Notes under the pieces: model-generated
The model's input: only the letters and a program-made list of their open reading frames with translations
The model's database searches: none
What the model was told of the DNA's origin: nothing
Position numbers and translations under genes: made by a program
Origin: Bacteroidales bacterium
Lineage (GTDB): Bacteria > Bacteroidota > Bacteroidia > Bacteroidales > P3
Assembly: GCA_030523765.1 (NCBI GenBank)
Contig: JAUNHX010000008.1
Location: 1 to 64,000, forward strand
Length of the DNA stretch: 64,000 nucleotides
Reading direction: 5' to 3'
Shown here: positions 1 to 64,000 of the stretch, in pieces
Position numbering within the stretch: the stretch's first letter is position 1
Layout: every line of letters begins with the position of its first letter

Positions 1-135
1 TTCCATCGTCCCCCAGAGATTGTCCCAAGAAGGCAGAGGGAAGTCAATCTATTTAATGATGCGACATATTAACATCTGCAAATATCCCCTTGTCATATTT
101 GATCCAATACTTAATCCGTTAATTAATAGTTTAAT

Positions 136-498
136 ATGATGAAAAAAATTGTTTTGATTGTATTTTCTCTTTGTTTCTTGATGAACACGTCAAGGTGTAC
201 ACATCAAAAGCAAATTGTTGTATGTTGCCCTGAGAGCGAAGAACTTGCTGGAGAATGGTTTACACCACATGCTGCTTTTGTAAAAATAGTATTGAAAGAT
301 AATGGCTCCTTTGATTTCTTCAATTATGATTCAGTTTCTAGTCGCGTGGTTTGTATAGAAGGAAAATATGAAAAAGATAAAAACAAAATTATTTTATTGT
401 TTCAAGATAAAAATCAAATTAATCTCTCTATATCGTGCGATGAAGTTGGCAACTATTATTTAAAAAATGAGGACTTTTATTTTGTAAAAAATGATTAG
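136..498 (+). CDS. small exported protein, possible immunity protein of an upstream Rhs cassette
   Basis: A 120-residue protein with a basic start and a hydrophobic stretch at about residues 4-16, followed by Cys21. This suggests export, but the residues before Cys21 (TSR) do not make a good lipobox, so lipidation is uncertain. The mature part looks beta-rich, with a pattern (GEWFTPHAAF, then DNGSFDFFNYD, then GKYEKDKNKI) that recalls small lipocalin-like Bacteroidales proteins; this is a weak resemblance. Two start codons lie side by side (136 and 139). The gene is clearly more AT-rich than the Rhs DNA downstream, and it sits just before a hairpin and a displaced Rhs cassette. The next cassette has the same arrangement, with an exported AT-rich gene after the toxin-like tip. 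I therefore infer a partner or immunity role for a toxin whose gene lies left of the window. No function is proven. Confidence 0.6.
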   Translation: MMKKIVLIVFSLCFLMNTSRCTHQKQIVVCCPESEELAGEWFTPHAAFVKIVLKDNGSFDFFNYDSVSSRVVCIEGKYEKDKNKIILLFQDKNQINLSISCDEVGNYYLKNEDFYFVKND

Positions 499-564
499 AA
501 GGATATCCGTCACTGCTATATCTACTATGCGGACTCCTATTAAGCCAGAGAAAACAACGGACGA

Positions 565-2370
565 TTGATTATATTAGCACATACAACTGAAGGGGTAAAC
601 CGCACGAAAACCGTGCGGTTTTACCCCTTTGTTTCCACTGGCAATGGTGCAAGTTCCAGAGGAACGCGCAGAACTGACAACGCGCGTGGCCAGCTTGAGA
701 CCAGGCGCTTCCTCTGCTGGACCGAGGACGTAGCTGCTCAAAGCGAGAGCAGAGCAAGCTCGCTTGCTATGCCGAGATGCAGTAACGTCACGGAACGTAA
801 GCACCACTACGCCGGAACCGACCTTTGCGCAAGTCGAGAGCAGAGCCAAGCTTGCTTGAGCTATGCCGAGATGGAGCAACGTAGACGAAGTCAACGCCGC
901 CTGAAGCTGGTGGGAGTCAACAGCTCAGTGGATGTCAATGCCGAATACATGACTGCTGTCTCTACATTGAACGAGCCGACCCTTTATCCCTCGGCCTATA
1001 TGGTGCTGACCAACAAGGGCTACACCAAGCATTACTATGCAGGAACAGAGCGTGTGTGCGCAAAGATTGGTGGAGGCTTTGGCGTCCCCATCACATCTTT
1101 TGATCCCGATGAGGCAGCCGTTGCCGACAGTTTGTTCAATAAGACCCAAAGCAATGTTACCAGCCAGTCTTACCCAGTCAACAACGTGAATGAGATCAAT
1201 ACGTCACGTCCTGAACTCAGCATTCCCATCATGGGCAATCCTACACAGCTCAATGCATCCGTCTATATTGAATTGACTCCGATTCACGATGTCGTCGCTT
1301 CCGAAGAAAGCAGATGGGATAGCGAAGACGAGGTGTTCTACTATCACTCCGATCATCTGGGTAGTGCATCGTGGATTACCGACGGCCTGGGAGTGACAGT
1401 TCAACATCTGCAGTATCTGCCCTTTGGCGAACCTTTCGTCAACCAGCGAGCAGCAGGATCGTTATACGACGAGCGCTTCACCTTCACTGGAAAAGCACCC
1501 CGTAAGGGGATGCGAATACCGCTGAATAAAATCAAATACAATGAGCAACGCGACGAAGAGACCGGATTCTCCTATTTTGGTGCCCGCTACATGGACCACG
1601 AACTGATGACCATGTGGCTCAGCGTCGACCCGATGGCGGACAAGTATCCTAGCATCTCTCCATACAATTATTGCATGTGGAATCCGGTTAAACTGGTTGA
1701 CCCAGATGGAAGAGAAGTTGGAGATTATTATACACGAGATGGAAGATGGGTTGGGCGCGATAAACATCAAGACAATAAAGTTTATGTTTGTGATGGGTTG
1801 GACGAGAAAGGACATCCTATCAACCGAAGTGATTTAGGAATTACACATGACGAATTTAAAGAAAAAGCCGCAACTGTTTATGGAGAAAGTTCTGCTTACA
1901 GATATTCTGGAAATACCGTACCCGAAGATTTAAAACACGAAATGTTTGCTATCGCATCTGTCCACGAAAGGAACTCAAAAGCATACGCTAACAAATCATC
2001 CCAACATGATGAGTACATGAATTGTACTCCAAAAGAGAATAATGGAAATGCTTTTAGGGTCACAGCGAATGCTGCTGTTATAAATGCACTTATGGGAGGA
2101 TTTGATTGGAGCTATGGAGCAACACAATGGGATGGGGCGGAACAGGCCTTATTCTCCGCAGATGACAATAGGCGTTCTACGGGGAAATGGGAATTGCATA
2201 TGAATACAATGGGATGGACAATATCCGACGAACATTACGAAAAGTGGAAAACCAATGTTGGAAAAGGATTCAAAGCTCCACAAGAAAAAGAAGCTGTTTA
2301 TGCCCCAAACAAAGGGCAGAAAAGGCTGGTCTCCACCGCAGTATATTGCCGTACGATTTTCTGGAAATAA
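565..2370 (+). CDS. 5'-truncated Rhs core cassette with variable C-terminal toxin-like domain
   Basis: An open frame of 601 codons with no convincing start. It opens at a TTG, runs through the hairpin repeat (590-629), and has no Rhs N-terminus or secretion domain, so I read it as a displaced cassette. Rhs features are clear: YYHSDHLGSASWITDG near residue 259, DERFTFTGK, RDEETGFSYFGARYMDHEL, MWLSVDPMADKYPSISPYNY, and the closing DPDGRE near residue 379. After this junction composition shifts to AT-rich and a 217-residue tip begins, with AATVYGESS near 435 and GATQWDGAEQ near 518. The VYGE segment faintly recalls SleB-type cell-wall hydrolases; I do not assign an activity. Residues about 54-111 are scrambled by palindromic inserts, and a second insert splits FTGK from RDEET. 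It could be a silent reservoir that recombines with a complete rhs gene elsewhere. Confidence 0.75.
   Translation: MIILAHTTEGVNRTKTVRFYPFVSTGNGASSRGTRRTDNARGQLETRRFLCWTEDVAAQSESRASSLAMPRCSNVTERKHHYAGTDLCASREQSQACLSYAEMEQRRRSQRRLKLVGVNSSVDVNAEYMTAVSTLNEPTLYPSAYMVLTNKGYTKHYYAGTERVCAKIGGGFGVPITSFDPDEAAVADSLFNKTQSNVTSQSYPVNNVNEINTSRPELSIPIMGNPTQLNASVYIELTPIHDVVASEESRWDSEDEVFYYHSDHLGSASWITDGLGVTVQHLQYLPFGEPFVNQRAAGSLYDERFTFTGKAPRKGMRIPLNKIKYNEQRDEETGFSYFGARYMDHELMTMWLSVDPMADKYPSISPYNYCMWNPVKLVDPDGREVGDYYTRDGRWVGRDKHQDNKVYVCDGLDEKGHPINRSDLGITHDEFKEKAATVYGESSAYRYSGNTVPEDLKHEMFAIASVHERNSKAYANKSSQHDEYMNCTPKENNGNAFRVTANAAVINALMGGFDWSYGATQWDGAEQALFSADDNRRSTGKWELHMNTMGWTISDEHYEKWKTNVGKGFKAPQEKEAVYAPNKGQKRLVSTAVYCRTIFWK
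589..641 (+). repeat. hairpin repeat at Rhs cassette junction, copy 1
   Basis: A 53-bp sequence that recurs at 3159-3211 with two mismatches. Its core (590-629) is a strong hairpin: left arm AAGGGGTAAACCGCACG, loop AAAAC, right arm CGTGCGGTTTTACCCCTT, with a single bulged base. It is followed by TTTGTTTCCACTGG, so on the plus strand it could act as a terminator. In both copies a truncated Rhs coding frame begins directly after the hairpin and an AT-rich exported gene ends shortly before it. It therefore marks cassette boundaries. Confidence 0.85.
735..798 (+). repeat. in-frame palindromic insert, copy A
   Basis: Contains a perfect inverted repeat AGCAAGC/GCTTGCT with a 2-base spacer (753-768), followed by GCCGAGATGCAG and GTCACGGAACGT. 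The same sequence lies at 3660-3725 with few changes. It is translated within the Rhs frame as SESRASSLAMPRCSNVTER. It replaces Rhs sequence that in the second cassette reads NRMHAAVDDKHYSYYAY. Confidence 0.75.
829..897 (+). repeat. in-frame palindromic insert, diverged copy B
   Basis: A diverged copy of the element at 735-798. It keeps GTCGAGAGCAGAGC, the palindromic core (CAAGC TT GCTTG) and CTATGCCGAGATG. It is read in a different phase relative to the element (SREQSQACLSYAEM), showing that the element can be translated in more than one frame without stops. It lies 30 bp after copy A and directly before the resumed Rhs sequence RRLKL. Confidence 0.65.
1495..1548 (+). repeat. second type of in-frame insert inside the Rhs core
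   Basis: About 18 codons (APRKGMRIPLNKIKYNEQ) lie between FTGK and RDEET. From my knowledge of Bacteroidota Rhs proteins these motifs are normally contiguous (FTGKERDEETG). The 5' part folds into a small hairpin (GCACCCC, GTAA, GGGGATGC). The second cassette carries a related insert at the same site (VPCKEVRTPLTSITFSE, about 3213-3266). Confidence 0.5.
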
Positions 2371-2385
2371 AAAAAACTATAAGAC

Positions 2386-3138
2386 ATGAAAAGACAAATA
2401 ATACACTTATTGATATTTTGTGCTGGATTCTCTTTCTCCTACGCTCAGGATGTGGTCCTATGGAAGCACGTCCTCCGATTCAGCAATGACAGATACCTTC
2501 CCAAAGGATATATAGTTTCCAAATATTGCTATCGCGATAATGCTTTATTGTACAAAATGGATTACTCTGACAACGGATGGCAAGTATACGATTCCATCAC
2601 TTATACAAATCACAATGGCTTATGGTGTATATCGCACTTTGAACCAGATACGAATTCTCAATTATATCTCCGTTTTTCAGACACCGTAGAGAATCCTTTT
2701 CGCATGAATAAAGACATTCTCTATGTCTCGGATAAATATAAAATACTACCTCGTTACTTAAATGAGATAAATAATCTTATTTACCAATGCAAAACAGATT
2801 CTCTCCCTCCCATTTTGAAACATTTGGACGACACTTGCTGCTATTTATTTGTAGATGTTGACCACACTCTCTTGTTCGCTGATTATGGCATTCCAATGGA
2901 AGAATCGCTAGAAAGATATTGTTGTCATATTGGAAGGTCTGGCGAATATGACTGGGATAAATTCATTTTTTCCAACTACACCGTTATACGTTATTTTGAA
3001 CATGATAAATACGGCAACATTTGCAAGGTGACAATCACGAGGACGCATAATAAAACCAAAGAAAGTGTCACTTGGATAGAAAGTTTCTTTTTAACATTTG
3101 TTGGGCAATATTCAAATAGAGAATACCACAATAATTGA
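2386..3138 (+). CDS. exported protein, candidate immunity/partner of the upstream Rhs tip
   Basis: A 250-residue protein of unknown family. The first 21 residues (MKRQIIHLLIFCAGFSFSYAQ) form a clear signal peptide with an AQ cleavage end typical of Bacteroidota, so it is exported. The mature part is rich in Tyr, Asp and Cys (a CC pair near residue 147, another near 181) and has no motif I recognise. It starts 15 bases after the stop of the Rhs toxin-like tip, on the same strand and with the same AT-rich composition. In Rhs and CDI systems this is where the cognate immunity gene lies, so I infer an immunity role, acting in the periplasm or envelope if the signal peptide works. Its stop is followed within about 25 bases by the second hairpin repeat. 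The alternative is an unrelated cargo gene carried with the cassette. Confidence 0.65.
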   Translation: MKRQIIHLLIFCAGFSFSYAQDVVLWKHVLRFSNDRYLPKGYIVSKYCYRDNALLYKMDYSDNGWQVYDSITYTNHNGLWCISHFEPDTNSQLYLRFSDTVENPFRMNKDILYVSDKYKILPRYLNEINNLIYQCKTDSLPPILKHLDDTCCYLFVDVDHTLLFADYGIPMEESLERYCCHIGRSGEYDWDKFIFSNYTVIRYFEHDKYGNICKVTITRTHNKTKESVTWIESFFLTFVGQYSNREYHNN

Positions 3139-3158
3139 CCCAGCCATCACATAAAACC

Positions 3159-3211
3159 GAAGGGGTAAACTGCACGAAAACCGTGCGGTTTTACCCCTTT
3201 GTTTTCACTGG
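3159..3211 (+). repeat. hairpin repeat at Rhs cassette junction, copy 2
   Basis: Second copy of the 53-bp repeat at 589-641, differing at two positions. The hairpin occupies 3160-3199, with the same arms and loop AAAAC (one C-to-T change turns an arm base pair into a mismatch). It follows the stop of the exported gene at 3138 and precedes a mosaic Rhs fragment. Confidence 0.85.
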
Positions 3212-4163
3212 TGAGGTACCCTGTAAGGAAGTACGAACGCCTTTGACTAGCATTACATTCAGCGAGGAACGCGATGAGGAAACCTGTTACGGCTATTGCG
3301 ACGACAATCAGCCGCACGCCGTGAAGCGTATGTTCGACTACAATAATGGAATGCTTTATGATATGCGTTGGGATGAGGCCGGAAACCTCGGGCAGGTGAG
3401 TATGTCCATGACTGGAGAAATGTTCGATGCCGGACGCTTCCTCTACTAGACGGAAGACAACCGTATGCACGCTGCCGTGGACGACAAACATTACAGCTAC
3501 TATGCCTACGACCACAGCGGTGAACGCCGCCTGAAACTGACAGGCGACAACAAGTTGCTGGATGTCAACGCCGACTTTATGGCCACCTATACAATACTGA
3601 ACAAACCGACCCTCTATCCCTCGGCCTACATGGTGCTTACCGAAAAAGGCTACACCAACGTTACGGAAGTCGAGAGCAGAGCAAGCTCGCTTGCTTTGCC
3701 GAGATGCAGTAAAGTCACGGAACGTAAACACTACTATGCCGGCACCGAGCGCGTGGCAGCACGTCTCGGCGGTGGCGGATTGGATGCCATGTATCGCATT
3801 GTCGGTACCGATAACACCATTCAGGACAATGCCAATTTGCTCTTTGACCAAAGCCTCGAACAGGTAAACAACCGTCTGCTTCCTGAGAATGACCTCAACT
3901 GTATAATGCAGAACGTTTTTGCAAAAGAGGAATTTGGCCACCCAATTGAAGGCATTCCATACCAGATGCAAGCAAACGTTCGGTTTAACCACAGTCAGTT
4001 CAAGGACATGATGAACAGTATGCTGGCCGACCTCAGCCAAGGCGATGAACCCGATGTCTATTTCTACCATTCCGACCACCTCGGCAGTGCCAGTTGGATA
4101 ACCGACGGAGGCGGCAACCCCGTCCAACATCTGCAATATCTGCCCTATGCTTATTGCGCTTAG
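3201..4163 (+). pseudogene. Rhs core fragment interrupted by an in-frame TAG and truncated at the 3' end
   Basis: A continuous Rhs frame broken by one stop, TAG at 3447-3449. In the first cassette the aligned codon is TGG (FLCWTED against FLY-stop-TED), so this is a W-to-amber change. The two halves lie in the same frame. The sequence is a mosaic: it opens with the core end (RDEETCYGY), then jumps to an upstream YD-type segment (DYNNGMLYDMRWDEAGNLG). It continues through RRLKLTGDNKLLDVNADFM and YHSDHLGSASWITDG, and ends at a stop right after QYLPYAYCA, before the toxin junction. It carries a palindromic insert (3660-3725). With no start, no tip and an internal stop it is most simply a decayed cassette. 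Suppression of the amber codon is a remote alternative. Confidence 0.8.
3660..3725 (+). repeat. in-frame palindromic insert, copy C (66 bp)
   Basis: Compared with the first cassette, where GYTK is followed directly by HYYAGTERV, this copy has exactly 22 extra codons (VTEVESRASSLALPRCSKVTER) between GYTN and KHYYAGTERV. The insert holds the perfect inverted repeat AGCAAGC/GCTTGCT. It begins with GTTACGGAA and ends with GTCACGGAACGT, so a 9-bp imperfect direct repeat lies at its ends. The clean insertion defines the element's boundaries. Confidence 0.8.
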
Positions 4164-4272
4164 ACCCAACCAACAGGAGGTCATGAGTACCGATTAATAA
4201 AGATAATTCAACGAATAACGACTGTTGCGAAGAAACAAACACCTACTTGCGTTTTTCCTCGCATGACCCTCG

Positions 4273-4346
4273 CTTTAGCCATACATCACCCTTACTTCAG
4301 CCATACTCATGAGTATGGCTGAAGTAAGGGTGATGTATGGCTAAAG
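4273..4346. repeat. perfect 74-bp palindrome with no loop
   Basis: Two 37-base arms are exact reverse complements, meeting at CTCATGAG with no spacer (centre between 4309 and 4310). The left arm begins CTTTAGCCATACATCACC and the right arm ends GGTGATGTATGGCTAAAG. Each arm contains AGCCATAC twice, so it is also internally repetitive. No flanking gene obviously needs it as a terminator, and no U-tract follows. Confidence 0.9.
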
Positions 4347-4463
4347 GGGGTAAGATTGGGAAAAAATAGGGGGGGGTATATGGGTTGTTGCATATTTTAT
4401 GAGGTTGAGTTGTCTGCTCAAAAAACGCTGTTATTACAGTCTCTTTTTCGGGAATTTATTACT

Positions 4464-4489
4464 CAAAAAGGAAAATAACTTCCTTTTTG
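4464..4489. terminator. symmetrical hairpin, possible bidirectional terminator
   Basis: A perfect 10-bp stem, CAAAAAGGAA and TTCCTTTTTG, with loop AATAAC. The A- and T-rich outer ends would give a U-tract on either strand. Confidence 0.45.
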
Positions 4490-4521
4490 TAGCTGTAAGT
4501 TATTGGTTTTTAATAAAAAAT

Positions 4522-4558
4522 AAGGAAGAAACAAAAAAATGAAGTTTCTTCCTTGTTT
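4522..4558 (+). terminator. rho-independent terminator-like hairpin
   Basis: An 11-bp stem (AAGGAAGAAAC at 4522-4532, GTTTCTTCCTT at 4543-4553) followed by GTTTTTG. It is oriented to stop plus-strand transcription leaving the Rhs region before the next gene. Confidence 0.5.
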
Positions 4559-4648
4559 TTGCTCCTAAACCGTCGTATATTCGCAAATCGAATTCGCAGA
4601 TAAAAGTCTTGGTGATGGACTTTAAAAAGATTCCTATTACCCATTATC

Positions 4649-4686
4649 TTTTTTGTTTAATCGGTGACTTTATAGAACTCACCTGT
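4649..4686 (+). repeat. AGGTGGGTTCTA-family element, partial copy a
   Basis: Shares TTTTTTGTTTAATCGGTGA and then TATAGAAC-C with the fuller copy at 7130-7192. The left arm is missing or degenerate. It lies about 55 bp upstream of the next start codon. Confidence 0.55.
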
Positions 4687-4740
4687 AATGCTTCTAGACT
4701 CTTTTGAAGTTATCAAGTAACCTTTATAAATAATTGAAAT

Positions 4741-5631
4741 ATGGCAAGAATAAGACAAATTGGCCCCGGTTGTTTCACCTCGGGCACTATCGATGGTATT
4801 ATTTATTATGTTCGTAATGGCAAAACATACGCACGTTCTACTCCTATCGTACCTGCTAGCTCATACACAAACCCTGCGGCTCGGGTAAGACAGGCGCTCT
4901 TTAAGATGGTTCAGATGCACCTAAAGTTTCATCTTCGAACTATCAAGCAAACTATCTCGCCTGCGGAGAGCGGCTCCTCTTCGAATCGCTACTTTAAGCT
5001 GAACAAGAATGGTTTGTACACTGCGTTAGCACCATTGGCAGAGCTTTATGTGGGTGGGAAGGAGATCACTATCGTGGATGTAGAGCAGGCTATTTGCAGC
5101 TATGCTGCCGATAATCCGAATAGTATCAAGATAGCTGCTTTGAGTGGTTATGGAGAGGTATACCTTACAGGCGACTGGCCCAACACTATCACCCTCAACG
5201 CCAAAACGGGTGGCAGCACCATGATTATCGTTGTGTCGGAGAAAGGGGCAACAACTACGATTACTGCTACAAGCAAAACTACAAAGTCCCCTATTAATAA
5301 TACTGTGGAGTCCGCTAATAGCAACACAACGCAGACTCTTGACAATAACACTATGCAGACTCCAGTTAATAATACCGCGCAGACTGCCGTTAATCAATCC
5401 TCGAAAACCTTTGTTAGCCATACTAGGGAAGCTCCTAGAGGTGAGGTTAGAGAACCATCTACTCACCACATAGCGGAACAATCAGCTACTACTAGAGCGG
5501 GCACTTCTGCTTCTAGCGTTGAGCCGCAGTTGGGAAAGATAATTGCACCTACACTAACTAGTATCAATAACTATAGAGGAGGCAAACAAGTGGGAATAAC
5601 ATACGCTAGTGATAATGCCTCATTTTATTGA
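4741..5631 (+). CDS. DUF6266-like protein with Thr/Asn-rich repeat tail
   Basis: A 296-residue protein. The first 160 residues (SGTIDGIIYYVRNGKTYARS, then NPAARVRQALFK) match what I recall of the Bacteroidota DUF6266 family, whose members begin with a G-YYVRNGKTY-R motif; the function of the family is unknown. No signal peptide or membrane segment is seen. Residues about 175-230 are low complexity (Thr, Asn, Gln, Val), built from five 8-residue units encoded by a 24-bp tandem repeat (5293-5412), which may vary in number between strains. The last 70 residues show no motif. The gene stands alone. A copy of a small inverted-repeat element lies upstream, and another hairpin overlaps its stop codon, so it may have moved as a unit. 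Family assignment is moderate. Confidence 0.6.
   Translation: MARIRQIGPGCFTSGTIDGIIYYVRNGKTYARSTPIVPASSYTNPAARVRQALFKMVQMHLKFHLRTIKQTISPAESGSSSNRYFKLNKNGLYTALAPLAELYVGGKEITIVDVEQAICSYAADNPNSIKIAALSGYGEVYLTGDWPNTITLNAKTGGSTMIIVVSEKGATTTITATSKTTKSPINNTVESANSNTTQTLDNNTMQTPVNNTAQTAVNQSSKTFVSHTREAPRGEVREPSTHHIAEQSATTRAGTSASSVEPQLGKIIAPTLTSINNYRGGKQVGITYASDNASFY
5293..5412 (+). repeat. 24-bp minisatellite inside a coding region (5 units)
   Basis: Five in-frame 24-bp units encode INNTVESA, NSNTTQTL, DNNTMQTP, VNNTAQTA and VNQSSKTF. Units 2-4 are the most alike. The length keeps the reading frame whatever the copy number. Confidence 0.75.
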
Positions 5632-5671
5632 GGTGGGATCTAGAAAAAAACTAGAACCCACCTCAATAAAA
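5623..5671. repeat. inverted repeat overlapping the stop codon, AGGTGGGTTCTA family copy b
   Basis: 21-base arms (5623-5643 and 5651-5671) with one mismatch around an A7 loop. The arms contain AGGTGGGATCTAG and CTAGAACCCACCT. The stop codon (5629-5631) lies inside the left arm. It could serve as a transcript-end hairpin. Confidence 0.75.
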
Positions 5672-5702
5672 GATGTTGCAAATAAGCTGATAATAAAGGA
5701 TT

Positions 5703-5895
5703 ATAGGTAACCTCTAAAAATTGCTTCAATGTGATTTTGGAGAAGATTTATAGCAGATTGCTCCGTTGAACGAAGGAGTATAGCGGGCTATATGACTGAG
5801 TGAAACTGAGCAAGATGCATAAATCAATCCAAAAGCACTGAAAGTATGGTTATTATTATTCCTTTTCATACGTGGAATTTTTAGAGGTTACCTAT
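5703..5895. mobile_element. 193-bp MITE-like element with 20-bp perfect terminal inverted repeats
   Basis: The ends ATAGGTAACCTCTAAAAATT (5703-5722) and AATTTTTAGAGGTTACCTAT (5876-5895) are exact reverse complements. The interior has no open frame of note. Both ends adjoin TA, compatible with the TA target preference of IS630/mariner-type elements, but the surroundings are AT-rich so this is weak. It ends 7 bp from the stop of the convergent gene. No transposase or second copy is present in the window. Confidence 0.6.
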
Positions 5896-5901
5896 AGCTT
5901 T

Positions 5902-7089
5902 TTACCTTTGTATTACCAAGGGATAGGAGCCTATATGAGGAAGAAGGATTTGATAGGTACCTGAGGGCAGTGATGACAGATCGATGATGCCTCCAAGAAG
6001 GTGTGTCTTCATGACGATACGACCACTCAGATCAATGATGCTGACGGGAATATTATCGAGACCTTGGATGTTGACAAAAGAGGAGGCTGGATTGGGATAA
6101 ACGGTGATGTCAATTCCGCGAGCCGATTCAATGCTATTGGCATCGGAGTAGTGATAACTGTAATCCCACGCAAAACCAAAATGCTGGTTGGCATCGAGCT
6201 GATACCAGTGTTCGATATCGAAGGCGTGGGTGTTGCCCAAGTTGGCAGGTCGCATCTGTTCGGGCAGCCAAGGCATCAGCGTCTCATCGAGTAGATAGTT
6301 GTTGTATTCGTATTCGCTACGCGAAACCTCTTGCATCGTATTGTAGGTACTATGACGGGTGCAATTGCCGTTGGCATCGTAGGTAAATGCTTGGTACCCT
6401 CCGTTGCTCCATGAGTAACCATCCCAAAGACTGTCGTAAATGTATGCCACCTTCTGCTGATTGGTATAAGAGTAGTTGAGTTTTTCGCTGGGTTCCCATG
6501 AGCCGGTGATGTTGTAGGACCACAGTTCGCTGCTTAATAGGCTATTGTTATAGGTATAGTCTACCTGCTGGAAGGGTTGGCTGTCGCCAGCCATGACGAG
6601 CTGTGCTTGTACCATCTGTCCATCGCTATTATAAGTATAGGTATATACACCGCCCAGTTGGAAGGTGCCGCTAAAATTGTTGTAGTTGGTACGTGTAGCC
6701 ATCAGTCCTTGGCTGTTGTAGGTGTACTCAAGATAGTAAACATGCTGGTAAGCCTGGTTAAGCAGTTGATAGCCATCAATGCGAACCATCTGTCCCTGAC
6801 TGTTGTAGCGGATAGAATAGTAAACATCGATATCGCCTATAATTACTTGATGCATTGCCACCACCTGCTGCTGACTGTTGTAGCTGAAGGTGGTACGCTC
6901 ATAGCCATCATCGGAGACTATATATTCCAGTTTTTGACTATAGGTGCCTTTGCTGTTGTGCAAAAGGAATTGTTCGAAAGGACGGAATCCTGGCGTTGTG
7001 GGCTCCGACAGAGAACGGTAAACATGTTGTTGTGCCGAAAGTGGAAGGAGGATCAACAAGAGGGCGAAAAAGGATAGGGCGTGTTTCAT
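5902..7089 (-). CDS. T9SS type A sorting-domain protein with YD-like repeats
   Basis: A 395-residue secreted protein. A signal peptide (MKHALSFFALLLILLPLSAQ) is followed by a body of tandem aromatic repeats, such as YTYNSQGLMATRTNY and YTYNSDGQMVQAQ, close to the YD/RHS-type repeat pattern. The last 70 residues form a T9SS type A C-terminal sorting domain: ITVYPNPASSFVNIQGL, then a GRIV core, then LPSGTYQILL and a short final strand. Such proteins cross the outer membrane by the type IX system and are anchored or released at the surface. The gene is monocistronic, between a MITE-like element downstream and a hairpin element upstream. Its specific role is unknown; the sorting domain is secure. 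Confidence 0.85.
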   Translation of the reverse strand: MKHALSFFALLLILLPLSAQQHVYRSLSEPTTPGFRPFEQFLLHNSKGTYSQKLEYIVSDDGYERTTFSYNSQQQVVAMHQVIIGDIDVYYSIRYNSQGQMVRIDGYQLLNQAYQHVYYLEYTYNSQGLMATRTNYNNFSGTFQLGGVYTYTYNSDGQMVQAQLVMAGDSQPFQQVDYTYNNSLLSSELWSYNITGSWEPSEKLNYSYTNQQKVAYIYDSLWDGYSWSNGGYQAFTYDANGNCTRHSTYNTMQEVSRSEYEYNNYLLDETLMPWLPEQMRPANLGNTHAFDIEHWYQLDANQHFGFAWDYSYHYSDANSIESARGIDITVYPNPASSFVNIQGLDNIPVSIIDLSGRIVMKTHLLGGIIDLSSLPSGTYQILLPHIGSYPLVIQR

Positions 7090-7129
7090 CTTAATATCAT
7101 TACGTTTATAAATTGGTATTTTTTTTGTT

Positions 7130-7192
7130 TAAGGTGGGTTCTATAAATTCATTTTTTTTGTTTAATCGGTGAATGTATAGAACCCAACTTAA
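7130..7192. repeat. AGGTGGGTTCTA-family inverted repeat, fullest copy c
   Basis: Arms TAAGGTGGGTTCTATAAATTCA and its partner at 7171-7192 pair over 22 bases with two mismatches, around the loop TTTTTTTTGTTTAATCGG. The right arm contains the stop codon of the Fur family gene (7189-7191). The loop and right arm recur at 4649-4686, and the reverse complement recurs at 9651-9693. Confidence 0.7.
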
Positions 7193-7617
7193 TCGTGATG
7201 TCGCTTGGAGCAGTGAGGGCAGAGTCCTTTCACCATATAGTTGATGATATGGGTGTCGAACCCTTCGGGAAGCTTTACCATGGGCACCTGGATCTCCTCT
7301 AGGCAGAAAGTTTGTTGGCAGTGCTCACAGTAGAAGTGTACATGCATATCGCCAGGGGAGTGTTGGTGTTCCGAACAGCAAAGCTCGTATTTGATGCTGC
7401 CGCTACCATCCTCTATAGCATGAACCACATCGTGGTCACGAAAGGTGGTGAGTACACGAAATATGCTGCTGCGATCCATTGTGGGCAGTTGCTCTTCGAG
7501 GTCGAGCAGGCTCACAGGATGATGGCTCTCGGCTAGCGAACGGAGCACCAGCAGCCGGTTGGCCGTTGGCTTTACTCCACGATTGGTTAGAAGATTCTCA
7601 TCAAAAGGGTGGTTCAT
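7189..7617 (-). CDS. Fur family metalloregulator
   Basis: A 142-residue transcription regulator of the Fur/Zur type. The N-terminal winged helix covers about residues 8-72 (GVKPTANRLLVLRSL, then DRSSIFRVLTTF). The dimerisation domain carries metal ligands: MHVHFYCEHC near 91-100 (His92, His94, Cys97, Cys100) and CPHC at 133-136, the paired CxxC structural zinc site of the family. It is the last of three minus-strand genes after an HMA metallochaperone and a Zn/Cd-type P1B ATPase, 110 bases behind the ATPase. I therefore infer zinc or a related metal as its signal, with this cluster as a target. Fur-type (iron) or PerR-type sensing cannot be excluded from the sequence. Start ATG at 7617. Confidence 0.88.
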   Translation of the reverse strand: MNHPFDENLLTNRGVKPTANRLLVLRSLAESHHPVSLLDLEEQLPTMDRSSIFRVLTTFRDHDVVHAIEDGSGSIKYELCCSEHQHSPGDMHVHFYCEHCQQTFCLEEIQVPMVKLPEGFDTHIINYMVKGLCPHCSKRHHD

Positions 7618-7727
7618 GATAGGCGCCGTAGTTTAATATATTTATGGTGGGTTCTAGTTGATAATAACGCTGATTTGTTGTTTTTGTTGTATCACAGTAG
7701 AATAAACTTCGAAAAGGAGTGTGGGTC

Positions 7728-9635
7728 TTATTCCTTGGCAATATGTAGGGCTCGCATAGCATTGAGGACAGCGATGATCATGATGCCTACATCGGCAAAG
7801 ATAGCCAACCACATATTGGCAATACCGAGGGCTCCGAGCAGGAGGCAGGCAAACTTAACGGTAAGGGTAAGAATGATATTCTGCCATACGATCCTCATGC
7901 AACGACGTGCCTGACGGATGGCTAGCGCTATTTTTGTTGGATCGTCGTCCATCAGCACTACATCGGCAGCTTCGATAGCGGCATCGCTGCCCATACTGCC
8001 CATCGCAATACCTAGGTCGGCTCGCGAGAGCACGGGAGCATCGTTGATGCCGTCTCCTACAAAGGCTAGCATCTCTCCAGCCTGTTTCTTGTCAAGCAGA
8101 TACTCGATACGTTCTACCTTGTCGGCTGGGAGCAACTGGGCATACACTTCGTCGATTCCTAGATTGGAGGCAACCCGTTCGGCAACAGCTTGGGTGTCGC
8201 CCGTAAGCATTGCTGTTCGGCAAACGCCCACCTGTTTTAACTGCTCGATAGCCTTACGGGCATGTGGCTTCTCTACATCGCCCATGACGATATGCCCAGC
8301 ATAATGATCATCGATAGCTATATGGATAATAGTACCAGGGGTATGGCAGTGACAAGAAGGAATACCTTGCTTACTCATCAGTTTCTCGTTGCCAACAGCC
8401 ACGCGATGGCCATCTACCATCGCCATTACCCCGTGACCGCTCAGCTCTTGGATATCGCTGACACGGGTATGATCGATAGGTTTGCCATAGGCTTGTTGTA
8501 AACTTTTGCTGATGGGGTGTGACGAGGCGCTCTCTACCATTGCTGCCAGTTCTATCAGTCGGGCCCTATCATCGCTATCGTTGTTGTCGCAGTCGTTGTG
8601 ATCGTGTATGGCGTTGACTTCGAAGACACATAGGGTTAGGGTTCCCGTCTTGTCGAACACCACATGCTTTACCTTCGATAGCGTTTCTACCATATTGGCC
8701 CCTTTAATCAAAATACCCTTCCTGCTGGCACCTCCAATGCCGGCAAAGAAACTGAGCGGGATGCTGATAACCAAAGCGCAGGGACAACTGATGACCAAGA
8801 AGGTGAGTGCACGATAAATCCAAGTGCTCCACATCGGTGCAGCCTCCAACAAAAGCATGCGGAATAGGGGAGGAACGAGCGCAAGCACTACAGCCGCCAA
8901 GCATACTACGGGGGTATAGATACGGGCAAAGCGAGCAATGAAATCTTCCGATTTCGATTTGTGGGTGCTCGACTCCTCCATCAGTTCGAGGATTTTGCTG
9001 ACGGTCGATTCGCCAAACTCTTTGGTGGTACGTATCTTTATCAGTCCCGTCATGTTGATGCTGCCACTAACAATCTCATCGCCTTCCGATACCTCGCGGG
9101 GAAGCGATTCGCCTGTCAGCGCTGCAGTATTGAGCGAGGTGTGGCCCTCTACAACGATACCATCGATAGGCACTTTCTCGCCAGGCCGTACTACGATGGT
9201 TTGTCCTACCGCCACCTCATCGGGGTCAACCTGAACAATATCACCCTCACTTTCGATATTGGCATAGTCGGGACGGATATCCATCAGTTCGCTGATATTC
9301 TTTCTACTCTTGCCTACAGCATAGCTTTGGAAAAACTCGCCCACTTGGTAGAAAAGCATCACGGCCACAGCCTCCATATAGTCGCCACTACCACTGTATA
9401 TAGCCAGCGCAAAAGCACCCAAAGAGGCTACAGCCATAAGGAAGTTTTCATCGAATGGCCGCCGGTTGATGATGCCTCGAATGGCTTTCCATAGGATGTC
9501 GTAGCCTATAAGCAGATATACGGCCAAGTAGAAGAGTAGTTTGCCCCATCCTTCGAGGGGGAGTAGTAGCATCGCACCTATAAGGAGAGCTGTGGCCACG
9601 ATGCGAATCAGCATGATGCGTTGTTTCTTTTTCAT
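7728..9635 (-). CDS. heavy-metal translocating P1B-type ATPase (Zn/Cd type)
   Basis: A 635-residue membrane pump that exports soft divalent metals using ATP. All catalytic motifs are present: TGES at 174-177, the CPC membrane metal site at 284-286, the phosphorylated Asp328 in DKTGT, His372-Pro373 (SSHP), TGDT at 477-480 and GDGINDAP at 526-533. The tail segment MGSDAAIEAADVVLM is typical of ZntA/CadA-like pumps rather than copper pumps. There is no N-terminal HMA domain; the protein starts directly with membrane helices, and a separate HMA protein is encoded upstream at 9895-10110. An unusual His/Asp/Asn-rich loop (IHDHNDCDNNDSDD, about 342-355) lies just after the phosphorylation site, and CHCH occurs near 427; both may bind metal. 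It belongs with the downstream Fur family gene. Zinc is the most likely substrate, by inference. Confidence 0.92.
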   Translation of the reverse strand: MKKKQRIMLIRIVATALLIGAMLLLPLEGWGKLLFYLAVYLLIGYDILWKAIRGIINRRPFDENFLMAVASLGAFALAIYSGSGDYMEAVAVMLFYQVGEFFQSYAVGKSRKNISELMDIRPDYANIESEGDIVQVDPDEVAVGQTIVVRPGEKVPIDGIVVEGHTSLNTAALTGESLPREVSEGDEIVSGSINMTGLIKIRTTKEFGESTVSKILELMEESSTHKSKSEDFIARFARIYTPVVCLAAVVLALVPPLFRMLLLEAAPMWSTWIYRALTFLVISCPCALVISIPLSFFAGIGGASRKGILIKGANMVETLSKVKHVVFDKTGTLTLCVFEVNAIHDHNDCDNNDSDDRARLIELAAMVESASSHPISKSLQQAYGKPIDHTRVSDIQELSGHGVMAMVDGHRVAVGNEKLMSKQGIPSCHCHTPGTIIHIAIDDHYAGHIVMGDVEKPHARKAIEQLKQVGVCRTAMLTGDTQAVAERVASNLGIDEVYAQLLPADKVERIEYLLDKKQAGEMLAFVGDGINDAPVLSRADLGIAMGSMGSDAAIEAADVVLMDDDPTKIALAIRQARRCMRIVWQNIILTLTVKFACLLLGALGIANMWLAIFADVGIMIIAVLNAMRALHIAKE

Positions 9636-9650
9636 ATTACTTTAGGTGGG

Positions 9651-9693
9651 TCTTATCAATTCACCGGTGAAACCAAAAAAACAGTGGGCAATA
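9651..9693 (-). repeat. AGGTGGGTTCTA-family element, inverted copy e
   Basis: TAGGTGGGTCTTATCAATTC followed by ACCGGTGAAACCAAAAAAAC aligns with the reverse complement of the copy at 7130-7192 (GGGTTCTAT, ATTCACCG, AAACAAAAAAA). It lies 16 bp upstream of the ATPase start, in its probable leader. A matching opposite end (GGTAGAACCCATCTTAA) sits at 9828-9844, so the element may originally have spanned about 9651-9844. A lone half-site, GGTGGGTTCTAG, is also present at 7645-7656. Confidence 0.55.
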
Positions 9694-9894
9694 GGAATCT
9701 TTTCATTGCTTTTGAAGTCTTGTCGACATCTTGCTGCTTGTCATTTGGTTGCATAGCCCACTATGCCTCCTCGTTTCGCACAGCCATCTGTTCGACAATT
9801 CCTTCACACTCGCAAGAAATGGATTGGTAGAACCCATCTTAATAGATTGCTTTTGTTCTGCACCCATAGTGGTGTTGATAGTATGATGAGAGGA

Positions 9895-10110
9895 TTAGAG
9901 GATGGCGAAATCGGGCTCTATCTTGCGTGCTGTCTTCAATACCTGATCCATCACCGTCTCGACATTGGCTCCTTCGGCAAAGGTGATTTTCATCTTTTGG
10001 GTCATGAAAGAGATGACAGCATTGTCAATACCATCAAGTTTCTGGATGGCATTCTCAACAAGGTTGGCGCAGTTAGCGCAGTCCACTTCTATTTTGAAAT
10101 TCTTAGTCAT
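9895..10110 (-). CDS. HMA-domain metallochaperone
   Basis: A 71-residue cytosolic protein that is a single heavy-metal-associated domain. It has the ferredoxin-like pattern with the metal-binding pair Cys11 and Cys14 in VDCANCANLVE, then a helix (AIQKLDGI) and two strands. Such proteins hand metal to a P-type ATPase. Here it probably replaces the missing N-terminal metal-binding domain of the pump encoded next on the same strand (gap 259 bases, which holds an inverted-repeat element). The gene has its own promoter box TACTTTTG at 10172-10179. CANC rather than CxxC with bulky residues does not reveal the metal. Start ATG at 10110 is the only reasonable one. Confidence 0.9.
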   Translation of the reverse strand: MTKNFKIEVDCANCANLVENAIQKLDGIDNAVISFMTQKMKITFAEGANVETVMDQVLKTARKIEPDFAIL

Positions 10111-10171
10111 TTTATCTTATGTTTTTAATTTACAGTGATTAGAAATCTTTGTTCTCTTGTTTTTGACACTG

Positions 10172-10179
10172 CAAAAGTA
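10172..10179 (-). promoter_or_regulatory. Bacteroidota -7 box TACTTTTG
   Basis: On the minus strand TACTTTTGCAGTG matches TAnnTTTG and lies about 62 bases before the HMA gene start. Confidence 0.55.
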
Positions 10180-10503
10180 CATTATAAAAGGTGCAACCCT
10201 GTTGCAGAGTAGTATGTAATCGAGTTTTTGCAATTGGGTTGCATTGAACGAAGAGGGTTCGAGTGGGAAGGAGGGTGAGGGTTAAGATAGTGTTGTGAAA
10301 GGGAGAAAAAAGAGTAGTAATAAGGTATTGACAATCATTTGGTTTTTAAGTAGGGAGTAATAATTCTTGTTTTTTTCTATAGAGAGGTGTAATAATTGAG
10401 GCTCTAATACGATTATAATGTGCAATCGCTTCAAAAAAAAGCGATAGCCGTACATTAGAACGACAAATTAATTAACTTTAAGTTTCTTTTAGCTTAGATA
10501 CAG

Positions 10504-10535
10504 AAGCGATACTCTGCGAAGACTATCGCTTTTTT
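10504..10535 (+). terminator. terminator-like hairpin on the plus strand
   Basis: Stem AAGCGATA (10504-10511) and TATCGCTT (10524-10531), then TTTT. The U-tract is on the plus strand, although both neighbouring genes are on the minus strand. Confidence 0.45.
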
Positions 10536-10582
10536 ATATGAGCAAAGGGGTCTCGCTAGCGAGGAGTGGCATCAGAACTATA

Positions 10583-12922
10583 TTATCTTACCAAAGTGTA
10601 TTCAAGGAAGAGGGTTTGGGTAACCTCTTCACCCTTGATACGGATGGTGAGCGGAATGAAGTCGGAAACGATAGGGGAGGCCTTCCGATTGTCCATACGG
10701 AGATAGATAACCAAATCGCGGCCAGGGGTGACACGACTATATCCAACCACCGAAAGGTTCGGACTGCCTACGCTGATGAAATCGAGCGACTGTTCGAGGA
10801 GAGCGCTATGTTGGAGATGCACCTCCACATCGGCCATTTCGCCACAACGGAAAGTGCCAATATGTTTGGCTCGCGAAGGTATACGGAGACAAGAAATCAG
10901 TGCGCTATCGTCCTCAAGATATTGGTAGTCTTGGATCTCGATACGGCGTTCGCGACTAGCATCAACGCTATATACCGAACGGGAGGCATCGCTGCGGTTA
11001 TCGCTAACCCCTTGGGCAGAGCGGGTACTACCATAAGCCCGTTCGCGGATAACGAGCGAACCCACGGTATCGTTGCCCGCATTGCTGAGGAAACGACGAA
11101 GTCGACCATGATCGTACTCCATTAATTGATTGACGATTGTGCCAACACGACGACGAGATATCTTTACGTTGTATTGGCTAGAATGGACAGGCGAAGCGTA
11201 GCCTTCAACCGTCATGCTAACACGTCTGCCAGCACTGAGGTCTTCAATAAGGAGATTGATGAAGTCTTCGAACTTCACACAGTTGGCATGCACCTCGTTA
11301 TCGAAGAAATAATCAACTTCGGCCAGCAGCGAGTCGCGTCGCTGTTCATCGTCAACACCTGCAAACGCATTCTTATAGGTGTGGCGGCGGAACATATAGC
11401 GGTTGTAGGTCTGGAAATAGGTTTGGGTAGTGGTATAAAGCTCCGATTTGGGATCGGGAATATCGTTATCGAAGTAAAGGCTGATGGGTAGCAAACTGTG
11501 TACAGCCCCTTTCTTCTCTACCACAGCCACAGGCACCTCCTCCACTTTGGGTTGCTTGGGCTTCTGGGTGCGCCAACGATAGATGTCGTTGCAGCAGGTA
11601 GCATTGCCGAAACTGCCCTTTCGATTGGAGGCGAGGTAGCCGTTTTTGGGATTGGAGGTATTGACCGAGAAATAGAGTTCGTTGGCCGAACTGTTGAGGG
11701 TGTTGCCCATATTGATAGGATCGAGGAAGCCCTCACCGATACTGCCCGTAGTATAGAAAACATCATATCCACCATATCCGTAATGCCAATTGCTCGAGAA
11801 ATAGAGACGCTGCGAAATATTGTCGAAGAAGGGGGTGATTTCGTTGCCAGGAGTGTTGACCATCTGTCCTAGATTGCGACACTCGGAAGGTTGGCCCGAG
11901 GCACTATCGATAATGGTATACCATATATCAAGTCCGCCATAACCTCCGGGTCTATCGCTCGAGAAGAAGAGCACCAACGTGCTATCAGGCATATAGGCAA
12001 CGCTAGGTTGGGTAGAGGTGTAGCCTAGCATATTGACATCGCCACCCATCCGTACCGCTTTGGTCCATTTTCCTTTCTTGAATTGGGTAACATAGATATC
12101 GCAAGGAATATTGCTGAAATCATCGTCCTTGCAACGGTTAAAGAAGATGCGCTGACCCACAGGATCGTAGGCTACATTGCCCGTATGCATATCCTTGCTA
12201 TTGAGGTTCCATTGATTGATTTCGGAGGGGCCCGCTTTGCCAGCAAGGGTTACGGGAGCCTCGAAAATCTGCATCAACATCAACGTATTATTCTTTTCGG
12301 ACTCTTTTTTCTCCTTTTTCTCTTTGTTCTTGCCTTTAGCGTTCTCTTTCTCCAAACTGTTCAGATCTTGCATAGAGTTGAAAAGAATCATGGTGTCGCC
12401 AATCAGTACGGCGCCCGATTCGGCCGATTCAGAGTTGATGTTCTTACCCTCGTGAGCCACAGCATAGGCTACCTCGCTTTGAGCAGTAACGGCACCATCG
12501 GCTAGCCATTCGCAGTTGCGTATTTTCTGGCGGGCATTGGCAATCAGCACCTCGTTGCTTGGGAAAGCGTTGAGATAGCGGTTAAAATAGAAGTAGGCCG
12601 AATCGTATTCTCCACAATGCATCAGCATATCGGCCAAATGATAATAAAGATCTTCGAAATCGATAGCCTGAGGCGAATGGGCCAATTGGCGATAGTATTT
12701 AACCGATGAGGCATAAAGGTCGGCCATACGGTTGGCATCGCCTAACTTATAGGTGAGCTGATCGGAGAGGCTCTTTTTGGCCGCCATCTGATAGTAGTCG
12801 ACAGCTGCTTTGTAGAAACCCATCTCCATAGCCTGATCGCCTTGACGTTCGAGCGACGACTGGGCTTGTGCCGTAAGCGAACAGACGGTTATTGCAACGA
12901 GAAGAAGTACTTTATATTTCAT
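10583..12922 (-). CDS. PD40/OmpA-like outer-membrane-associated protein of a T9SS locus (PorE/SprE-like region)
   Basis: A 779-residue periplasmic or outer-membrane-linked protein. It has a signal peptide (MKYKVLLLVAITVCSLTAQA), a TPR-like region (about 22-135: DQAMEMGFYKAAVDYYQMA), a charged Lys/Glu linker near 195-215, and PD40-type beta-propeller repeats (about 240-460: LGYTSTQPSVAYMPDSTLV, SDRPGGYGGLDIWY, and SSNWHYGYGGYDVFY). A divergent OmpA-like peptidoglycan-binding domain follows (VEGYASPVHSSQYNVKISRR), with a further C-terminal stretch. TPR, PD40 and OmpA-like domains together are characteristic of T9SS-associated proteins such as PorE. The gene follows a PorP/SprF gene by 39 bases on the same strand, so they are probably co-transcribed. 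It likely tethers a secretion complex to peptidoglycan. It could be a paralogue serving type B cargo rather than the core PorE. Confidence 0.82.
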   Translation of the reverse strand: MKYKVLLLVAITVCSLTAQAQSSLERQGDQAMEMGFYKAAVDYYQMAAKKSLSDQLTYKLGDANRMADLYASSVKYYRQLAHSPQAIDFEDLYYHLADMLMHCGEYDSAYFYFNRYLNAFPSNEVLIANARQKIRNCEWLADGAVTAQSEVAYAVAHEGKNINSESAESGAVLIGDTMILFNSMQDLNSLEKENAKGKNKEKKEKKESEKNNTLMLMQIFEAPVTLAGKAGPSEINQWNLNSKDMHTGNVAYDPVGQRIFFNRCKDDDFSNIPCDIYVTQFKKGKWTKAVRMGGDVNMLGYTSTQPSVAYMPDSTLVLFFSSDRPGGYGGLDIWYTIIDSASGQPSECRNLGQMVNTPGNEITPFFDNISQRLYFSSNWHYGYGGYDVFYTTGSIGEGFLDPINMGNTLNSSANELYFSVNTSNPKNGYLASNRKGSFGNATCCNDIYRWRTQKPKQPKVEEVPVAVVEKKGAVHSLLPISLYFDNDIPDPKSELYTTTQTYFQTYNRYMFRRHTYKNAFAGVDDEQRRDSLLAEVDYFFDNEVHANCVKFEDFINLLIEDLSAGRRVSMTVEGYASPVHSSQYNVKISRRRVGTIVNQLMEYDHGRLRRFLSNAGNDTVGSLVIRERAYGSTRSAQGVSDNRSDASRSVYSVDASRERRIEIQDYQYLEDDSALISCLRIPSRAKHIGTFRCGEMADVEVHLQHSALLEQSLDFISVGSPNLSVVGYSRVTPGRDLVIYLRMDNRKASPIVSDFIPLTIRIKGEEVTQTLFLEYTLVR

Positions 12923-12961
12923 ATAGGCATGTATTTTTTATTCAGTTCGACAAACAATGAT

Positions 12962-13936
12962 TTATATTATGGGGCAAGGCATAGCCTTGGGACGCAGTTT
13001 TTGCTGCTTGTTGAGACGATAGATGGCTGTAAGTTCTATGGCCCCTACGGTATAAGAGGCGGGGATGAGTTTGGAGAGATTGATATCGTAGCTGAGATTG
13101 ATGAGCCAGGCGTTGTGTTCGAGGGTAGCATTGATGTAGAGGGCATCGCGCATACGATAGTGAGCTCCTGCCGAAAAGGTGGTTATATCGTTCATCCCTT
13201 CGGCCAAAAACCATTTGGCATCGGCTCCAACAACGGTTTCGGTATTGTTGGCTTGTATCTGTACAAAGGCTAGCGGCATGATGGCTACATCGCTCCACGC
13301 CCTATATTCGGCACGAGCATAGATAGAGTAGCGACGAGGAAGGACAATCGAGGGGTCGCCTAAAAAAGAGATACTAGGCTGATTGAGATTGCGTCCCGAG
13401 GCCCCTAGCTTGAGATAGAAGTCATCGTTTGGCTGTATGAAAAGGGCCAATCCGGCTCCCAGTAGGGAATAGGAGACGCTATGGGTGGAAAACTGTTCGG
13501 AGGGATCGGTAAGGGTGGCATCGGTGGGATCGAAGCCCGATACCCCTAAGCCCCCTTCGATGGCGCCCGAAAGGATCACCCCTACAGCGAGCGATTTGTA
13601 GTAGGAGAGGATTGCATTGGCTGCGGTGGTGCCGTAGCCTAGTGTTCCAGCCTTATCGTTGAAGGCCATCAAGCCTAGCGAGAGTCCATCTTGCTGATAG
13701 CGTCGCCGTTTGAGGGCTACTTCGGCTGTAGCAGTCATTGTTTGGAAAGGAGAACTTACCGAAGCCCATTGGTTGCGGTAGGTGATACCGAAACGCCCTT
13801 GACCATCAAAGAAACCTGAATAGGCTGGATTGAGCAACACCGGATTGACATCGATTTGCGAGAAATGGATGTCCTGCGCTTGGAGGATATTCCAAGCGAG
13901 GAGCATACAAGCAATAAGGGTCGCAATCGGTTTCAT
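12962..13936 (-). CDS. PorP/SprF family type IX secretion membrane protein
   Basis: A 324-residue outer-membrane beta-barrel. After a signal peptide (MKPIATLIACMLLAWNILQA) comes the family signature QDIHFSQIDVNPVLLNPAYS, then GRFGITYRNQWASVSSPFQT, and alternating strands to the C-terminus. PorP/SprF proteins belong to T9SS. SprF-like members are paired with, and needed for secretion of, cargo with type B C-terminal domains. Two such cargo proteins are encoded at 27916-33471 in this window, so a functional link is plausible, although they are not adjacent. It is the first gene of a pair with the PD40/OmpA-like gene downstream (39-base gap), the usual arrangement in Bacteroidota. The start ATG at 13936 lies 60 bases after tsaD on the same strand. 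Confidence 0.9.
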   Translation of the reverse strand: MKPIATLIACMLLAWNILQAQDIHFSQIDVNPVLLNPAYSGFFDGQGRFGITYRNQWASVSSPFQTMTATAEVALKRRRYQQDGLSLGLMAFNDKAGTLGYGTTAANAILSYYKSLAVGVILSGAIEGGLGVSGFDPTDATLTDPSEQFSTHSVSYSLLGAGLALFIQPNDDFYLKLGASGRNLNQPSISFLGDPSIVLPRRYSIYARAEYRAWSDVAIMPLAFVQIQANNTETVVGADAKWFLAEGMNDITTFSAGAHYRMRDALYINATLEHNAWLINLSYDINLSKLIPASYTVGAIELTAIYRLNKQQKLRPKAMPCPII

Positions 13937-13996
13937 GGTGGTTGTTGAATAAGAATGAGGCGTTGCTGCTGATGACGATGATCTTTTTTGATGGGT

Positions 13997-15019
13997 TTAA
14001 TGAGCCTCTTGGCTGCCACGTGTGAAAGGTGGCAGACTGATATCGGCATATTCGTGGTTGAGGTATTTGAAGTAGCCTACAATACCTACCATTGCGGCAT
14101 TGTCGGTACAGAACTGGAACTGAGGGATGAAGGACTGCCAATGATGGCGATGACACATCTGCTGGAGTCCGTTGCGAAGATAAGAGTTGGCACTCACGCC
14201 TCCCGCTATGGCCAGTTGGCGAACACCCGTATCGAGGGCTGCCCGTTCCAGTTTCTTGAGCAAGAAATCGACAATACATTTCTGTATGGAGGCGCAGAGA
14301 TCGGACTTATGCTCCTCGATGAAGTTGGGTTGAGTGGCCAGTTGGTCGCGCAGAAAGTAGAGGAAGGAGGTTTTGATGCCAGAAAAACTATAGTCGTAGC
14401 CAGCAATATGAGGGGTAGCGAAATGGAATGCATCGGCATTGCCCTCTTTGGCCAAACGATCGATGATGGGTCCTCCAGGATAGCCCAAATCCATAATCTT
14501 GGCCGCTTTGTCGATACATTCGCCTGCAGCATCATCGATGGTTTGCCCAATAATCTCCATATCGAAATGGGAACGAAGCAAGATGATCTGCGTATGTCCG
14601 CCACTCACAAGGAGACAGAGGAAGGGGAATTGGGGCGGCTGGTAATCGTCGCTGGTTTTGATGAAATGGGAAAGGACGTGAGCCTGAAGGTGATTCACCT
14701 CGATAAGGGGGATATTCAGTGCCTGCGAGAGCCCTTTGGCGAACGATACTCCAACGAGTAGCGACCCCAAGAGTCCAGGACCCCGAGTAAAGGCAATAGC
14801 ATCGATTTGGCTGCGATCGATCTGGGCCTGACGTAGAGCAGCATCGACCACTGGGAGTATGTTCTGCTGATGGGCACGGGAGGCTAGTTCGGGAACCACA
14901 CCACCATATTGTTCGTGCACCTTCTGCGAAGCAATGACATTAGAGAGGATACGATCGTCGCGCAAAACAGCCGACGAGGTGTCGTCGCATGAGGATTCTA
15001 TAGAGAGTATAACAGCCAT
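13997..15019 (-). CDS. tsaD: tRNA N6-adenosine threonylcarbamoyltransferase TsaD
   Basis: A 340-residue essential enzyme of the t6A pathway that transfers threonylcarbamoyl from TC-AMP to A37 of ANN-decoding tRNAs, together with TsaB and TsaE. Family features are complete: ILSIESSCDDTS at the N-terminus, GGVVPELASRAHQ, the metal-binding His110 and His114 in VNHLQAH, SGGHTQIIL, DDAAGECIDKAAK, GGVSANSYLR and CTDNAAMVG. Length matches the bacterial family. A promoter box TATCTTTG lies at 15155-15162, about 135 bases upstream. The porP-type gene follows 60 bases downstream on the same strand, so read-through is possible. It is divergent from tamB across a 661-base gap. Confidence 0.97.
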   Translation of the reverse strand: MAVILSIESSCDDTSSAVLRDDRILSNVIASQKVHEQYGGVVPELASRAHQQNILPVVDAALRQAQIDRSQIDAIAFTRGPGLLGSLLVGVSFAKGLSQALNIPLIEVNHLQAHVLSHFIKTSDDYQPPQFPFLCLLVSGGHTQIILLRSHFDMEIIGQTIDDAAGECIDKAAKIMDLGYPGGPIIDRLAKEGNADAFHFATPHIAGYDYSFSGIKTSFLYFLRDQLATQPNFIEEHKSDLCASIQKCIVDFLLKKLERAALDTGVRQLAIAGGVSANSYLRNGLQQMCHRHHWQSFIPQFQFCTDNAAMVGIVGYFKYLNHEYADISLPPFTRGSQEAH

Positions 15020-15154
15020 TTTTTTAGTTATTGTTACAATTTACCCTTGAGCTATCAATGCGGGAGATATGCCTTCAACTTGTTGATAATTACGATAGTT
15101 GCATATATCATCAATCGGTTGGATACCCTCGCACGAGCCCAATAGTAGCGAATG

Positions 15155-15162
15155 CAAAGATA
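15155..15162 (-). promoter_or_regulatory. Bacteroidota -7 box TATCTTTG for tsaD
   Basis: On the minus strand GCGTATCTTTGCATTC contains TAnnTTTG, oriented toward tsaD (start 15019). Confidence 0.55.
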
Positions 15163-15476
15163 CGCTTTTTTTTACAATTTCAGCCCTTCAATTCGTATTT
15201 GCTATACGAATTGTATGTAAAATACTATAGAATCAGTCTGTTATGGGTAGAGAATGAGTCGAAAATCATTTTATTGTATCTTGCTGTACTCGTTGGCGCT
15301 GTTTTCTCAAACATCAACCCTTTTACTAGGGTATACCTACCTTGATCCTTCGCTCTGCTAACGCTCTTGCAAGGTCCCTCCGAGTTGTCTGCGAGCTTCA
15401 AAAACGCTCCTTTGAACAATGCTATTCCTTTCGCCCCCTTTTTTCGTTACTTTCTGATGCGTTTGGAGGTACCTTC

Positions 15477-15508
15477 TAACTCTAACCTAACTCTAACTTA
15501 ACTCTTAC
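15477..15508 (+). repeat. TAACTCTAACC 11-bp tandem repeat, copy 1
   Basis: Three units: TAACTCTAACC, TAACTCTAACT and TAACTCTTAC. Related blocks lie at 55064-55084 and, inverted, at 62650-62671, all in intergenic DNA. Confidence 0.6.
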
Positions 15509-15513
15509 TTTTG
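15506..15513 (+). promoter_or_regulatory. Bacteroidota -7 box TACTTTTG upstream of tamB
   Basis: TACTTTTG overlaps the end of the repeat block and lies about 168 bases before the tamB start. Confidence 0.4.
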
Positions 15514-15680
15514 TATCAGGAAAAAAATAGGACTCAAAACCGTATTGAGGACGTTGAAAGGAAAACCGATCGATCCATTTCGAATCTCCTTGGAAGGAAT
15601 AAAGGGAGCAACACCCAACTTTTTTTAGGGTTAATATAATAAAATAGCGAAAAATGAGTTATTAATCCTTTAAAAGCAGT

Positions 15681-18600
15681 TTGTCAAACCAAACAATTAG
15701 CGCCATCAAAAAAGTAGGACATATAATAGGAATCGTAGCTCTAAGCCTCTTCTTGCTGGTTTACTGCCTTGTAGCTCTGGTGAACTATAGCGCTGTACAG
15801 TCGATGTTGGGTTCGGCGGCAGGCTCCTATCTAAGCAAGGAAACGGGGGGCACCATCAAGGTGGGTAGCCTCAGCGCTAACATTCTGGGTCAGGCGGTGC
15901 TTCGCGATGTACTATGGATGACCCCCAGCAACGATACGGTGGCCTACATGAAGAAGGCGCAAGTGAAGTTTGATCGCTTCCCCTTCAAAGAGGGTACCCT
16001 CACCTTCGATAAGGTGAAGTTGCATAATGGCTACTACCATTTCGATCATAACGAAGAGGGCACTTCGATGGATTTTCTACTGCACTACTTGGTTGAACGT
16101 TTTGGTAAGAAGGAACACGATAAGCATACCCGTTTCACCCTCAACATTAACCGCATCGAGGCCGATAATTTGGCCTATCGCCAAACCCTTCCGCGCCCCG
16201 AGTCGGTGCCCGATTCGGTTCATGGGGTGGATGTGTGCAATATGTATTTCTACGATTGCGATATCAAGGTTCGCAACCTCAGGGTTTGCAACGATCATAT
16301 TACCTGTAAACTAGAAAAGTTTAACGCCACCGAACAGTCGGGCTTCAGTGTTGATCAGTTCAAGGCCAACGTGTATGTGGCCTCCAACGGCATCAGCGCT
16401 ACCAATATGACACTCGATTGCGATAGCACTCACCTCGATGGCGATGTGTTGCTCCACTATCCCTCGTGGGAGACAATGCGCTATTATGTGGATAGCGTGT
16501 ATATGTTTGCCCAACTCAATAGTGGCACCCGTCTTAGCGGCAGCACCGCTGGCTATTGGACAGAGGCGCTTTGGGGTGTGAATGATCTCTACGAAGTGGA
16601 GGGTACCGTTTACGGTCCGGTCAACGATCTGTATTGCCAAGATATGCTGTTGCGTTTTGGCTACGGAAGTGAAATGGAGTTGGATGGTCATCTCCAAAAT
16701 ATAACCCGTTTCCCTGAAGCAACGCTGAAAGCCGACATATACCGTTTGGCAACCAATCATAGCGATTTGGCTAGCCTCACGATGCTGCAACAGTTTGGCG
16801 TTACGTTACCCAATTTCACCAAACAGATGGGACAACTGGAGGCTCAAGCCCATGTGGATGGGTCGATAGAAGCCCTTACAGCGCAGGCTTCGTTGAACTG
16901 CGCTTTGGGTCAGATGGATGTGACGGGTTGGACTTTGAAGGATGAATCGGATCGTGACAACTATATCTATTTCGCTAATATCAACTCGCCCAAGATGCAA
17001 CTCTCGGCTGTAGTACCCAACGAGTGGATAAGTCAGACGGGCTGCCAACTAACGGTGCAAGGTCAAGGCTTTGATCCCCATTCGATGGTGGCTTCGGTTG
17101 AAGGGCGTCTCTTCAATACCCACCTGCGTGGTAATAGGGTTAATCCCATCTATCTGAATGCTCAACTGGATGAAGGTGCTGTCGATGCGTTGATCACTAT
17201 CCGCGATACGGTGCTCAATATGAAGTGCGATGCCCATATGGATCTCTTTGGCAGCGAGTCGATGGGATGTGTGGCCGATATCGATTTGGCTAGGGCCGAC
17301 CTTTATCGACTCAAACTGGCCTCCGATAGCGATTCTATCTTCAACATCACTACCCATTTGAAAGGTAATTTGGAGTGGGGAAGTATGGACGATATCATGG
17401 AGTCGATTCAAGGCAACTTGGCTCTCAATAACACCTCGATCGAGCGAAACTATGAGGGTTTGAAGATGGACAATATGAAGGTGGATTTGGTGCAGGAGGA
17501 TGACGAAAAGCGGATGAATATTCGCAGCGATATGTTGCAGGCTCGTATTGATGGCAATTTCAGCTATGCGGCATTACCTTTGATAGTTCGTCATTTCTGC
17601 GACCACTATGTGCCGCGCTATTATAACCCCTTCATGGGTAAAGAGCCGGTGAAGAACTACGATTTGTTGGCCGATGCCGATATCAATCTGCAAATCGATA
17701 TCAACGATCCTTATCGCAAACTGCAATTCCTTCTCCCTTCCATACATATTGCCAACGGCACTAGTATTACGGGTAACTATAATTTTGCCGAATCACTCAA
17801 AATGGTGGTTCGTTCCGATTCTATCCGTATAGGTGGGGTGATGCTCAACGACTTGGGTGTGAACTGTCGCGAACTGGGTGGACAGTATGTAGCATCGGTG
17901 ATGTTGGATAAGGTGAATACTGGTGGACAGGATTTGATTGATAACGTAGGACTCGAACTCTCGATGGATAGCCGTTCGCTACTTTGCGATATTCAATGGG
18001 ATAATCAGGCCGATACCCTCTCTTCTAATGCCGACCTTTCGCTCATTATGCGAAGCGACACTAATATTAATACCCTCACGTTGCTGCGCAACAGTATTAC
18101 GGTTTATGGTTCTCCTTGGAATCTAGTAGCTTCGGGGCCGGGCATCATTGATCGCGAAGGTATCATGATTGATGGTTTGCGATTGCAGTCGCAAGCACGC
18201 GATCAGGCCATCCAGATCGATGCTGCTATTCGCCATCAAGATGACGATCAGGTGAATGTTGCTTTCGAGCATTTCGATCTCAACACGTTGGCCTTCCTGT
18301 GGCAACATACCCCGCTCAATGTGGAGGGTGTGATTGATGGTAGCGCTACCCTTTATGGTCTCACCGAAACTCCCTATTTGAATGCACAACTAACGGTTGA
18401 TGATCTTGATGTTAACGAGGTGCCGCTGGGCGATGCCGATATCAAATCTACTTGGAATGCTGAACTGAATCAGCTAAGTTTGAATCTGATAACACTGCTA
18501 CATACGGAACAAGGATCGCGCAATCCACTTTATGCTGAAGGCTATTTCGATATGAGCAGAGAGGTGATGGGTATGGACTTCGATGTGCGTATCGATAAGA

Positions 18601-20198
18601 TTGCTCTTCAGGCGGGTCTTCCCTTTGCCGATAATGTGCTTTCGCAACTCGATGGGTCGCTGAGTGGCAATCTGAGTGTGAGTGGCACCATCAAGGAGCC
18701 TGCTCTCTATGGCCGCGCCTATATCGAAGAGGGTGTGGTGGGGGTAGATTATCTCAACACTACCTTTGCTATCGATGACACTATTTATATCTATCCCAAT
18801 GCTATCCGTCTGAAAAACTTGATGATCCACGATGCTCAAACGGGTAGCCTGACTCTCAACGGATTGCTGCGACACTCCTATTTCCAAGATATGCGACTCG
18901 ACTTTACGGTGGATGCCGACAACTTCTTGTGTCTCAACTCAAAACCGCACTACGATGATTTCTATGGTACCCTCCTCATCGATGCCGATGGAAGGGTGTC
19001 GGGTCCAATCGAGAATCTGCGCGCTGAACTCAATGCTACTACTCGTCAGGGTACAGAACTCCATATGCCTATCACCTCCAAGAAGGATGTTGAGATGGCC
19101 TCCTATATCGAGTTTATCGATGGTAGCACACCTTATTATTATATCATTCCCACTGCTCAGGGTACCGAAACGCAGAATGTAGAACCGCAAAAGGCACTAT
19201 CGCCACAGCCTTCTACCCACAATTTCAACCTGACGGTGAACCTTACAGCTACCCCCGATGCCCATATTTATATGCCTATCGAAACATCGTCGGTCGATGT
19301 TGATTTGGCTGCTACGGGTACGGGTGACCTCCTTATCCGTGTAGCTTCGGGTATCGATCCTAGCATTACGGGTGTGTATGAGATCGGACAAGGTTCGCTC
19401 GATATGTCGATACTGGGTTTGGTGTCTCGTAAGTTTGCTATCGCTGAGGGGGGAACCATTACTTTCCCAGGTGCTATCAATCAGATGGAACTCAATGTAG
19501 AGGCTATCTATTTACAACGTGTTAACACAGCAACCCTCACGGGTGAATCGAGCATCGAGGGTAACGGTCAGAATATCTCGGTGCAGAGTGTTATCTCGGT
19601 TTCGGGTACGATGAACAGTCCTAAGGTGGGCTTCGATATTCGTCTGCCTAACGCCGATGCGAGTGTGCAGGAGGAGGTGTTCTCTTATATTGATCGTACC
19701 AACGAAATTGATATGCTCAACCAAACCCTTTCGCTGTTGGTACTGAATCGTTTCTATAATGGTACTACCAATAGTTCGGCTACTACCACCGATGGTATTG
19801 CGGGTGGATATAGTGTGGTGGCCAACACTTTAGGTAGTTTGGTAAGCGAGGCTGTCGAGTTCGTTGATGTGGGTTTTGACTATAAGTCGGCTACCGAACT
19901 TACGGGTCAGCAAATCGATCTCGATATCAGCAAACAGTGGAACAAGTTCTACTTCGAGTCTACCTTCGGTTTTGGTAGCGATGCGCGTGCGATAGATGGT
20001 AACTCTAACAATAACAACACCATTACGGGCGATGTGCTGCTGGGTTATAAGGTTAATCCGCGTCTCCACTTCTTTGTGTTCAATCGTAGTAATACCAACG
20101 ACTATACCCGCTCTGACCTTCCCTTCAAGCAAGGGGTGGGTATGAAATATGTGCGTGATTTCGATAGTTGGAAAGATTTGTTTAAGAAAAAGAACTGA
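15681..20198 (+). CDS. tamB: TamB-like translocation/assembly protein (DUF490), TTG start
   Basis: A 1505-residue inner-membrane-anchored periplasmic protein of the TamB/AsmA-like (bridge-type lipid transfer) superfamily, involved in outer-membrane assembly or phospholipid transport. A signal anchor (about 12-36, VGHIIGIVALSLFLLVYCLV) is followed by long beta-rich repeats (GNYNFAESLKMVVRSD, and GSLTLNGLLRHS). The conserved C-terminal DUF490 lies at about 1170-1430 (ITGVYEIGQGSLDMSILGL, then GTITFPGAINQMELN, then PKVGFDIRLP). The start is TTG at 15681: an in-frame stop lies at 15663-15665 and the first in-frame ATG comes only at codon 38, inside the conserved N-terminus. A glycosyltransferase gene starts 4 bases after the stop, so the two are translationally close. 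Bacteroidota TamB lacks an obvious TamA next door here too. Confidence 0.9.
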   Translation: MSNQTISAIKKVGHIIGIVALSLFLLVYCLVALVNYSAVQSMLGSAAGSYLSKETGGTIKVGSLSANILGQAVLRDVLWMTPSNDTVAYMKKAQVKFDRFPFKEGTLTFDKVKLHNGYYHFDHNEEGTSMDFLLHYLVERFGKKEHDKHTRFTLNINRIEADNLAYRQTLPRPESVPDSVHGVDVCNMYFYDCDIKVRNLRVCNDHITCKLEKFNATEQSGFSVDQFKANVYVASNGISATNMTLDCDSTHLDGDVLLHYPSWETMRYYVDSVYMFAQLNSGTRLSGSTAGYWTEALWGVNDLYEVEGTVYGPVNDLYCQDMLLRFGYGSEMELDGHLQNITRFPEATLKADIYRLATNHSDLASLTMLQQFGVTLPNFTKQMGQLEAQAHVDGSIEALTAQASLNCALGQMDVTGWTLKDESDRDNYIYFANINSPKMQLSAVVPNEWISQTGCQLTVQGQGFDPHSMVASVEGRLFNTHLRGNRVNPIYLNAQLDEGAVDALITIRDTVLNMKCDAHMDLFGSESMGCVADIDLARADLYRLKLASDSDSIFNITTHLKGNLEWGSMDDIMESIQGNLALNNTSIERNYEGLKMDNMKVDLVQEDDEKRMNIRSDMLQARIDGNFSYAALPLIVRHFCDHYVPRYYNPFMGKEPVKNYDLLADADINLQIDINDPYRKLQFLLPSIHIANGTSITGNYNFAESLKMVVRSDSIRIGGVMLNDLGVNCRELGGQYVASVMLDKVNTGGQDLIDNVGLELSMDSRSLLCDIQWDNQADTLSSNADLSLIMRSDTNINTLTLLRNSITVYGSPWNLVASGPGIIDREGIMIDGLRLQSQARDQAIQIDAAIRHQDDDQVNVAFEHFDLNTLAFLWQHTPLNVEGVIDGSATLYGLTETPYLNAQLTVDDLDVNEVPLGDADIKSTWNAELNQLSLNLITLLHTEQGSRNPLYAEGYFDMSREVMGMDFDVRIDKIALQAGLPFADNVLSQLDGSLSGNLSVSGTIKEPALYGRAYIEEGVVGVDYLNTTFAIDDTIYIYPNAIRLKNLMIHDAQTGSLTLNGLLRHSYFQDMRLDFTVDADNFLCLNSKPHYDDFYGTLLIDADGRVSGPIENLRAELNATTRQGTELHMPITSKKDVEMASYIEFIDGSTPYYYIIPTAQGTETQNVEPQKALSPQPSTHNFNLTVNLTATPDAHIYMPIETSSVDVDLAATGTGDLLIRVASGIDPSITGVYEIGQGSLDMSILGLVSRKFAIAEGGTITFPGAINQMELNVEAIYLQRVNTATLTGESSIEGNGQNISVQSVISVSGTMNSPKVGFDIRLPNADASVQEEVFSYIDRTNEIDMLNQTLSLLVLNRFYNGTTNSSATTTDGIAGGYSVVANTLGSLVSEAVEFVDVGFDYKSATELTGQQIDLDISKQWNKFYFESTFGFGSDARAIDGNSNNNNTITGDVLLGYKVNPRLHFFVFNRSNTNDYTRSDLPFKQGVGMKYVRDFDSWKDLFKKKN

Positions 20199-20202
20199 GG
20201 CC

Positions 20203-21183
20203 ATGAAGATTCTCGTTATTCGTTTGAGCAGTATGGGCGATATCATCCTGACAACACCAGTGCTTCGGTGCATTAAACAGCAGGTGGAACAAGCGGTGGT
20301 GCATTGTTTGGTAAAGAGTCCTTTTGTATCGCTATTATCCCGTTCTCCTTATGTTGATCAGGTGATATCTTATGATGAGAGTCGCAACTTCCTCAAGCAA
20401 TTGCGTGCCGAACAATACGATTTTGTGGTTGATCTGCAAAACAATTATCGGTCTCACTTGTTGTGGCGTCAGCTACGTTGCAAGCATAGTGTGGTGAACA
20501 AGGAGGATTGGGCTCGTATGTGGTTGGTGTTGACCAAACGGAATCATATTAAACAGGCTTCGGTGGTGGATCGCTATATGAAGGCGGCTGCTCCGCTGGG
20601 TGTGGTGAACGATGGTAAGCCGCTCGATCTTTTCTACGAACCTCAAACCGATGGTCCCGATGTTCAGCAGCGGCCCTATGTGGCGATTGCTTGTGGTGCT
20701 CAGCATGGAACCAAGCGGATCCCTCTCAAGTATTTGCAATTCCTTATCGGTTCTATCCAAGGAACAATCGTGTTGCTGGGCGATAATCAGGATCGCTATC
20801 GTATTGCCGATGGGAGTGTGCATCTGAATAGGAGGGTGGTGAATATGTGTGGTAAAACTTCCCTTACGGAACTGATGCAGTGGGTGGATCGCGCTACGGT
20901 GGTGATTGCTGGCGATACGGGTATCATGCATATGGCGGCTGCGCTACAAAAGGATCTGATTGTGCTTTGGGGTAGCACTACCCCTCTCTTTGGCTTTGCC
21001 CCCTATGGGGTAGAGGCTTACAACAGCGAGGTGATGTTAGATTGTCGCCCATGCAGTCGTATGGGGAAGGAAAAATGTCCGAAGCAGCATCTACGTTGCT
21101 TTGAGGGTCATCCCTGGCAACAGATAGTAAACTATGTTAATAGCAAGCTTGAACAAGCCCAACCCAAGTTGGATACGGAGTAA
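20203..21183 (+). CDS. glycosyltransferase family 9 (heptosyltransferase-like)
   Basis: A 326-residue cytoplasmic glycosyltransferase of the ADP-heptose:LPS heptosyltransferase family. It shows the N-terminal Rossmann signature MKILVIRLSSMGDIILTTPV, FVVDLQNNYRSHLLW, and the C-terminal nucleotide-sugar motif GDTGIMHMAAALQKDLIVLWG with STTPLFGFAPYG. The frame opens further upstream at 20149 inside tamB. The start chosen is ATG 20203, 4 bases after the tamB stop, because it coincides with the family N-terminus and has GAGG just before it. It probably adds a sugar to lipopolysaccharide core. A heptose-7-phosphate kinase-like gene 1.2 kb downstream supports a heptose-type donor. Exact acceptor unknown. 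Confidence 0.9.
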   Translation: MKILVIRLSSMGDIILTTPVLRCIKQQVEQAVVHCLVKSPFVSLLSRSPYVDQVISYDESRNFLKQLRAEQYDFVVDLQNNYRSHLLWRQLRCKHSVVNKEDWARMWLVLTKRNHIKQASVVDRYMKAAAPLGVVNDGKPLDLFYEPQTDGPDVQQRPYVAIACGAQHGTKRIPLKYLQFLIGSIQGTIVLLGDNQDRYRIADGSVHLNRRVVNMCGKTSLTELMQWVDRATVVIAGDTGIMHMAAALQKDLIVLWGSTTPLFGFAPYGVEAYNSEVMLDCRPCSRMGKEKCPKQHLRCFEGHPWQQIVNYVNSKLEQAQPKLDTE

Positions 21184-21243
21184 TAAGAGTGGCGCAATTC
21201 GATGCTGTCCGAAATTTAATTTTGCCATTATCTCCTTTTTTTG

Positions 21244-21251
21244 TATTTTTG
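21244..21251 (+). promoter_or_regulatory. Bacteroidota -7 box TATTTTTG for the asparaginase gene
   Basis: TGTATTTTTGCAC matches TAnnTTTG and lies 59 bases before ATG 21310. Confidence 0.6.
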
Positions 21252-21309
21252 CACTTCCTATGCTTGGTTCTTTGTAAGGATACTAAGATGGTTATAAATT
21301 TGAATACAA

Positions 21310-22344
21310 ATGACATATAATAATAGAAAGAATAAGGTACTGATTGTATATACTGGTGGTACTATAGGTATGGTGCAAGATGAGCACGGCTCGCTTCACC
21401 CCTTTGCACTAGATCGTATCTATGATGTAATCCCGTTGCTGCATCGTGTGTCGTACGATATCGATTCTATCCAGTTGGATAACATCATCGATTCGAGCAA
21501 TATGACCCCTTCCTTTTGGTCGGATATAGCCGATGTGATTGAACGGGAATACGATAACTATGATGGCTTTGTGGTGCTGCACGGCACTGATACGATGGCC
21601 TATACGGCTTCGGCTCTCAGTTTTATGTTCGAGCATCTTTCTAAACCGATTGTGCTTACGGGTTCGCAACTCCCTCTGGGTATGTTGCGAAGCGATGGTC
21701 GCGACAATATTATCTGTGCCCTTGAGGTGGCTGCTCGTCGCGATATCATTGTGCCTGAGGTGTGTATCTATTTCCAAAGCAGACTGCTTAGGGGTAATCG
21801 CAGTACCAAGGTGAGTGCCGATCAGTTCGATGCTTTCTATTCCTACAATCTACCTTCGCTAGCAAAGGTGGGTATCAATTTCGATTTCAACGAAAGCTTG
21901 ATTCGTCCTTTGCCCGACGATGAACCGCTGATAGTGCGCAAACAGATGGAGTGTCGTATTGCTGTGCTGAAGCTATTCCCGGGCATTACGCCTGAAGTGG
22001 TACGCTCCATTATCCGTACCCCCGATTTGCAAGGTCTTATTGTGGAGACCTATGGATCGGGCAATGCTCCTACTGAACCTTGGTTCATTGCGGCCCTTGA
22101 GGAGGGTATTCATCGCGGAATTACCATTCTTGATATAACCCAATGTAAATCAGGTGCGGTGAAACTGAAGCAGTATGCTGCCAGCTATGACTTGGATCGC
22201 ATGGGCGTTCTGAGTGGTCAGGATATGACTATCGAGGCGGCTGTTACCAAGATGATGTACTTGTTGGGTAATTATAAAGAGCAGCCCGAACTGATGCGCC
22301 GTCTCTTCACGATGGATCTTCGTGGTGAGGTGAGTGAAATATAA
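21310..22344 (+). CDS. ansA: type I L-asparaginase
   Basis: A 344-residue cytoplasmic enzyme hydrolysing L-asparagine to aspartate and ammonia. Both catalytic threonine motifs are seen: VYTGGTIGM near residues 13-21 and VLHGTDTMAYTASAL near 94-108, followed by VLTGSQLP. No signal peptide is present, which fits the type I (cytoplasmic AnsA) class rather than the periplasmic type II. The C-terminal part (GLIVETYGSGNAPTEPW, then CKSGAVKLKQYA) carries the allosteric domain of this class. A promoter box lies upstream at 21244-21251, so it probably starts a new transcript after the glycosyltransferase. The next gene follows after 84 bases. Confidence 0.93.
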   Translation: MTYNNRKNKVLIVYTGGTIGMVQDEHGSLHPFALDRIYDVIPLLHRVSYDIDSIQLDNIIDSSNMTPSFWSDIADVIEREYDNYDGFVVLHGTDTMAYTASALSFMFEHLSKPIVLTGSQLPLGMLRSDGRDNIICALEVAARRDIIVPEVCIYFQSRLLRGNRSTKVSADQFDAFYSYNLPSLAKVGINFDFNESLIRPLPDDEPLIVRKQMECRIAVLKLFPGITPEVVRSIIRTPDLQGLIVETYGSGNAPTEPWFIAALEEGIHRGITILDITQCKSGAVKLKQYAASYDLDRMGVLSGQDMTIEAAVTKMMYLLGNYKEQPELMRRLFTMDLRGEVSEI

Positions 22345-22428
22345 TGGTGGCTCTGCGTTTCCTATTCTATTCTTTAGAAACAAAGCATTGCTACAAAACA
22401 ATAATCTTAATAAGCAACCACAATCGAT

Positions 22429-23433
22429 ATGAATATTGATCTCTTTTTCCAATCGCTCGGCCAACAGAATGTAATGATTATTGGCGATGTTATGATTGAT
22501 GCTTATATGTGGGGCGATGTCTCCCGTATCTCGCCCGAAGCCCCAGTGCCTATCGTTGCTATTACCCAGCGTGAACAGCGCTTGGGTGGCGCTGCCAATG
22601 TGGCGCTCAATATCCATTCGATGGGTGCCAACCCTATCATATGCAGTGTGCTGGGCAATGATGACCACAATAAGGAGTTCCAGCAGATTATGTATGGGTA
22701 CGATATGGATAAACGGGGTATTATCAGTTCTGATGTGCGTCGTACTACGGTGAAGAGTCGTGTGATTGGCAACAAGATGCATATTGTGCGTGTCGATGAA
22801 GAGGATACGATGTATCTCAATTCCAACGATGAGGAGGCTCTCTTGGATAGAATTCGCCGCATCTTGAAGCAGGTGCCTATTAGCGCTATCATTCTGCAAG
22901 ATTACGATAAGGGGGTTATTACTCCTCACGTAATCGATGTGGTTACTGAATTGGCTCGCAAGAAAAAGATCATTACTACAGTCGATCCTAAGCATCGCAA
23001 CTTTGCGAGCTATCACGATGTTACCCTCTTTAAACCCAATTTGAAGGAGTTGCGGGAGGGCTTGAATATCGAAATAGACGATAGTAGTGTTGAGAGTCTG
23101 CAGCGCGATCTCGATGCTGCTGCCCAGGTGATTCATAAACGTCAGCATATTGATATCATCTTTATTACCTTGAGCGATAAGGGGGTATATGTGTGCGATT
23201 TCCGTAGTGGTAAGCATCGTTCGCTGATCTTGCCGGCGCAACTGCGTAGTGTGGCTGATGTGTCGGGTGCGGGCGATACTGTTATCAGTGTGGCTACGTT
23301 GGCTCTGGCGGCAGGTCTCCCTATCGAGGAGGTGGTGTCGATTGCTAATCATGCGGGCGGCCTTGTGTGCGAACAGGTGGGCGTTGTGCCTATCGATAGG
23401 CAGCGGCTGATGGATGAACTGAATGAAGCTTAA
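22429..23433 (+). CDS. D-glycero-beta-D-manno-heptose-7-phosphate kinase-like (HldE kinase domain, PfkB family)
   Basis: A 334-residue cytoplasmic PfkB/ribokinase-type kinase. The N-terminal part (VMIIGDVMIDAYMWGDVSRI, SPEAPVPIV, and LGGAANVALNIHSMGA) and the catalytic DVSGAGDTVISVATLALAAG are those of the HldE/RfaE kinase domain, which phosphorylates heptose 7-phosphate to the 1,7-bisphosphate for ADP-heptose synthesis. The cytidylyl/adenylyltransferase half of bifunctional HldE is missing, so this is an HldA-like stand-alone kinase, the usual state in many Bacteroidota. The neighbouring family 9 glycosyltransferase supports a lipopolysaccharide role. It precedes phoH by 32 bases on the same strand. 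Substrate is inferred from family; other sugar kinases are possible. Confidence 0.85.
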   Translation: MNIDLFFQSLGQQNVMIIGDVMIDAYMWGDVSRISPEAPVPIVAITQREQRLGGAANVALNIHSMGANPIICSVLGNDDHNKEFQQIMYGYDMDKRGIISSDVRRTTVKSRVIGNKMHIVRVDEEDTMYLNSNDEEALLDRIRRILKQVPISAIILQDYDKGVITPHVIDVVTELARKKKIITTVDPKHRNFASYHDVTLFKPNLKELREGLNIEIDDSSVESLQRDLDAAAQVIHKRQHIDIIFITLSDKGVYVCDFRSGKHRSLILPAQLRSVADVSGAGDTVISVATLALAAGLPIEEVVSIANHAGGLVCEQVGVVPIDRQRLMDELNEA

Positions 23434-23465
23434 CTCTTAATCCCCCCCATCACTAATCCTTAATT

Positions 23466-24554
23466 ATGGACGAAAAACCCTCCGAAAAAATATTTTCGCT
23501 CGAAGAGATTGACTATAGTCATTTCTGGGGCAACAACGAAAAGATGCTCGACTTTGTACGCATCCTTTTCCCAAAACTGAAACTGATTGTGCGCGGTGAG
23601 ATGCTGAAAGCGATAGGTTCGCAGGATGATATAGACTTCTTTGATGGGAAGTTTAATTCTATGCTTACTTACTACGATAAGTTTGGCCACATCACTGAGA
23701 ATGCTATCATGCAGATCATGGAAAATGGGGGCTCGACTCCAGAGGCGGAGACCAACGATGAGATTTTGGTGCATGGCCGTAATGGTATCCTCGTAAAGGC
23801 GCGTACTCCCAACCAAAGGAAGTTAGTGGATGCGGTGAAGCGTAACGATATGGTGTTTGCTATCGGTCCGGCTGGTACGGGAAAGACCTACACGGCTGTA
23901 GCTTTGGCTGTTCGTGCGCTGAAAAACAAGGAGGTACGTCGCATCATTCTTACCCGTCCTGCGGTAGAGGCGGGTGAGAATCTGGGATTCTTGCCGGGTG
24001 ATCTGCGCGACAAACTGGATCCCTACCTTCAACCTCTTTATGATGCACTGCGTGATATGATTCCGCAACAGAAGCTGCTCTCTTACTGGGAGGATAATAC
24101 GATTGAGATTGCTCCGCTTGCTTTTATGCGTGGCCGTACGCTCGACAATGCTTTCGTTATTCTCGATGAGGCGCAGAATGCTACCCCTTCGCAGCTGAAG
24201 ATGTTCCTTACCCGTATGGGTCGTAATGCTAAGTTTGTGATTACGGGCGATGTTACTCAGATTGACTTGCCTCGCCATCAGCGTTCGGGATTGGTGCAGG
24301 CTACCCGTTTGCTTCACAATATTGAGGGTATTGAGGTGATTGAACTCGATAATAGCGATGTGGTACGTCACCGTCTGGTAACGCGTATTATTCGCGCCTA
24401 TGAACGCAACGATGAGAACGAGGCACCCGAAATGCCTGATGGGTATAGGCCTGACTTCCGTCCGCAGGGCGAACAGTTGGGGCATCTCCCTTGGAAGGAT
24501 ATAAGAAATATCGATGTCGATAATGATGACGACAATGATCAGTCGGCTGATTAA
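23466..24554 (+). CDS. PhoH family protein (PhoL-like ATPase)
   Basis: A 362-residue cytoplasmic ATPase. The N-terminal part (to about residue 110) contains a KH-like nucleic-acid-binding segment. The PhoH ATPase core has Walker A GPAGTGKT near 134-141, the family segment TRPAVEAGENLGFLPGDL, and Walker B with FVILDEAQNATPSQLKMFLT, then VITGDVTQIDLPRHQRSGL. PhoH/PhoL proteins are linked to RNA metabolism and ribosome maturation and often neighbour ybeY. No ybeY is seen here. Start ATG 23466 follows the kinase gene by 32 bases, and ispE begins 30 bases after its stop, so these probably form one operon. The C-terminus is acidic (DNDDDNDQ). Confidence 0.92.
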   Translation: MDEKPSEKIFSLEEIDYSHFWGNNEKMLDFVRILFPKLKLIVRGEMLKAIGSQDDIDFFDGKFNSMLTYYDKFGHITENAIMQIMENGGSTPEAETNDEILVHGRNGILVKARTPNQRKLVDAVKRNDMVFAIGPAGTGKTYTAVALAVRALKNKEVRRIILTRPAVEAGENLGFLPGDLRDKLDPYLQPLYDALRDMIPQQKLLSYWEDNTIEIAPLAFMRGRTLDNAFVILDEAQNATPSQLKMFLTRMGRNAKFVITGDVTQIDLPRHQRSGLVQATRLLHNIEGIEVIELDNSDVVRHRLVTRIIRAYERNDENEAPEMPDGYRPDFRPQGEQLGHLPWKDIRNIDVDNDDDNDQSAD

Positions 24555-24584
24555 TTGGCTGCTATAATCTTAAACTGTAACCCT

Positions 24585-25397
24585 ATGATTACTCATCCCA
24601 ACTGCAAAATCAATCTCGGTCTGCATGTGGTTTGTCGTCGTCCCGATGGCTATCACGATTTGCAGACAATCTTTGTGCCGGTACCTCTTTGTGATGAACT
24701 TGAGATTGTTCCTGCTTCTCAGTTTGCGTTCCATCAGGAGGGAATTGCTATTGATGGGCCTATGGATGATAATCTCTGTGTGAAGGCTTATCGGCTCATG
24801 ATGTCGCATTATCCTGATGTGGGTCCGGTGGCTATGCGACTCAACAAGCAGATTCCCTTTGGCGCTGGATTGGGTGGTGGCAGTAGCGATGCCGCTTTTG
24901 TGTTGGTGATGTTGCGATCGCTCTTCCATATCGAGGTTTCGGACCAACGGTTGGAGCAGTTGGCTGCCCAGATAGGGGCTGACTGTCCTTTCTTTATTCG
25001 CAATGTGGCTGCTTATGCAACGGGCATAGGCGACATTTTGGAACCAATCCATCTCGATCTGAGTGGATATAAGATGGTGCTTCTCAAACCGAGCGATGCG
25101 GTGTCGACTCGCGAGGCTTATGGTGGTATTCGTCCCAATGCGGTTGATCGCCCTGATCTCCGACAGGCTGTGAATCGTCCTATCGATGAATGGAAGGACC
25201 TTATTGTCAATGATTTTGAAGCAACAGTGTTTCCTCTTCATCCTCGCATTGTTTTCCTCAAGGATTTCTTGTATCGGCAGGGGGCTCTCTATGCTGCTAT
25301 GTCGGGTAGTGGATCGACATTGTTTGGGTTGTTCGATAAAGATTGTTCGGTCGACTTATCTGCGTTGCCTCCTTCGGAGATTCTAAGCGTCATATAG
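24585..25397 (+). CDS. ispE: 4-diphosphocytidyl-2-C-methyl-D-erythritol kinase
   Basis: A 270-residue GHMP kinase of the MEP isoprenoid pathway that phosphorylates CDP-methylerythritol. The N-terminal signature NCKINLGLHVVCRRPDGYHD and the ATP-binding glycine motif FGAGLGGGSSDAAF are diagnostic, as is the C-terminal MSGSGSTLFGLF. I chose ATG 24585 because it matches the family N-terminus (MITHPNCKINLGL). The frame also has an upstream TTG at 24555 which would only add a non-conserved leader. It lies 30 bases after phoH, probably the last gene of that operon. A 551-base gene-free stretch follows. Confidence 0.95.
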   Translation: MITHPNCKINLGLHVVCRRPDGYHDLQTIFVPVPLCDELEIVPASQFAFHQEGIAIDGPMDDNLCVKAYRLMMSHYPDVGPVAMRLNKQIPFGAGLGGGSSDAAFVLVMLRSLFHIEVSDQRLEQLAAQIGADCPFFIRNVAAYATGIGDILEPIHLDLSGYKMVLLKPSDAVSTREAYGGIRPNAVDRPDLRQAVNRPIDEWKDLIVNDFEATVFPLHPRIVFLKDFLYRQGALYAAMSGSGSTLFGLFDKDCSVDLSALPPSEILSVI

Positions 25398-25948
25398 TCG
25401 CTTTTTTCCTTTTTATTGTTTCAAAAAAACAGAGGTACCTTTCGCTCTAGCGAAACCCTATATCTGAAGGATCTGGATACCTATATCTAAAGTTTTCGGA
25501 TATATATATCTGGAGACATGGAAGAGGTATATCTCGCGGCGTCAAGATGTACATCTTTTTCTGAGTGGCTGTACTGAAGTAAATTCTATTTAATATATCG
25601 ATATTTAAAAATGGGGTTGAGACAAGCCTTGAGTGTGCGAGGAATCTAGTAGTATTATATTGTTTGTTTTGTTATTATGCTGTAAATCATTTCTTTGAAT
25701 AGTTGGTGGGTGGATGTTGGGAATGAGGGGCAGAACTCGTAAGTGTGGGAGGTGGAAGACGTAGGCTCCGAGGTGGGGAACTCTTATGAAAGGGGAGGGT
25801 AGGACGTAGGCAGTGGGGAATGGTATTCTTAAGAGTGTTGCAAAGGGGTTGTGGTGATTCTAATCTGTATAGTTATAATGTAATTTAGATCTTCCTTTTT
25901 TTCGTTATTGTGTAAATACTATAGCCTCTCTTTTATCGTTATTTCAAC
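25398..25948. other. 551-bp intergenic region, no gene recognised
   Basis: Contains a short inverted repeat (TTTCGCTCTAGCGAAA near 25440) and four TATATCT motifs within about 100 bp (25470-25550) at uneven 20-30 base spacing. The right half is G-rich and AT-rich by turns. No TAnnTTTG box, tRNA-like fold or coding frame was recognised. Confidence 0.4.
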
Positions 25949-27856
25949 ATGACCATACACGAAGCACTTAAACATTATTGGGGATACGATCGTTTCCGTC
26001 CCCAGCAAGAGGAAATCATCGCCTCGGTAATGGCTGGACACGATACTTTGGCGTTGCTCCCTACGGGTGGCGGCAAGAGTTTGTGCTATCAGTTGCCTGC
26101 GGTGGTGTGCGAGGGGGTGTGCATTGTGGTTTCTCCGTTGATTGCTTTGATGAAGGATCAGGTGATGCAGCTGCGAAGGCTAGGCATCAAGGCGGAATAC
26201 CTGGTGTCGGGTATGAACCGACACGAGGTTGATGTGGTGCTAAATAATTGTGTATGGGGTAATCTGAAGCTGTTGTATGTATCGCCCGAGCGTTTGCAAT
26301 CGCGCCAGTTTTTGGAGCATTTCAAGCAGATGCATGTAAGTATGATTGCTGTTGATGAGGCGCACTGCATATCGCAATGGGGGTTTGATTTTCGTCCTCC
26401 CTATCGTCATATTGCTGACATAAGACAGTATCAACCTTCTGCCCCTGTGATGGCTTTAACGGCTAGTGCTACCCCTATGGTGGTGGACGATATTGTTGCC
26501 CAACTGGCTTTTCGTCCCAGTCATCAGATATTTGTTCGCTCTTTTGCAAGACCCAACCTGAGTTATCTGTTCTACGAAGAGGAGGACAAGATGAGTCGTT
26601 TAATACGAATGATAAAGGGGGTGAAGGGCTGCACAATCGTTTATGTGCGCAACAGAAGGGGTACGAACGAGGTGGCGCGGATGCTGGAGGCGAATGGCAT
26701 TAATGCTACGTTCTATCATGCTGGCTTGGATCAGCATGAACGAGACCAGCGTCAGGAGATGTGGCTGAAATCGCCTCAAGGGGTGATGGTGGCTACGAAT
26801 GCGTTTGGTATGGGTATTGATCGTGGTGATGTCCGTCTGGTGGTTCATATGGATATTCCTTCTTCGATCGAGGCCTATTACCAGGAGGCGGGACGTGCAG
26901 GTCGTGATGGTGAGGAGTCGTATGCGGTGATGCTCTACAACAAGGGTGATTTGGATATGCTAGATTATTCGCTACAGCAGTCGTTCCCTACTCCGCAACA
27001 AATCAAGAATGTTTATAGGGCGGCTTGCAATTTCTATCAAATACCGGTGGGATGTGGCGCTGATGAGCGTTTCGATTTCGACTTGCAGCAGTTTTGTCGT
27101 ACCTATGGCTTTGCTCCTGTGATGGCCTATAATGCTTTTCAGTTCTTGGAGCGCGATGGCCTCTGTTCTTTGCCTGAGCGCAATGATCTGTATTCTCGTT
27201 TGTATATTCCGCTGAATAAGGAACAGGTGTATCGCTTCCAAGTTGAAAATCATCGGTTGGGCGATATCCTAACGCATGTGCTTCGTATGTATGGGGGACT
27301 CTTTACCGATTTTGTTGATATCGAGGAAAAGAAGATTGGTCGACACTTGCAGTTAGGTGAACGGGCAGTGGCCAATGCGCTGCTGCAGATGCAGAAACTG
27401 GATGTGGTGTCGTATCGTCCTAAGGCTACTAAGCCTCAGATTCTTTTCATGTCACCTAGGATCGATGTGGATATGTTAGATCTGAGTGATAGCGAATACC
27501 AACAGATGAAGGAGTGGGCTACAAAACGTATGGAGGCGATGAAGGCGATGGTGAAGAACGATAAGGAGTGTAGGAGTGTGCAAATAAGTCGCTATTTTGG
27601 TGAACAGTCTAGCACTGACTGTCATCGTTGTGATGTTTGTAGAAAGAAGGCCAAAGGGGATACGAAGGTGTTGGAGGCTTCGCTTCGCGATCAGATACAA
27701 CATTTATTGCTAGAACATCCAATGCTTCCGATTGATAGTTTTTTGCTGCACTTTAAGAATACAGACGAGTCGGAACTACGAAATACGCTCCGCCAACTGA
27801 TGGATGATGGGCATGTAAGACAAAGTGATGCTCAACAATTGTTTTGGATAAATTAA
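25949..27856 (+). CDS. recQ: ATP-dependent DNA helicase RecQ
   Basis: A 635-residue superfamily 2 3'-5' DNA helicase for recombination and replication repair. The helicase core begins with the aromatic/Q region GYDRFRPQQEEII, Walker A TGGGKS at 39-44, and DEAH at 136-139 within DEAHCISQWGFDFRP. Motif VI is seen in YYQEAGRAGRDGE. The RQC zinc site is seen as Cys and then CHRCDVC near 550-565, followed by a winged helix region. No clear HRDC domain follows; the last 70 residues form a short helical tail (LDDGHV-like end). Length is typical of Bacteroidota RecQ of the short form. It stands alone and ends at a symmetrical terminator shared with the convergent T9SS gene. Bacteroidota often carry a second, longer recQ elsewhere. 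Confidence 0.95.
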   Translation: MTIHEALKHYWGYDRFRPQQEEIIASVMAGHDTLALLPTGGGKSLCYQLPAVVCEGVCIVVSPLIALMKDQVMQLRRLGIKAEYLVSGMNRHEVDVVLNNCVWGNLKLLYVSPERLQSRQFLEHFKQMHVSMIAVDEAHCISQWGFDFRPPYRHIADIRQYQPSAPVMALTASATPMVVDDIVAQLAFRPSHQIFVRSFARPNLSYLFYEEEDKMSRLIRMIKGVKGCTIVYVRNRRGTNEVARMLEANGINATFYHAGLDQHERDQRQEMWLKSPQGVMVATNAFGMGIDRGDVRLVVHMDIPSSIEAYYQEAGRAGRDGEESYAVMLYNKGDLDMLDYSLQQSFPTPQQIKNVYRAACNFYQIPVGCGADERFDFDLQQFCRTYGFAPVMAYNAFQFLERDGLCSLPERNDLYSRLYIPLNKEQVYRFQVENHRLGDILTHVLRMYGGLFTDFVDIEEKKIGRHLQLGERAVANALLQMQKLDVVSYRPKATKPQILFMSPRIDVDMLDLSDSEYQQMKEWATKRMEAMKAMVKNDKECRSVQISRYFGEQSSTDCHRCDVCRKKAKGDTKVLEASLRDQIQHLLLEHPMLPIDSFLLHFKNTDESELRNTLRQLMDDGHVRQSDAQQLFWIN

Positions 27857-27877
27857 TTTTATGGAATGAATAGAGAT

Positions 27878-27914
27878 AAAAAAAAGGAGCTCTTTTAGAA
27901 GAACTCCTTTTTTT
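27878..27914. terminator. bidirectional terminator between recQ and the convergent cargo gene
   Basis: A-run, GGAG, GTTCTTCT-type loop region, CTCC, T-run: AAAAAAAGGAG pairs with CTCCTTTTTTT around a short A/T-rich loop. U-tracts exist on both strands, which suits convergent genes. Confidence 0.75.
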
Positions 27915-27915
27915 A

Positions 27916-30651
27916 TTAGTGTATAACCTGTATGGTTCCGCTTCGATTGACTATATCGTTAGTACCTTCTCGGCGGTAGGTGCATGTATATACATAGGTG
28001 CCTGCATCAACATATTCGTCTTTGTATGTGCCGTCCCATTCGTCTTGCTGATCGTGGGTGGACCATAGCAGTTGCCCTTTGCGATTGTAGATGTAAAGGC
28101 TGAAGTGCTCGAGGGTGTTGCCCGTGAAGACTCGGAAGGTTCGGTTGGTGCTGAGGGTGGGGGTGATGGCGTTGGGGAACCAGATAGAGAATTTCTGAAT
28201 GGGTACATAGAATGTGGTGTCGCGCTGACAACCTAATTGGTTGTAACTGGTCATATCTATCCGTTCTTCAGTTTTGTTGATGTCGGTGAAGGTATAGGTG
28301 AATTGCCGTTGTGTTGTGGTATAGGTTTCGCCTACTACCCACGAAGAGGCAACGCCATATTCGGATGCATCACGGAAGGTAACATTGGGCTCCTCGGAGT
28401 CGATGAAGGTGGGGGTCATCTCTACATTCAAGATGGGATAGGGGTATACGGTGATGGTGCTGGTGAGGGGGTTGGCATTGCAGCCATTGGTACCATGTCC
28501 TACAACGGTGTAGGTGGTGGTACGGGAGGGGGTGACGATGATGGTATCGTTGCCTTCCTGACCATCGAGACTTGCATCGCCTGGGGTTGCGGTCCAGGTG
28601 TAGGAGGCGGCATTGCCAGCCATGAGGGTGACGCTATGTCCTTCGCATATCTCGGTAATGGGTACTTTGAGGGTGGGATCGACAATGCGGATGGCTAGGC
28701 TGTCCCAAGTGCTGCACCCAAAGGGGGAGGTTACCTTGACGTAATACTGCATATCGGTGGAGGGATACTCCGACATGGTTTGCTGTGTTTGGAAGGTGCT
28801 GCCGTTGAGCGAACGGGCCCATTCGTAGGTGCAGTTTTCTACATCGCTACTGACGGTGACTTCGGCTAGTTGGCCCATACATACAATGGTGTCGCCTGTA
28901 ACAATCAGTTGGGGGTACTGTTCTACATAGATGACTGTGTCGACTGTGGCGTCACAATAGATGGGATCGAGTGTGCCATCAAGGTTGGTGTCTTGACGGA
29001 AGAAGTTGTTGTTGTGGGTTGTTAGTTCAACAGTGGTGGTATGGGTGAACACAAAGTTGAAGGATCGCATGGCGTTGGCTCCTTCTCCGATGATAATGGT
29101 ATCGAGTCCGTTGTCGTTATAGAGATGCCATTTGCGCCAAATGGATCCTTGACGATATTGGTCGGAGAGGTTGATGGTGTCGCCTGCGCAAAGGTTATTG
29201 CGTTCTACTTCAATGACGGGGGTCATGGGTTTGAGCGATCTGATCTGAACCGTTTTCTGGTTCCAGCAGGTGGTATCGAAGGCGGTAGAGCGTACTATAA
29301 CGCTATGGGCTCCTTGATTTGTATAAGTATGACTGCTTGTGCCTCCAGTGCTGGTGGCAACGGCGATGGCTCCAACGGTGCGTGGATTGGGTACATCGTA
29401 CCAGGTCCATTGAGTATTGGCAGTATCTACACGGTCGCTCTCGGAGGAGATCTGTAGGGGTTGACTGCGATCGGTAAGTATTACTTCTCCATCGCAGTAA
29501 AGAACGGAGTCGAGTGCTAAAATGGGTTTGGTATTGCATACTTGGGTGAAGAGTACGGAGTTGATAGGCTTGCCAGGGTTCATCTCTGATTGGAGGACGC
29601 ACTTGAAGGTGTTGCATGCTGCGGTATCGCCATTGGTGGTGATGAAATGTTGCAGTTCGATACCTAAGAAGTTGGTATCGTGTGTTTGTCCGGTAGAGGC
29701 AATGGGGGTATAGTTGGATGGATTGTTGCGGGCCTCCTCGGAGGTAAGCTCTCCTTGGTTGCTACGATACCACGTATAGTGGTTCATTCCTCTTGGTGCA
29801 TAGATGGTACCTACAAAGTCGGATTCGCCTGCTGCACATCCCGAGGCAGAGAGCATCATGGGCTCGCAGTCGCCGGCTACATAGGAGCATCCGTAGTGGC
29901 CTGATGCTGAGCAGTCGCCCGATGCCATAGAGATGCGTACGTTACGATAAAGGTATTTGTAGAGATTGATGACTACTTTGTTCCATGGACGGTATACGTT
30001 GTTGACTCCGTTGGCCAATTGGAAACCATAAGAGGCAATGGAGGAGGAGTTGGGGGGTGAGTTTTGAACAAAGCAGAAGGTATCGCTGATGAAGCTCCAG
30101 TTTTGGGTGACGGGATCTTGTACCTCTACATGGATGGCAAACTCGGGATTCTGGGCTACGGAATGAAGTGCATTCTCGAGCGAGAGGGCATACCATACGG
30201 TAAAGAGAGCGTTTTGTGCCGATACGGTAAAGGTATAGGTGAGGCACTCCCATTCGGCGTAGTTGACAAAGTTACCAATGCGGATAGAGCGCACAAAGCT
30301 CGTATCGGGAGGCAGATAACTTAAGGCATTGCCTGTTTCGGGTGCGTAGCCTGCCGATTTGATGGCAAACCGGTTATGACAGTCGCTTTCGTTATTCTGT
30401 CGACAGCTCTGTGAACTCTGGATGGTGGCAAGGTTGGCTGCCGATACTTCGGTTAGTGTACCCGTTGTACCCCAGGTGGAACAGGTGCTGGACTGTGATG
30501 CTTTTGAACCTGTGAGACCCGAATAGGAGGCGGTGCTGCCTGTGCTTGTAAAGTTGGTGGGATTATGCCACCCCATACAAGCGCTATTCTTGTTCTGTGC
30601 TGTAGCCACCGATGCACAGAATAGCAACATATATATGACAAGCTTTTTCAT
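27916..30651 (-). CDS. T9SS type B sorting-domain cargo protein, paralogue 2
   Basis: A 911-residue secreted protein. It has a signal peptide (MKKLVIYMLLFCASVATAQ) and then a conserved N-terminal module beginning NKNSACMGWHNPTNFTSTG. Ig/PKD-like beta domains follow (SVLYCDGEVILTDRSQPLQI, and ITEICEGHSVTLMAGNAASY). The C-terminal domain is of the gliding-motility (type B) kind: FSIWFPNAITPTLSTNRTF, then LYIYNRKGQLLW, WDGTYK and GTYVYTCTYRR. Type B cargo is exported by T9SS with a PorP/SprF-type partner; one is encoded at 12962-13936. It follows a closely related gene (30700-33471) by 48 bases on the same strand, so both are probably co-transcribed. The two share long near-identical stretches in the first 550 residues. 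Its role is unknown, possibly a surface adhesin. Confidence 0.87.
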   Translation of the reverse strand: MKKLVIYMLLFCASVATAQNKNSACMGWHNPTNFTSTGSTASYSGLTGSKASQSSTCSTWGTTGTLTEVSAANLATIQSSQSCRQNNESDCHNRFAIKSAGYAPETGNALSYLPPDTSFVRSIRIGNFVNYAEWECLTYTFTVSAQNALFTVWYALSLENALHSVAQNPEFAIHVEVQDPVTQNWSFISDTFCFVQNSPPNSSSIASYGFQLANGVNNVYRPWNKVVINLYKYLYRNVRISMASGDCSASGHYGCSYVAGDCEPMMLSASGCAAGESDFVGTIYAPRGMNHYTWYRSNQGELTSEEARNNPSNYTPIASTGQTHDTNFLGIELQHFITTNGDTAACNTFKCVLQSEMNPGKPINSVLFTQVCNTKPILALDSVLYCDGEVILTDRSQPLQISSESDRVDTANTQWTWYDVPNPRTVGAIAVATSTGGTSSHTYTNQGAHSVIVRSTAFDTTCWNQKTVQIRSLKPMTPVIEVERNNLCAGDTINLSDQYRQGSIWRKWHLYNDNGLDTIIIGEGANAMRSFNFVFTHTTTVELTTHNNNFFRQDTNLDGTLDPIYCDATVDTVIYVEQYPQLIVTGDTIVCMGQLAEVTVSSDVENCTYEWARSLNGSTFQTQQTMSEYPSTDMQYYVKVTSPFGCSTWDSLAIRIVDPTLKVPITEICEGHSVTLMAGNAASYTWTATPGDASLDGQEGNDTIIVTPSRTTTYTVVGHGTNGCNANPLTSTITVYPYPILNVEMTPTFIDSEEPNVTFRDASEYGVASSWVVGETYTTTQRQFTYTFTDINKTEERIDMTSYNQLGCQRDTTFYVPIQKFSIWFPNAITPTLSTNRTFRVFTGNTLEHFSLYIYNRKGQLLWSTHDQQDEWDGTYKDEYVDAGTYVYTCTYRREGTNDIVNRSGTIQVIH

Positions 30652-30699
30652 TACGGTTTGATTTTATGGGTATATATAATATGGTATCTATATATTATA

Positions 30700-33471
30700 T
30701 TATTTCAATAGAATGACAGTACCTTTCTGGGACATCAGTCGTGCTTGTCCAGGGCGGCGGTAGTGTGCTATATATACATAGGTGCCTTCCATGCATTCTT
30801 CACCTTTGTAGGTACCATCCCAGGGTGCTTCGGGATCGTTGGAGTAGAACATCAGCAGGCCGTTGCGGTCGTAGATGGCTAGCTCATAGTCGAGAAGCTC
30901 GTTGGCGGTGTAGCAACGGAAGGTGTTGTTGGTTTCCATACGGGGGGTGAAGGCGTTGGGATACCATACGGTGAAGACGGTGACGGGTACCCAGAAGGAG
31001 GTGTCGCGGCTGCAACCTAGGGGGTTGTAACTGGTAAGGCCTATCTGGAGCGAGTCCTGACTGAGGTCGGTGAAGGTCCATACTACGGAACGTACGGGTG
31101 ATGTTTGACCTGCCCCAAAGTTCCATAATGAGGTGGAACTATATAGCGATACATCGGAGAACTGTACGGAGGGATTCTCGGAGTCAATATATCCGGGGGT
31201 CAGTTCGATGGCTAGTTGCGGATAGGGATGAACAGTGATTTGTTGGTTGAGGGCTGTAGCTGAGCATCCATTGGAGCCGTGACCGACTACGGAATAAACG
31301 GTGGTCTCGATGGGGGATACCCAGATGGTGTCGCTGTTTTCTTGTCCCCAGAAGGTGGCATCGGTTTGGGGCGAGCAGCTCCATTCGAATGAGGCGGCTT
31401 TGCCTCCCCACAGTTTGATAGTGTCGCCTGTGCAGATTTCGGGTTTAGGATCGTAAGGACCGGAGAAATAGAGTGCTGGTTTGACGATGGCAATCTCAAA
31501 TGTATCCCAGGTAATGCAACCAAAAGAAGATTTCACTTGTACGCAGTATGAGACGTCATTGGTAGGACGGGTTACGAGGGTGTTTTCGTACGACAGGGTA
31601 TCGGGGTTGCCCAGTTGGAGCCAACGATAGGTACAATCGGGTGAGGTAGTGCTGACGCTGACGGTAGACTGTTCGCCATTGCATACGATGGTTTCGCCTG
31701 TGATTGTTACTACGGGTAAACTCTGTACGTTTACAACAACAGAGGTGGAGTTTAGACAGTGGATAGGATCGAGTTCGCCATCGAGGTTGGTGTCTCGCAT
31801 AAAGACATCGCTATTGTGGGCGGTAAGCTCGATGGTGGTGGTTTGATCGAATACCCAGTTGAAGGTACGAAGGGTATTGGCTCCGGTGCCTTCGAAGGTG
31901 GTATCGATATCGTTGTTGAAGATATGCCAACGACGCCAGGTGGATCCTTGACGATATTGGTCGGTAACGGTGATGGTATCGCCTGCGCAGAGGTTGTTTT
32001 TGGAGAGTTCAATGACGGGAGTCATGGGGGCGAGCGAACGTATCTTTACAGTCTTTTGATTCCAGCAGCTGGTATCGAAGGCGGTAGTACGAACAACAAC
32101 GCTATGACTGCCTGCGTCTTCGTAGGTATAAGAGGCGGTACCTCCCGTAGTGGTGGCTAATGCGATGGCACCTGTGGTGCGCGGGTTATCTACATTATAC
32201 CAAGTCCATAGGGTATTGGCGGTATCAACGCGGTCGCTCTCGGAAGAGATTTGCAAGGGTTGGCTGCGGTCGGTAAGTACTACTTTACCATCGCAGTAAA
32301 GAACAGAGTCGAGGGCTAGGATAGGTTTGGTATTACATACGTCAACGAATAGGGTTGAGTTGATAGGTTTGCCAGGATTCATCTCCGATTGGAGGACGCA
32401 TTTGAAGGTGTTGCAAGCTGAGGTATCTCCGTTGGAGGTGATGAAATGCTGTAACTCTACTCCGAGGAAGTTGGTGTCGTGGGTTTGGCCAGAGGTGGCT
32501 ATGGAAGTATAGTTGCTATTGTTGTTTCGCGCTTCTTCTGAACTTAATATGCCTGAGGTGCTTCGATACCATGTGTAGTGATTCATTCCATCGGGTGCAT
32601 AGATGGTACCGACAAAGTCCGATTCACCTGCGGCACATCCCGATGCTGTCAGCATCATGGGTTCGCAATCACCTGCAACATAGGCGGCACCATAGTGGGC
32701 TGAATAAGCGCAGTCGCCCGAGGCCATGGTGATACGTACGTTGCGATAAAGGAATTTATAGAGGTTGATAACAACTTTGTTCCAAGGTTTGTATACGTTG
32801 GGGTGGCCTCCTGCACTGCTGGTTCCGAAGCCCATATTGGTAACCTGTGCTGCTGTGGTACCCGTTACTGGGGTTTGCTGTACAAAGCAGAAGGTGTCGC
32901 TGATAAATTCCCATGCAAGGGTGCTGGGGTTCTGTACTTGCACATGGATAACAAATTCGGGATTGTAGGCTGCTGTATGTTTGGCATCGTAGAGCGAGAG
33001 GGCATACCAAATAGTGAAGAGGGCGTTCTGAGCACTTACAGTAAATTCATACTCTAATGCTTCCCATTCGGTTCCTCCACAGTAGTTGCCTATTCGGATG
33101 GAACGTACGAATGAGGTGTCGGGAGGAAGGTAACTGAGGACATTGCCAGTTTCGGGTGCTGTACCTGCGCTCTTAATGACAAAACGTTTCTGGTAGTCGG
33201 ATTGTGATGTATTATAACATGAGGAACCGCCCGTGGTGGTGGCTAGGTTGGCTGCACTGACAGTGGTGGGTGTGCCAGAGTAACCAAACATGGTACAGTT
33301 ACTTGCTACGGAGTTCTTGGTTCCTGTGTATCCTCGCCATGTGGCCAAGGTACCGGTGCTGGTAAAGTTGGAGGGATTATGCCAACCCATACATGCACTG
33401 TTCTTTGTCTGCGCGAACAGGGAAGTTACGGCAATGAGCATCGTTGTAAGTAGAAGAAACGTTCTTTTCAT
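30700..33471 (-). CDS. T9SS type B sorting-domain cargo protein, paralogue 1
   Basis: A 923-residue secreted protein, first gene of the tandem pair. It has signal peptide MKRTFLLLTTMLIAVTSLFAQ and N-terminal module TKNSACMGWHNPSNFTSTG. The shared central blocks (GNVLSYLPPDTSFVRSIRIG, and DRSQPLQISSESDRVDTAN) are almost identical to the downstream paralogue. Ig/PKD-like repeats follow, and a type B sorting domain closes the protein (FTVWYPNAFTPRMETNNTF, LAIYDRNGLLMFYS, WDGTYKGEECMEGTYVYIA). The two copies diverge mainly in residues about 540-850, the modules just before the sorting domain. No canonical promoter box was found in the 313 bases upstream. A duplication followed by divergence of the exposed repeats is the simplest reading. 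Function unknown. Confidence 0.87.
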   Translation of the reverse strand: MKRTFLLLTTMLIAVTSLFAQTKNSACMGWHNPSNFTSTGTLATWRGYTGTKNSVASNCTMFGYSGTPTTVSAANLATTTGGSSCYNTSQSDYQKRFVIKSAGTAPETGNVLSYLPPDTSFVRSIRIGNYCGGTEWEALEYEFTVSAQNALFTIWYALSLYDAKHTAAYNPEFVIHVQVQNPSTLAWEFISDTFCFVQQTPVTGTTAAQVTNMGFGTSSAGGHPNVYKPWNKVVINLYKFLYRNVRITMASGDCAYSAHYGAAYVAGDCEPMMLTASGCAAGESDFVGTIYAPDGMNHYTWYRSTSGILSSEEARNNNSNYTSIATSGQTHDTNFLGVELQHFITSNGDTSACNTFKCVLQSEMNPGKPINSTLFVDVCNTKPILALDSVLYCDGKVVLTDRSQPLQISSESDRVDTANTLWTWYNVDNPRTTGAIALATTTGGTASYTYEDAGSHSVVVRTTAFDTSCWNQKTVKIRSLAPMTPVIELSKNNLCAGDTITVTDQYRQGSTWRRWHIFNNDIDTTFEGTGANTLRTFNWVFDQTTTIELTAHNSDVFMRDTNLDGELDPIHCLNSTSVVVNVQSLPVVTITGETIVCNGEQSTVSVSTTSPDCTYRWLQLGNPDTLSYENTLVTRPTNDVSYCVQVKSSFGCITWDTFEIAIVKPALYFSGPYDPKPEICTGDTIKLWGGKAASFEWSCSPQTDATFWGQENSDTIWVSPIETTVYSVVGHGSNGCSATALNQQITVHPYPQLAIELTPGYIDSENPSVQFSDVSLYSSTSLWNFGAGQTSPVRSVVWTFTDLSQDSLQIGLTSYNPLGCSRDTSFWVPVTVFTVWYPNAFTPRMETNNTFRCYTANELLDYELAIYDRNGLLMFYSNDPEAPWDGTYKGEECMEGTYVYIAHYRRPGQARLMSQKGTVILLK

Positions 33472-33784
33472 GTTATCTAATTTTTATTGTTTTGCTAATA
33501 TCATATGTGTATAGTTACACTTTTATGTCTATTAGACGCACAAAGTGCTCTTTTTGTTGCATTTAAATCTCTTTTTTTTTCAACTTTTTTTGTTGGAATG
33601 AGGTAAAGTGCTGATATATAGTTGATATATAATAATAAATTATATGTAATAAATAAGGATTAGTATGTTTGAAATGATAGGGGTGATATATCTTAATGCG
33701 ATGATGTATATATAAAGAACAAGAGCCTCCCAAATGATTGGGAGGCTCTTGGTGAGGTTTATCTTTTAAAAAGGAAAGGACAGA
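33472..33784. other. 313-bp intergenic region between rpsA and the cargo pair
   Basis: Very AT-rich, with repeated TATAGTTGATATATAATAATA-like runs near 33616-33650. The rpsA terminator hairpin is at 33720-33751. No gene was recognised. Confidence 0.45.
33720..33751 (-). terminator. rho-independent terminator of rpsA
   Basis: A perfect 14-bp stem, CAAGAGCCTCCCAA and TTGGGAGGCTCTTG, with loop ATGA. On the minus strand it is followed by TTCTTTATATAT. It lies 33 bases beyond the rpsA stop. Confidence 0.85.
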
Positions 33785-35572
33785 TTAGTTGTTGCCCTGC
33801 TTTTCAAGTTCCTCTTTGAGGTTAGCCAGTACATCGAGGTCGCCAAGGGTGGTCTTCTCGAGGTTCTCGCTGACGCGTTTAACAGCCTTCTTCTCAGCAC
33901 GGCGCTTGTCGTCGTTTTCGGCTACAACATCGTTGCCATCGTCTTTGTGGACGCGGGTGTGGCTGACGATGATTTTCTTATTCTCTTTCGAGAATTCGAT
34001 AACCTTGAATTCGAGAGTCTCTTCGGGTTTTGCTTTGCTCTTGTCAGCTTTCTCAAGATGACGCATAGGAGCGAAACCTTCTACTCCGTAAGGAAGTGCT
34101 ACGGTAGCACCCTTGTCGTTCATAGCGGTGATGGTACCCTGATGTACGGAACCAACAGCGAAGAGGTCGGCATAGGTGTCCCAAGGATTCTCCTCGAGCT
34201 GTTTGTGGCCGAGGGAGAGACGACGATTTTCGGCATCGACTTCGAGAACAACAACATCGATCTTCTCACCGGTCTTGGTGAACTCTGCGGGGTGTTTGAT
34301 CTTCTTGCTCCAGCTGAGATCGCTGATGTGGATGAGTCCGTCAACACCTTCTTCGAGCTCAACGAAGATACCGAAGTTGGTGAAGTTGCGTACGGTGGCG
34401 GTATGCTTGCTGCCAACAGGATATTTCTCGGCAATGGAGAGCCAAGGATCGGGCATGAGTTGTTTGATACCGAGCGACATCTTACGCTCTTCGCGGTTCA
34501 GAGTCAAGATAACTGCTTCTACCTCCTGGCCTACGGTCAGGAAGTCCTGTGCGCTGCGCAGGTGCTGGCTCCAGCTCATCTCGCTAACGTGGATGAGACC
34601 TTCAACACCGGGAACAACTTCAACGAAGGCTCCGTAGTCGGCAATAACAACAACTTTACCTTTTACATGATCGCCCTCTTTGAGGTTAGGATCGAGAGCA
34701 TCCCAAGGATGAGGTGTGAGCTGTTTCAGACCGAGTGCAATACGATGTTTAGCCTCGTCGAAACCAAGGATAACAACTTTCACCTTCTCGTCGAGGTGAA
34801 CGATTTCCTCGGGGTGAGAGATGCGACCCCAAGAAAGGTCGGTGATGTGGATGAGACCGTCAACGCCACCGAGGTCAACGAAGACACCGTAGCTGACAAT
34901 GTTCTTAACCACACCTTCGAGTACCTGGCCTTTTTCGAGATGCGACATAATCTCGGCTTTCTGTGCCTCGATCTCGTCCTCGATCAGAGCCTTGTGCGAT
35001 ACAACGACATTCTTGTATTCGTGGTTAATCTTAACAACTTTGAATTCCATGTTCTTGTCAACAAAGACATCATAGTCGCGGATGGGCTTAACATCAATTT
35101 GCGAACCAGGAAGGAAGGCTTCGATGTTGTCGAATACGGTAACAATCAAGCCACCTTTGGTACGGCTTTTAACGTAACCAGTGATGATCTCTTCGTTGTC
35201 GTAAGCTTGGTTGACACGCTCCCAGGATTTGAGGACGCGTGCTTTTTTGTGGGAAAGGAGGATCTGACCGTTGGAGTCTTCCTGGCTCTCAACGTAAACC
35301 TCGATTTTGTCACCAGCCTTTAGGTCGGGATTGTAACGCAATTCCGATGCAGGGATGACACCGTCAGACTTGAATCCGATGTTAACAACGGCCTCGCGGT
35401 CGTTGATGCTGACGATGGTACCTTCGATTACTTCGTTCTCAGTAAGTTGGTTGAAGGTCTGATCGTACGATTCGGACAGTTTGTTTACTTCGGCTTGGTT
35501 GGACTGTTCGGTTTTGTTTTCAAGAGCACTCCAATCAAAGTCCTCTAACGGTTTCACATTTTTATAATCCAT
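33785..35572 (-). CDS. rpsA: 30S ribosomal protein S1
   Basis: A 595-residue RNA-binding ribosomal protein that helps mRNAs dock on the 30S subunit. Six S1 domains can be followed, for instance EGTIVSINDREAVVNIGFKS, GVVKNIVSYGVFVDLGGVDG, GKVVVIADYGAFVEVVPGVE and HTATVRNFTNFGIFVELEEG, each ending in a D/E-G-L-IH-SDLSW-type motif in the four classic ones. I placed the start at ATG 35572 (MDYKNVKPLEDFDW), the family N-terminus. The open frame extends upstream to 35743, but that part overlaps the probable promoter and is not conserved. A promoter box TATTTTTG lies at 35741-35748, giving a leader of roughly 160 bases, long enough for autogenous control. The terminator is at 33720-33751. The C-terminus is charged, with an acidic and a basic tract. 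Confidence 0.96.
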   Translation of the reverse strand: MDYKNVKPLEDFDWSALENKTEQSNQAEVNKLSESYDQTFNQLTENEVIEGTIVSINDREAVVNIGFKSDGVIPASELRYNPDLKAGDKIEVYVESQEDSNGQILLSHKKARVLKSWERVNQAYDNEEIITGYVKSRTKGGLIVTVFDNIEAFLPGSQIDVKPIRDYDVFVDKNMEFKVVKINHEYKNVVVSHKALIEDEIEAQKAEIMSHLEKGQVLEGVVKNIVSYGVFVDLGGVDGLIHITDLSWGRISHPEEIVHLDEKVKVVILGFDEAKHRIALGLKQLTPHPWDALDPNLKEGDHVKGKVVVIADYGAFVEVVPGVEGLIHVSEMSWSQHLRSAQDFLTVGQEVEAVILTLNREERKMSLGIKQLMPDPWLSIAEKYPVGSKHTATVRNFTNFGIFVELEEGVDGLIHISDLSWSKKIKHPAEFTKTGEKIDVVVLEVDAENRRLSLGHKQLEENPWDTYADLFAVGSVHQGTITAMNDKGATVALPYGVEGFAPMRHLEKADKSKAKPEETLEFKVIEFSKENKKIIVSHTRVHKDDGNDVVAENDDKRRAEKKAVKRVSENLEKTTLGDLDVLANLKEELEKQGNN

Positions 35573-35740
35573 GTGTGGGTTTTGTTTTTTTTTATTGGGT
35601 CGCTTACCCGACCACGGGTTAAACATTCGTTTTATACGTCTCTTATGATTGTTTTTGAAGACTAATAAGTTGTTCAAAACAATGATAAGATGTTGAAAAC
35701 CATTTGATTGGTAAGAATCAATGTTTCCAACAACGCTTTG

Positions 35741-35748
35741 CAAAAATA
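35741..35748 (-). promoter_or_regulatory. Bacteroidota -7 box TATTTTTG for rpsA
   Basis: The minus strand reads CCTATTTTTGCAAAGC, matching TAnnTTTG, about 169 bases before the rpsA start. Confidence 0.6.
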
Positions 35749-35847
35749 GGATAATTATTTAATATACAAGAAAAAAGTTTATCTTTATTAAGATGACAAC
35801 TTGTTTTGGATTCTTCACTACTTTCTATTTATTATGATTATTTCGAT

Positions 35848-35890
35848 AAAAAAACATAGCGGCAACAATGTGTTACCACTATGTTTTTAT
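35848..35890 (-). terminator. rho-independent terminator of the NfnAB-type gene
   Basis: On the minus strand AACATAGTGGTAACA pairs with TGTTGCCGCTATGTT over 15 positions (two G-U pairs), with a 3-base loop CAT. A run of T follows immediately. It is 39 bases beyond the stop. Confidence 0.85.
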
Positions 35891-35928
35891 AAATTCTATC
35901 TTTTTCTATAGAGTGATGATAGATTCTC

Positions 35929-38283
35929 TTATTTGCCTTGCAGCTGTTTGTCCATATTAAGGGCTGCTTTACGTCCATCGCCCATGGCGAGGATAACAGT
36001 AGCACCTCCACGAACAATATCGCCACCAGCATAAAGACCTGCATGGCTACTCTGCATCTCTTCGTTGACAGCAATGGTGTTCTTGCGGCCTAACTCGAGT
36101 CCAGCAACCGAACGAGGTACGAGAGGATTGGGACTAACACCTACGGCTACAACTACTTGGTCGACATCGAGTGTAACGGTCTTGCCCTCAATGGGTTCGG
36201 GACTGCGACGTCCACTTGCATCGGGTTCGCCAAGTTTCATTACTTGCAGTACGGCCTGCTTAACAGCGCCCTTCTCATCGGCAATGTATTCGATGGGGTT
36301 GTGGAGTACCATGAAGTTGATGCCCTCTTCTTTGGCATGTTTCACCTCTTCGAGACGGGCAGGCATCTCCTCTTCGCTACGACGATATACGAGGGTTACC
36401 TCGGCACCGAGTCGTTTAGCTGTACGGCAGGAGTCCATAGCGGTGTTACCACCACCTACTACAACAACGCGTTTGGCAGCATTGATGGGGGTGTCGCTAG
36501 CAGGATTGGCTGCATCCATCAGGTTCACACGGGTGAGATACTCGTTGGAAGACATGATGTTGAGTGCATTCTCGCCAGGTATGTTCATGAAATTGGGCAG
36601 TCCAGCTCCAGAACCAACGAAGATGCCTTTGAAGCCTTGAGCTTCAAGTTCATCGATGCTGATGGTCTTTCCTACAATACAGTCGGTTTGGAAGTGGACA
36701 CCAAGTTTTTTGAGGTTCTCGATCTCTACATCAACAATAGCGTTAGGTAGACGGAATTCGGGAATACCATATTTCAACACACCACCAATCTCGTGGAGGG
36801 CTTCGAATACATATACGTCATAGCCTTTCTTGATCATATCGCCAGCAAAGCTGAGGCCTGAAGGACCGGAACCAACAACGGCTACTTTAATTCCGTTGGC
36901 AGGTTCTTTCTCGGGAAGAGAGATGTTGCCACTTTCACGCTCATAGTCGGCTGCGAAACGCTCAAGATATCCGATAGCAACAGGCTGTTTACCCATCTTG
37001 AGGTGGATACAACGGCTTTCGCACTGTTTTTCCTGAGGACATACACGACCACATACTGCGGGCAGTGCGGATGTGCTCTTCAATACTTTTGCTGCTGCGA
37101 GGAATTGTCCGCGTTCGATATTCTTGATGAACGAGGGTATGTTGATGTTGACAGGGCATCCTTCTACACAGGTGGGGTGTGCACAGTCGAGACAACGTTT
37201 GGCTTCGGTAAGGGCCATTGCCTTGGTAAGGCCTTGGTTAACCTCTTCGAGACGGGTGGTTGCACGATATACGGGATCCAACTCGGGCATCACTACTCGA
37301 GGAATAGCGGTACGCTCGGGAGCTTTCATGCTGGCACGAAGTTCTTTACGCCATTCGGCTTCATGGTCGGTAAGAACACTCAAGGGATCGTTTGTAGGCT
37401 CTACATCCATAGGCTCTACTTTCTTGTCGTTGGCCTTGGTTGCAGGGGCTTCTACGGTGTCGAGATGTTCCTGGAAACGTGCCATCGCCTCTTTCTCGAG
37501 TGCACTGAAGGTGCCCATTCGCTTGAACATTTCGTCCCAGTCTACTTTGTGACCATCGAATTCGGGTCCGTCAACACATACGAAACGGGTCTTTCCGTCA
37601 ATGGTTAGGCGGCAGGCACCGCACATACCTGTACCGTCAACCATGATGGTGTTGAGCGATACATCGGTGGGAAGATTGTATTTCTGGGTGAGGAGGCAGC
37701 AGAACTTCATCATGATCGGGGGACCGATGGCGAACACCTTATCGATGTGCTCTTGATTGATGAGTTTCTCCATACCTACGGTAACCACACCTTTCTCACC
37801 ATAGGAACCATCATCGGTCATGATGAGAATCTCGTCACTATTTTTGCGCACTTCGTCCTCAAGAATGATGAGGTCTTTGTTACGGCCAGCTAGTACTGAT
37901 AGTACTCGGTTGCCAGCTGCTTTGAGCGCTTTGATGATGGGAAGCATGGGTGCTACACCTACACCACCACCGGCACACAAGACGGTGCCGAATTTTTCAA
38001 TATGGGTGGGATTACCTAGGGGTCCCACCACGTCAGTAACATATTCGCCCTCGTTGAGCTGGCATAGCTTGGTCGAAGAAAGACCAACCGTCTGCACTAC
38101 AAGGGTAATAGTACCACGTTCGATGTCGGCATCAGCTATAGTGAGGGGTATACGCTCACCTTTCTCACCGATACGGACGATAACGAAGTTGCCTGCTTTG
38201 TGGCTTTTGGCGATCAAAGGGGCTTCGATTTCGAGGAGGAACACTTTCTCGGAGAACTGTTCCTTGCGAACAATCTTATTCAT
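35929..38283 (-). CDS. NfnB-NfnA fusion, NADH-dependent ferredoxin:NADP+ oxidoreductase (sulfide dehydrogenase/GltA-like)
   Basis: A 784-residue cytosolic flavoprotein fusing two subunits that are separate in many anaerobes. Residues 1 to about 285 form a ferredoxin-reductase-like unit with FAD/NAD binding (CAGGGVGVAPMLPIIKAL) and a 2Fe-2S site (MCGACRLT, then FVCVDGPEFDGH). About 310-784 is the glutamate-synthase-small-subunit-like unit: 4Fe-4S ligands in CLDCAHPTCVEGCPVNINIP and CGRVCPQEKQCESRC, FAD motif GSGPSGLSFAGDM, NADPH motif VVVGGGNTAMDSC with YRRSEEEMPA. Nfn catalyses electron-bifurcating transfer between NADH, reduced ferredoxin and NADPH; the alternative annotation is a dihydroorotate-dehydrogenase-subunit/glutamate-synthase fusion. 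It lies immediately downstream of the NADP-isocitrate dehydrogenase gene on the same strand, fitting a role in NADPH balance. The terminator follows at 35848-35890. Confidence 0.9.
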   Translation of the reverse strand: MNKIVRKEQFSEKVFLLEIEAPLIAKSHKAGNFVIVRIGEKGERIPLTIADADIERGTITLVVQTVGLSSTKLCQLNEGEYVTDVVGPLGNPTHIEKFGTVLCAGGGVGVAPMLPIIKALKAAGNRVLSVLAGRNKDLIILEDEVRKNSDEILIMTDDGSYGEKGVVTVGMEKLINQEHIDKVFAIGPPIMMKFCCLLTQKYNLPTDVSLNTIMVDGTGMCGACRLTIDGKTRFVCVDGPEFDGHKVDWDEMFKRMGTFSALEKEAMARFQEHLDTVEAPATKANDKKVEPMDVEPTNDPLSVLTDHEAEWRKELRASMKAPERTAIPRVVMPELDPVYRATTRLEEVNQGLTKAMALTEAKRCLDCAHPTCVEGCPVNINIPSFIKNIERGQFLAAAKVLKSTSALPAVCGRVCPQEKQCESRCIHLKMGKQPVAIGYLERFAADYERESGNISLPEKEPANGIKVAVVGSGPSGLSFAGDMIKKGYDVYVFEALHEIGGVLKYGIPEFRLPNAIVDVEIENLKKLGVHFQTDCIVGKTISIDELEAQGFKGIFVGSGAGLPNFMNIPGENALNIMSSNEYLTRVNLMDAANPASDTPINAAKRVVVVGGGNTAMDSCRTAKRLGAEVTLVYRRSEEEMPARLEEVKHAKEEGINFMVLHNPIEYIADEKGAVKQAVLQVMKLGEPDASGRRSPEPIEGKTVTLDVDQVVVAVGVSPNPLVPRSVAGLELGRKNTIAVNEEMQSSHAGLYAGGDIVRGGATVILAMGDGRKAALNMDKQLQGK

Positions 38284-38323
38284 CTTTTAGTTTTAGTACG
38301 ATACAAACAAAGCGTTATAGCCA

Positions 38324-38362
38324 ATGGGCTGCCGTATGTTTTGGCACATACGGACAGCCCAT
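38324..38362 (-). terminator. hairpin between icd and the Nfn gene
   Basis: Arms ATGGGCTGCCGTATG (38324-38338) and CATACGGACAGCCCAT (38347-38362) pair with one bulge. The T-tract is on the plus strand (38372-38377), so termination of icd on the minus strand would be imperfect; it may instead be a processing or attenuation hairpin. Confidence 0.45.
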
Positions 38363-38393
38363 ATGGACTAGTTTTTTCTTAAAGACTTAAGGC

Positions 38394-39602
38394 TTATTTC
38401 AAGCGATCTTCTAGACGGGTGCGGATAGCACCAATGAAGTCGGCCGAGTTGACTGCCTTAGGAGTGATGCCTTCCATCAGGTTCACGAGGTCCTTGGTAG
38501 CGATACCCTCGTTGAGGGTGTCGAAGCAAGCTGCCTCGAGGTTGTTGGCAAACATCATAAGTTCGCGGTTGCCATCGAGTTCGCCGCGTTTACGCAGAGC
38601 ACCGCTCCATGCGAAGATGGTAGCCATGGGGTTGGTGGAGGTCTCTTCGCCCTTCAGATATTTGTAGTAGTGGCGGGTAACGGTGCCGTGAGCAGCTTCA
38701 TACTCGTAGTTGCCATCGGGGCTTACCAGTACGGAGGTCATCATAGCCAACGAACCGAAAGCGGTCGATACCATGTCGCTCATTACATCGCCATCGTAGT
38801 TCTTGCAAGCCCAGATGTATCCACCTTTGCTGCGGATTACGCGAGCCACTGCATCATCGATGAGGGTGTAGAAGTATTCCAGACCCAGTTCTTCGAATTT
38901 GGCTTTGTATTCTTCGAATACTTCCTCGAAGATAGTGCGGAACTGTGCATCGTATTTCTTCGAGATAGTATCTTTGGTGCTGAACCACAGATCCTGTTTG
39001 GTGTCGATAGCGAACTTGAAGCAGCTATGAGCAAACGAACGGATCGATTTGTCGGTGTTGTGCATACCCTGGATAACGCCAGCGCCTTTGAAGTCGTGGA
39101 TCGTTACCTCTTCGTGCTGACCATTCTGACCGTCGAAGATCAGTTTGGCAGTACCGGGTTCGTTAGCGCGGATTTCAACGCTCTTGTAGACGTCACCATA
39201 AGCATGACGAGCGATGGTGATGGGTTTCTCCCAGTTTTTCACTACAGGGTGGATGCTAGGAATGGTGATAGGAGTACGGAAAACAGTACCATCAAGGATG
39301 GAACGGATAGTGCCGTTGGGGCTCTTCCACATCTCGTGCAGTTTGTATTCGTCCATACGCTTAGCGTTAGGAGTGATGGTAGCGCATTTTACAGCAACAC
39401 CATACTTCTTGGTAGCCTCGGCAGCGTCCTTGGTGATCTGGTCGTTAGTCTTATCGCGCATGGGAAGTCCAAGGTCGTAGTATTCGCTCTTCAGATCTAC
39501 GAAGGGGAGAATCAGTTCGTCCTTGATCATTTTCCACAGAATGCGGGTCATCTCGTCACCATCCATTTCAACCAATGGAGTGGTCATTTTTATTTTTTCC
39601 AT
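38394..39602 (-). CDS. icd: NADP-dependent isocitrate dehydrogenase (eukaryote-like, type II)
   Basis: A 402-residue cytosolic enzyme that oxidatively decarboxylates isocitrate to 2-oxoglutarate with NADP. The sequence follows the homodimeric eukaryote-like class: PLVEMDGDEMTRILWKMIKD at the start, the substrate loop KSPNGTIRSILDGTVFR, the metal site in CKNYDGDVMSDMVSTAFG, and the NADP-binding AAHGTVTRHYYKYLKG. I placed the start at ATG 39602 (MEKIKMTTPLVEM) because the upstream extension begins with a TTG and is not conserved. It lies between an aconitase-family gene upstream (hairpin in the gap) and the Nfn fusion downstream, all on one strand, next to the citrate lyase genes. This makes a citrate to 2-oxoglutarate branch likely. 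Confidence 0.96.
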   Translation of the reverse strand: MEKIKMTTPLVEMDGDEMTRILWKMIKDELILPFVDLKSEYYDLGLPMRDKTNDQITKDAAEATKKYGVAVKCATITPNAKRMDEYKLHEMWKSPNGTIRSILDGTVFRTPITIPSIHPVVKNWEKPITIARHAYGDVYKSVEIRANEPGTAKLIFDGQNGQHEEVTIHDFKGAGVIQGMHNTDKSIRSFAHSCFKFAIDTKQDLWFSTKDTISKKYDAQFRTIFEEVFEEYKAKFEELGLEYFYTLIDDAVARVIRSKGGYIWACKNYDGDVMSDMVSTAFGSLAMMTSVLVSPDGNYEYEAAHGTVTRHYYKYLKGEETSTNPMATIFAWSGALRKRGELDGNRELMMFANNLEAACFDTLNEGIATKDLVNLMEGITPKAVNSADFIGAIRTRLEDRLK

Positions 39603-39660
39603 GATTTGCAAAAAGCTTTTATTATGGTTATAATATTTAAGTTGATTTTTTAAAGATAGA

Positions 39661-39689
39661 TAAGGGCGAGCAGTTTATACTCGCCCTTA
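39661..39689. terminator. hairpin terminator between the hydratase gene and icd
   Basis: Stem TAAGGGCGAG and CTCGCCCTTA around an 9-base loop, starting 10 bases beyond the hydratase stop. T-rich sequence follows on both strands, more strongly on the plus strand. Confidence 0.65.
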
Positions 39690-39698
39690 TTATTTTAT

Positions 39699-41939
39699 TT
39701 ATTTCTGCGATGCATAATAGTTCATCAAGCAGCCCTCGGTTAGGATGGTGCGTTCATCCTTGGTGAGGTTTTGGAAGAAGAGGTGGATGTCTTTTACACC
39801 ATTCTTGGTGATGACTTTAGCGTCAATCTCTTCTTTGCCATCAAGGACAGCTTGACGGATGCCGGGAACAAATACATAGTCGCCAACTTCATAGTCGAAC
39901 TTAGTATCGGGAGCGATGGTGAAGGGCATGATACCCCAGTTGATACAGTTGCTGCGGTAGCGTTTGGTAGCATACTCGTAGCAAATGTTGGCATCGCCAC
40001 CCAAAACCTTCTGGCAAGAAGCAGCCTGCTCACGAGCAGAACCATCACCAGGTTTGTTTGCGAAGAGGCAAGAACCAAACGAAGTATTCTTAGCATCGGC
40101 ACCAACCTGTTTCAGTGCGGCAGCTACATTCTCGGGAACATTGCCAGCGCGGCGAGCTAAATCGTCTTTCTGAATACGTTTGCTGATGCCTACGTACTCG
40201 GGGCAGCGACGGCTCAAAGCGAACTCGGAGAGTTTGAGAGGATTCGAACGGTAGCTCGAAGTCTCGCCCGAAGGAATGAGTTCGTCTGTAGTAGTGACGG
40301 GATCGTGGATGGTAGCAGCAAGCTCGAGGAGCATGTTGTCCTGCATAGCATACATCTTGGGCCAGTCTTTGATGTTGGGACCATAGCGGAGTTCAGCCTT
40401 AGGATCTGCTTTGCCATAGCCATTGTAAACACGTTTCTCGTAAACTACGGGATCGTATTCGTAAGGTTTGTGGTTATCAGTATAGTCGATATCGGTAGCT
40501 GCGGTGATAATACCACCATTGGCAGCTGTAGCGGCAATAGAACGAGCATCCATCAAAGCTACCATCGAGATCTGACCCTGACCAGGTTTGGAACCCTCGC
40601 GGTTGGGGAAGTTACGGGTGGTGTGACGGATGGAGAAGCCGTTGTTCGAGGGAACATCACCAGCACCAAAGCAAGGACCACAGAAAGCGGGCTTGATAGC
40701 TACACCAGCCTCAAGCAGTTCTTCTGCGATACCGCTGCGGGTTGCAGCCAAGTATACAGGAACACTTTGAGGATAAGCGGAAGCGGTGAAGTAGTCGTTA
40801 CCAGTTGATTTGCCTTTAAGGATAGCAGCAGCAGCGCTCAGGTTGTCGTAGGTACCACCAGCGCAACCAGCGATGATACCCTGGTCGGCCATTACTTTAC
40901 CGTTTTGGATCTTGCTCATCAGATCGATCTCAACTTTGTCACCGAAACGTTTCTTGGTATCGGCCTCAACAGCGCTGAGAATCTTCTCGGGATTTGCCTG
41001 CAACTCGTGGATGCTTACAGCATTCGAGGGGTGGTAAGGCAGAGCAATCATACATTCCTGTTTGCTCAAGTCGATAGTGATCATGCTGTCATAATAAGCA
41101 ATATGACCAGGTTTCAGCTCTTTATAATCCTGAGGACGTTTGTGCATCTCATAGTAATGTTTAACCTCATCGTCAGTAACCCAAATCGAGCTCAGACAGG
41201 TGGTTTCGGTGGTCATTACCTCGATACCATTACGGAAGTCAATAGGAAGATTCTTTACACCAGGGCCTGCAAATTCAAGCACTTTGTTCTTTACGAAGCC
41301 ATTCTCGAAAGTAGCTTTTACCAGCGAGATAGCAACATCGAGAGGACCAACACCCTTGCGAGGAGTGCCTTCCAACCATACCAAAACAACTTCGGGTGCA
41401 TTGATATCCCAGGTGTTTTTGAGTAGCTGTTTTACCAGCTCACCACCACCTTCACCAACGCCCATATTACCGAGCGAACCGTAGCGGGTGTGGCTATCCG
41501 AACCAAGAATCATGTTTCCACATTTGCACATAGCTTCGCGAGCATACTGGTGGATAACGGCTTGATTGGTAGGTACAAAGATACCACCATACTTCTTAGC
41601 AGCCGAGAGGCCGAACACGTGGTCGTCTTCGTTGATGGTGCCACCAACAGCGCAGAGCGAGTTGTGGCAGTTGGTCATAGCGTAGGGCAGGGGGAATTCT
41701 TTCAGACCGCTGGCACGAGCCGTTTGAATAATACCCACATAGGTGATATCGTGCGACATCATAGCGTCAAAGCGGATGCGCATTTTCTTGCCTTTGCTGC
41801 CGTCTACATCGTGGGAGCGCAGGATGCCGTAGGTTATTGTGTTTTCACGTGCTTCATCTGCCGACGGCATTCCAGCAGAATCCTTCACGATTTTTTCTCC
41901 GTCGAGGAGGTATACTCCTTCGTTGAAAAGTGTGACCAT
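39699..41939 (-). CDS. aconitase-family hydratase (YbhJ-type)
   Basis: A 746-residue 4Fe-4S hydro-lyase of the aconitase superfamily. Signature segments are TNCHNSLCAVGGTINEDDHV, ILGSDSHTRYGSLGNMGVGE, the cluster region AGCAGGTYDN and AFCGPCFGAGDVPSNN, and a swivelling C-terminal domain (REQAASCQKVLGGDANICYE, then SNCINWGIMPF). These match the YbhJ-type hydratase branch as I remember it, rather than the mitochondrial-type aconitase known from Bacteroides. The usual GSCTNSR and CAMCLG patterns are replaced by GCAGGTY and CGPCFG. Its position between icd and the citrate lyase genes argues that it isomerises citrate and isocitrate, which is inference. A promoter box TACTTTTG lies at 42050-42057. 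A terminator-like hairpin follows its stop. Confidence 0.85.
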   Translation of the reverse strand: MVTLFNEGVYLLDGEKIVKDSAGMPSADEARENTITYGILRSHDVDGSKGKKMRIRFDAMMSHDITYVGIIQTARASGLKEFPLPYAMTNCHNSLCAVGGTINEDDHVFGLSAAKKYGGIFVPTNQAVIHQYAREAMCKCGNMILGSDSHTRYGSLGNMGVGEGGGELVKQLLKNTWDINAPEVVLVWLEGTPRKGVGPLDVAISLVKATFENGFVKNKVLEFAGPGVKNLPIDFRNGIEVMTTETTCLSSIWVTDDEVKHYYEMHKRPQDYKELKPGHIAYYDSMITIDLSKQECMIALPYHPSNAVSIHELQANPEKILSAVEADTKKRFGDKVEIDLMSKIQNGKVMADQGIIAGCAGGTYDNLSAAAAILKGKSTGNDYFTASAYPQSVPVYLAATRSGIAEELLEAGVAIKPAFCGPCFGAGDVPSNNGFSIRHTTRNFPNREGSKPGQGQISMVALMDARSIAATAANGGIITAATDIDYTDNHKPYEYDPVVYEKRVYNGYGKADPKAELRYGPNIKDWPKMYAMQDNMLLELAATIHDPVTTTDELIPSGETSSYRSNPLKLSEFALSRRCPEYVGISKRIQKDDLARRAGNVPENVAAALKQVGADAKNTSFGSCLFANKPGDGSAREQAASCQKVLGGDANICYEYATKRYRSNCINWGIMPFTIAPDTKFDYEVGDYVFVPGIRQAVLDGKEEIDAKVITKNGVKDIHLFFQNLTKDERTILTEGCLMNYYASQK

Positions 41940-42474
41940 GTTATATTCTTTTTACAGAGGGTTCGGCGGTTTAAGGATTAATATTATTTGTTTGTCAATC
42001 AAAGGCTAACGGCGAACCCATTTAGCCCGTTATCCCTTATTTGACACTGCAAAAGTACAACTTATTTTTGATTTACAAGGTAAAACGGCAAAAAAATATC
42101 TTGATACTGTTTATAATTTTGTGTTATTTTGGTTAATTTAATGATAGTGATGCTTTTATTTTTGATTTTTTTTGAAATGAGGGGTCGCTTTTCCCTTGAG
42201 GTTTTCGTGTTTCCTAGTCATTGATTTATGGGGTGTTTAGATCATTGTTTTCTCTAAAGACGGAGGAACTGTATGTTGTATGGAGTGAAATCAATGCTTT
42301 CGGTTTGTATCGGCGGATATAAAGATGCGTATGAAAGTCATATAGAAGTCTTATAAAAGTCATACAATAAGTATAAAGAATGTTCTTCATTAGTTAGAAA
42401 GTTATTTGGACAGTTTATGTAAAGAATGAATCAGACTTGAAGTATGGAAATCTGATGGTTATCTTCTTTGAGTC
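41940..42474. other. 535-bp intergenic region upstream of the hydratase gene
   Basis: Holds the promoter box at 42050-42057 and a long leader. The remainder is AT-rich, with a short direct repeat (GAAAGTCATA, then AAAAGTCATAC near 42325-42365). The end of the citC-citG gene is on the right. No obvious terminator for that gene was found. Confidence 0.45.
42050..42057 (-). promoter_or_regulatory. Bacteroidota -7 box TACTTTTG for the hydratase gene
   Basis: The minus strand reads TTGTACTTTTGCAGTG, matching TAnnTTTG, about 111 bases before the start at 41939. The segment TTTGACACTGCAAAAGTACA also occurs around 10161-10180, upstream of the HMA gene. Confidence 0.6.
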
Positions 42475-44220
42475 TTATCCGAGTACGGAAGCCGAGAAAA
42501 CGGTCAAAGAGAGCATGTCTGCGCTGCCTCCAGGGGAAAGATTTTGGGTGATGAAGCGCTGGTTCATCTGCTGGAGTCCGTACTCCGAGAATTGTTCTAA
42601 TAGGGCAGCACTCTCTTCTTTAACCTGTCGTGCTCCATTAGCACCAGCACGATGATATATGTTGGTATCTTCGAGAGTGGTCATTATAAGTAGTAGCAAT
42701 TTATGAAGCACAAAGCGATCATTTCGATGCTGTTGGTAGAAGGGCAGCCACGATTGGAAGAGTTGAGGGTAACCCTCAATAGCACAATCTAGAGCGCCTG
42801 GTATTTGGTGCTGAGCCACTACGGCAGCACCATGTGTACCTTTGGGAGTTGGGAATTGGCGTGCCATATTTTGTATTGTAGATTGAAGGTGTTCTGGAGT
42901 AACACCATTGTTATTATAATAATGGTGAGATGCTGCACTCACAGCCAGTCCCATAGAGAATAGGGCTCCTTTGTGGGTATTAACACCATGCGTGGCAGTA
43001 AGCATAGTTTTTTCGGCTTCAATGCCAGCTGATTGTAATTGTTTTAGGGATGGAAGTGTATCGCAATAAGCCTCTACTGCCAACTGAACAAAATAGGGGT
43101 GAAGTGCTTTGATGCTACGACACATCATGCGATAATCCATATCGTTATGGGCACCACTATCGTGTTGGTCTACCAATCCGGGCTTGGGTGTTGTATCAAG
43201 TTCTTGTTGTAGGGCTTGTGTGGCAAGATGTCCTATTAAATAGGGGATAGTAGAGGGATATGCCATAGTGGCAGCTGATTGAAGACTGCCTCGTTGAAGT
43301 GCTTTTCGCAATGCTGATGCGCTGATAATGGTTCCCTCTTCGAGTTGACAACGCTCTATCTGTATGATATCGATACCCTTGGAAGGAAGTATTTTATGCA
43401 TCAGTTCATTGTAGCGTCGTGTAAGGGCGTCGGTAGGTTCGCTGCCAACAAAACGGACGCTGCTCTGTAGTGCAGGGGCTATATGGGTTGCAAACAAATC
43501 AAGGTCGAGTGTTATGTGAGTATCGGCTGCATCGTCAAGATTTTTTAGGAAATAGGTAGGGAATGTGAATTGTGAGATGCTATATTCACTTCCCTCAAGA
43601 ACGTGAACATTCTGTAAATCTGCTGTACCTGCCTCGATCATTGATTTTCGTTCTTTATAACAAAAAATGGAGGCATCCTCACGTACAGGGATAATAAAGA
43701 GGTGGTCTACTTGGCGAGATGCTTGTTCAATTAAGTATCGATGACCTCGAGTGAATGGGTTACAGTTCATTACAATCACACCTCGTCGACCTTCACCTCC
43801 TTGTTGTGCTAGATACTGCTTATAGCTTTCGATGTTCCTTAGATCGTTCTCCATCAAGATAGCCTGAGGTGCAGATGCCAAAAGGTGGAAGCCCAACGAT
43901 GAGAAGATGTCTCGGTTGGAGGGCTTGGTGAAGACTTTTACCGAACGGTGGCCTTGCTGCATGGCTAGGTTGATGAGGTGAGATATTAACCGTGTACTCA
44001 TACCAGTATCGCGTAATTGCTCCGATACGGCAATGCATTTCAGTAGGTTGCCTTTCATACCTCCACAGGCTAACATTTCATCGCTATCGAGGGGATAGAT
44101 GGCGGCTAAATAGTCCACATCGTCTAATCGCAATCCATTTTGAGCCAAGAAATCGATGGCACGCTGACGCGATGATTTTATGCTGATAGGAACTTGCCGG
44201 AGGTCGTATTCGGTATACAT
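42475..44220 (-). CDS. CitC-CitG fusion: citrate lyase ligase fused to triphosphoribosyl-dephospho-CoA synthase
   Basis: A 581-residue cytosolic protein joining two citrate lyase maturation enzymes. Residues 1 to about 335 are CitC, which acetylates the lyase prosthetic group: a GNAT-like start (DEMLACGGMKGNLLKCIAVS, then TRLISHLINLAM), the nucleotidyltransferase motif MNCNPFTRGHRYLIEQAS, FVGSEPTDALTRRYNE and IISASALRKAL. About 340-581 is CitG, which makes the prosthetic group precursor from dephospho-CoA and ATP: TTPKPGLVDQHDSGAHNDM, THGVNTHKGALFSMGL, TPKGTHGAA and IYHRAGANGA. The join falls at ATQALQQELDT. In Klebsiella these are separate genes; CitX-CitG fusions are the better known ones. 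The gene lies 31 bases downstream of citX on the same strand. The frame is open throughout, with no sign of a missed stop. Confidence 0.92.
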   Translation of the reverse strand: MYTEYDLRQVPISIKSSRQRAIDFLAQNGLRLDDVDYLAAIYPLDSDEMLACGGMKGNLLKCIAVSEQLRDTGMSTRLISHLINLAMQQGHRSVKVFTKPSNRDIFSSLGFHLLASAPQAILMENDLRNIESYKQYLAQQGGEGRRGVIVMNCNPFTRGHRYLIEQASRQVDHLFIIPVREDASIFCYKERKSMIEAGTADLQNVHVLEGSEYSISQFTFPTYFLKNLDDAADTHITLDLDLFATHIAPALQSSVRFVGSEPTDALTRRYNELMHKILPSKGIDIIQIERCQLEEGTIISASALRKALQRGSLQSAATMAYPSTIPYLIGHLATQALQQELDTTPKPGLVDQHDSGAHNDMDYRMMCRSIKALHPYFVQLAVEAYCDTLPSLKQLQSAGIEAEKTMLTATHGVNTHKGALFSMGLAVSAASHHYYNNNGVTPEHLQSTIQNMARQFPTPKGTHGAAVVAQHQIPGALDCAIEGYPQLFQSWLPFYQQHRNDRFVLHKLLLLIMTTLEDTNIYHRAGANGARQVKEESAALLEQFSEYGLQQMNQRFITQNLSPGGSADMLSLTVFSASVLG

Positions 44221-44251
44221 CTAATTGAAGTCTTAAGTTAGTGGTTGTGAA

Positions 44252-44767
44252 TTATGATTGATGGGAACTTTGATATGAAGCAATTAACTGCTTTATAAAG
44301 ACATGAATCTCATCCTGTGTATGGGTGAAATTGCGCATGCAATAGCGTGCTTCTCTATCGCATAGAAGGCATTTTCGAGGTTGGTGCCCTACTTCGGTGC
44401 GACTAATGGGAATACCATTTGGGGCTATGACATCGATATCGAAAAGACGTCCCAAAGGATGTGTGTCTTCAATCTGACAGGTCATTTCTTTGCAAGTTTT
44501 AGCATCAAGTTCTGTTAGTACATATGCCTCGTATCCAGTCTCAAGATCTTTCTCTTCCCAGTACTCAATATGTTGGTCAAGAAGTTGTTTGAGGGCTTCA
44601 ACAGCGGCATGGGCAACGGTCAGTGTTTCTGGGTTGCGTTTTTCATTACCAGGCATAACAACTGTAAGGCAAACCAGCGTTGAAGAGGGATGGTTTTTCA
44701 TTAGGTTGTGTTGGTGCTGGGCTCGGGCATCACGACTTTCAAGTAGCATTTCGAGAGTTATTGTCAT
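44252..44767 (-). CDS. citX: apo-citrate lyase phosphoribosyl-dephospho-CoA transferase
   Basis: A 171-residue cytosolic enzyme that attaches the phosphoribosyl-dephospho-CoA arm to the acyl carrier subunit CitD. Family motifs are clear: the N-terminal LLESRDARAQHQ, the central THPLGRLFDIDVI, and the cysteine/arginine segment RKCLLCDREARYCMRNFTH. The start chosen is ATG 44767 (MTITLEMLLESRDARA); the frame opens two codons earlier at a TTG. It follows citF by 183 bases, with a terminator hairpin in the gap (44836-44865), and precedes the citC-citG fusion by 31 bases, so the maturation enzymes form their own pair. Confidence 0.92.
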   Translation of the reverse strand: MTITLEMLLESRDARAQHQHNLMKNHPSSTLVCLTVVMPGNEKRNPETLTVAHAAVEALKQLLDQHIEYWEEKDLETGYEAYVLTELDAKTCKEMTCQIEDTHPLGRLFDIDVIAPNGIPISRTEVGHQPRKCLLCDREARYCMRNFTHTQDEIHVFIKQLIASYQSSHQS

Positions 44768-44835
44768 AGCCAAGTTCTTTGGATGAGTATTGTGATAAGA
44801 TGATATTTCGTTTATTAACAGAGCACTAAAAACGA

Positions 44836-44865
44836 CGGACTACGGTCCACACGGTCCGTAGTCCG
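44836..44865 (-). terminator. terminator-like hairpin between citF and citX
   Basis: A perfect 10-bp stem, CGGACTACGG (44836-44845) and CCGTAGTCCG (44856-44865). On the minus strand TCGTTTTTAG follows. It may reduce expression of the maturation genes relative to citDEF. Confidence 0.75.
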
Positions 44866-44950
44866 CCATTGTATATTATCTATATAAAACCGTTGCTGTC
44901 TTGGCGATGAGTATCATCGGAGAAAGGCTTCGCGGTTTGTTAGACAACAG

Positions 44951-46486
44951 TTAGGCTTTGATGTTTTTGATCACATCCATAACAGAACCGTCGCGGTTCA
45001 TCACGATACCGACAACCTTGTCGCCGAAGGGCAGAGGATCAGGTTTTCCAATAACACTGTTGGCACGATCGCGAAGGGCGTGAATGTCAACCACATTGAG
45101 GCCTGCAGCCTTAAGTCGTTCTGCAATTTCGGGACGATCGGGGTTAACAGCGATACCATATTCGGTAACAACAACATCAACAGTGCTACCCGGAGTGATG
45201 AGCGTAGTAACTTCGTCAACAACGCAGGGGATACGACCACGGAGCAGAGGGCATACAACGATCGAGATACCGCTATCTGCTGCAGTGTCGGGGTGACCAC
45301 CGATGGCACCACGGATAATACCATCGCTACCAACGAGGACGTTGACGTTGAAGTTAACATCGACTTCGAGGGCAGAGAGGATTACGATATCGAGGAAGTG
45401 GGTTGCAGAACTAGGATCATCAGCGCTAGCATAACCGATAGCTGATACTTCGCGGTGGTTGGGGTTCTTCTTAAGGCTTTCAGCAGCAGCACGGTCGAAC
45501 GACTGTACATCGATCAGACGATCGATAAGTCCTTCTTCATGCAGTTTTACCATATGAGCAGTAATACCGCCCAAAGCGAAGGAAGCCTTGATGCCCTGTT
45601 GGATCATGTTCTCACGGATATATTTAACAACGGCAAGCGAAGCACCACCTGAACCCGTCTGGATGGAGAAGCCATCGTTGAAATAACCACTGTTGATAAC
45701 AACTTTAGCAGCCTCTTTTGCAAGGAGGATATCGCGAGGATTTTTGGTGTCGCGGATGGCACCCGAAGAGATCTTCGAAGAATCGCCAACGCTATCGCAT
45801 ACTACTACATAATCAACCTGATGCTCCGAGATGGCGCTAGGAGTGTTGGGGTAGTCAACTAAGTCGTCGGTTAAAACAACAACCTTGTCGGCTTTTTGTG
45901 CATCAGGAATAGCATAACCAAGTGATCCACAGATTGATTTAGCGTTTTCGCTACGGGAGAATCCGAGGGCATTGCCCAGAGGATCGGACGAGGAAGCACC
46001 AATAAATGCTACGTCAATATGGAGGTCGCCATTAGCGATAGCGCTACCACGACCACCGTGCGAACGGAACACAACAGGTTTCTCCATCAGACCGCGAGAG
46101 ATAGCATCGGCTAATTTGCCACGCATACCCGAGGTGGAGATACTGGTGATGACACCATTCTTAATGTGTTCGATCAGCGGTTCGTGTACGTCCTGAAGCG
46201 ACGAAGCAGCCAATGAGAGGTTCTTGAAGCCCATTTCAGCTAGTTTGTCGACAACCATGTTGACAACCTTGTCACCGCCACGGAAGTGGTGGTGGAACGA
46301 AATGGTCATACCATCTTTCATTCCGCAGTTGCGGATAGCTTCTTCAAGAGAAACTACTTTGGGACTCTCTTTTTTAAAGTCGGCACGACGGATACCAGCC
46401 TTGCTGGTGTTATTCTTATAGGTATCTTTACCCATATCGGCAGCAGCCTTCTTGATGAGGTCTGCACGTTCTTTGATGCTACTCAT
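44951..46486 (-). CDS. citF: citrate lyase alpha subunit (citrate:acetyl-ACP transferase)
   Basis: A 511-residue cytosolic subunit that exchanges acetyl for citryl on the acyl carrier protein of citrate lyase. It reads GMKDGMTISFHHHFRGGDKV near residue 55, SSSDPLGNALGFSRSENAKS, FSIQTGSGGASLAVVKYI and a long conserved C-terminus (GGHPDTAADSGISIVVCPL, then VTEYGIAVNPDRPEIAERL). Length fits the family. Its ATG (46486-46484) overlaps the last base of the citE stop (TAATG), and its ribosome site AAGGAGG lies inside the end of citE, so translation is coupled. Terminator hairpin downstream at 44836-44865. Confidence 0.96.
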   Translation of the reverse strand: MSSIKERADLIKKAAADMGKDTYKNNTSKAGIRRADFKKESPKVVSLEEAIRNCGMKDGMTISFHHHFRGGDKVVNMVVDKLAEMGFKNLSLAASSLQDVHEPLIEHIKNGVITSISTSGMRGKLADAISRGLMEKPVVFRSHGGRGSAIANGDLHIDVAFIGASSSDPLGNALGFSRSENAKSICGSLGYAIPDAQKADKVVVLTDDLVDYPNTPSAISEHQVDYVVVCDSVGDSSKISSGAIRDTKNPRDILLAKEAAKVVINSGYFNDGFSIQTGSGGASLAVVKYIRENMIQQGIKASFALGGITAHMVKLHEEGLIDRLIDVQSFDRAAAESLKKNPNHREVSAIGYASADDPSSATHFLDIVILSALEVDVNFNVNVLVGSDGIIRGAIGGHPDTAADSGISIVVCPLLRGRIPCVVDEVTTLITPGSTVDVVVTEYGIAVNPDRPEIAERLKAAGLNVVDIHALRDRANSVIGKPDPLPFGDKVVGIVMNRDGSVMDVIKNIKA

Positions 46487-47373
46487 TATAAATCCTCCTT
46501 CTTTAATACACCTGACGCAATAGCCAGTTCGATTGTACGTTGAGCGCGGATCACCACAGGGCGGTCCACCATTTTACCGTTAACGGCGATTACACCGCTA
46601 CCTTTGGCTTCGGCTTCCTTGATGGCAGCGATAACGGCTTTAGCCTTCTCGATAGCCTTCTCGGTGGGAGTGAATACCTCGTTGATAATCTCAATCTGAC
46701 GGGGGTTGATGATCGATTTACCATCAAAGCCTAGACGATGGATCAGTTCAACCTCTTTGCGGAAGGTTTCCATATCGTTCAGGTTCGAGTAAACGGTGTC
46801 GAGTGCATCGATACCGGCAGCACGAGCAGCTACGACGATGGTTTCACGAGCTAGGAGCAGTTCATCGCCAGAGGGGGTACGCTGAGCTTTCAGGTTAGCA
46901 CAGTAGTCTTCAGCACCAAGAGCGATACCCATCATACGTTTGGATGCGGTAGCGATAGCATAGGCATTGATGATACCTTTGGTGCTCTCGATAGCAGCCA
47001 TGATTTGGGTGCGACCCAAGCAGCCGAGTTCTTTCTCTACTTTTTCAATTTCCTGTTCAAGTTCAACGACCTCTTCGGCCGTCTCAGTCTTAGGCATACG
47101 GATTACTTGGACACCGGCTTTAACAACGGCTTCCACGTCCTTCTTACCATAAGGAGTGTTGAGGGGGTTAATACGGACCACCATTTCGGTGTTGCCGTAA
47201 TCTATGGTCTTCAAAGCGTTGTGAACCAACAGGCGGGCAGCGTCTTTCTCTGCCATGGTCACAGAGTCTTCCAGGTCCAGCATGATGCTATCGGGGCCAT
47301 AAATGAAGGCATCCGACATCATAGCAGGGTTGTTGCCCGGAACAAACATCATTGTTCTTCTCAGTCTTTGCAT
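46486..47373 (-). CDS. citE: citrate lyase beta subunit (citryl-ACP lyase)
   Basis: A 295-residue cytosolic subunit of the HpcH/HpaI aldolase superfamily that cleaves citryl-ACP to oxaloacetate and acetyl-ACP. Motifs are LRRTMMFVPGNNPAMMSDAF, SIMLDLEDSVTMAEKDAAR, VRINPLNTPYGKKDVEA, IMAAIESTKGIINAYAIA and ALGAEDYCANLKAQR. All match CitE rather than the stand-alone CitE-like malyl-CoA lyases. It is translationally coupled to citF (one-base overlap) and follows citD by 105 bases, in the same order as in other citrate lyase operons. Confidence 0.96.
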   Translation of the reverse strand: MQRLRRTMMFVPGNNPAMMSDAFIYGPDSIMLDLEDSVTMAEKDAARLLVHNALKTIDYGNTEMVVRINPLNTPYGKKDVEAVVKAGVQVIRMPKTETAEEVVELEQEIEKVEKELGCLGRTQIMAAIESTKGIINAYAIATASKRMMGIALGAEDYCANLKAQRTPSGDELLLARETIVVAARAAGIDALDTVYSNLNDMETFRKEVELIHRLGFDGKSIINPRQIEIINEVFTPTEKAIEKAKAVIAAIKEAEAKGSGVIAVNGKMVDRPVVIRAQRTIELAIASGVLKKEDL

Positions 47374-47478
47374 GATATCTTAAGGGTTAATTGTTTTTAC
47401 TTTTTGTTTTTGTTTGCGTAGGCTGGTATGATTGTATTTATTTGTATGCAATATAGATAGCCATCGCTTAAGGTTGAA

Positions 47479-47757
47479 TTATTTCCAAACGTCTACACCT
47501 GTAGCGCGAACAGCTGCTGCGGTAGCACGAGCACGGATGGTGCAGTCCAAAGCACCTTTATCGACAGCTTTTACAGCTGCATCGGTGATGCCACGCTCAG
47601 TGAGCGTTTCGGTGATGACTTTTCTAATCTGGTTGCCAAATTGGTACTCGACACTGCTGTCCAGTTCGATTTGGAGACCCTTTTGGTTTGTCGGAGCAAT
47701 CTGAATCATGATGTCACCCGATTCCAAGGTACCAGCAAATGCTTCTTTTAGTTCCAT
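47479..47757 (-). CDS. citD: citrate lyase gamma subunit (acyl carrier protein)
   Basis: A 92-residue acyl carrier protein that bears the phosphoribosyl-dephospho-CoA arm carrying acetyl or citryl groups. The modification site is Ser13 in [12 protein letters not shown], matching the conserved serine of Klebsiella CitD. The rest ([20 protein letters not shown], then [17 protein letters not shown]) is typical. It is the first gene of the citDEF operon; a promoter box TACCTTTG lies at 47855-47862. Confidence 0.95.
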
Positions 47758-48160
47758 TTTGTAAATTTTTTTATTTATATTTTATAACATATTTTATTAT
47801 TAAACAGAGCGTAGCAACAATGCTGAAGCATTAAAGCCTCTCTGTTTCAAACTGCAAAGGTATACAAAAAAAACAATTCGGTGACTGTTTTTCAAGAAAA
47901 TATTTTCTTATTCTTCGAATTTTTGCTTTTTCTTGTTGAAGAATGATTGGTATCGAAAAAACTGTGTGCAATAAAAATAATATGATACCTATTTAATATG
48001 TGGTAGAGGGTTTGCTTTCAATAAATGGTAGAGGGTTCATAAATCGCTGATATGGGATAATGATTTCTCATGTTATATTCGATAACTATGTGAAGGAATG
48101 AATTTTCTACAGTTGAAGGAGGTATCTTAGAACTACGCGAAATAATAAGTTTTCCCTTTG
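47758..48160. other. 403-bp region: citDEF promoter and leader, rluD 3' end
   Basis: Contains the cit promoter box and leader. Further left of rluD are two copies of TGGTAGAGGGTT (about 48001 and 48027), 26 bases apart. No citrate-sensor gene, terminator or RNA gene was recognised. Confidence 0.45.
47855..47862 (-). promoter_or_regulatory. Bacteroidota -7 box TACCTTTG for the citrate lyase operon
   Basis: The minus strand reads GTATACCTTTGCAGTTT, matching TAnnTTTG, about 98 bases before the citD start. Confidence 0.6.
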
Positions 48161-49219
48161 TTATTCATCGATAGCATGGCCTGTGGATGTATAAGCACGC
48201 CAACGTGACATACAGTTTTCCATATCGGAGGGTAGAGGCGATTCAAAATGGAGATGCTTGTGAGTAGAGGGATGATCAAAACCAAGAACAGCAGCATGCA
48301 ATGCTTGACGAGGTAGTATCTGAAAACAATTATTCACAAACTGTCGGTATTTCGAGAAGGTAGTTCCACGTAGGATTTGGTCGCCACCATAGGTCTCATC
48401 GTTGAAGAGGGGATGACCAGTATACCGCATATGAGCGCGTATTTGGTGGGTGCGTCCTGTTTCTAGAATACAATCAACCCATGTAACATATCCAAAACGT
48501 TCGTGTACTTGCCAATGGGTAACAGCATGTTTTCCGTAATCGCCTTCAGGGAAAACCGACATTACACGTCGATCCTTCAAACTACGTCCGATATTACCTT
48601 CGATAGTACCACTATCCTCATCGAAATCACCCCATACCAATGCGAAATACTTTCGTTCAATAGTATGATAGAAGAATTGATCAGCCAAAGCAGCCTGAGC
48701 CTCTTCGTTTTTAGCAACGAGGAGTAAACCTGAAGTGTTTTTATCGATACGATGGCAAAGATAAGGACTAACCAGATTGCCCTTAGAATCCTTTTTTCCG
48801 TTCAAATAATATAGGAGACCATTAAGCAGAGTGCCTGTAAAATTGCCTACACCAGGGTGAACTACCAATCCTGCAGGTTTGTCAACAACCAAAACATCAT
48901 AGTCCTCATACACAATATTGAGGGGGATGGGTTCGGGCAATAATTCTATATGTTGTACTGGCTGAGGAAGAAGAATAGTAATCGTCTCAAGTGGATGAAC
49001 ACGATGATTCGATTTCACAGGCTTGTCGTTAACACGAATACATCCAGCCTTGGCAGCAGCCTGAATTTTGTTGCGACTAACGTTAGCAATATGACTTTGA
49101 AGATATTTGTCGATACGCAGCAATTCTTGACCTCGATCTACAACGATACGATGATGCTCAAAAAGGGAGTCGTCAGTATCGGTAGTTGTAGGATTGAGAA
49201 TTTCGGGTGTTTCTTCCAT
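48161..49219 (-). CDS. RluD family 23S rRNA pseudouridine synthase
   Basis: A 352-residue enzyme that isomerises uridines in large-subunit rRNA. An S4 RNA-binding domain (RIDKYLQSHIANVSRNKIQA, residues about 30-85) precedes the RluA-type catalytic domain, with the catalytic Asp in YLCHRIDKNTSGLLLVAKN and later TGRTHQIRAHMRYTGHPLF. I prefer ATG 49219. The frame also offers a TTG at 49261 that would overlap the upstream cargo gene by 11 bases. RluD (U1911/1915/1917) is the likeliest subfamily. It is last in a minus-strand group with a PASTA protein and a T9SS cargo gene, a combination also seen in other Bacteroidales (pasta gene near rluD). Confidence 0.92.
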   Translation of the reverse strand: MEETPEILNPTTTDTDDSLFEHHRIVVDRGQELLRIDKYLQSHIANVSRNKIQAAAKAGCIRVNDKPVKSNHRVHPLETITILLPQPVQHIELLPEPIPLNIVYEDYDVLVVDKPAGLVVHPGVGNFTGTLLNGLLYYLNGKKDSKGNLVSPYLCHRIDKNTSGLLLVAKNEEAQAALADQFFYHTIERKYFALVWGDFDEDSGTIEGNIGRSLKDRRVMSVFPEGDYGKHAVTHWQVHERFGYVTWVDCILETGRTHQIRAHMRYTGHPLFNDETYGGDQILRGTTFSKYRQFVNNCFQILPRQALHAAVLGFDHPSTHKHLHFESPLPSDMENCMSRWRAYTSTGHAIDE

Positions 49220-49250
49220 GACTGTTGTGTATTTATTAGGTGGCAAGGGA

Positions 49251-51167
49251 TTATTTGACAATGAATTTCTTAGCGGTTGAAATGCCTGTATTTGCGTCTG
49301 TTATACGCATTAAGTATAGTCCTGAAGGCCATTCGTTAAGCGAAAGGGTAGGGGAGTAAGGCCCTTGCCAAATGAGTCTGCCTGTATGATTGTAAATTTG
49401 AATCGATGTGTGTTCTGATATTTCGGAGCACTCTATATTGAGTACACTTGTGGCAGGATTGGGGTAGAGTGTAATGCTTGGGTTGGTGACCGATAACTGT
49501 TCGATACCTACCAATGCAGACGATCCGAAGCAAGGTCGCATGGTTAAGCATCCACCAAGAATACTTGTTTGCCAGTTGGCAGTAGTACGATAGCAAATAT
49601 CATTCCTCCGGTCGTTGCTCCGGTCAAATCCTATATTGAGGTAGGTAGTTCCCAATTGTTCTATTCCGATAAAGACACTATCGGAGATTACCAAAGGCGA
49701 TGCGAGAAGGTAACGGATAAAACCGTTGGAACGAACCTCGTTGAAGTTGATACGTTGTTTAATTTCATCTCGATAAATAAGAGCTCCAGGCAAAGAATCG
49801 TTGCCCTCCCAAATGCTCAGATAGAAGGCTAACCCCGCATTCTCTTCATTGCGGGTGTGGTTGAAGAGCATATCGATTGCGGTTAGTGTATCGGGTTGGT
49901 TCAGGATGAATCGATAGGCTAAATAGCTGCGGCTACTAGTTGTAACAAGGCCATAGCCATTCTCTGGAACTCCATCATCGTATGCAAAATAGTTAGAGAA
50001 ATGTTGATAGAAGATAGTGGTATCGTTGCCTACGTGATTGTCGCCTGAATTACCCTCTTTTACAACGTGAACAATGCGAAACGATTGAGTGTCAGCACTA
50101 GTCGGGAAGGCAAAATTAATGGATGGATGGGCATGAGCCGAAGCGGTTTGATAGGAACCAGTATTGGGGAAGGAAACACAGTTGTCGTATCCGCCATCAT
50201 ATTGGTCGATGGCTTGATTATTGGCATCGTAGACGTGATAGAAATAGTGAGTTGAGAGGGTTGAATTATAAAGATTACTGATGGTAATATCCATATGGTT
50301 AGCCATATCGGACGGACGGTATTGCCAAGCAGGCATAGTATAGTAGCGCTCTAGCATCCTAGGAGCACGTTGCACAAAAGCTACATCGCGGAACGAATTA
50401 CGGTCGTTTTGACGACGGCCATGCGAGAGATAGATATAGTCGAGGTTCCATTGATCGCAATTGCCCACCATACCAGGTTTGGCATTGTCGTCAAGACTGC
50501 AGTAGTTTCTGAATCGGAATTGGAAACGACGATGGAAAAACGAGGGATCTGTAATAGCAATAGTTACATACTGCCAAGTGCTGTGAGTGGAATCGTAAGT
50601 GGAATCATTCTTTGGACCGTCAATAGCCCAGACTTGTCGCCACTGTTCTCCGTCAAAGAGTTCTAGTATTAGCGAATCGCCAGGATTGGGACTATCACCC
50701 AATCGTTCCCAAAGAGGACCTGTACCACCACCAGGAAGATAGTAAAAACTAAGGTAAACAGAATCGGAGGGCAAGAGTTTTTGGCGAGTGGGACTAATTA
50801 GCGAGTCGAGGCGCACAATCTGCGATGCTAATGTATCGCCACTGAACAGACTACTGGTGGCGGTTGCATGGAGCGCCCCGTTGCCATTCAGGGCATCGAG
50901 GGTAATTACACCTATAGTAGGGGGAAAGAGTGCATAGTCGCAGTTCACAAACGCATCGCGGGTAAGCCATTTGCGAGGATTCGGTTGTCCTGTATAATTA
51001 GAAAAATCATCGAAGAAAGGTAACTGTAGCACTGCAGTATCGTTTCCTTTGGTCTGATTGAGAGCTCTCCAATAGGCGCTCCCTAAAGGAGCAAGAGCCT
51101 CCTCTTGTGCCCAAAGATGCGGAACATAGCAGAGTAGTGCAATCAGTAGTATGGCCAGTTTCTTCAT
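49251..51167 (-). CDS. T9SS type A sorting-domain protein
   Basis: A 638-residue secreted protein. It has a signal peptide (MKKLAILLIALLCYVPHLWA) followed by a beta-rich body. An early segment (PFFDDFSNYTGQPNPRKWL, and later SDSVYLSFYYLPGGGTGPLW) resembles concanavalin/MAM-like surface proteins of Bacteroidota. The last 75 residues are a type A T9SS sorting domain: SITLYPNPATSVLNIECSE, SIQIYNHTGRLIWQG and WPSGLYLMRI. It sits between the PASTA gene upstream (54-base gap) and the rluD gene downstream, so it is embedded in a housekeeping operon and likely shares its transcript. Specific function unknown. Confidence 0.87.
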   Translation of the reverse strand: MKKLAILLIALLCYVPHLWAQEEALAPLGSAYWRALNQTKGNDTAVLQLPFFDDFSNYTGQPNPRKWLTRDAFVNCDYALFPPTIGVITLDALNGNGALHATATSSLFSGDTLASQIVRLDSLISPTRQKLLPSDSVYLSFYYLPGGGTGPLWERLGDSPNPGDSLILELFDGEQWRQVWAIDGPKNDSTYDSTHSTWQYVTIAITDPSFFHRRFQFRFRNYCSLDDNAKPGMVGNCDQWNLDYIYLSHGRRQNDRNSFRDVAFVQRAPRMLERYYTMPAWQYRPSDMANHMDITISNLYNSTLSTHYFYHVYDANNQAIDQYDGGYDNCVSFPNTGSYQTASAHAHPSINFAFPTSADTQSFRIVHVVKEGNSGDNHVGNDTTIFYQHFSNYFAYDDGVPENGYGLVTTSSRSYLAYRFILNQPDTLTAIDMLFNHTRNEENAGLAFYLSIWEGNDSLPGALIYRDEIKQRINFNEVRSNGFIRYLLASPLVISDSVFIGIEQLGTTYLNIGFDRSNDRRNDICYRTTANWQTSILGGCLTMRPCFGSSALVGIEQLSVTNPSITLYPNPATSVLNIECSEISEHTSIQIYNHTGRLIWQGPYSPTLSLNEWPSGLYLMRITDANTGISTAKKFIVK

Positions 51168-51221
51168 TGATTTGTATTATGAGTTATTTAGAACGTTTGT
51201 GGCGCATAGGAAAGCGGTTTG

Positions 51222-52130
51222 TTACCATTCGATTTCAGAGTATCCAGTTCCGTCATCGTTGGATCGACGTTGCAATCTGTTTTCAGGCGATACTTCATCG
51301 TCCGATTCCTCTGGTTCGGGACGGACAATTTTGGAGGAATCAACCTTGAATTCGCGAGCTAATTTGGCACCATCCACTTTGTCGGAACTCTCATACCATA
51401 TCTCAATCTCAGTACCATAAGGATATTGGTTGATACCGTTAAATTCAGGTTCTGTGCGAACCACGATGGCGCGATTGCGTTCGGTGATACCGCGTAGATG
51501 TTCGCGACCTATATTGAGCATAGCGCGGTGGATATCGCGACGAGCATCAATGCTGTTTTTTCCTATTACAAAAGGTACATTGGCGGTATTGTCAGCTCGC
51601 ATAGCAATAGTAAGATCGATGAGGGCACCAGGATCGAGTCGTTCACCCTCTTGTACTTCGTATCCTTTGTAGGTGCGATTGAGTACAGCACCAGCTACCG
51701 ATTCATCAACACGGAAATATAGTTTTCCCAAAAGTCCCTCTTTCTCGAGGGTGGAAATAGCAATTGTTGCGGTGTTCGAAACATGAGGCATTGTAGGTGC
51801 TTCGGCACTATAGGAGGAGATGGTAACGTAGACTTTGCGTCCGGGTTTGATACGGGTTCCTGCTTTTGGATCTTGCATCAAAATGGTGCCACCAGGATCG
51901 CCCGATTGGAAGATTGAATCTATCACCACATAGCGTAAGCCATTAGAGTTATCGTTCTGAGCCTCTTCAATGTTGAGACCCATCACATCGGGCATTTCGC
52001 ACACATCACCGTGACGACCGTATAACTTCAATCCAAGGAAAATAAGTATAATGATTACCACCGATACTGCTAGCATCAGTATGAGGTGTTTCAATATGGG
52101 ATGCTCTTCAAAAAATTTTACTGTATCCAT
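51222..52130 (-). CDS. membrane-anchored PASTA domain protein
   Basis: A 302-residue protein with a short cytoplasmic start, one membrane helix (about 15-37, LILMLAVSVVIIILIFLGLK) and three periplasmic PASTA domains (about 43-112, 113-185, 186-262): MPDVMGLNIEEAQ, then AGTRIKPGRKVYVTISS, MPHVSNTATIAISTLEKEG, and VPFVIGKNSIDARRDIHRAM. PASTA domains bind peptidoglycan fragments or stem peptides. No kinase domain is attached, as is usual in Bacteroidota. The C-terminal 45 residues are acidic and arginine-containing (EESDDEVSPENRLQRRS), probably disordered. It is first of the PASTA - cargo - rluD group. Its precise role in cell-wall sensing or division is unknown. Confidence 0.9.
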   Translation of the reverse strand: MDTVKFFEEHPILKHLILMLAVSVVIIILIFLGLKLYGRHGDVCEMPDVMGLNIEEAQNDNSNGLRYVVIDSIFQSGDPGGTILMQDPKAGTRIKPGRKVYVTISSYSAEAPTMPHVSNTATIAISTLEKEGLLGKLYFRVDESVAGAVLNRTYKGYEVQEGERLDPGALIDLTIAMRADNTANVPFVIGKNSIDARRDIHRAMLNIGREHLRGITERNRAIVVRTEPEFNGINQYPYGTEIEIWYESSDKVDGAKLAREFKVDSSKIVRPEPEESDDEVSPENRLQRRSNDDGTGYSEIEW

Positions 52131-52226
52131 TATAGTATTCTTATAATTAACGTTGTTAACGACGAAATTGGTTTTCTATTGTGTGAGGTGTCTGTAAAAT
52201 ATTACTATCGTTATGATAGCTGTTGC

Positions 52227-53483
52227 TTATTGCTCTAAGCTGTATCGTCCGATGCCAACCAAACGATCGCCCCTATCGCCAGGTTGACGAAGGTAAACCA
52301 TTGTGGTATAGGTGTTGGGAGTTTCGTAATGATCTCCCTCGACAGTAGAGGTCTCGCCCTCTGATGCTCCTTTTGGGAGAAAAACAATCTGATAAGCATA
52401 GTAGCCCTGTTTGAGGTGGAGTCGTTTGGTATAAGCATGATATTGGAGGTTGTAATCCATGCGGCTGTCCTCGTTGAGTTGCCATTGAGTGAGGTCGCCA
52501 ACAATATAGAAATGGCCGTCTATACGGGGCTGAATCATTGGTAGTGAGAAGTTTACCCACACATAGTCGGCCTCGATATTGGGATCGCGCCTATCCACCA
52601 CATTAATCCTCATGCCTCCATTTAGGCTTTGGTTGTAGAGATAGTTTTTGCGACTACGATCCTCTTCGGGACGAAGAAAAGCAAACGTCTCGCCACCATA
52701 AGAATCGTAACGCTGTACGTTATAAAGTTGTGCATGAAGGTCGCTGATATCGAAAAAACGAAAACAGTTGCCTCCATGAAATACGTTAGCTTCGCGCCAA
52801 TGGTATGTAAGACCGTCACTGTTATACCCAGTAAAAGGGAGTGTTCGCCTTAAATCGGTACGACCATTCTGTTGAACAATCACTTGTAGGTATTGTGGCT
52901 GTAACATAAGCGAAGCCTTATCACGTTGGGCAATCGTGATATCTACCTGTTGGTCGCAACGCAAATTGCCTGATGCTACAGTGGTTTTTCCAATATTGGC
53001 GCTAACCGATACCAGATCCTCGTACACCATGAATCTACGAGTAAGGATCGTACTATCGGGATTATCGTCCAACACCACTCGCAACTCGTAATTGCCCGAG
53101 GCGGTAAAGGTGCTATAATGGGAGGGAATAAGTTGATAATAATGGACATACATCTGCATGGTGTTGAAAGCGATATCGTAATTATCGATAGTTCCTTCTT
53201 CAAAACCATTCATGTAATCGATAGGTTCCATTTCATCCCTATTCCATTGAGCATCACAGTGGGAGATGATGTATCGGTAGTTCTGTATGTCATCGCCAAA
53301 TTCATCGAAACGAAGCATCATCTGTTCGTTACTACCCATACGCAGAATAGGAGGATCAAGCAAGGCGGTAGTCTTGTTGAGCAGTACCGTCTTGATATCG
53401 CGACACCAAATAGAATCTTTTACCGCTTGAGCATTGACGGCAAAAGGGAATAGGAGCAGTATGGATAAGAGGATGTATTTCAT
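52227..53483 (-). CDS. type IX secretion system plug protein (DUF5103)
   Basis: A 418-residue exported protein. The family (DUF5103) was renamed after the protein found plugging the periplasmic side of the SprA translocon in Flavobacterium. Family features here are RYIISHCDAQWNRDEMEPID, YMNGFEEGTIDNYDIAFNT, YVHYYQLIPS and the carbohydrate-binding-like C-terminus FYIVGDLTQWQLNEDSRMDY. The signal peptide MKYILLSILLLFPFAVNAQ starts at ATG 53483. The frame extends 37 codons further upstream (to 53594), but that stretch contains the promoter and is unlikely to be translated. A promoter box TATCTTTG lies on the minus strand at 53493-53500, just 10 bases before the ATG, and faces a divergent box for miaB. 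Confidence 0.9.
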   Translation of the reverse strand: MKYILLSILLLFPFAVNAQAVKDSIWCRDIKTVLLNKTTALLDPPILRMGSNEQMMLRFDEFGDDIQNYRYIISHCDAQWNRDEMEPIDYMNGFEEGTIDNYDIAFNTMQMYVHYYQLIPSHYSTFTASGNYELRVVLDDNPDSTILTRRFMVYEDLVSVSANIGKTTVASGNLRCDQQVDITIAQRDKASLMLQPQYLQVIVQQNGRTDLRRTLPFTGYNSDGLTYHWREANVFHGGNCFRFFDISDLHAQLYNVQRYDSYGGETFAFLRPEEDRSRKNYLYNQSLNGGMRINVVDRRDPNIEADYVWVNFSLPMIQPRIDGHFYIVGDLTQWQLNEDSRMDYNLQYHAYTKRLHLKQGYYAYQIVFLPKGASEGETSTVEGDHYETPNTYTTMVYLRQPGDRGDRLVGIGRYSLEQ

Positions 53484-53492
53484 TTCAAAATG

Positions 53493-53500
53493 CAAAGATA
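53493..53500 (-). promoter_or_regulatory. Bacteroidota -7 box TATCTTTG for the plug gene
   Basis: The minus strand reads TTGTATCTTTGCATTTTG. The box ends about 10 bases before ATG 53483, so the leader is very short. Confidence 0.65.
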
Positions 53501-53544
53501 CAAGAATTATTTTATTATAAAACCGAAAGAAGTAAAAAAAAATG

Positions 53545-53552
53545 TATCTTTG
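53545..53552 (+). promoter_or_regulatory. Bacteroidota -7 box TATCTTTG for miaB
   Basis: ATGTATCTTTGCAAACC lies 22 bases before ATG 53575, about 45 bases from the divergent box of the plug gene. Confidence 0.65.
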
Positions 53553-53574
53553 CAAACCAAAATCGATTATCAAG

Positions 53575-54984
53575 ATGCAGCTAGACCCTGACAACCATAA
53601 GAATACGAATCGTCAAGAGACGGAAAAAAGAACATCCCCATTGCAGTACGGCAATCAGGAAAAGAAAAACGTTTATATTGAAACGTATGGTTGCCAAATG
53701 AATTTTGCCGATAGCGAAATCTTTGGGTCTATCTTACTCAAGGAAGGTTACACTATGGTCAACGAGGTTGGCCTAAGCGACTATGTACTCATCAATACTT
53801 GTGCTATTCGTGATAATGCCGAACAGCGCATTCGCAAACGCCTACGCGAACTGCGAGCCGTTCAGCGTCAACGCCCTTGGATGCGAGTGGGTATTCTTGG
53901 ATGTATGGCCGAGCGACTCAAGACGCAGTTGCTTGAAGAGGAGGAGAATGTCTCCTTTGTGGTAGGCCCTGATGCTTATCGCAAACTGCCCAACATCATG
54001 TCGCGTGTTCGTGGAGGCGACAAAGTTGCCGCTACCGAATTGAGCAATGATGAGACATACGATGATATTGAGCCTGTTCGCCTAAACGGCAACGGTATCA
54101 GCGCATATATCTCCATCATGCGTGGTTGTCAGAATTACTGTGCTTACTGTGTGGTGCCCTATACTCGAGGTTTGGAGCGAAGCCGCAATCCGCAAACCAT
54201 CGTTGATGAGGCACGCTACCTTTTCAACGAAGGCTATAAAGAGATTACCCTTTTAGGACAGAATGTTAACTCCTATCGATGGGAGCAGAATGGAACCAAA
54301 GTTGGATTCCCCGAATTGATGGCTATGGTGGCCGAAATCAGTCCTAGCATGAGAGTCCGTTTTGCTACATCCCATCCCAAGGATCTTTCAGACGATCTAC
54401 TTCATACGATGGCTCGCTACGATAATATTTGCAAGAGCATCCATCTGCCCGTACAATCGGGAAGCGAGCGTATGTTGAAGTTGATGAATCGCAAATATAC
54501 CCCTCAGTGGTACCTCAACCGTATTGAAGCTATACGTACTATTTTGCCTACATGCAGTATTTCTACCGATGTGATAGCAGGATTCTGCACCGAAACCGAA
54601 GAGGATCATCAAGCTACCCTCGAAATGTTCCGTACTGTGCGCTACGATAGCGCCTTTATGTTCAAGTTCTCGATGCGTCCCAATACCTTTGCAGCTCGCC
54701 ATATGGAGGACGATATTCCTGAAGAGGTGAAGATTCGTCGATTGGAAGAAATCATCGCTCTGCAAAACCAACTCTCGCTCGAAAATAACCAAAAGTGCAT
54801 CGGACAAACCTTCGAAGTATTGGTCGAAGGAGCCTCGCATCGTTCTAAAGAGCAACTCTTTGGCCGTACCAGTCAGAACAAAGTTATCGTCTTTGATCGA
54901 GGCAACCATCAGCCTGGTGAATACCTGATGCTTAAAGTTACGGAGTGTACCTCAGCTACCCTCAAAGGTGTAGTGGTGGATTAG
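53575..54984 (+). CDS. miaB: tRNA-2-methylthio-N6-dimethylallyladenosine synthase MiaB
   Basis: A 469-residue radical SAM methylthiotransferase that converts i6A37 to ms2i6A37 in tRNA. The N-terminal UPF0004 domain has the auxiliary 4Fe-4S cysteines (YGCQMNFADSE, then TCAIRDNAEQR and GILGCMAERL). The radical SAM site is CQNYCAYCVVPYTRG, and a C-terminal TRAM domain ends the protein (GQTFEVLVEGASHRSKEQLF, then GEYLMLKVTECT). An upstream in-frame ATG at 53542 lies before or inside the promoter box (53545-53552), so ATG 53575 is the true start. GRTSQNK in the TRAM region distinguishes MiaB from RimO. It stands alone, divergent from the T9SS plug gene. Confidence 0.96.
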   Translation: MQLDPDNHKNTNRQETEKRTSPLQYGNQEKKNVYIETYGCQMNFADSEIFGSILLKEGYTMVNEVGLSDYVLINTCAIRDNAEQRIRKRLRELRAVQRQRPWMRVGILGCMAERLKTQLLEEEENVSFVVGPDAYRKLPNIMSRVRGGDKVAATELSNDETYDDIEPVRLNGNGISAYISIMRGCQNYCAYCVVPYTRGLERSRNPQTIVDEARYLFNEGYKEITLLGQNVNSYRWEQNGTKVGFPELMAMVAEISPSMRVRFATSHPKDLSDDLLHTMARYDNICKSIHLPVQSGSERMLKLMNRKYTPQWYLNRIEAIRTILPTCSISTDVIAGFCTETEEDHQATLEMFRTVRYDSAFMFKFSMRPNTFAARHMEDDIPEEVKIRRLEEIIALQNQLSLENNQKCIGQTFEVLVEGASHRSKEQLFGRTSQNKVIVFDRGNHQPGEYLMLKVTECTSATLKGVVVD

Positions 54985-55063
54985 AAATAGTTCAACACAA
55001 TATCTCTATAGATTCTTTTCCCATTATCGAGTGAAAATAGAGAATTCAAACCTAAGACTCACT

Positions 55064-55084
55064 TAACTCTAACTCAAATCTTAC
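55064..55084 (+). repeat. TAACTCTAACT repeat block, copy 2 (degenerate)
   Basis: TAACTCTAACT followed by CAAATCTTAC; related to 15477-15508. It lies in the 273-bp gap between convergent miaB and the CoA-transferase gene. Confidence 0.45.
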
Positions 55085-55257
55085 CTCCAACGGATCTCAT
55101 AAATAAGTTTATCATCGCCTTTATAGGGTGATGAAAAAAGAATTGCTTATCTTTTAACTAGACAAAAAATTATAGGAAGGGTTCTAGGAAATCGATTGCT
55201 ATTAGCAGCAAGGCAAGATATATGAGTAAACAAAATATGTATCGAAATCGTTGAATA

Positions 55258-56541
55258 TTAGAAGATTCCAAGAACGTGTGCTTGTTGCTCTAGCGTTTGG
55301 CGTACCGAAGGATGGGCAATGCTTATCAGCATACGGGCACGTTCGTGGATTGGTTTTCCAAAAAGATTAACGCGACCCTGTTCGGTAATCACCCAATGCA
55401 CACAAGTGCGAGGTGTAACTACACCAGCACCAAGGGTGAGTTGGGGAACAATCTTGCTGATGCCTTTCCCTGTAATCGAGGGCATAGCGATGATAGGTTT
55501 ACCTCCTTCGCTATAGGCAGCACCTAGCATAAAATCGAGTTGTCCACCACTTCCTGAATAGATACGGCTGCCAAACGAATCGGAACAAACCTGTCCCGTA
55601 AGGTCTATCTGGATAGCACTATTGAGGGCAATCACATTAGGATTCTGTGCTATCACCATCGGGCTATTGGTGTAGGAAATATCGCGAACCATTACCGATT
55701 CATTGCGATGCACATATCTGTATAAATCGGATGATCCCTTCAAGAACGAAGCTACATGTTTTCCGATATCAATCTTTTTACAGCTACCATCAATTACACC
55801 ACTCTCAATAAGGGGAATAGCTCCATCCGAGAACATCTCGCTATGAATACCTAGATGTTTGCGATCGCCCAAAATGGCCATCACAGCGTTGGGAATACGA
55901 CCTATACCCATTTGAAGGGTGGCCCCATCCTCAATCAATTCAGCAGCATGACGACCTATAGCGCGATCTACATCGGTAAGTTCTGGATAGCCAGCAGCAT
56001 ATAAGGGCTCATCGAAACGGGTAAGTGCGGTAATCTTGCTTAGTGGCAATCGAGTGTCGCCATAAGTGTAGGGCATATAGCTGTTCACCTGAGCAATTAC
56101 ATATCGTGCTTGTGCTATAGCATCCCAAGCACAATCAACCGAAGTGCCAAGAGAGACATAACCCTCCTCGTCAGGTTCGCTCACCATCAGCAACACACCA
56201 TCCACTCGTTGGGCACCTGTGCGTATCATTTTTCCAGTATCGGAAAGACTTACTGGAATATAGTCGGCTTGGCCACTATCGTTAGCTGCTCGCGAATTGG
56301 CCCCAACAAAGATAGCATCGAGATGGAAATGATCCTTATGTTCGGGTGCCGCATATCCAGCATAACCCTCAGTGTGAAGATGAATCATATTGACATCGTG
56401 CAGTTCATTGCGTTCGCCTCGAGCCACAAGAGCTCGCAACAGTTGTTGAGGCGATGCTGCCACACAAGGCCAGTATAGATGGTCGCCCGATTGTACTAGT
56501 TGTATAGCTTCTTCGATAGGAATATAATGGGGAGCAGTCAT
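55258..56541 (-). CDS. acetyl-CoA hydrolase/transferase family CoA-transferase
   Basis: A 427-residue cytosolic CoA-transferase of the Cat1/4-hydroxybutyrate CoA-transferase family. The catalytic Glu lies in HSEMFSDGAIPLIESGVI; the oxyanion and CoA regions are QMGIGRIPNAVMAILG and SGSGGQLDFMLGAAYS, followed by MPSITGKGISKIVPQL and TPRTCVHWVITEQG. Such enzymes move CoA between acetate and short acyl groups in fermentation (acetate, butyrate, 4-hydroxybutyrate or succinate). The substrate cannot be read from the sequence. It is monocistronic; the CNNM-type gene ends 61 bases upstream on the same strand. A link to acetate released by citrate lyase is possible but speculative. Confidence 0.9.
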   Translation of the reverse strand: MTAPHYIPIEEAIQLVQSGDHLYWPCVAASPQQLLRALVARGERNELHDVNMIHLHTEGYAGYAAPEHKDHFHLDAIFVGANSRAANDSGQADYIPVSLSDTGKMIRTGAQRVDGVLLMVSEPDEEGYVSLGTSVDCAWDAIAQARYVIAQVNSYMPYTYGDTRLPLSKITALTRFDEPLYAAGYPELTDVDRAIGRHAAELIEDGATLQMGIGRIPNAVMAILGDRKHLGIHSEMFSDGAIPLIESGVIDGSCKKIDIGKHVASFLKGSSDLYRYVHRNESVMVRDISYTNSPMVIAQNPNVIALNSAIQIDLTGQVCSDSFGSRIYSGSGGQLDFMLGAAYSEGGKPIIAMPSITGKGISKIVPQLTLGAGVVTPRTCVHWVITEQGRVNLFGKPIHERARMLISIAHPSVRQTLEQQAHVLGIF

Positions 56542-56601
56542 TGGGGTTGAACTTTTATGTGTTTACATTCAAGGATGATGAGTTCTTTTTATGGGAGAGG
56601 G

Positions 56602-57696
56602 CTAATTGGATGAATCGTTATTGTGATCAGTGCTTTTCTCCTCATCTGGAAGGGGCACTTGCTGGAATCTACGTTGACGTTGGCGCCAACGTTCGCGAGC
56701 ATATTGCTGCATGTCGGTCACCTCATCGCTCTCATCGATAATCTCCAAGCCAAAAATGGTCTCGATGATATCTTCCATCGTAAGGATGCCCTGAAATGAA
56801 CCATATTCATCAATAATCATCGCTATCTGCTCTTTGTGTTGCAAAAGCGATTCCCATATCTCGCTGATTGACTGCTCTTCGTTGAAGAAAGGCACATCGC
56901 GACGAAGAGTTCCGAGGGTATCGTTCCATCGGTCTTCAGCCAACGATTCAAGCACTTCGCTGCGAAGCACATAACCCGTAATAATATCGGCTGTTTCGTT
57001 ATATACGGGAATACGGCTAAAGTGGGAGAATAGTTCTTCGCGATAGAAATCGCGTAGAGTCATCCCTTCATCGGCTATAGCAGCAACCACTCGAGGGGTC
57101 ATCACATCGCAAGCCTGAATATTATCGAGTTTAAATACGTTTTGAATAATCTTGTTCTCGCTCTCTTCGATCACCCCCTCATCTTCGCCTACATTGGCCA
57201 TAGCCGACACCTCTTCGCGACTCACGGTAGTCTCCTCTTCATCGTTTTTGGTGAAGGTTCTACTCATTAGGTTGATAAGCCAAACGAAGGGATACATTAT
57301 AATGATGAGTATCCGGATAGATTTGGCGGTAAATCCCATCAGTTTCTTGTAATTTGTTGTACCAATGGTTTTGGGTATAATCTCACTGAAAATAAGTACC
57401 ATCAAGGTGAAGATACCAGAGATAAGACCAAACCATTTGTCACCAAATACTGCCGTAACCTGAAAACCAACACCCGAGGAACCAACAGTGTTGGCAATAG
57501 TGTTGAGCGAAAGAATAGCTGCGAGTGGTCGGTCAGTATCAATCTTGTACTTCCTCATTAGGGAGGCCGGCTTAAACCCCTCTTCTTCTCGCATAGTGAT
57601 GTAAGAGATGGGGGTCGACATCAGCGAAGACTCCAAGATGGAGCACAAAAACGAGATGCCTAATGCCGAAAGGGCAAATATCAAAAGTAGCGTCAT
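56602..57696 (-). CDS. CNNM/CorC family membrane protein (hemolysin-type, DUF21 and CBS domains)
   Basis: A 364-residue inner-membrane protein. Residues 1-150 hold a DUF21 domain with four hydrophobic segments (FALSALGISFLCSILESSLM, SLNTIANTVGSSGVGFQVTA, IFSEIIPKTIGT, and IMYPFVWLINLM). A CBS pair follows (about 195-330: VMTPRVVAAIADEGMTLRDF, FSRIPVYNETADIITGYVLR, and IAMIIDEYGSFQGILTMEDI). The CorC_HlyC transporter-associated domain is absent; the protein ends with an Arg/Gln-rich and acidic tail (RERWRQRQRRFQQ, then STDHNNDSSN). Family members are linked to magnesium or cobalt homeostasis. It has its own promoter box (57724-57731). Confidence 0.9.
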   Translation of the reverse strand: MTLLLIFALSALGISFLCSILESSLMSTPISYITMREEEGFKPASLMRKYKIDTDRPLAAILSLNTIANTVGSSGVGFQVTAVFGDKWFGLISGIFTLMVLIFSEIIPKTIGTTNYKKLMGFTAKSIRILIIIMYPFVWLINLMSRTFTKNDEEETTVSREEVSAMANVGEDEGVIEESENKIIQNVFKLDNIQACDVMTPRVVAAIADEGMTLRDFYREELFSHFSRIPVYNETADIITGYVLRSEVLESLAEDRWNDTLGTLRRDVPFFNEEQSISEIWESLLQHKEQIAMIIDEYGSFQGILTMEDIIETIFGLEIIDESDEVTDMQQYARERWRQRQRRFQQVPLPDEEKSTDHNNDSSN

Positions 57697-57723
57697 GCTT
57701 ATTTATTTCAAAAAAAGGTTTTG

Positions 57724-57731
57724 CAAAAATA
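57724..57731 (-). promoter_or_regulatory. Bacteroidota -7 box TATTTTTG for the CNNM-type gene
   Basis: The minus strand reads ATGTATTTTTGCAAAACC, about 28 bases before ATG 57696. Confidence 0.6.
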
Positions 57732-57830
57732 CATATTATTTTTGAATCCACAATAAAAAGGAATTATCTCGACCATTTTGTATTGAATTATAATGAACAA
57801 AACCAGCATTATAGGTTTCGATTGTATTTG

Positions 57831-59771
57831 TTAATCAGATTCCTTTTGTTGGGCGCTTTCGGGGGGACGATATATCACAATCGACTCTTTTTGATCAAAA
57901 TATTCAATCAGTTCGCGATAAAAACGGTGACGCGAAAGGGTAGTGGTGTTGCCTATAATAATCAGTTTCATACGTGCTCGAGTCATAGCCACATTCATAC
58001 GTCGCAAATCGTTCAGAAAGCCAATCGAACCCTTATCGTTATCGCGTACCATGCTGAGAATGATGACATCACATTCTTGTCCCTGAAACCCATCCACAGT
58101 ATTTACCCGTATCTGTCGACGCAGTGCTTTGAAGAATGGTTGTCGTTTTAGTAGTTTCCGTAGTAGTCGTACTTGGGCTTTATAGGGAGAAATGATGCCA
58201 AAGTCAACACGATCGTTTAAGATGCGTTCCTTCCCTATGAGGTCGATATAATCGCGTAGGGTGTGGATAAGCAGTTGGGCTTCACGACTATTGAGTGTAC
58301 TGAGCGACTGACTGTTGCGTCGCTCTCCAAAGTCGCTTTGCGAGGTGTCTATCCAAGTGAGAGGCGTATCCATCATCGATACTAGGCGTTGGGCTACTTC
58401 GGGTGCTGCCTTAAGATTTCCACCATAGAACCAACGCGATGAGAACTGCATGATATCGCTATGCATTCGATACTGTGTGTCGAGCAGCGTGACACATTGA
58501 GGCTGATTGCGTACCACTTTCTGCATGAGTGTCTCTCCTAATCCTCCGCGTGCAGCCTCGATGCTTTGGATGGTAGGAGGTAGCTGTTGATGATCGCCAC
58601 TGAACACCACACGATCGCTTTTCAGGATTGCTGCCCAACAAGCAGGCTCCAATCCTTGTGCTGCTTCATCGATAAATAGCGTAGAGAAATGTCTATGATC
58701 CAACACCCTATAATGACTACCTATGAGGGTACAAGCTACAACACGTGCATGATGGAAGATATCGTTGTTGATACGGATTTCCAACTCATTGCAGCGTTGC
58801 ATCAGTTTCTCTCGATTGGATGGTTTCTCCTTCTGATGCAGCAATTTGCGGATATTCCACAGTTCGTTATAATTGGGATGAGCTGCATAGCGCCGTTCGT
58901 AGCTGCATTCTAACATCTCATCGCTCATACGTAGCGGATTGCCTACTCTCAGTACCGCTACTCCTCGCCGCATCAATTGTTCGCTAATCCAATCAACGGC
59001 TGCATTGCTTGGTGCTGCTACCATTACTTGCGTCTCTCGTTGTAGTGTCTCGATGATAGCCTCAATTAGAGTAGTTGTTTTCCCTGTTCCTGGAGGTCCG
59101 TGCACGATAGCTACATCTTTGGCCTCCACAACCTTCTGTACTGCAGTTTGCTGACTGAGGTTGAGCCAAGGAAGGAATATTTGGGGCATAGAGCGGAAAG
59201 AGGCTTTTTCTTTTCCAACAAGTACTTCGCGGAGGTGAATGAAATGGGTATTATCTGAAGATATTGCTTGGGTGAGCGCCTCGTCCATTACGCGGAAGGA
59301 GGTATCGTCTAAGCACGTTTTTACTCCAAGCAATCGGTGGTCGGCATGATCGTGTAGCGCCTTGAGGGCGTTTCGGTTAGGTAAGGCTATCCGCATAAAC
59401 CCTTCGCCTACACGATCAACGAGTGCTTGAAATGCCAATTCTTTTAGTCGATTGCCACTTGATGAGGGAACCCCATCAATCCATTCCACATGGGGATCCA
59501 TCATATAAAAGAAGGTCACAGGATGGCCGGGTTCGAAATCGGTGTCAGTTTCATCGCTATCGTAATCGAAACTGATGTCAACTACCAGTTGATCAAGGGC
59601 GTTGTACTCGTTGCTCCCGAGAGAGATAGGATAGCGGCAGTTGCTATCGTTTACCTTACCAGCAAAATGATCAAGTAGCAGTGAGCGCTCGTAGGCATCG
59701 CGTTCGTAGAGATACTCTTGTTTAAGAAGTTCTTTCTGTCGTATCAGAGCTGCTTGACCTAGAGTAGCCAT
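57831..59771 (-). CDS. SF1 (UPF1/IGHMBP2-like) DNA/RNA helicase
   Basis: A 646-residue superfamily 1B helicase. Residues 1-200 form the stalk and barrel region of the IGHMBP2/Dna2-like group. Motif I GPPGTGKT lies at 225-232, motif Ia VMVAAPSNAAVDW, motif II FIDEAAQGLEP, then FSGDHQQLPPT, TLLDTQYRMHSDIM (motif IV region), VDGFQGQECDVIILSMVR (motif V) and NVAMTRARMKLIIIGN (motif VI). Proteins of this kind are common in Bacteroidota genomes, and their cellular role is undefined, likely RNA or DNA repair and turnover. It heads a minus-strand group separate from the LD-carboxypeptidase gene, 15 bases downstream of that gene's stop. Confidence 0.92.
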   Translation of the reverse strand: MATLGQAALIRQKELLKQEYLYERDAYERSLLLDHFAGKVNDSNCRYPISLGSNEYNALDQLVVDISFDYDSDETDTDFEPGHPVTFFYMMDPHVEWIDGVPSSSGNRLKELAFQALVDRVGEGFMRIALPNRNALKALHDHADHRLLGVKTCLDDTSFRVMDEALTQAISSDNTHFIHLREVLVGKEKASFRSMPQIFLPWLNLSQQTAVQKVVEAKDVAIVHGPPGTGKTTTLIEAIIETLQRETQVMVAAPSNAAVDWISEQLMRRGVAVLRVGNPLRMSDEMLECSYERRYAAHPNYNELWNIRKLLHQKEKPSNREKLMQRCNELEIRINNDIFHHARVVACTLIGSHYRVLDHRHFSTLFIDEAAQGLEPACWAAILKSDRVVFSGDHQQLPPTIQSIEAARGGLGETLMQKVVRNQPQCVTLLDTQYRMHSDIMQFSSRWFYGGNLKAAPEVAQRLVSMMDTPLTWIDTSQSDFGERRNSQSLSTLNSREAQLLIHTLRDYIDLIGKERILNDRVDFGIISPYKAQVRLLRKLLKRQPFFKALRRQIRVNTVDGFQGQECDVIILSMVRDNDKGSIGFLNDLRRMNVAMTRARMKLIIIGNTTTLSRHRFYRELIEYFDQKESIVIYRPPESAQQKESD

Positions 59772-59786
59772 TTTTTTATTGGGAGA

Positions 59787-60716
59787 TTAAAGGGAACACA
59801 AAATTGAAGCTTCGCCTGAGGAATTGACAGTAAGAGAGGCGTTGCTACCCAGTGGGAGTGCTCTGTTTTCTGTACCTATATGACCAAAAGGACAATTCAT
59901 CACCACAGGATAGTGGTACTCTTTTACCGCATCCCACACAATCTCTTCTGCAGTGTAACCGAAAGGAATTGTGTTATCGTGCATATCACTCATAGCCCCT
60001 ACTATCAGTCCTTGTAGATGAGCTAGTTTCCCAGCCCGTTTGAGCGCCATCATCATTCGGTCAATATGATATAGGTATTCATCTAAATCCTCAATAAAAA
60101 GAATGGTATTATCGGTATTGATGTCCGATGGAGATGCCAACTGACTGTATAGCATTGAGAGATTGCCCCCTACGATAGCTCCTTGCGCATTACCTGCGCG
60201 AAACAGTTTTCTGTCTCCTAGCTGCTTATATTCAACCTTACCGTCGAAAAGGAGTTGATGGAGCGATGCTAAGGCAGGATAATCTACTTGCAAAGCATCA
60301 GCAGGGATGTTGATGGGCATAATGCCGTGAATGGAAGCTACTTGCATTTGGCGCAAGGTAGAGTGCAGAACAGTAACATCGCTATAACCGATAATCCATT
60401 TAGGGTGTTGGAGAAAGCGCTCCCAATGGATCGTATCAACCATACGTACAGTACCATAACCTCCTCGGGCACAGAAGATAGCCTTCACCTCGGGATTGTC
60501 GAGTAGTTGCTGAATCATAGTGGTTCTATGAGCATCGCTACCAGCCATTTGGTGCTGTTCGGCATAAAGTCCATCGGGAACAATCACGCGAAGTCCCCAC
60601 GATTGGAGCAGAGCTTTAGCGGGTGCCATTTCGTAAGCACTCACTTTTCGGGCAGTAGCGGTGATGGCTACTAGGTCGCCTTCTTTCAGGCAAGGGGGTA
60701 TGATGGTCTGTTTCAT
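59787..60716 (-). CDS. LD-carboxypeptidase (peptidase family S66)
   Basis: A 309-residue cytosolic serine peptidase that removes D-Ala from murein tetrapeptides during cell-wall recycling (LdcA type). It begins PPCLKEGDLVAITATARKVS, then CARGGYGTVRMVDTIHWERF, with the nucleophile Ser in WIIGYSDVTVLHSTL. The catalytic Glu is in LFIEDLDEYLYHIDRMM and the His in CPFGHIGTENRALPLG. No signal peptide is present, consistent with cytosolic LdcA. Some S66 members process microcin C-type peptides instead; nothing in the neighbourhood suggests this. It lies 16 bases downstream of the MGMT-like gene on the same strand and 15 bases upstream of the helicase gene. Confidence 0.94.
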   Translation of the reverse strand: MKQTIIPPCLKEGDLVAITATARKVSAYEMAPAKALLQSWGLRVIVPDGLYAEQHQMAGSDAHRTTMIQQLLDNPEVKAIFCARGGYGTVRMVDTIHWERFLQHPKWIIGYSDVTVLHSTLRQMQVASIHGIMPINIPADALQVDYPALASLHQLLFDGKVEYKQLGDRKLFRAGNAQGAIVGGNLSMLYSQLASPSDINTDNTILFIEDLDEYLYHIDRMMMALKRAGKLAHLQGLIVGAMSDMHDNTIPFGYTAEEIVWDAVKEYHYPVVMNCPFGHIGTENRALPLGSNASLTVNSSGEASILCSL

Positions 60717-60732
60717 ATTCGATGCGATTGGT

Positions 60733-61062
60733 TTAGGTGCTTTCTATTTCGTGAAGTCTCCAGCGGCATTTCTCCATATCTACCTTTTCTCCAACAAAGG
60801 ATACCCCTTCTGCTTCGAGCAACTCGCGTTGACGATTGATGCCGCCAAATACGAAGGCTTCAGCCAATCGTCCTTGACTATTCACCACCCTGTGGCAGGG
60901 AACAATACCTGGATAGGGGTTGTTGTGTAACGCATTGCCTACCACACGAGCCATTCCTTTATTGCCTGAAAGCCATGCAATATCGCCATAAGTGGCCACC
61001 TTGCCTCGAGGAATCATCTTTACCGAATGGTAGATATGCTCGTATAGTTGCTGACGATTCAT
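60733..61062 (-). CDS. short MGMT-family DNA repair protein
   Basis: A 109-residue protein consisting only of the C-terminal methylguanine-DNA-methyltransferase-like domain: IPRGKVATYGDIAWLSG (the Tyr and Arg of the DNA-binding helix region), ARVVGNALHNNPYPGIVP and the active-site PCHRVVNSQGRL. The cysteine acceptor is present, unlike the PWHRV of many alkyltransferase-like proteins, but the N-terminal domain of Ada/Ogt is absent. Activity could be repair or damage recognition. The start is ATG 61062, which overlaps the stop of the MATE gene by four bases (ATGA). The open frame continues upstream within MATE, but that part is not conserved. It is translationally coupled to MATE. Confidence 0.88.
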   Translation of the reverse strand: MNRQQLYEHIYHSVKMIPRGKVATYGDIAWLSGNKGMARVVGNALHNNPYPGIVPCHRVVNSQGRLAEAFVFGGINRQRELLEAEGVSFVGEKVDMEKCRWRLHEIEST

Positions 61063-62447
61063 GGGGTAAGGGTGATAGTTTTGTTCGAAGGGTTGTCCCA
61101 TCGATGAAGACGGAACATGATGGGTTGTATGAGGAGAGTAATGAATTCCGATACAGGAATGGCCAGCCATAATCCGCTGATGCCAAACCATTGGGGAAGC
61201 AAGAGGAAGCAAATCACAGGGAGTATGATACCTCGAATAACCATCAGCATTGAGGCTATTCGGCTTTGTTCTACGCTTTGGAAATAACCAATAGCGCAGA
61301 TGTTGAGTCCCGAGAAAAGGAATCCGATAGCAAAGAGAACCAAACCTTGCGAGGCCAAATTGAAGGCGGGAGCATCATGATCGAGGAAGGCCGAGACGAC
61401 TACGGGCGATGCTATCATCAACACCGATCCTATAATCAATCCGCAAAGGCCCGCTGTAGTAAGGGCAAAACGCAGCATAGCCTTTACACGCTGCTTGTTG
61501 CGCAATCCGAAATTGTAGCTGATAATGGGTTGGGCCGATTGTGAAATAGCCAAATACACCATATACATGAGGGGGAAGAGATAGCATACCACACTATAGG
61601 CCGCCACACCATCGTCACCAATCTTGGTAGCAAACATCCAGTTGCCCATCAGCATCATTACACTGATTGCTATTTCGCCCAAAAGGCCCGAGAATCCTAT
61701 CTTCACCATATAGCCAACGTTGCGTATGCTAAGACGAAGACTGGTTATGGTAAACTTGAGTCGATAGGGTTTCAATGTTTTGGATTTGAACAGCATATAG
61801 TATCCCACCATTACTACACCTACCAATCCTCCAATATCGGTGGCTAACGCTGCCCCCATAAGTCCCCAGCCGCAAGGGAAGATGAAAACATAGTCAAGGA
61901 CAATATTAGTTATAGCAGGTATGATGTTCGACATCATAGCAAAGTTGGGCGATCCGTCAAGTCGGATCACATACATTCCGAGTGTTTCTACTAGAAGCAA
62001 CAAGCAGGTAGGGATAAACCATAAATAATATTCGCGAGTAATATCGTGAAGGGTAGAACTAACGCCTAGAAGGTGCATTACAGTATTGGGAAAAGCATAA
62101 AGCACTGTTCCCAACAAGATTCCGATAATGAGGGCCACCCAGAAAGATTGGGTGATATTGATGCGGGCCGCTTTGTTGTTCTTCTGACTCAGATGGATAG
62201 AAGCCACCACGCTAGCTCCGATACCCAGCATAGCTCCAACGCCGTTCACCAACATCATGATAGGGGCAATAAGATTGATAGAGGCCAATCCAGCTCCCCC
62301 TATACCGTGACCCACAAAGATTCCGTCTGTAAGGACAAATGCTATGTTGAATAGCATTCCTAGAAGGGTAGGGATGAAGAGTGATCGGAAAAGACGACGA
62401 ATGTCACCATTTTCGAAATCTATATTGTCTCTATTATCGTATGCCAT
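61059..62447 (-). CDS. MATE family efflux transporter
   Basis: A 462-residue inner-membrane protein with 12 predicted hydrophobic segments. The MATE/NorM pattern is clear: RRLFRSLFIPTLLGMLFNI at the start, TDGIFVGHGIGGAGLASINL, then the second half after about residue 240 (IGFSGLLGEIAISVMMLMGN, and AISQSAQPIISYNFGLRNKQ). Members export cationic drugs or metabolites using sodium or proton gradients; closer relatives of this type are often of unknown substrate. The stop overlaps the start of the short MGMT gene by four bases. A promoter box TATCTTTG is present at 62485-62492. Confidence 0.92.
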   Translation of the reverse strand: MAYDNRDNIDFENGDIRRLFRSLFIPTLLGMLFNIAFVLTDGIFVGHGIGGAGLASINLIAPIMMLVNGVGAMLGIGASVVASIHLSQKNNKAARINITQSFWVALIIGILLGTVLYAFPNTVMHLLGVSSTLHDITREYYLWFIPTCLLLLVETLGMYVIRLDGSPNFAMMSNIIPAITNIVLDYVFIFPCGWGLMGAALATDIGGLVGVVMVGYYMLFKSKTLKPYRLKFTITSLRLSIRNVGYMVKIGFSGLLGEIAISVMMLMGNWMFATKIGDDGVAAYSVVCYLFPLMYMVYLAISQSAQPIISYNFGLRNKQRVKAMLRFALTTAGLCGLIIGSVLMIASPVVVSAFLDHDAPAFNLASQGLVLFAIGFLFSGLNICAIGYFQSVEQSRIASMLMVIRGIILPVICFLLLPQWFGISGLWLAIPVSEFITLLIQPIMFRLHRWDNPSNKTITLTP

Positions 62448-62484
62448 AGTGCGTTAAGTTGATATGAGGATTGGAATCGGTTTG

Positions 62485-62492
62485 CAAAGATA
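62485..62492 (-). promoter_or_regulatory. Bacteroidota -7 box TATCTTTG for MATE
   Basis: The minus strand reads TCGTATCTTTGCAAACC, about 38 bases before ATG 62447. Confidence 0.65.
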
Positions 62493-62649
62493 CGAAAGAA
62501 GAATCTACTGGCAAAAAAAAATTGGTTAGCGTTTATTACAATTAGTTCTTCTAATAGGTGGTTCCCGTTAATGATGATTAACGTTGAGATGTTTGGCTCT
62601 TCGCATTCGATTAGTGGATCGAAATCGATGTTGAAGTGACCTTTTTTTA

Positions 62650-62671
62650 AGTTAGAGTTAGGTTAGAGTTA
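62650..62671 (-). repeat. TAACTCTAACC repeat block, copy 3 (inverted)
   Basis: On the minus strand TAACTCTAACC and TAACTCTAACT follow one another, identical to the first two units at 15477-15498. Confidence 0.55.
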
Positions 62672-62886
62672 CATCAGACCTAAAAGAGTTTTTTTTCGTA
62701 TCGATTTTACCCCCTTTTTTGCGTTTGAAGAGTGCTTCCCAAAAAATCCTCTTTATCATAAAGAACCCTTTAAAAAAATGGCAACAAACTAGTTAGAATT
62801 AGCTGGTTTATTTGAATATGCTAGAATGTAAACGTTTGTAAATCAATGCAATGATAATTATTTCTTGAGTATATGGAAAAAATGTG

Positions 62887-62894
62887 TATTTTTG
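62887..62894 (+). promoter_or_regulatory. Bacteroidota -7 box TATTTTTG for the last gene
   Basis: GTGTATTTTTGCATCGC matches TAnnTTTG, about 94 bases before ATG 62988. Confidence 0.6.
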
Positions 62895-62987
62895 CATCGC
62901 TTAATGTTGTTGTCGGTTACTACTGAGGGGCGTGATGCAACAAACGGTAATAGCCCAGCAACCGACTACACGGAAAGATTGAAGCTT

Positions 62988-64000
62988 ATGCTGCTAATCT
63001 ATGTACCGAAAATAACCAATCGAATAGGATACACTCTCAAGGTGCTGTTCCGCATAGTGTTGCGTGTCGATTTTGAGATAACCACCGATCTTGCTTTCTT
63101 CCAACAACACGATGGCCCAAAGCTAAGTTATGGCCCTGAGCGAATAGGCGATAGCGTGTGGGTAAAAGCTACCGAATTGCTTACGCAAACCACAGTACTA
63201 GAGCATGATTTGCATATCTTCAAAGAGGGCAATACCGCTGCTTTCTATCCCAGTTACGGCCGCGATCTCGACTTTTCGTTCGATATGATTGCCGCCTCCT
63301 TCTTCATGCTTTCGCGCTATGAAGAATATCTGCCTCATCGAAGCGATATGCACGGTCGTTTCACCTCCGAAACAAGTATTGCTCTTCAGCACGATTTCCT
63401 CCAAACAGCGGTGGTTGAGCGATGGGCTATTATGCTGGCCAACAAGATAAAAGAGCGTTATCCCGAGTGGAATCTTCCCTTGCGTGGTTTCGATATGGTA
63501 AACACGATCGATATCGATGTAGCCTACTGTTATAAGCACAAAGGACTCTTGAGAACCTTGATGGGGTTTGGACGTGATTTCTTTACTCGAAAAAATAGCG
63601 ATGAGGTAGCACTCCGACGTAAGGTATTGATGCACAAGGCTGACGACCCATTCGATACCTTCGATTATATCCTCGACTTGAAAATGAAACATCGCAGTAT
63701 CCCTATGGTGTTTTTCGTTCTGTTGGGCGACTATAGTCAATACGATAAGAGTATATCTTATCATGTGGAGGAATTTAGGCAGCTACTCAAGCATTTAGGC
63801 GACTATGCTAGGTTGGGAATGCATGCTAGCTATGATTCCTTTGAGGAGCCGCAAAGAATTGATATCGAGAAAGCGCGCCTCGAACAGATTGTGAACCGAA
63901 CTATTGTTCGTAACCGTTCCCATTTCCTCCGCATCCAGTTGCCACAAACTTATAGGATGCTACTGCGGGCAGGCATAGAGCACGACTACTCGATGGGCTA
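62988..64000 (+). CDS. polysaccharide deacetylase-like protein (partial, cut by window end)
   Basis: An open frame without a stop up to the window end (about 337 codons). The start ATG 62988 gives MLLIYVPKITNRIGYTLKVL, matching the usual N-terminus of Bacteroidales proteins annotated as polysaccharide deacetylase family. Later motifs are RIGDSVWVKATELL, FDMIAASFFMLSRYEEYLP and the metal-site-like NTIDIDVAYCYKHKG, then DDPFDTFDYILDLKMKHRSI and LGMHASYDSF. Such proteins carry a DUF7033-type N-terminal region before a NodB-like fold and may deacetylate a surface glycan. An upstream in-frame ATG at 62904 would start only about 10 bases after the promoter box and adds a non-conserved leader, so I rejected it. 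The family is likely, the substrate unknown. Confidence 0.85.
   Translation, partial: MLLIYVPKITNRIGYTLKVLFRIVLRVDFEITTDLAFFQQHDGPKLSYGPERIGDSVWVKATELLTQTTVLEHDLHIFKEGNTAAFYPSYGRDLDFSFDMIAASFFMLSRYEEYLPHRSDMHGRFTSETSIALQHDFLQTAVVERWAIMLANKIKERYPEWNLPLRGFDMVNTIDIDVAYCYKHKGLLRTLMGFGRDFFTRKNSDEVALRRKVLMHKADDPFDTFDYILDLKMKHRSIPMVFFVLLGDYSQYDKSISYHVEEFRQLLKHLGDYARLGMHASYDSFEEPQRIDIEKARLEQIVNRTIVRNRSHFLRIQLPQTYRMLLRAGIEHDYSMG

Follow-up and report, generated by a model that had tools for sequence, protein, structure and literature searches.

A short palindromic element inserted in Rhs remnants and dispersed within and outside genes of Bacteroidales

The stretch of DNA analysed here (the window, 64,000 nucleotides) carries two Rhs-like cassettes near its start, and within the second of them the coding sequence holds a palindromic insert that leaves the reading frame intact. 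An earlier note, made from the letters alone, had described this insert as an exact 66-bp, 22-codon element at 3660-3725, with relatives in the first cassette, and had likened its behaviour to that of the Rickettsia palindromic elements, which sit in genes and are translated. The locus therefore raises the question of whether the insert is an ordinary piece of an Rhs protein or a copy of an element that moves, and, if it moves, in what form it does so and how genes accommodate it.

The palindromic insert proved to be real, and comparison with an empty site corrected its extent. In G087 the corresponding site is contiguous, with flanks 91% and 84% identical to ours that overlap by a 2-bp AA, so that, this AA ambiguity aside, the insert (copy 3) occupies 3659-3727 on the + strand of the second Rhs remnant, with AA (3657-3658) directly 5' of it; the empty site is contiguous in other Rhs genes as well. 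The in-frame insertion is hence 69 bp, or 23 codons, and not 66 bp and 22 codons. It is read in phase +2 as NVTEVESRASSLALPRCSKVTERK, the first and last codons being common to the target. A covariance model built from 13 copies of the element matched the window at three places, all on the + strand: 728-801 (copy 1, 76.7 bits), 819-895 (copy 2, 88.1 bits) and 3655-3728 (copy 3, 82.9 bits). The core CGAGAGCAGAGC, with at most one mismatch, also occurs three times in the window against 0.18 expected, and three or more occurrences were reached in 0 of 100 shuffles. The two relatives in the first cassette were in this way borne out, as was the remark that one of them, at 819-895, is translated in a different phase, +1 where the other copies use +2, and is still free of stops. 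Copy 1, with ends at 732-800 (+) by analogy with copy 3, belongs to the 74-nt class of the model, is read in phase +2, shares 92% identity with copy 3 across 78 nt and lies just beyond the gene as called automatically. Copy 2, with ends at 823-894 (+), likewise by analogy, belongs to the 77-nt class and shares an ORF with copy 1; a near-identical relative is found in an Rhs gene of G008 (L263), inserted at YYAYDHSG^ERRLKL. The sequences GTTACGGAA and GTCACGGAA, which had been put forward as the bounds of the element, turned out to be particular to copy 3 and not general in the family. As candidate target duplications, these direct repeats were rejected because other copies do not keep them.

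Both Rhs cassettes look like remnants. The first Rhs-like ORF (565-2370, + strand, 601 aa) holds copies 1 and 2, and the second (3465-4163, + strand, 232 aa) holds copy 3; the second cassette has an in-frame stop at 3447-3449, upstream of its ORF, and ends early. We read the pieces of Rhs at copies 1 and 2 as out of order, which suggests that these copies mark points of rearrangement. For the C-terminal part of the first ORF (1700-2370) the second cassette offers no equivalent, a situation known from polymorphic Rhs proteins, and to judge from its sequence this part may be a variable effector-type domain. Two stretches that are 94% identical (578-641 and 3148-3211) each form a GC-rich, terminator-like hairpin ahead of an Rhs cassette and are perhaps cassette boundaries, and a perfect 74-bp palindrome (4273-4346; 37-nt arms, no spacer) lies just 3' of the second remnant. 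A plasmid search with the Rhs piece as query returned no match.

We then turned to the distribution of the element beyond the window. The model gave 20 matches in the host genome at E<=10, 18 of them at E<=0.01, and at the latter threshold the genus was matched in 92 of the 99 genomes sampled, with at least 48 copies in the genome that carries most. Across the order, 27 of 149 genomes, from 25 of 133 genera, matched at E<=1e-4. Among the matches listed after a pattern scan and rescoring with the model, record titles included Prevotella, Prevotellaceae, Bacteroidaceae, Muribaculaceae and Cryptobacteroides, together with Alistipes, Rikenella, Phocaeicola coprophilus, Dysgonomonas and Hoylesella. 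Outside Bacteroidales, the order to which most record titles point, a Mobiluncus porci record was matched (L168:1947-2024, 61.4 bits) and a bin labelled Lachnospiraceae (L141) held three copies; these reflect either transfer, convergence or mixed assembly. Putative viral contigs yielded 35 stretches by pattern and 42 model matches at E<=1e-4. Two of these contigs, L364 and L344, hold six and four copies in less than 10 kb, and two of the L344 copies lie in sense orientation inside two similar long ORFs. Many of the sampled genomes are metagenome bins. Elements often lie near contig ends (for example, G104:C29, G017:C17 and G083:C1); they, or the repeats around them, may break assemblies, and true copy numbers may be higher. 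An Rfam search of positions 1-6000 of the window, with E up to 5, gave no match at the element copies and only sub-threshold, chance-type matches elsewhere.

Within genes, in-frame inserts were found in about ten families, several of which have empty sites at the DNA or protein level. Translated contexts and Pfam matches place the element at four sites in Rhs, at two sites in an IS5-family transposase (DDE_Tnp_1, DUF772) and in a macro-domain protein, an AAA/DUF4143 ATPase and a polysaccharide deacetylase; the Pfam match of a DUF4248 host gene, at 27.0 bits, is right on the cut-off. A shikimate-kinase-like protein and a pyruvate:ferredoxin oxidoreductase fragment would, in our own reading, be further hosts, and a LuxR-type ORF (L326) is a doubtful one, with poor coding support upstream of the element. 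The same insert appears in five protein clusters of a large protein database. The transposase ORFs that carry it are open throughout in G043, G056 and G112, and the IS copy in G064 has a stop within the element, so that not every genic copy is clean. With this exception, the many copies and the clean in-frame insertions in unrelated genes that the earlier note had looked to as support are present. The pattern that it had named as pointing the other way, copies confined to rhs genes at one fixed position, is excluded. That the insert is an ordinary segment of the Rhs protein, lost from other copies, might be suggested by the several copies that Rhs carries; it is refuted by the occurrence of the element in many unrelated genes and, for the most part, outside genes, and retains practically no probability.

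What the copies have in common is a fold. Three helices are formed: an outer stem (P1) encloses CGAG, an apical hairpin (P2) and a second CGAG, and is followed by a short 3' hairpin (P3) and, in most copies, by TAA. In copy 3, on the + strand, P1 pairs 3658-3664 with 3709-3715; the tandem G.A motif and P2 span 3671-3703, with CGAG at 3671-3674 and 3700-3703 and P2 pairing 3676-3685 with 3690-3699; and P3 pairs 3717-3719 with 3723-3725 around a GAA loop, the AA end coming next. Elsewhere P3 consists of at least three pairs closing a GAA-like loop. The inverted repeat AGCAAGC/GCTTGCT, on which the palindrome was first recognized, is indeed paired, although the true stem is longer and is one of the three helices. 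Changes on both sides were seen in 14 of 21 pairs among the 13 model seeds and in 20 of 21 among 95 distinct copies from the genus, namely in all seven pairs of P1 (the sequence of which varies from copy to copy, with 95.5% of cells paired), in 10 of 11 pairs of P2 and in all three of P3. Compensatory cells in these 95 copies numbered 284 compared with 66 (sd 6.6) after shuffling, a value reached by none of 500 shuffles, and sliding the pairing partners abolished the signal; the conserved hairpin that the first reading of the locus had also called for is thus well supported. Because the 95-copy alignment had been fitted to the covariance model, it matters that RNAalifold, applied to an unfitted MAFFT alignment of 48 copies, returned the same helices, with compensatory cases in 20 of 21 predicted pairs.

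The two CGAG strands oppose each other as C-G, G.A, A.G and G-C. In the 95 distinct copies the outer pair of this motif is C-G in 86, U-A in 6 and U-G in 3, the inner pair is G-C in 91 and A-U in 4, and GA and AG are each kept in 94. Since the pairing of CGAG is that of a tandem G.A helix, it is possible on the sense strand only. On that strand, G-U pairs in the helices also outnumber A-C (38 vs 21; p 0.036, calculated on copies that are not independent). Taken together, the sense-only tandem G.A and the excess of G-U over A-C indicate that the acting form is probably the sense single strand, either RNA or DNA.

Filled and empty sequences were paired at 16 distinct sites (19 rows examined); a wider comparison of flanks against fetched loci gave at least 236 rows, with tandem-copy artefacts among them. 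In the empty sequence, the two letters directly upstream of the insertion point are AA at 13 of the 16 sites and TA, AG and GA at the other three; at two of the 13 the left side of the filled copy is no longer AA. At most sites AA is present at both junctions, a 2-nt match that is ambiguous as a target site duplication, being too short for telling a duplicated target from insertion beside AA. The ends are discrete, reading CRTT... on the 5' side and, in most copies, ...TAA on the 3' side. Where a genic site can be compared with an empty counterpart, the net gain is 69 nt (74-nt class) or 72 nt (77-nt class), and intergenic copies are also of other lengths, from 71 to 79 in the model. Among the matches listed, the closest filled and empty pair comes from an IS5-type transposase: the empty copy in G070 matches its two flanks at 98% and 100% identity. 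A MITE unrelated to the element also provides an empty site: it lies in the window at 5702-5896 (no strand assigned; 21-bp perfect inverted ends) and has further copies in G000:C36 and G000:C9, the latter of which carries the palindromic element at G000:C9:3301-3376. Head-to-tail arrays without spacer were seen in at least four examples; insertion at the AA with which the element itself ends would produce them.

Some loci have a more complex history. In L279, L290, L294, L296 and L165, two element sites, separated by about 115 bp, lie within a longer dispersed repeat, and each is found both filled and empty. L270, L312 and L314 share a near-identical element and a similar right flank (half of a DUF4248 gene), and the left flank is quite different in L312 and L314, where the sequence has the left end of the element as an apparent rearrangement breakpoint. 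In all four genic groups, synonymous sites included, divergence is lower in the element than in its flanks; in the DUF4248 group, leaving out one row of unrelated left flank, the element differs by 0.9% and the flanks by 17.5%. Such low divergence fits allele transfer, homing, nucleotide-level constraint and recent insertion alike. Constraint at the level of the peptide, as assessed by pN/pS, was not upheld: values of 0.44-0.66 in three element groups (the fourth had no changes), compared with 0.07-0.49 in the flanks, derive from too few changes and are confounded by the fold.

Genic copies are strongly biased in strand. Of the 108 matches, the four weakest (E above 1e-5) were excluded from gene, frame and strand counts. 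Automatic gene prediction, in DNA of which 76% is coding, places 26 of 107 copies within genes, and 25 of these are in sense orientation; the count requires an ORF running through the element, and genes broken by it are scored as intergenic, so that it describes only intact genes with read-through. We therefore also applied a test that does not depend on an open frame, in which coding sequence was sought on both sides over 150 nt. It accepted 17 of 120 copies, 15 of them sense; 14 of the 15 sense copies are in frame, and 13 of those 14 are free of stops. Four copies depart from this pattern: the transposase of G064 contains a stop, L313 is a weak frameshift call, and L268 and L314 (stop) are called antisense, L268 in contradiction to an empty homologue in the host genome (L047). 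A further 65 copies were drawn from viral contigs, which contributed 32 of their 42 matches, and from other genera; of these, a codon score trained on the genus accepted five as genic, all five sense. A very improbable account of these genic copies is that they are cut from the mRNA or skipped by the ribosome. It would suit their mostly sense orientation, in which they fold in the mRNA, and the stop inside the element in one IS copy; removal or skipping, however, needs neither a kept frame nor an open one, and nearly all the sense copies have both. Judging from their open frames, the genic copies are presumably translated.

The sense bias is not due to stops, because the antisense frames are usually open: in 41 distinct non-genic copies of the 74-nt class, antisense frames are open in 39 and 34 copies, and the used frame, +2, in 27. 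What differs is the character of the peptides. Mean hydropathy in non-genic copies is -0.63 in +2 and -1.3 to -1.47 in +1, compared with about 0.05 in -0 and +0.73 to +1.1 in -1, so the frames in use give hydrophilic peptides and the antisense frames neutral to hydrophobic ones. Selection against hydrophobic loops is the reason that we prefer for the bias. Intergenic copies show no clear orientation preference relative to their neighbours, both of which are co-directional in 23 cases, both opposed in 29 and mixed in 22.

The macro-domain gene offers the most detailed view of a single site. Among the best 120 of 8000 homologues scored, the insert measures exactly 0 residues in 65, 23 in 54 and 46, as a tandem pair, in one (P0077); as these are the 120 homologues nearest to an insert-bearing query, the proportions should not be taken as frequencies in a population. 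When the tree is built with the insert omitted, 19 changes are implied at this one site, 11 of them forced by well-supported branches, and the presence of the insert differs even within close pairs (for example, P0042 and P0118). Repeated insertion, exact excision and allele exchange by homologous recombination are all possible sources of this pattern. In the AlphaFold model of the macro-domain protein, residues 42-68 have pLDDT <50 and lie between two helices; the whole model is weak (mean 61.7), so this result simply agrees with a loop. The 0/23/46 states in one gene also bear on the idea that the element is not mobile at all and is instead a host RNA motif, a regulatory or processing signal spread by recombination. 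Strong structural conservation, the predominance of non-genic copies and the elements that share a right flank and differ in the left would all be in keeping with such a motif. It would not account for the precise empty sites, which are found in unrelated genes, in a MITE and in IS elements, for the lack of a clear orientation preference relative to neighbouring genes or for the macro-domain series, and we regard it as quite improbable.

As a whole, the observations are probably best explained by a very small palindromic element of Bacteroidales that is mobile but not autonomous. Such an element would move as the folded single strand of its sense sequence, ssDNA or RNA, handled by an enzyme acting in trans. 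Its own AA end would be a fresh target, giving rise to arrays and to the double insert in one macro-domain protein. Exact loss may also occur, since the ends of the element are two adjacent hairpins. Insertions that break genes would mostly be purged, and the survivors within genes would be mainly those in sense orientation, with a net length divisible by 3 and a readable frame that encodes a hydrophilic, probably disordered loop. A bolder version, which we offer only tentatively, holds that the two hairpins alone define exact gain and loss, that the module is tuned for read-through and that genes throughout the order switch again and again, and reversibly, between zero, one and two copies of the same 23-residue loop.

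No gene family near the elements stands out as a mover: the largest lies within 2 kb of an element in nine regions, and in our judgement none of the four neighbouring families listed resembles one. Elements of the IS200/IS605 type have subterminal hairpins and asymmetric ends and insert by a short motif. The Bacteroidales element has that type of architecture, with subterminal hairpins, asymmetric ends and insertion beside a short motif, and could be a REP element mobilized by a RAYT/Y1 (HUH) transposase, through single-strand peel-and-paste 3' of a short target. Some match to PF01797 occurs in 62 of the 99 genus genomes. However, the host genome, which is 95.8% complete, is without a Y1 transposase, eight genomes that are at least 90% complete and hold at least 10 copies have no Y1 match, copy number and Y1 number are uncorrelated across the 99 genomes (Spearman rho -0.09), and CGAG is paired rather than an unpaired tag; we consider this explanation unlikely. 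As a candidate mover, Y1/RAYT is unsupported, being absent from the host and not tracking copy number. Unlikely too, if slightly less so, is a tiny retro-element: a reverse transcriptase acting in trans would copy sense RNA into DNA at a nick, where the UAA end of the RNA would pair with TT on the target strand. The sense-strand structure with its tandem GA speaks for it, and AA at both junctions at most sites is what TT priming could leave; exact loss, on the other hand, would be unexplained.

Protein-coding palindromes have been a long-standing oddity of Rickettsia, the genomes of which are decaying and which are hard to culture. A family that extends across an order of the gut and rumen, with empty sites, several host genes and a 0/1/2 series in one enzyme, makes questions about movement and the keeping of frame testable. 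It also bears on whether such inserts help proteins to gain new loops. For practical purposes, gene calls and protein alignments of Bacteroidales hold a recurring foreign insert of 23-24 residues. Among the titles and abstract starts listed by searches of an open-access library, and in selected passages, there was no report of this element.

Several known systems invite comparison. MITEs are likewise small, non-autonomous and dispersed, but the ends of the element (CRTT.../...TAA) are not inverted repeats, its two hairpins are different, and no cognate IS was noted. The GTAG and CGTC super-families of REPs are described, in the passages that treat them, as 20-40 bp long and tagged at one end by an unpaired GTAG or CGTC; the CGTC class is without a dedicated transposase, and Bacteroidetes are among the hosts (PMC3733652). 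REPs resemble the present element in being short palindromes that are mostly intergenic, with some within ORFs (PMC3733652), whereas the Bacteroidales element has CGAG twice, paired and flanked by covarying pairs, and three helices. PINSR of Prevotella intermedia, according to the relevant passages a 188-bp repeat that is intergenic, probably not protein-coding and found in four species only, is dispersed in relatives of Prevotella and similarly lacks terminal inverted repeats, but by that description it is set apart by its greater length and intergenic position (PMC4755523). Closest in behaviour are the Rickettsia palindromic elements (RPEs), which the passages concerned portray as palindromes inserted in frame in genes, in ten families and, in the first of the two papers, of about 150 bp (PMC10969869, PMC3733652). 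As far as these accounts go, the likeness that the earlier note had drawn mostly holds, in that the Bacteroidales element also appears as a dispersed palindrome, inside and outside genes, that adds an in-frame extra peptide. It differs from the RPEs so described in being one family, with a net 69-72 nt in genes compared with about 150 bp, and in being order-wide; it has three covarying helices and a tandem-GA motif, it inserts mostly next to AA, and its empty sites can be demonstrated. Given these differences in length and host, it is compared with RPEs by description and is not classed among them; by analogy, the Bacteroidales element seems to work like RPEs, with an architecture of its own.
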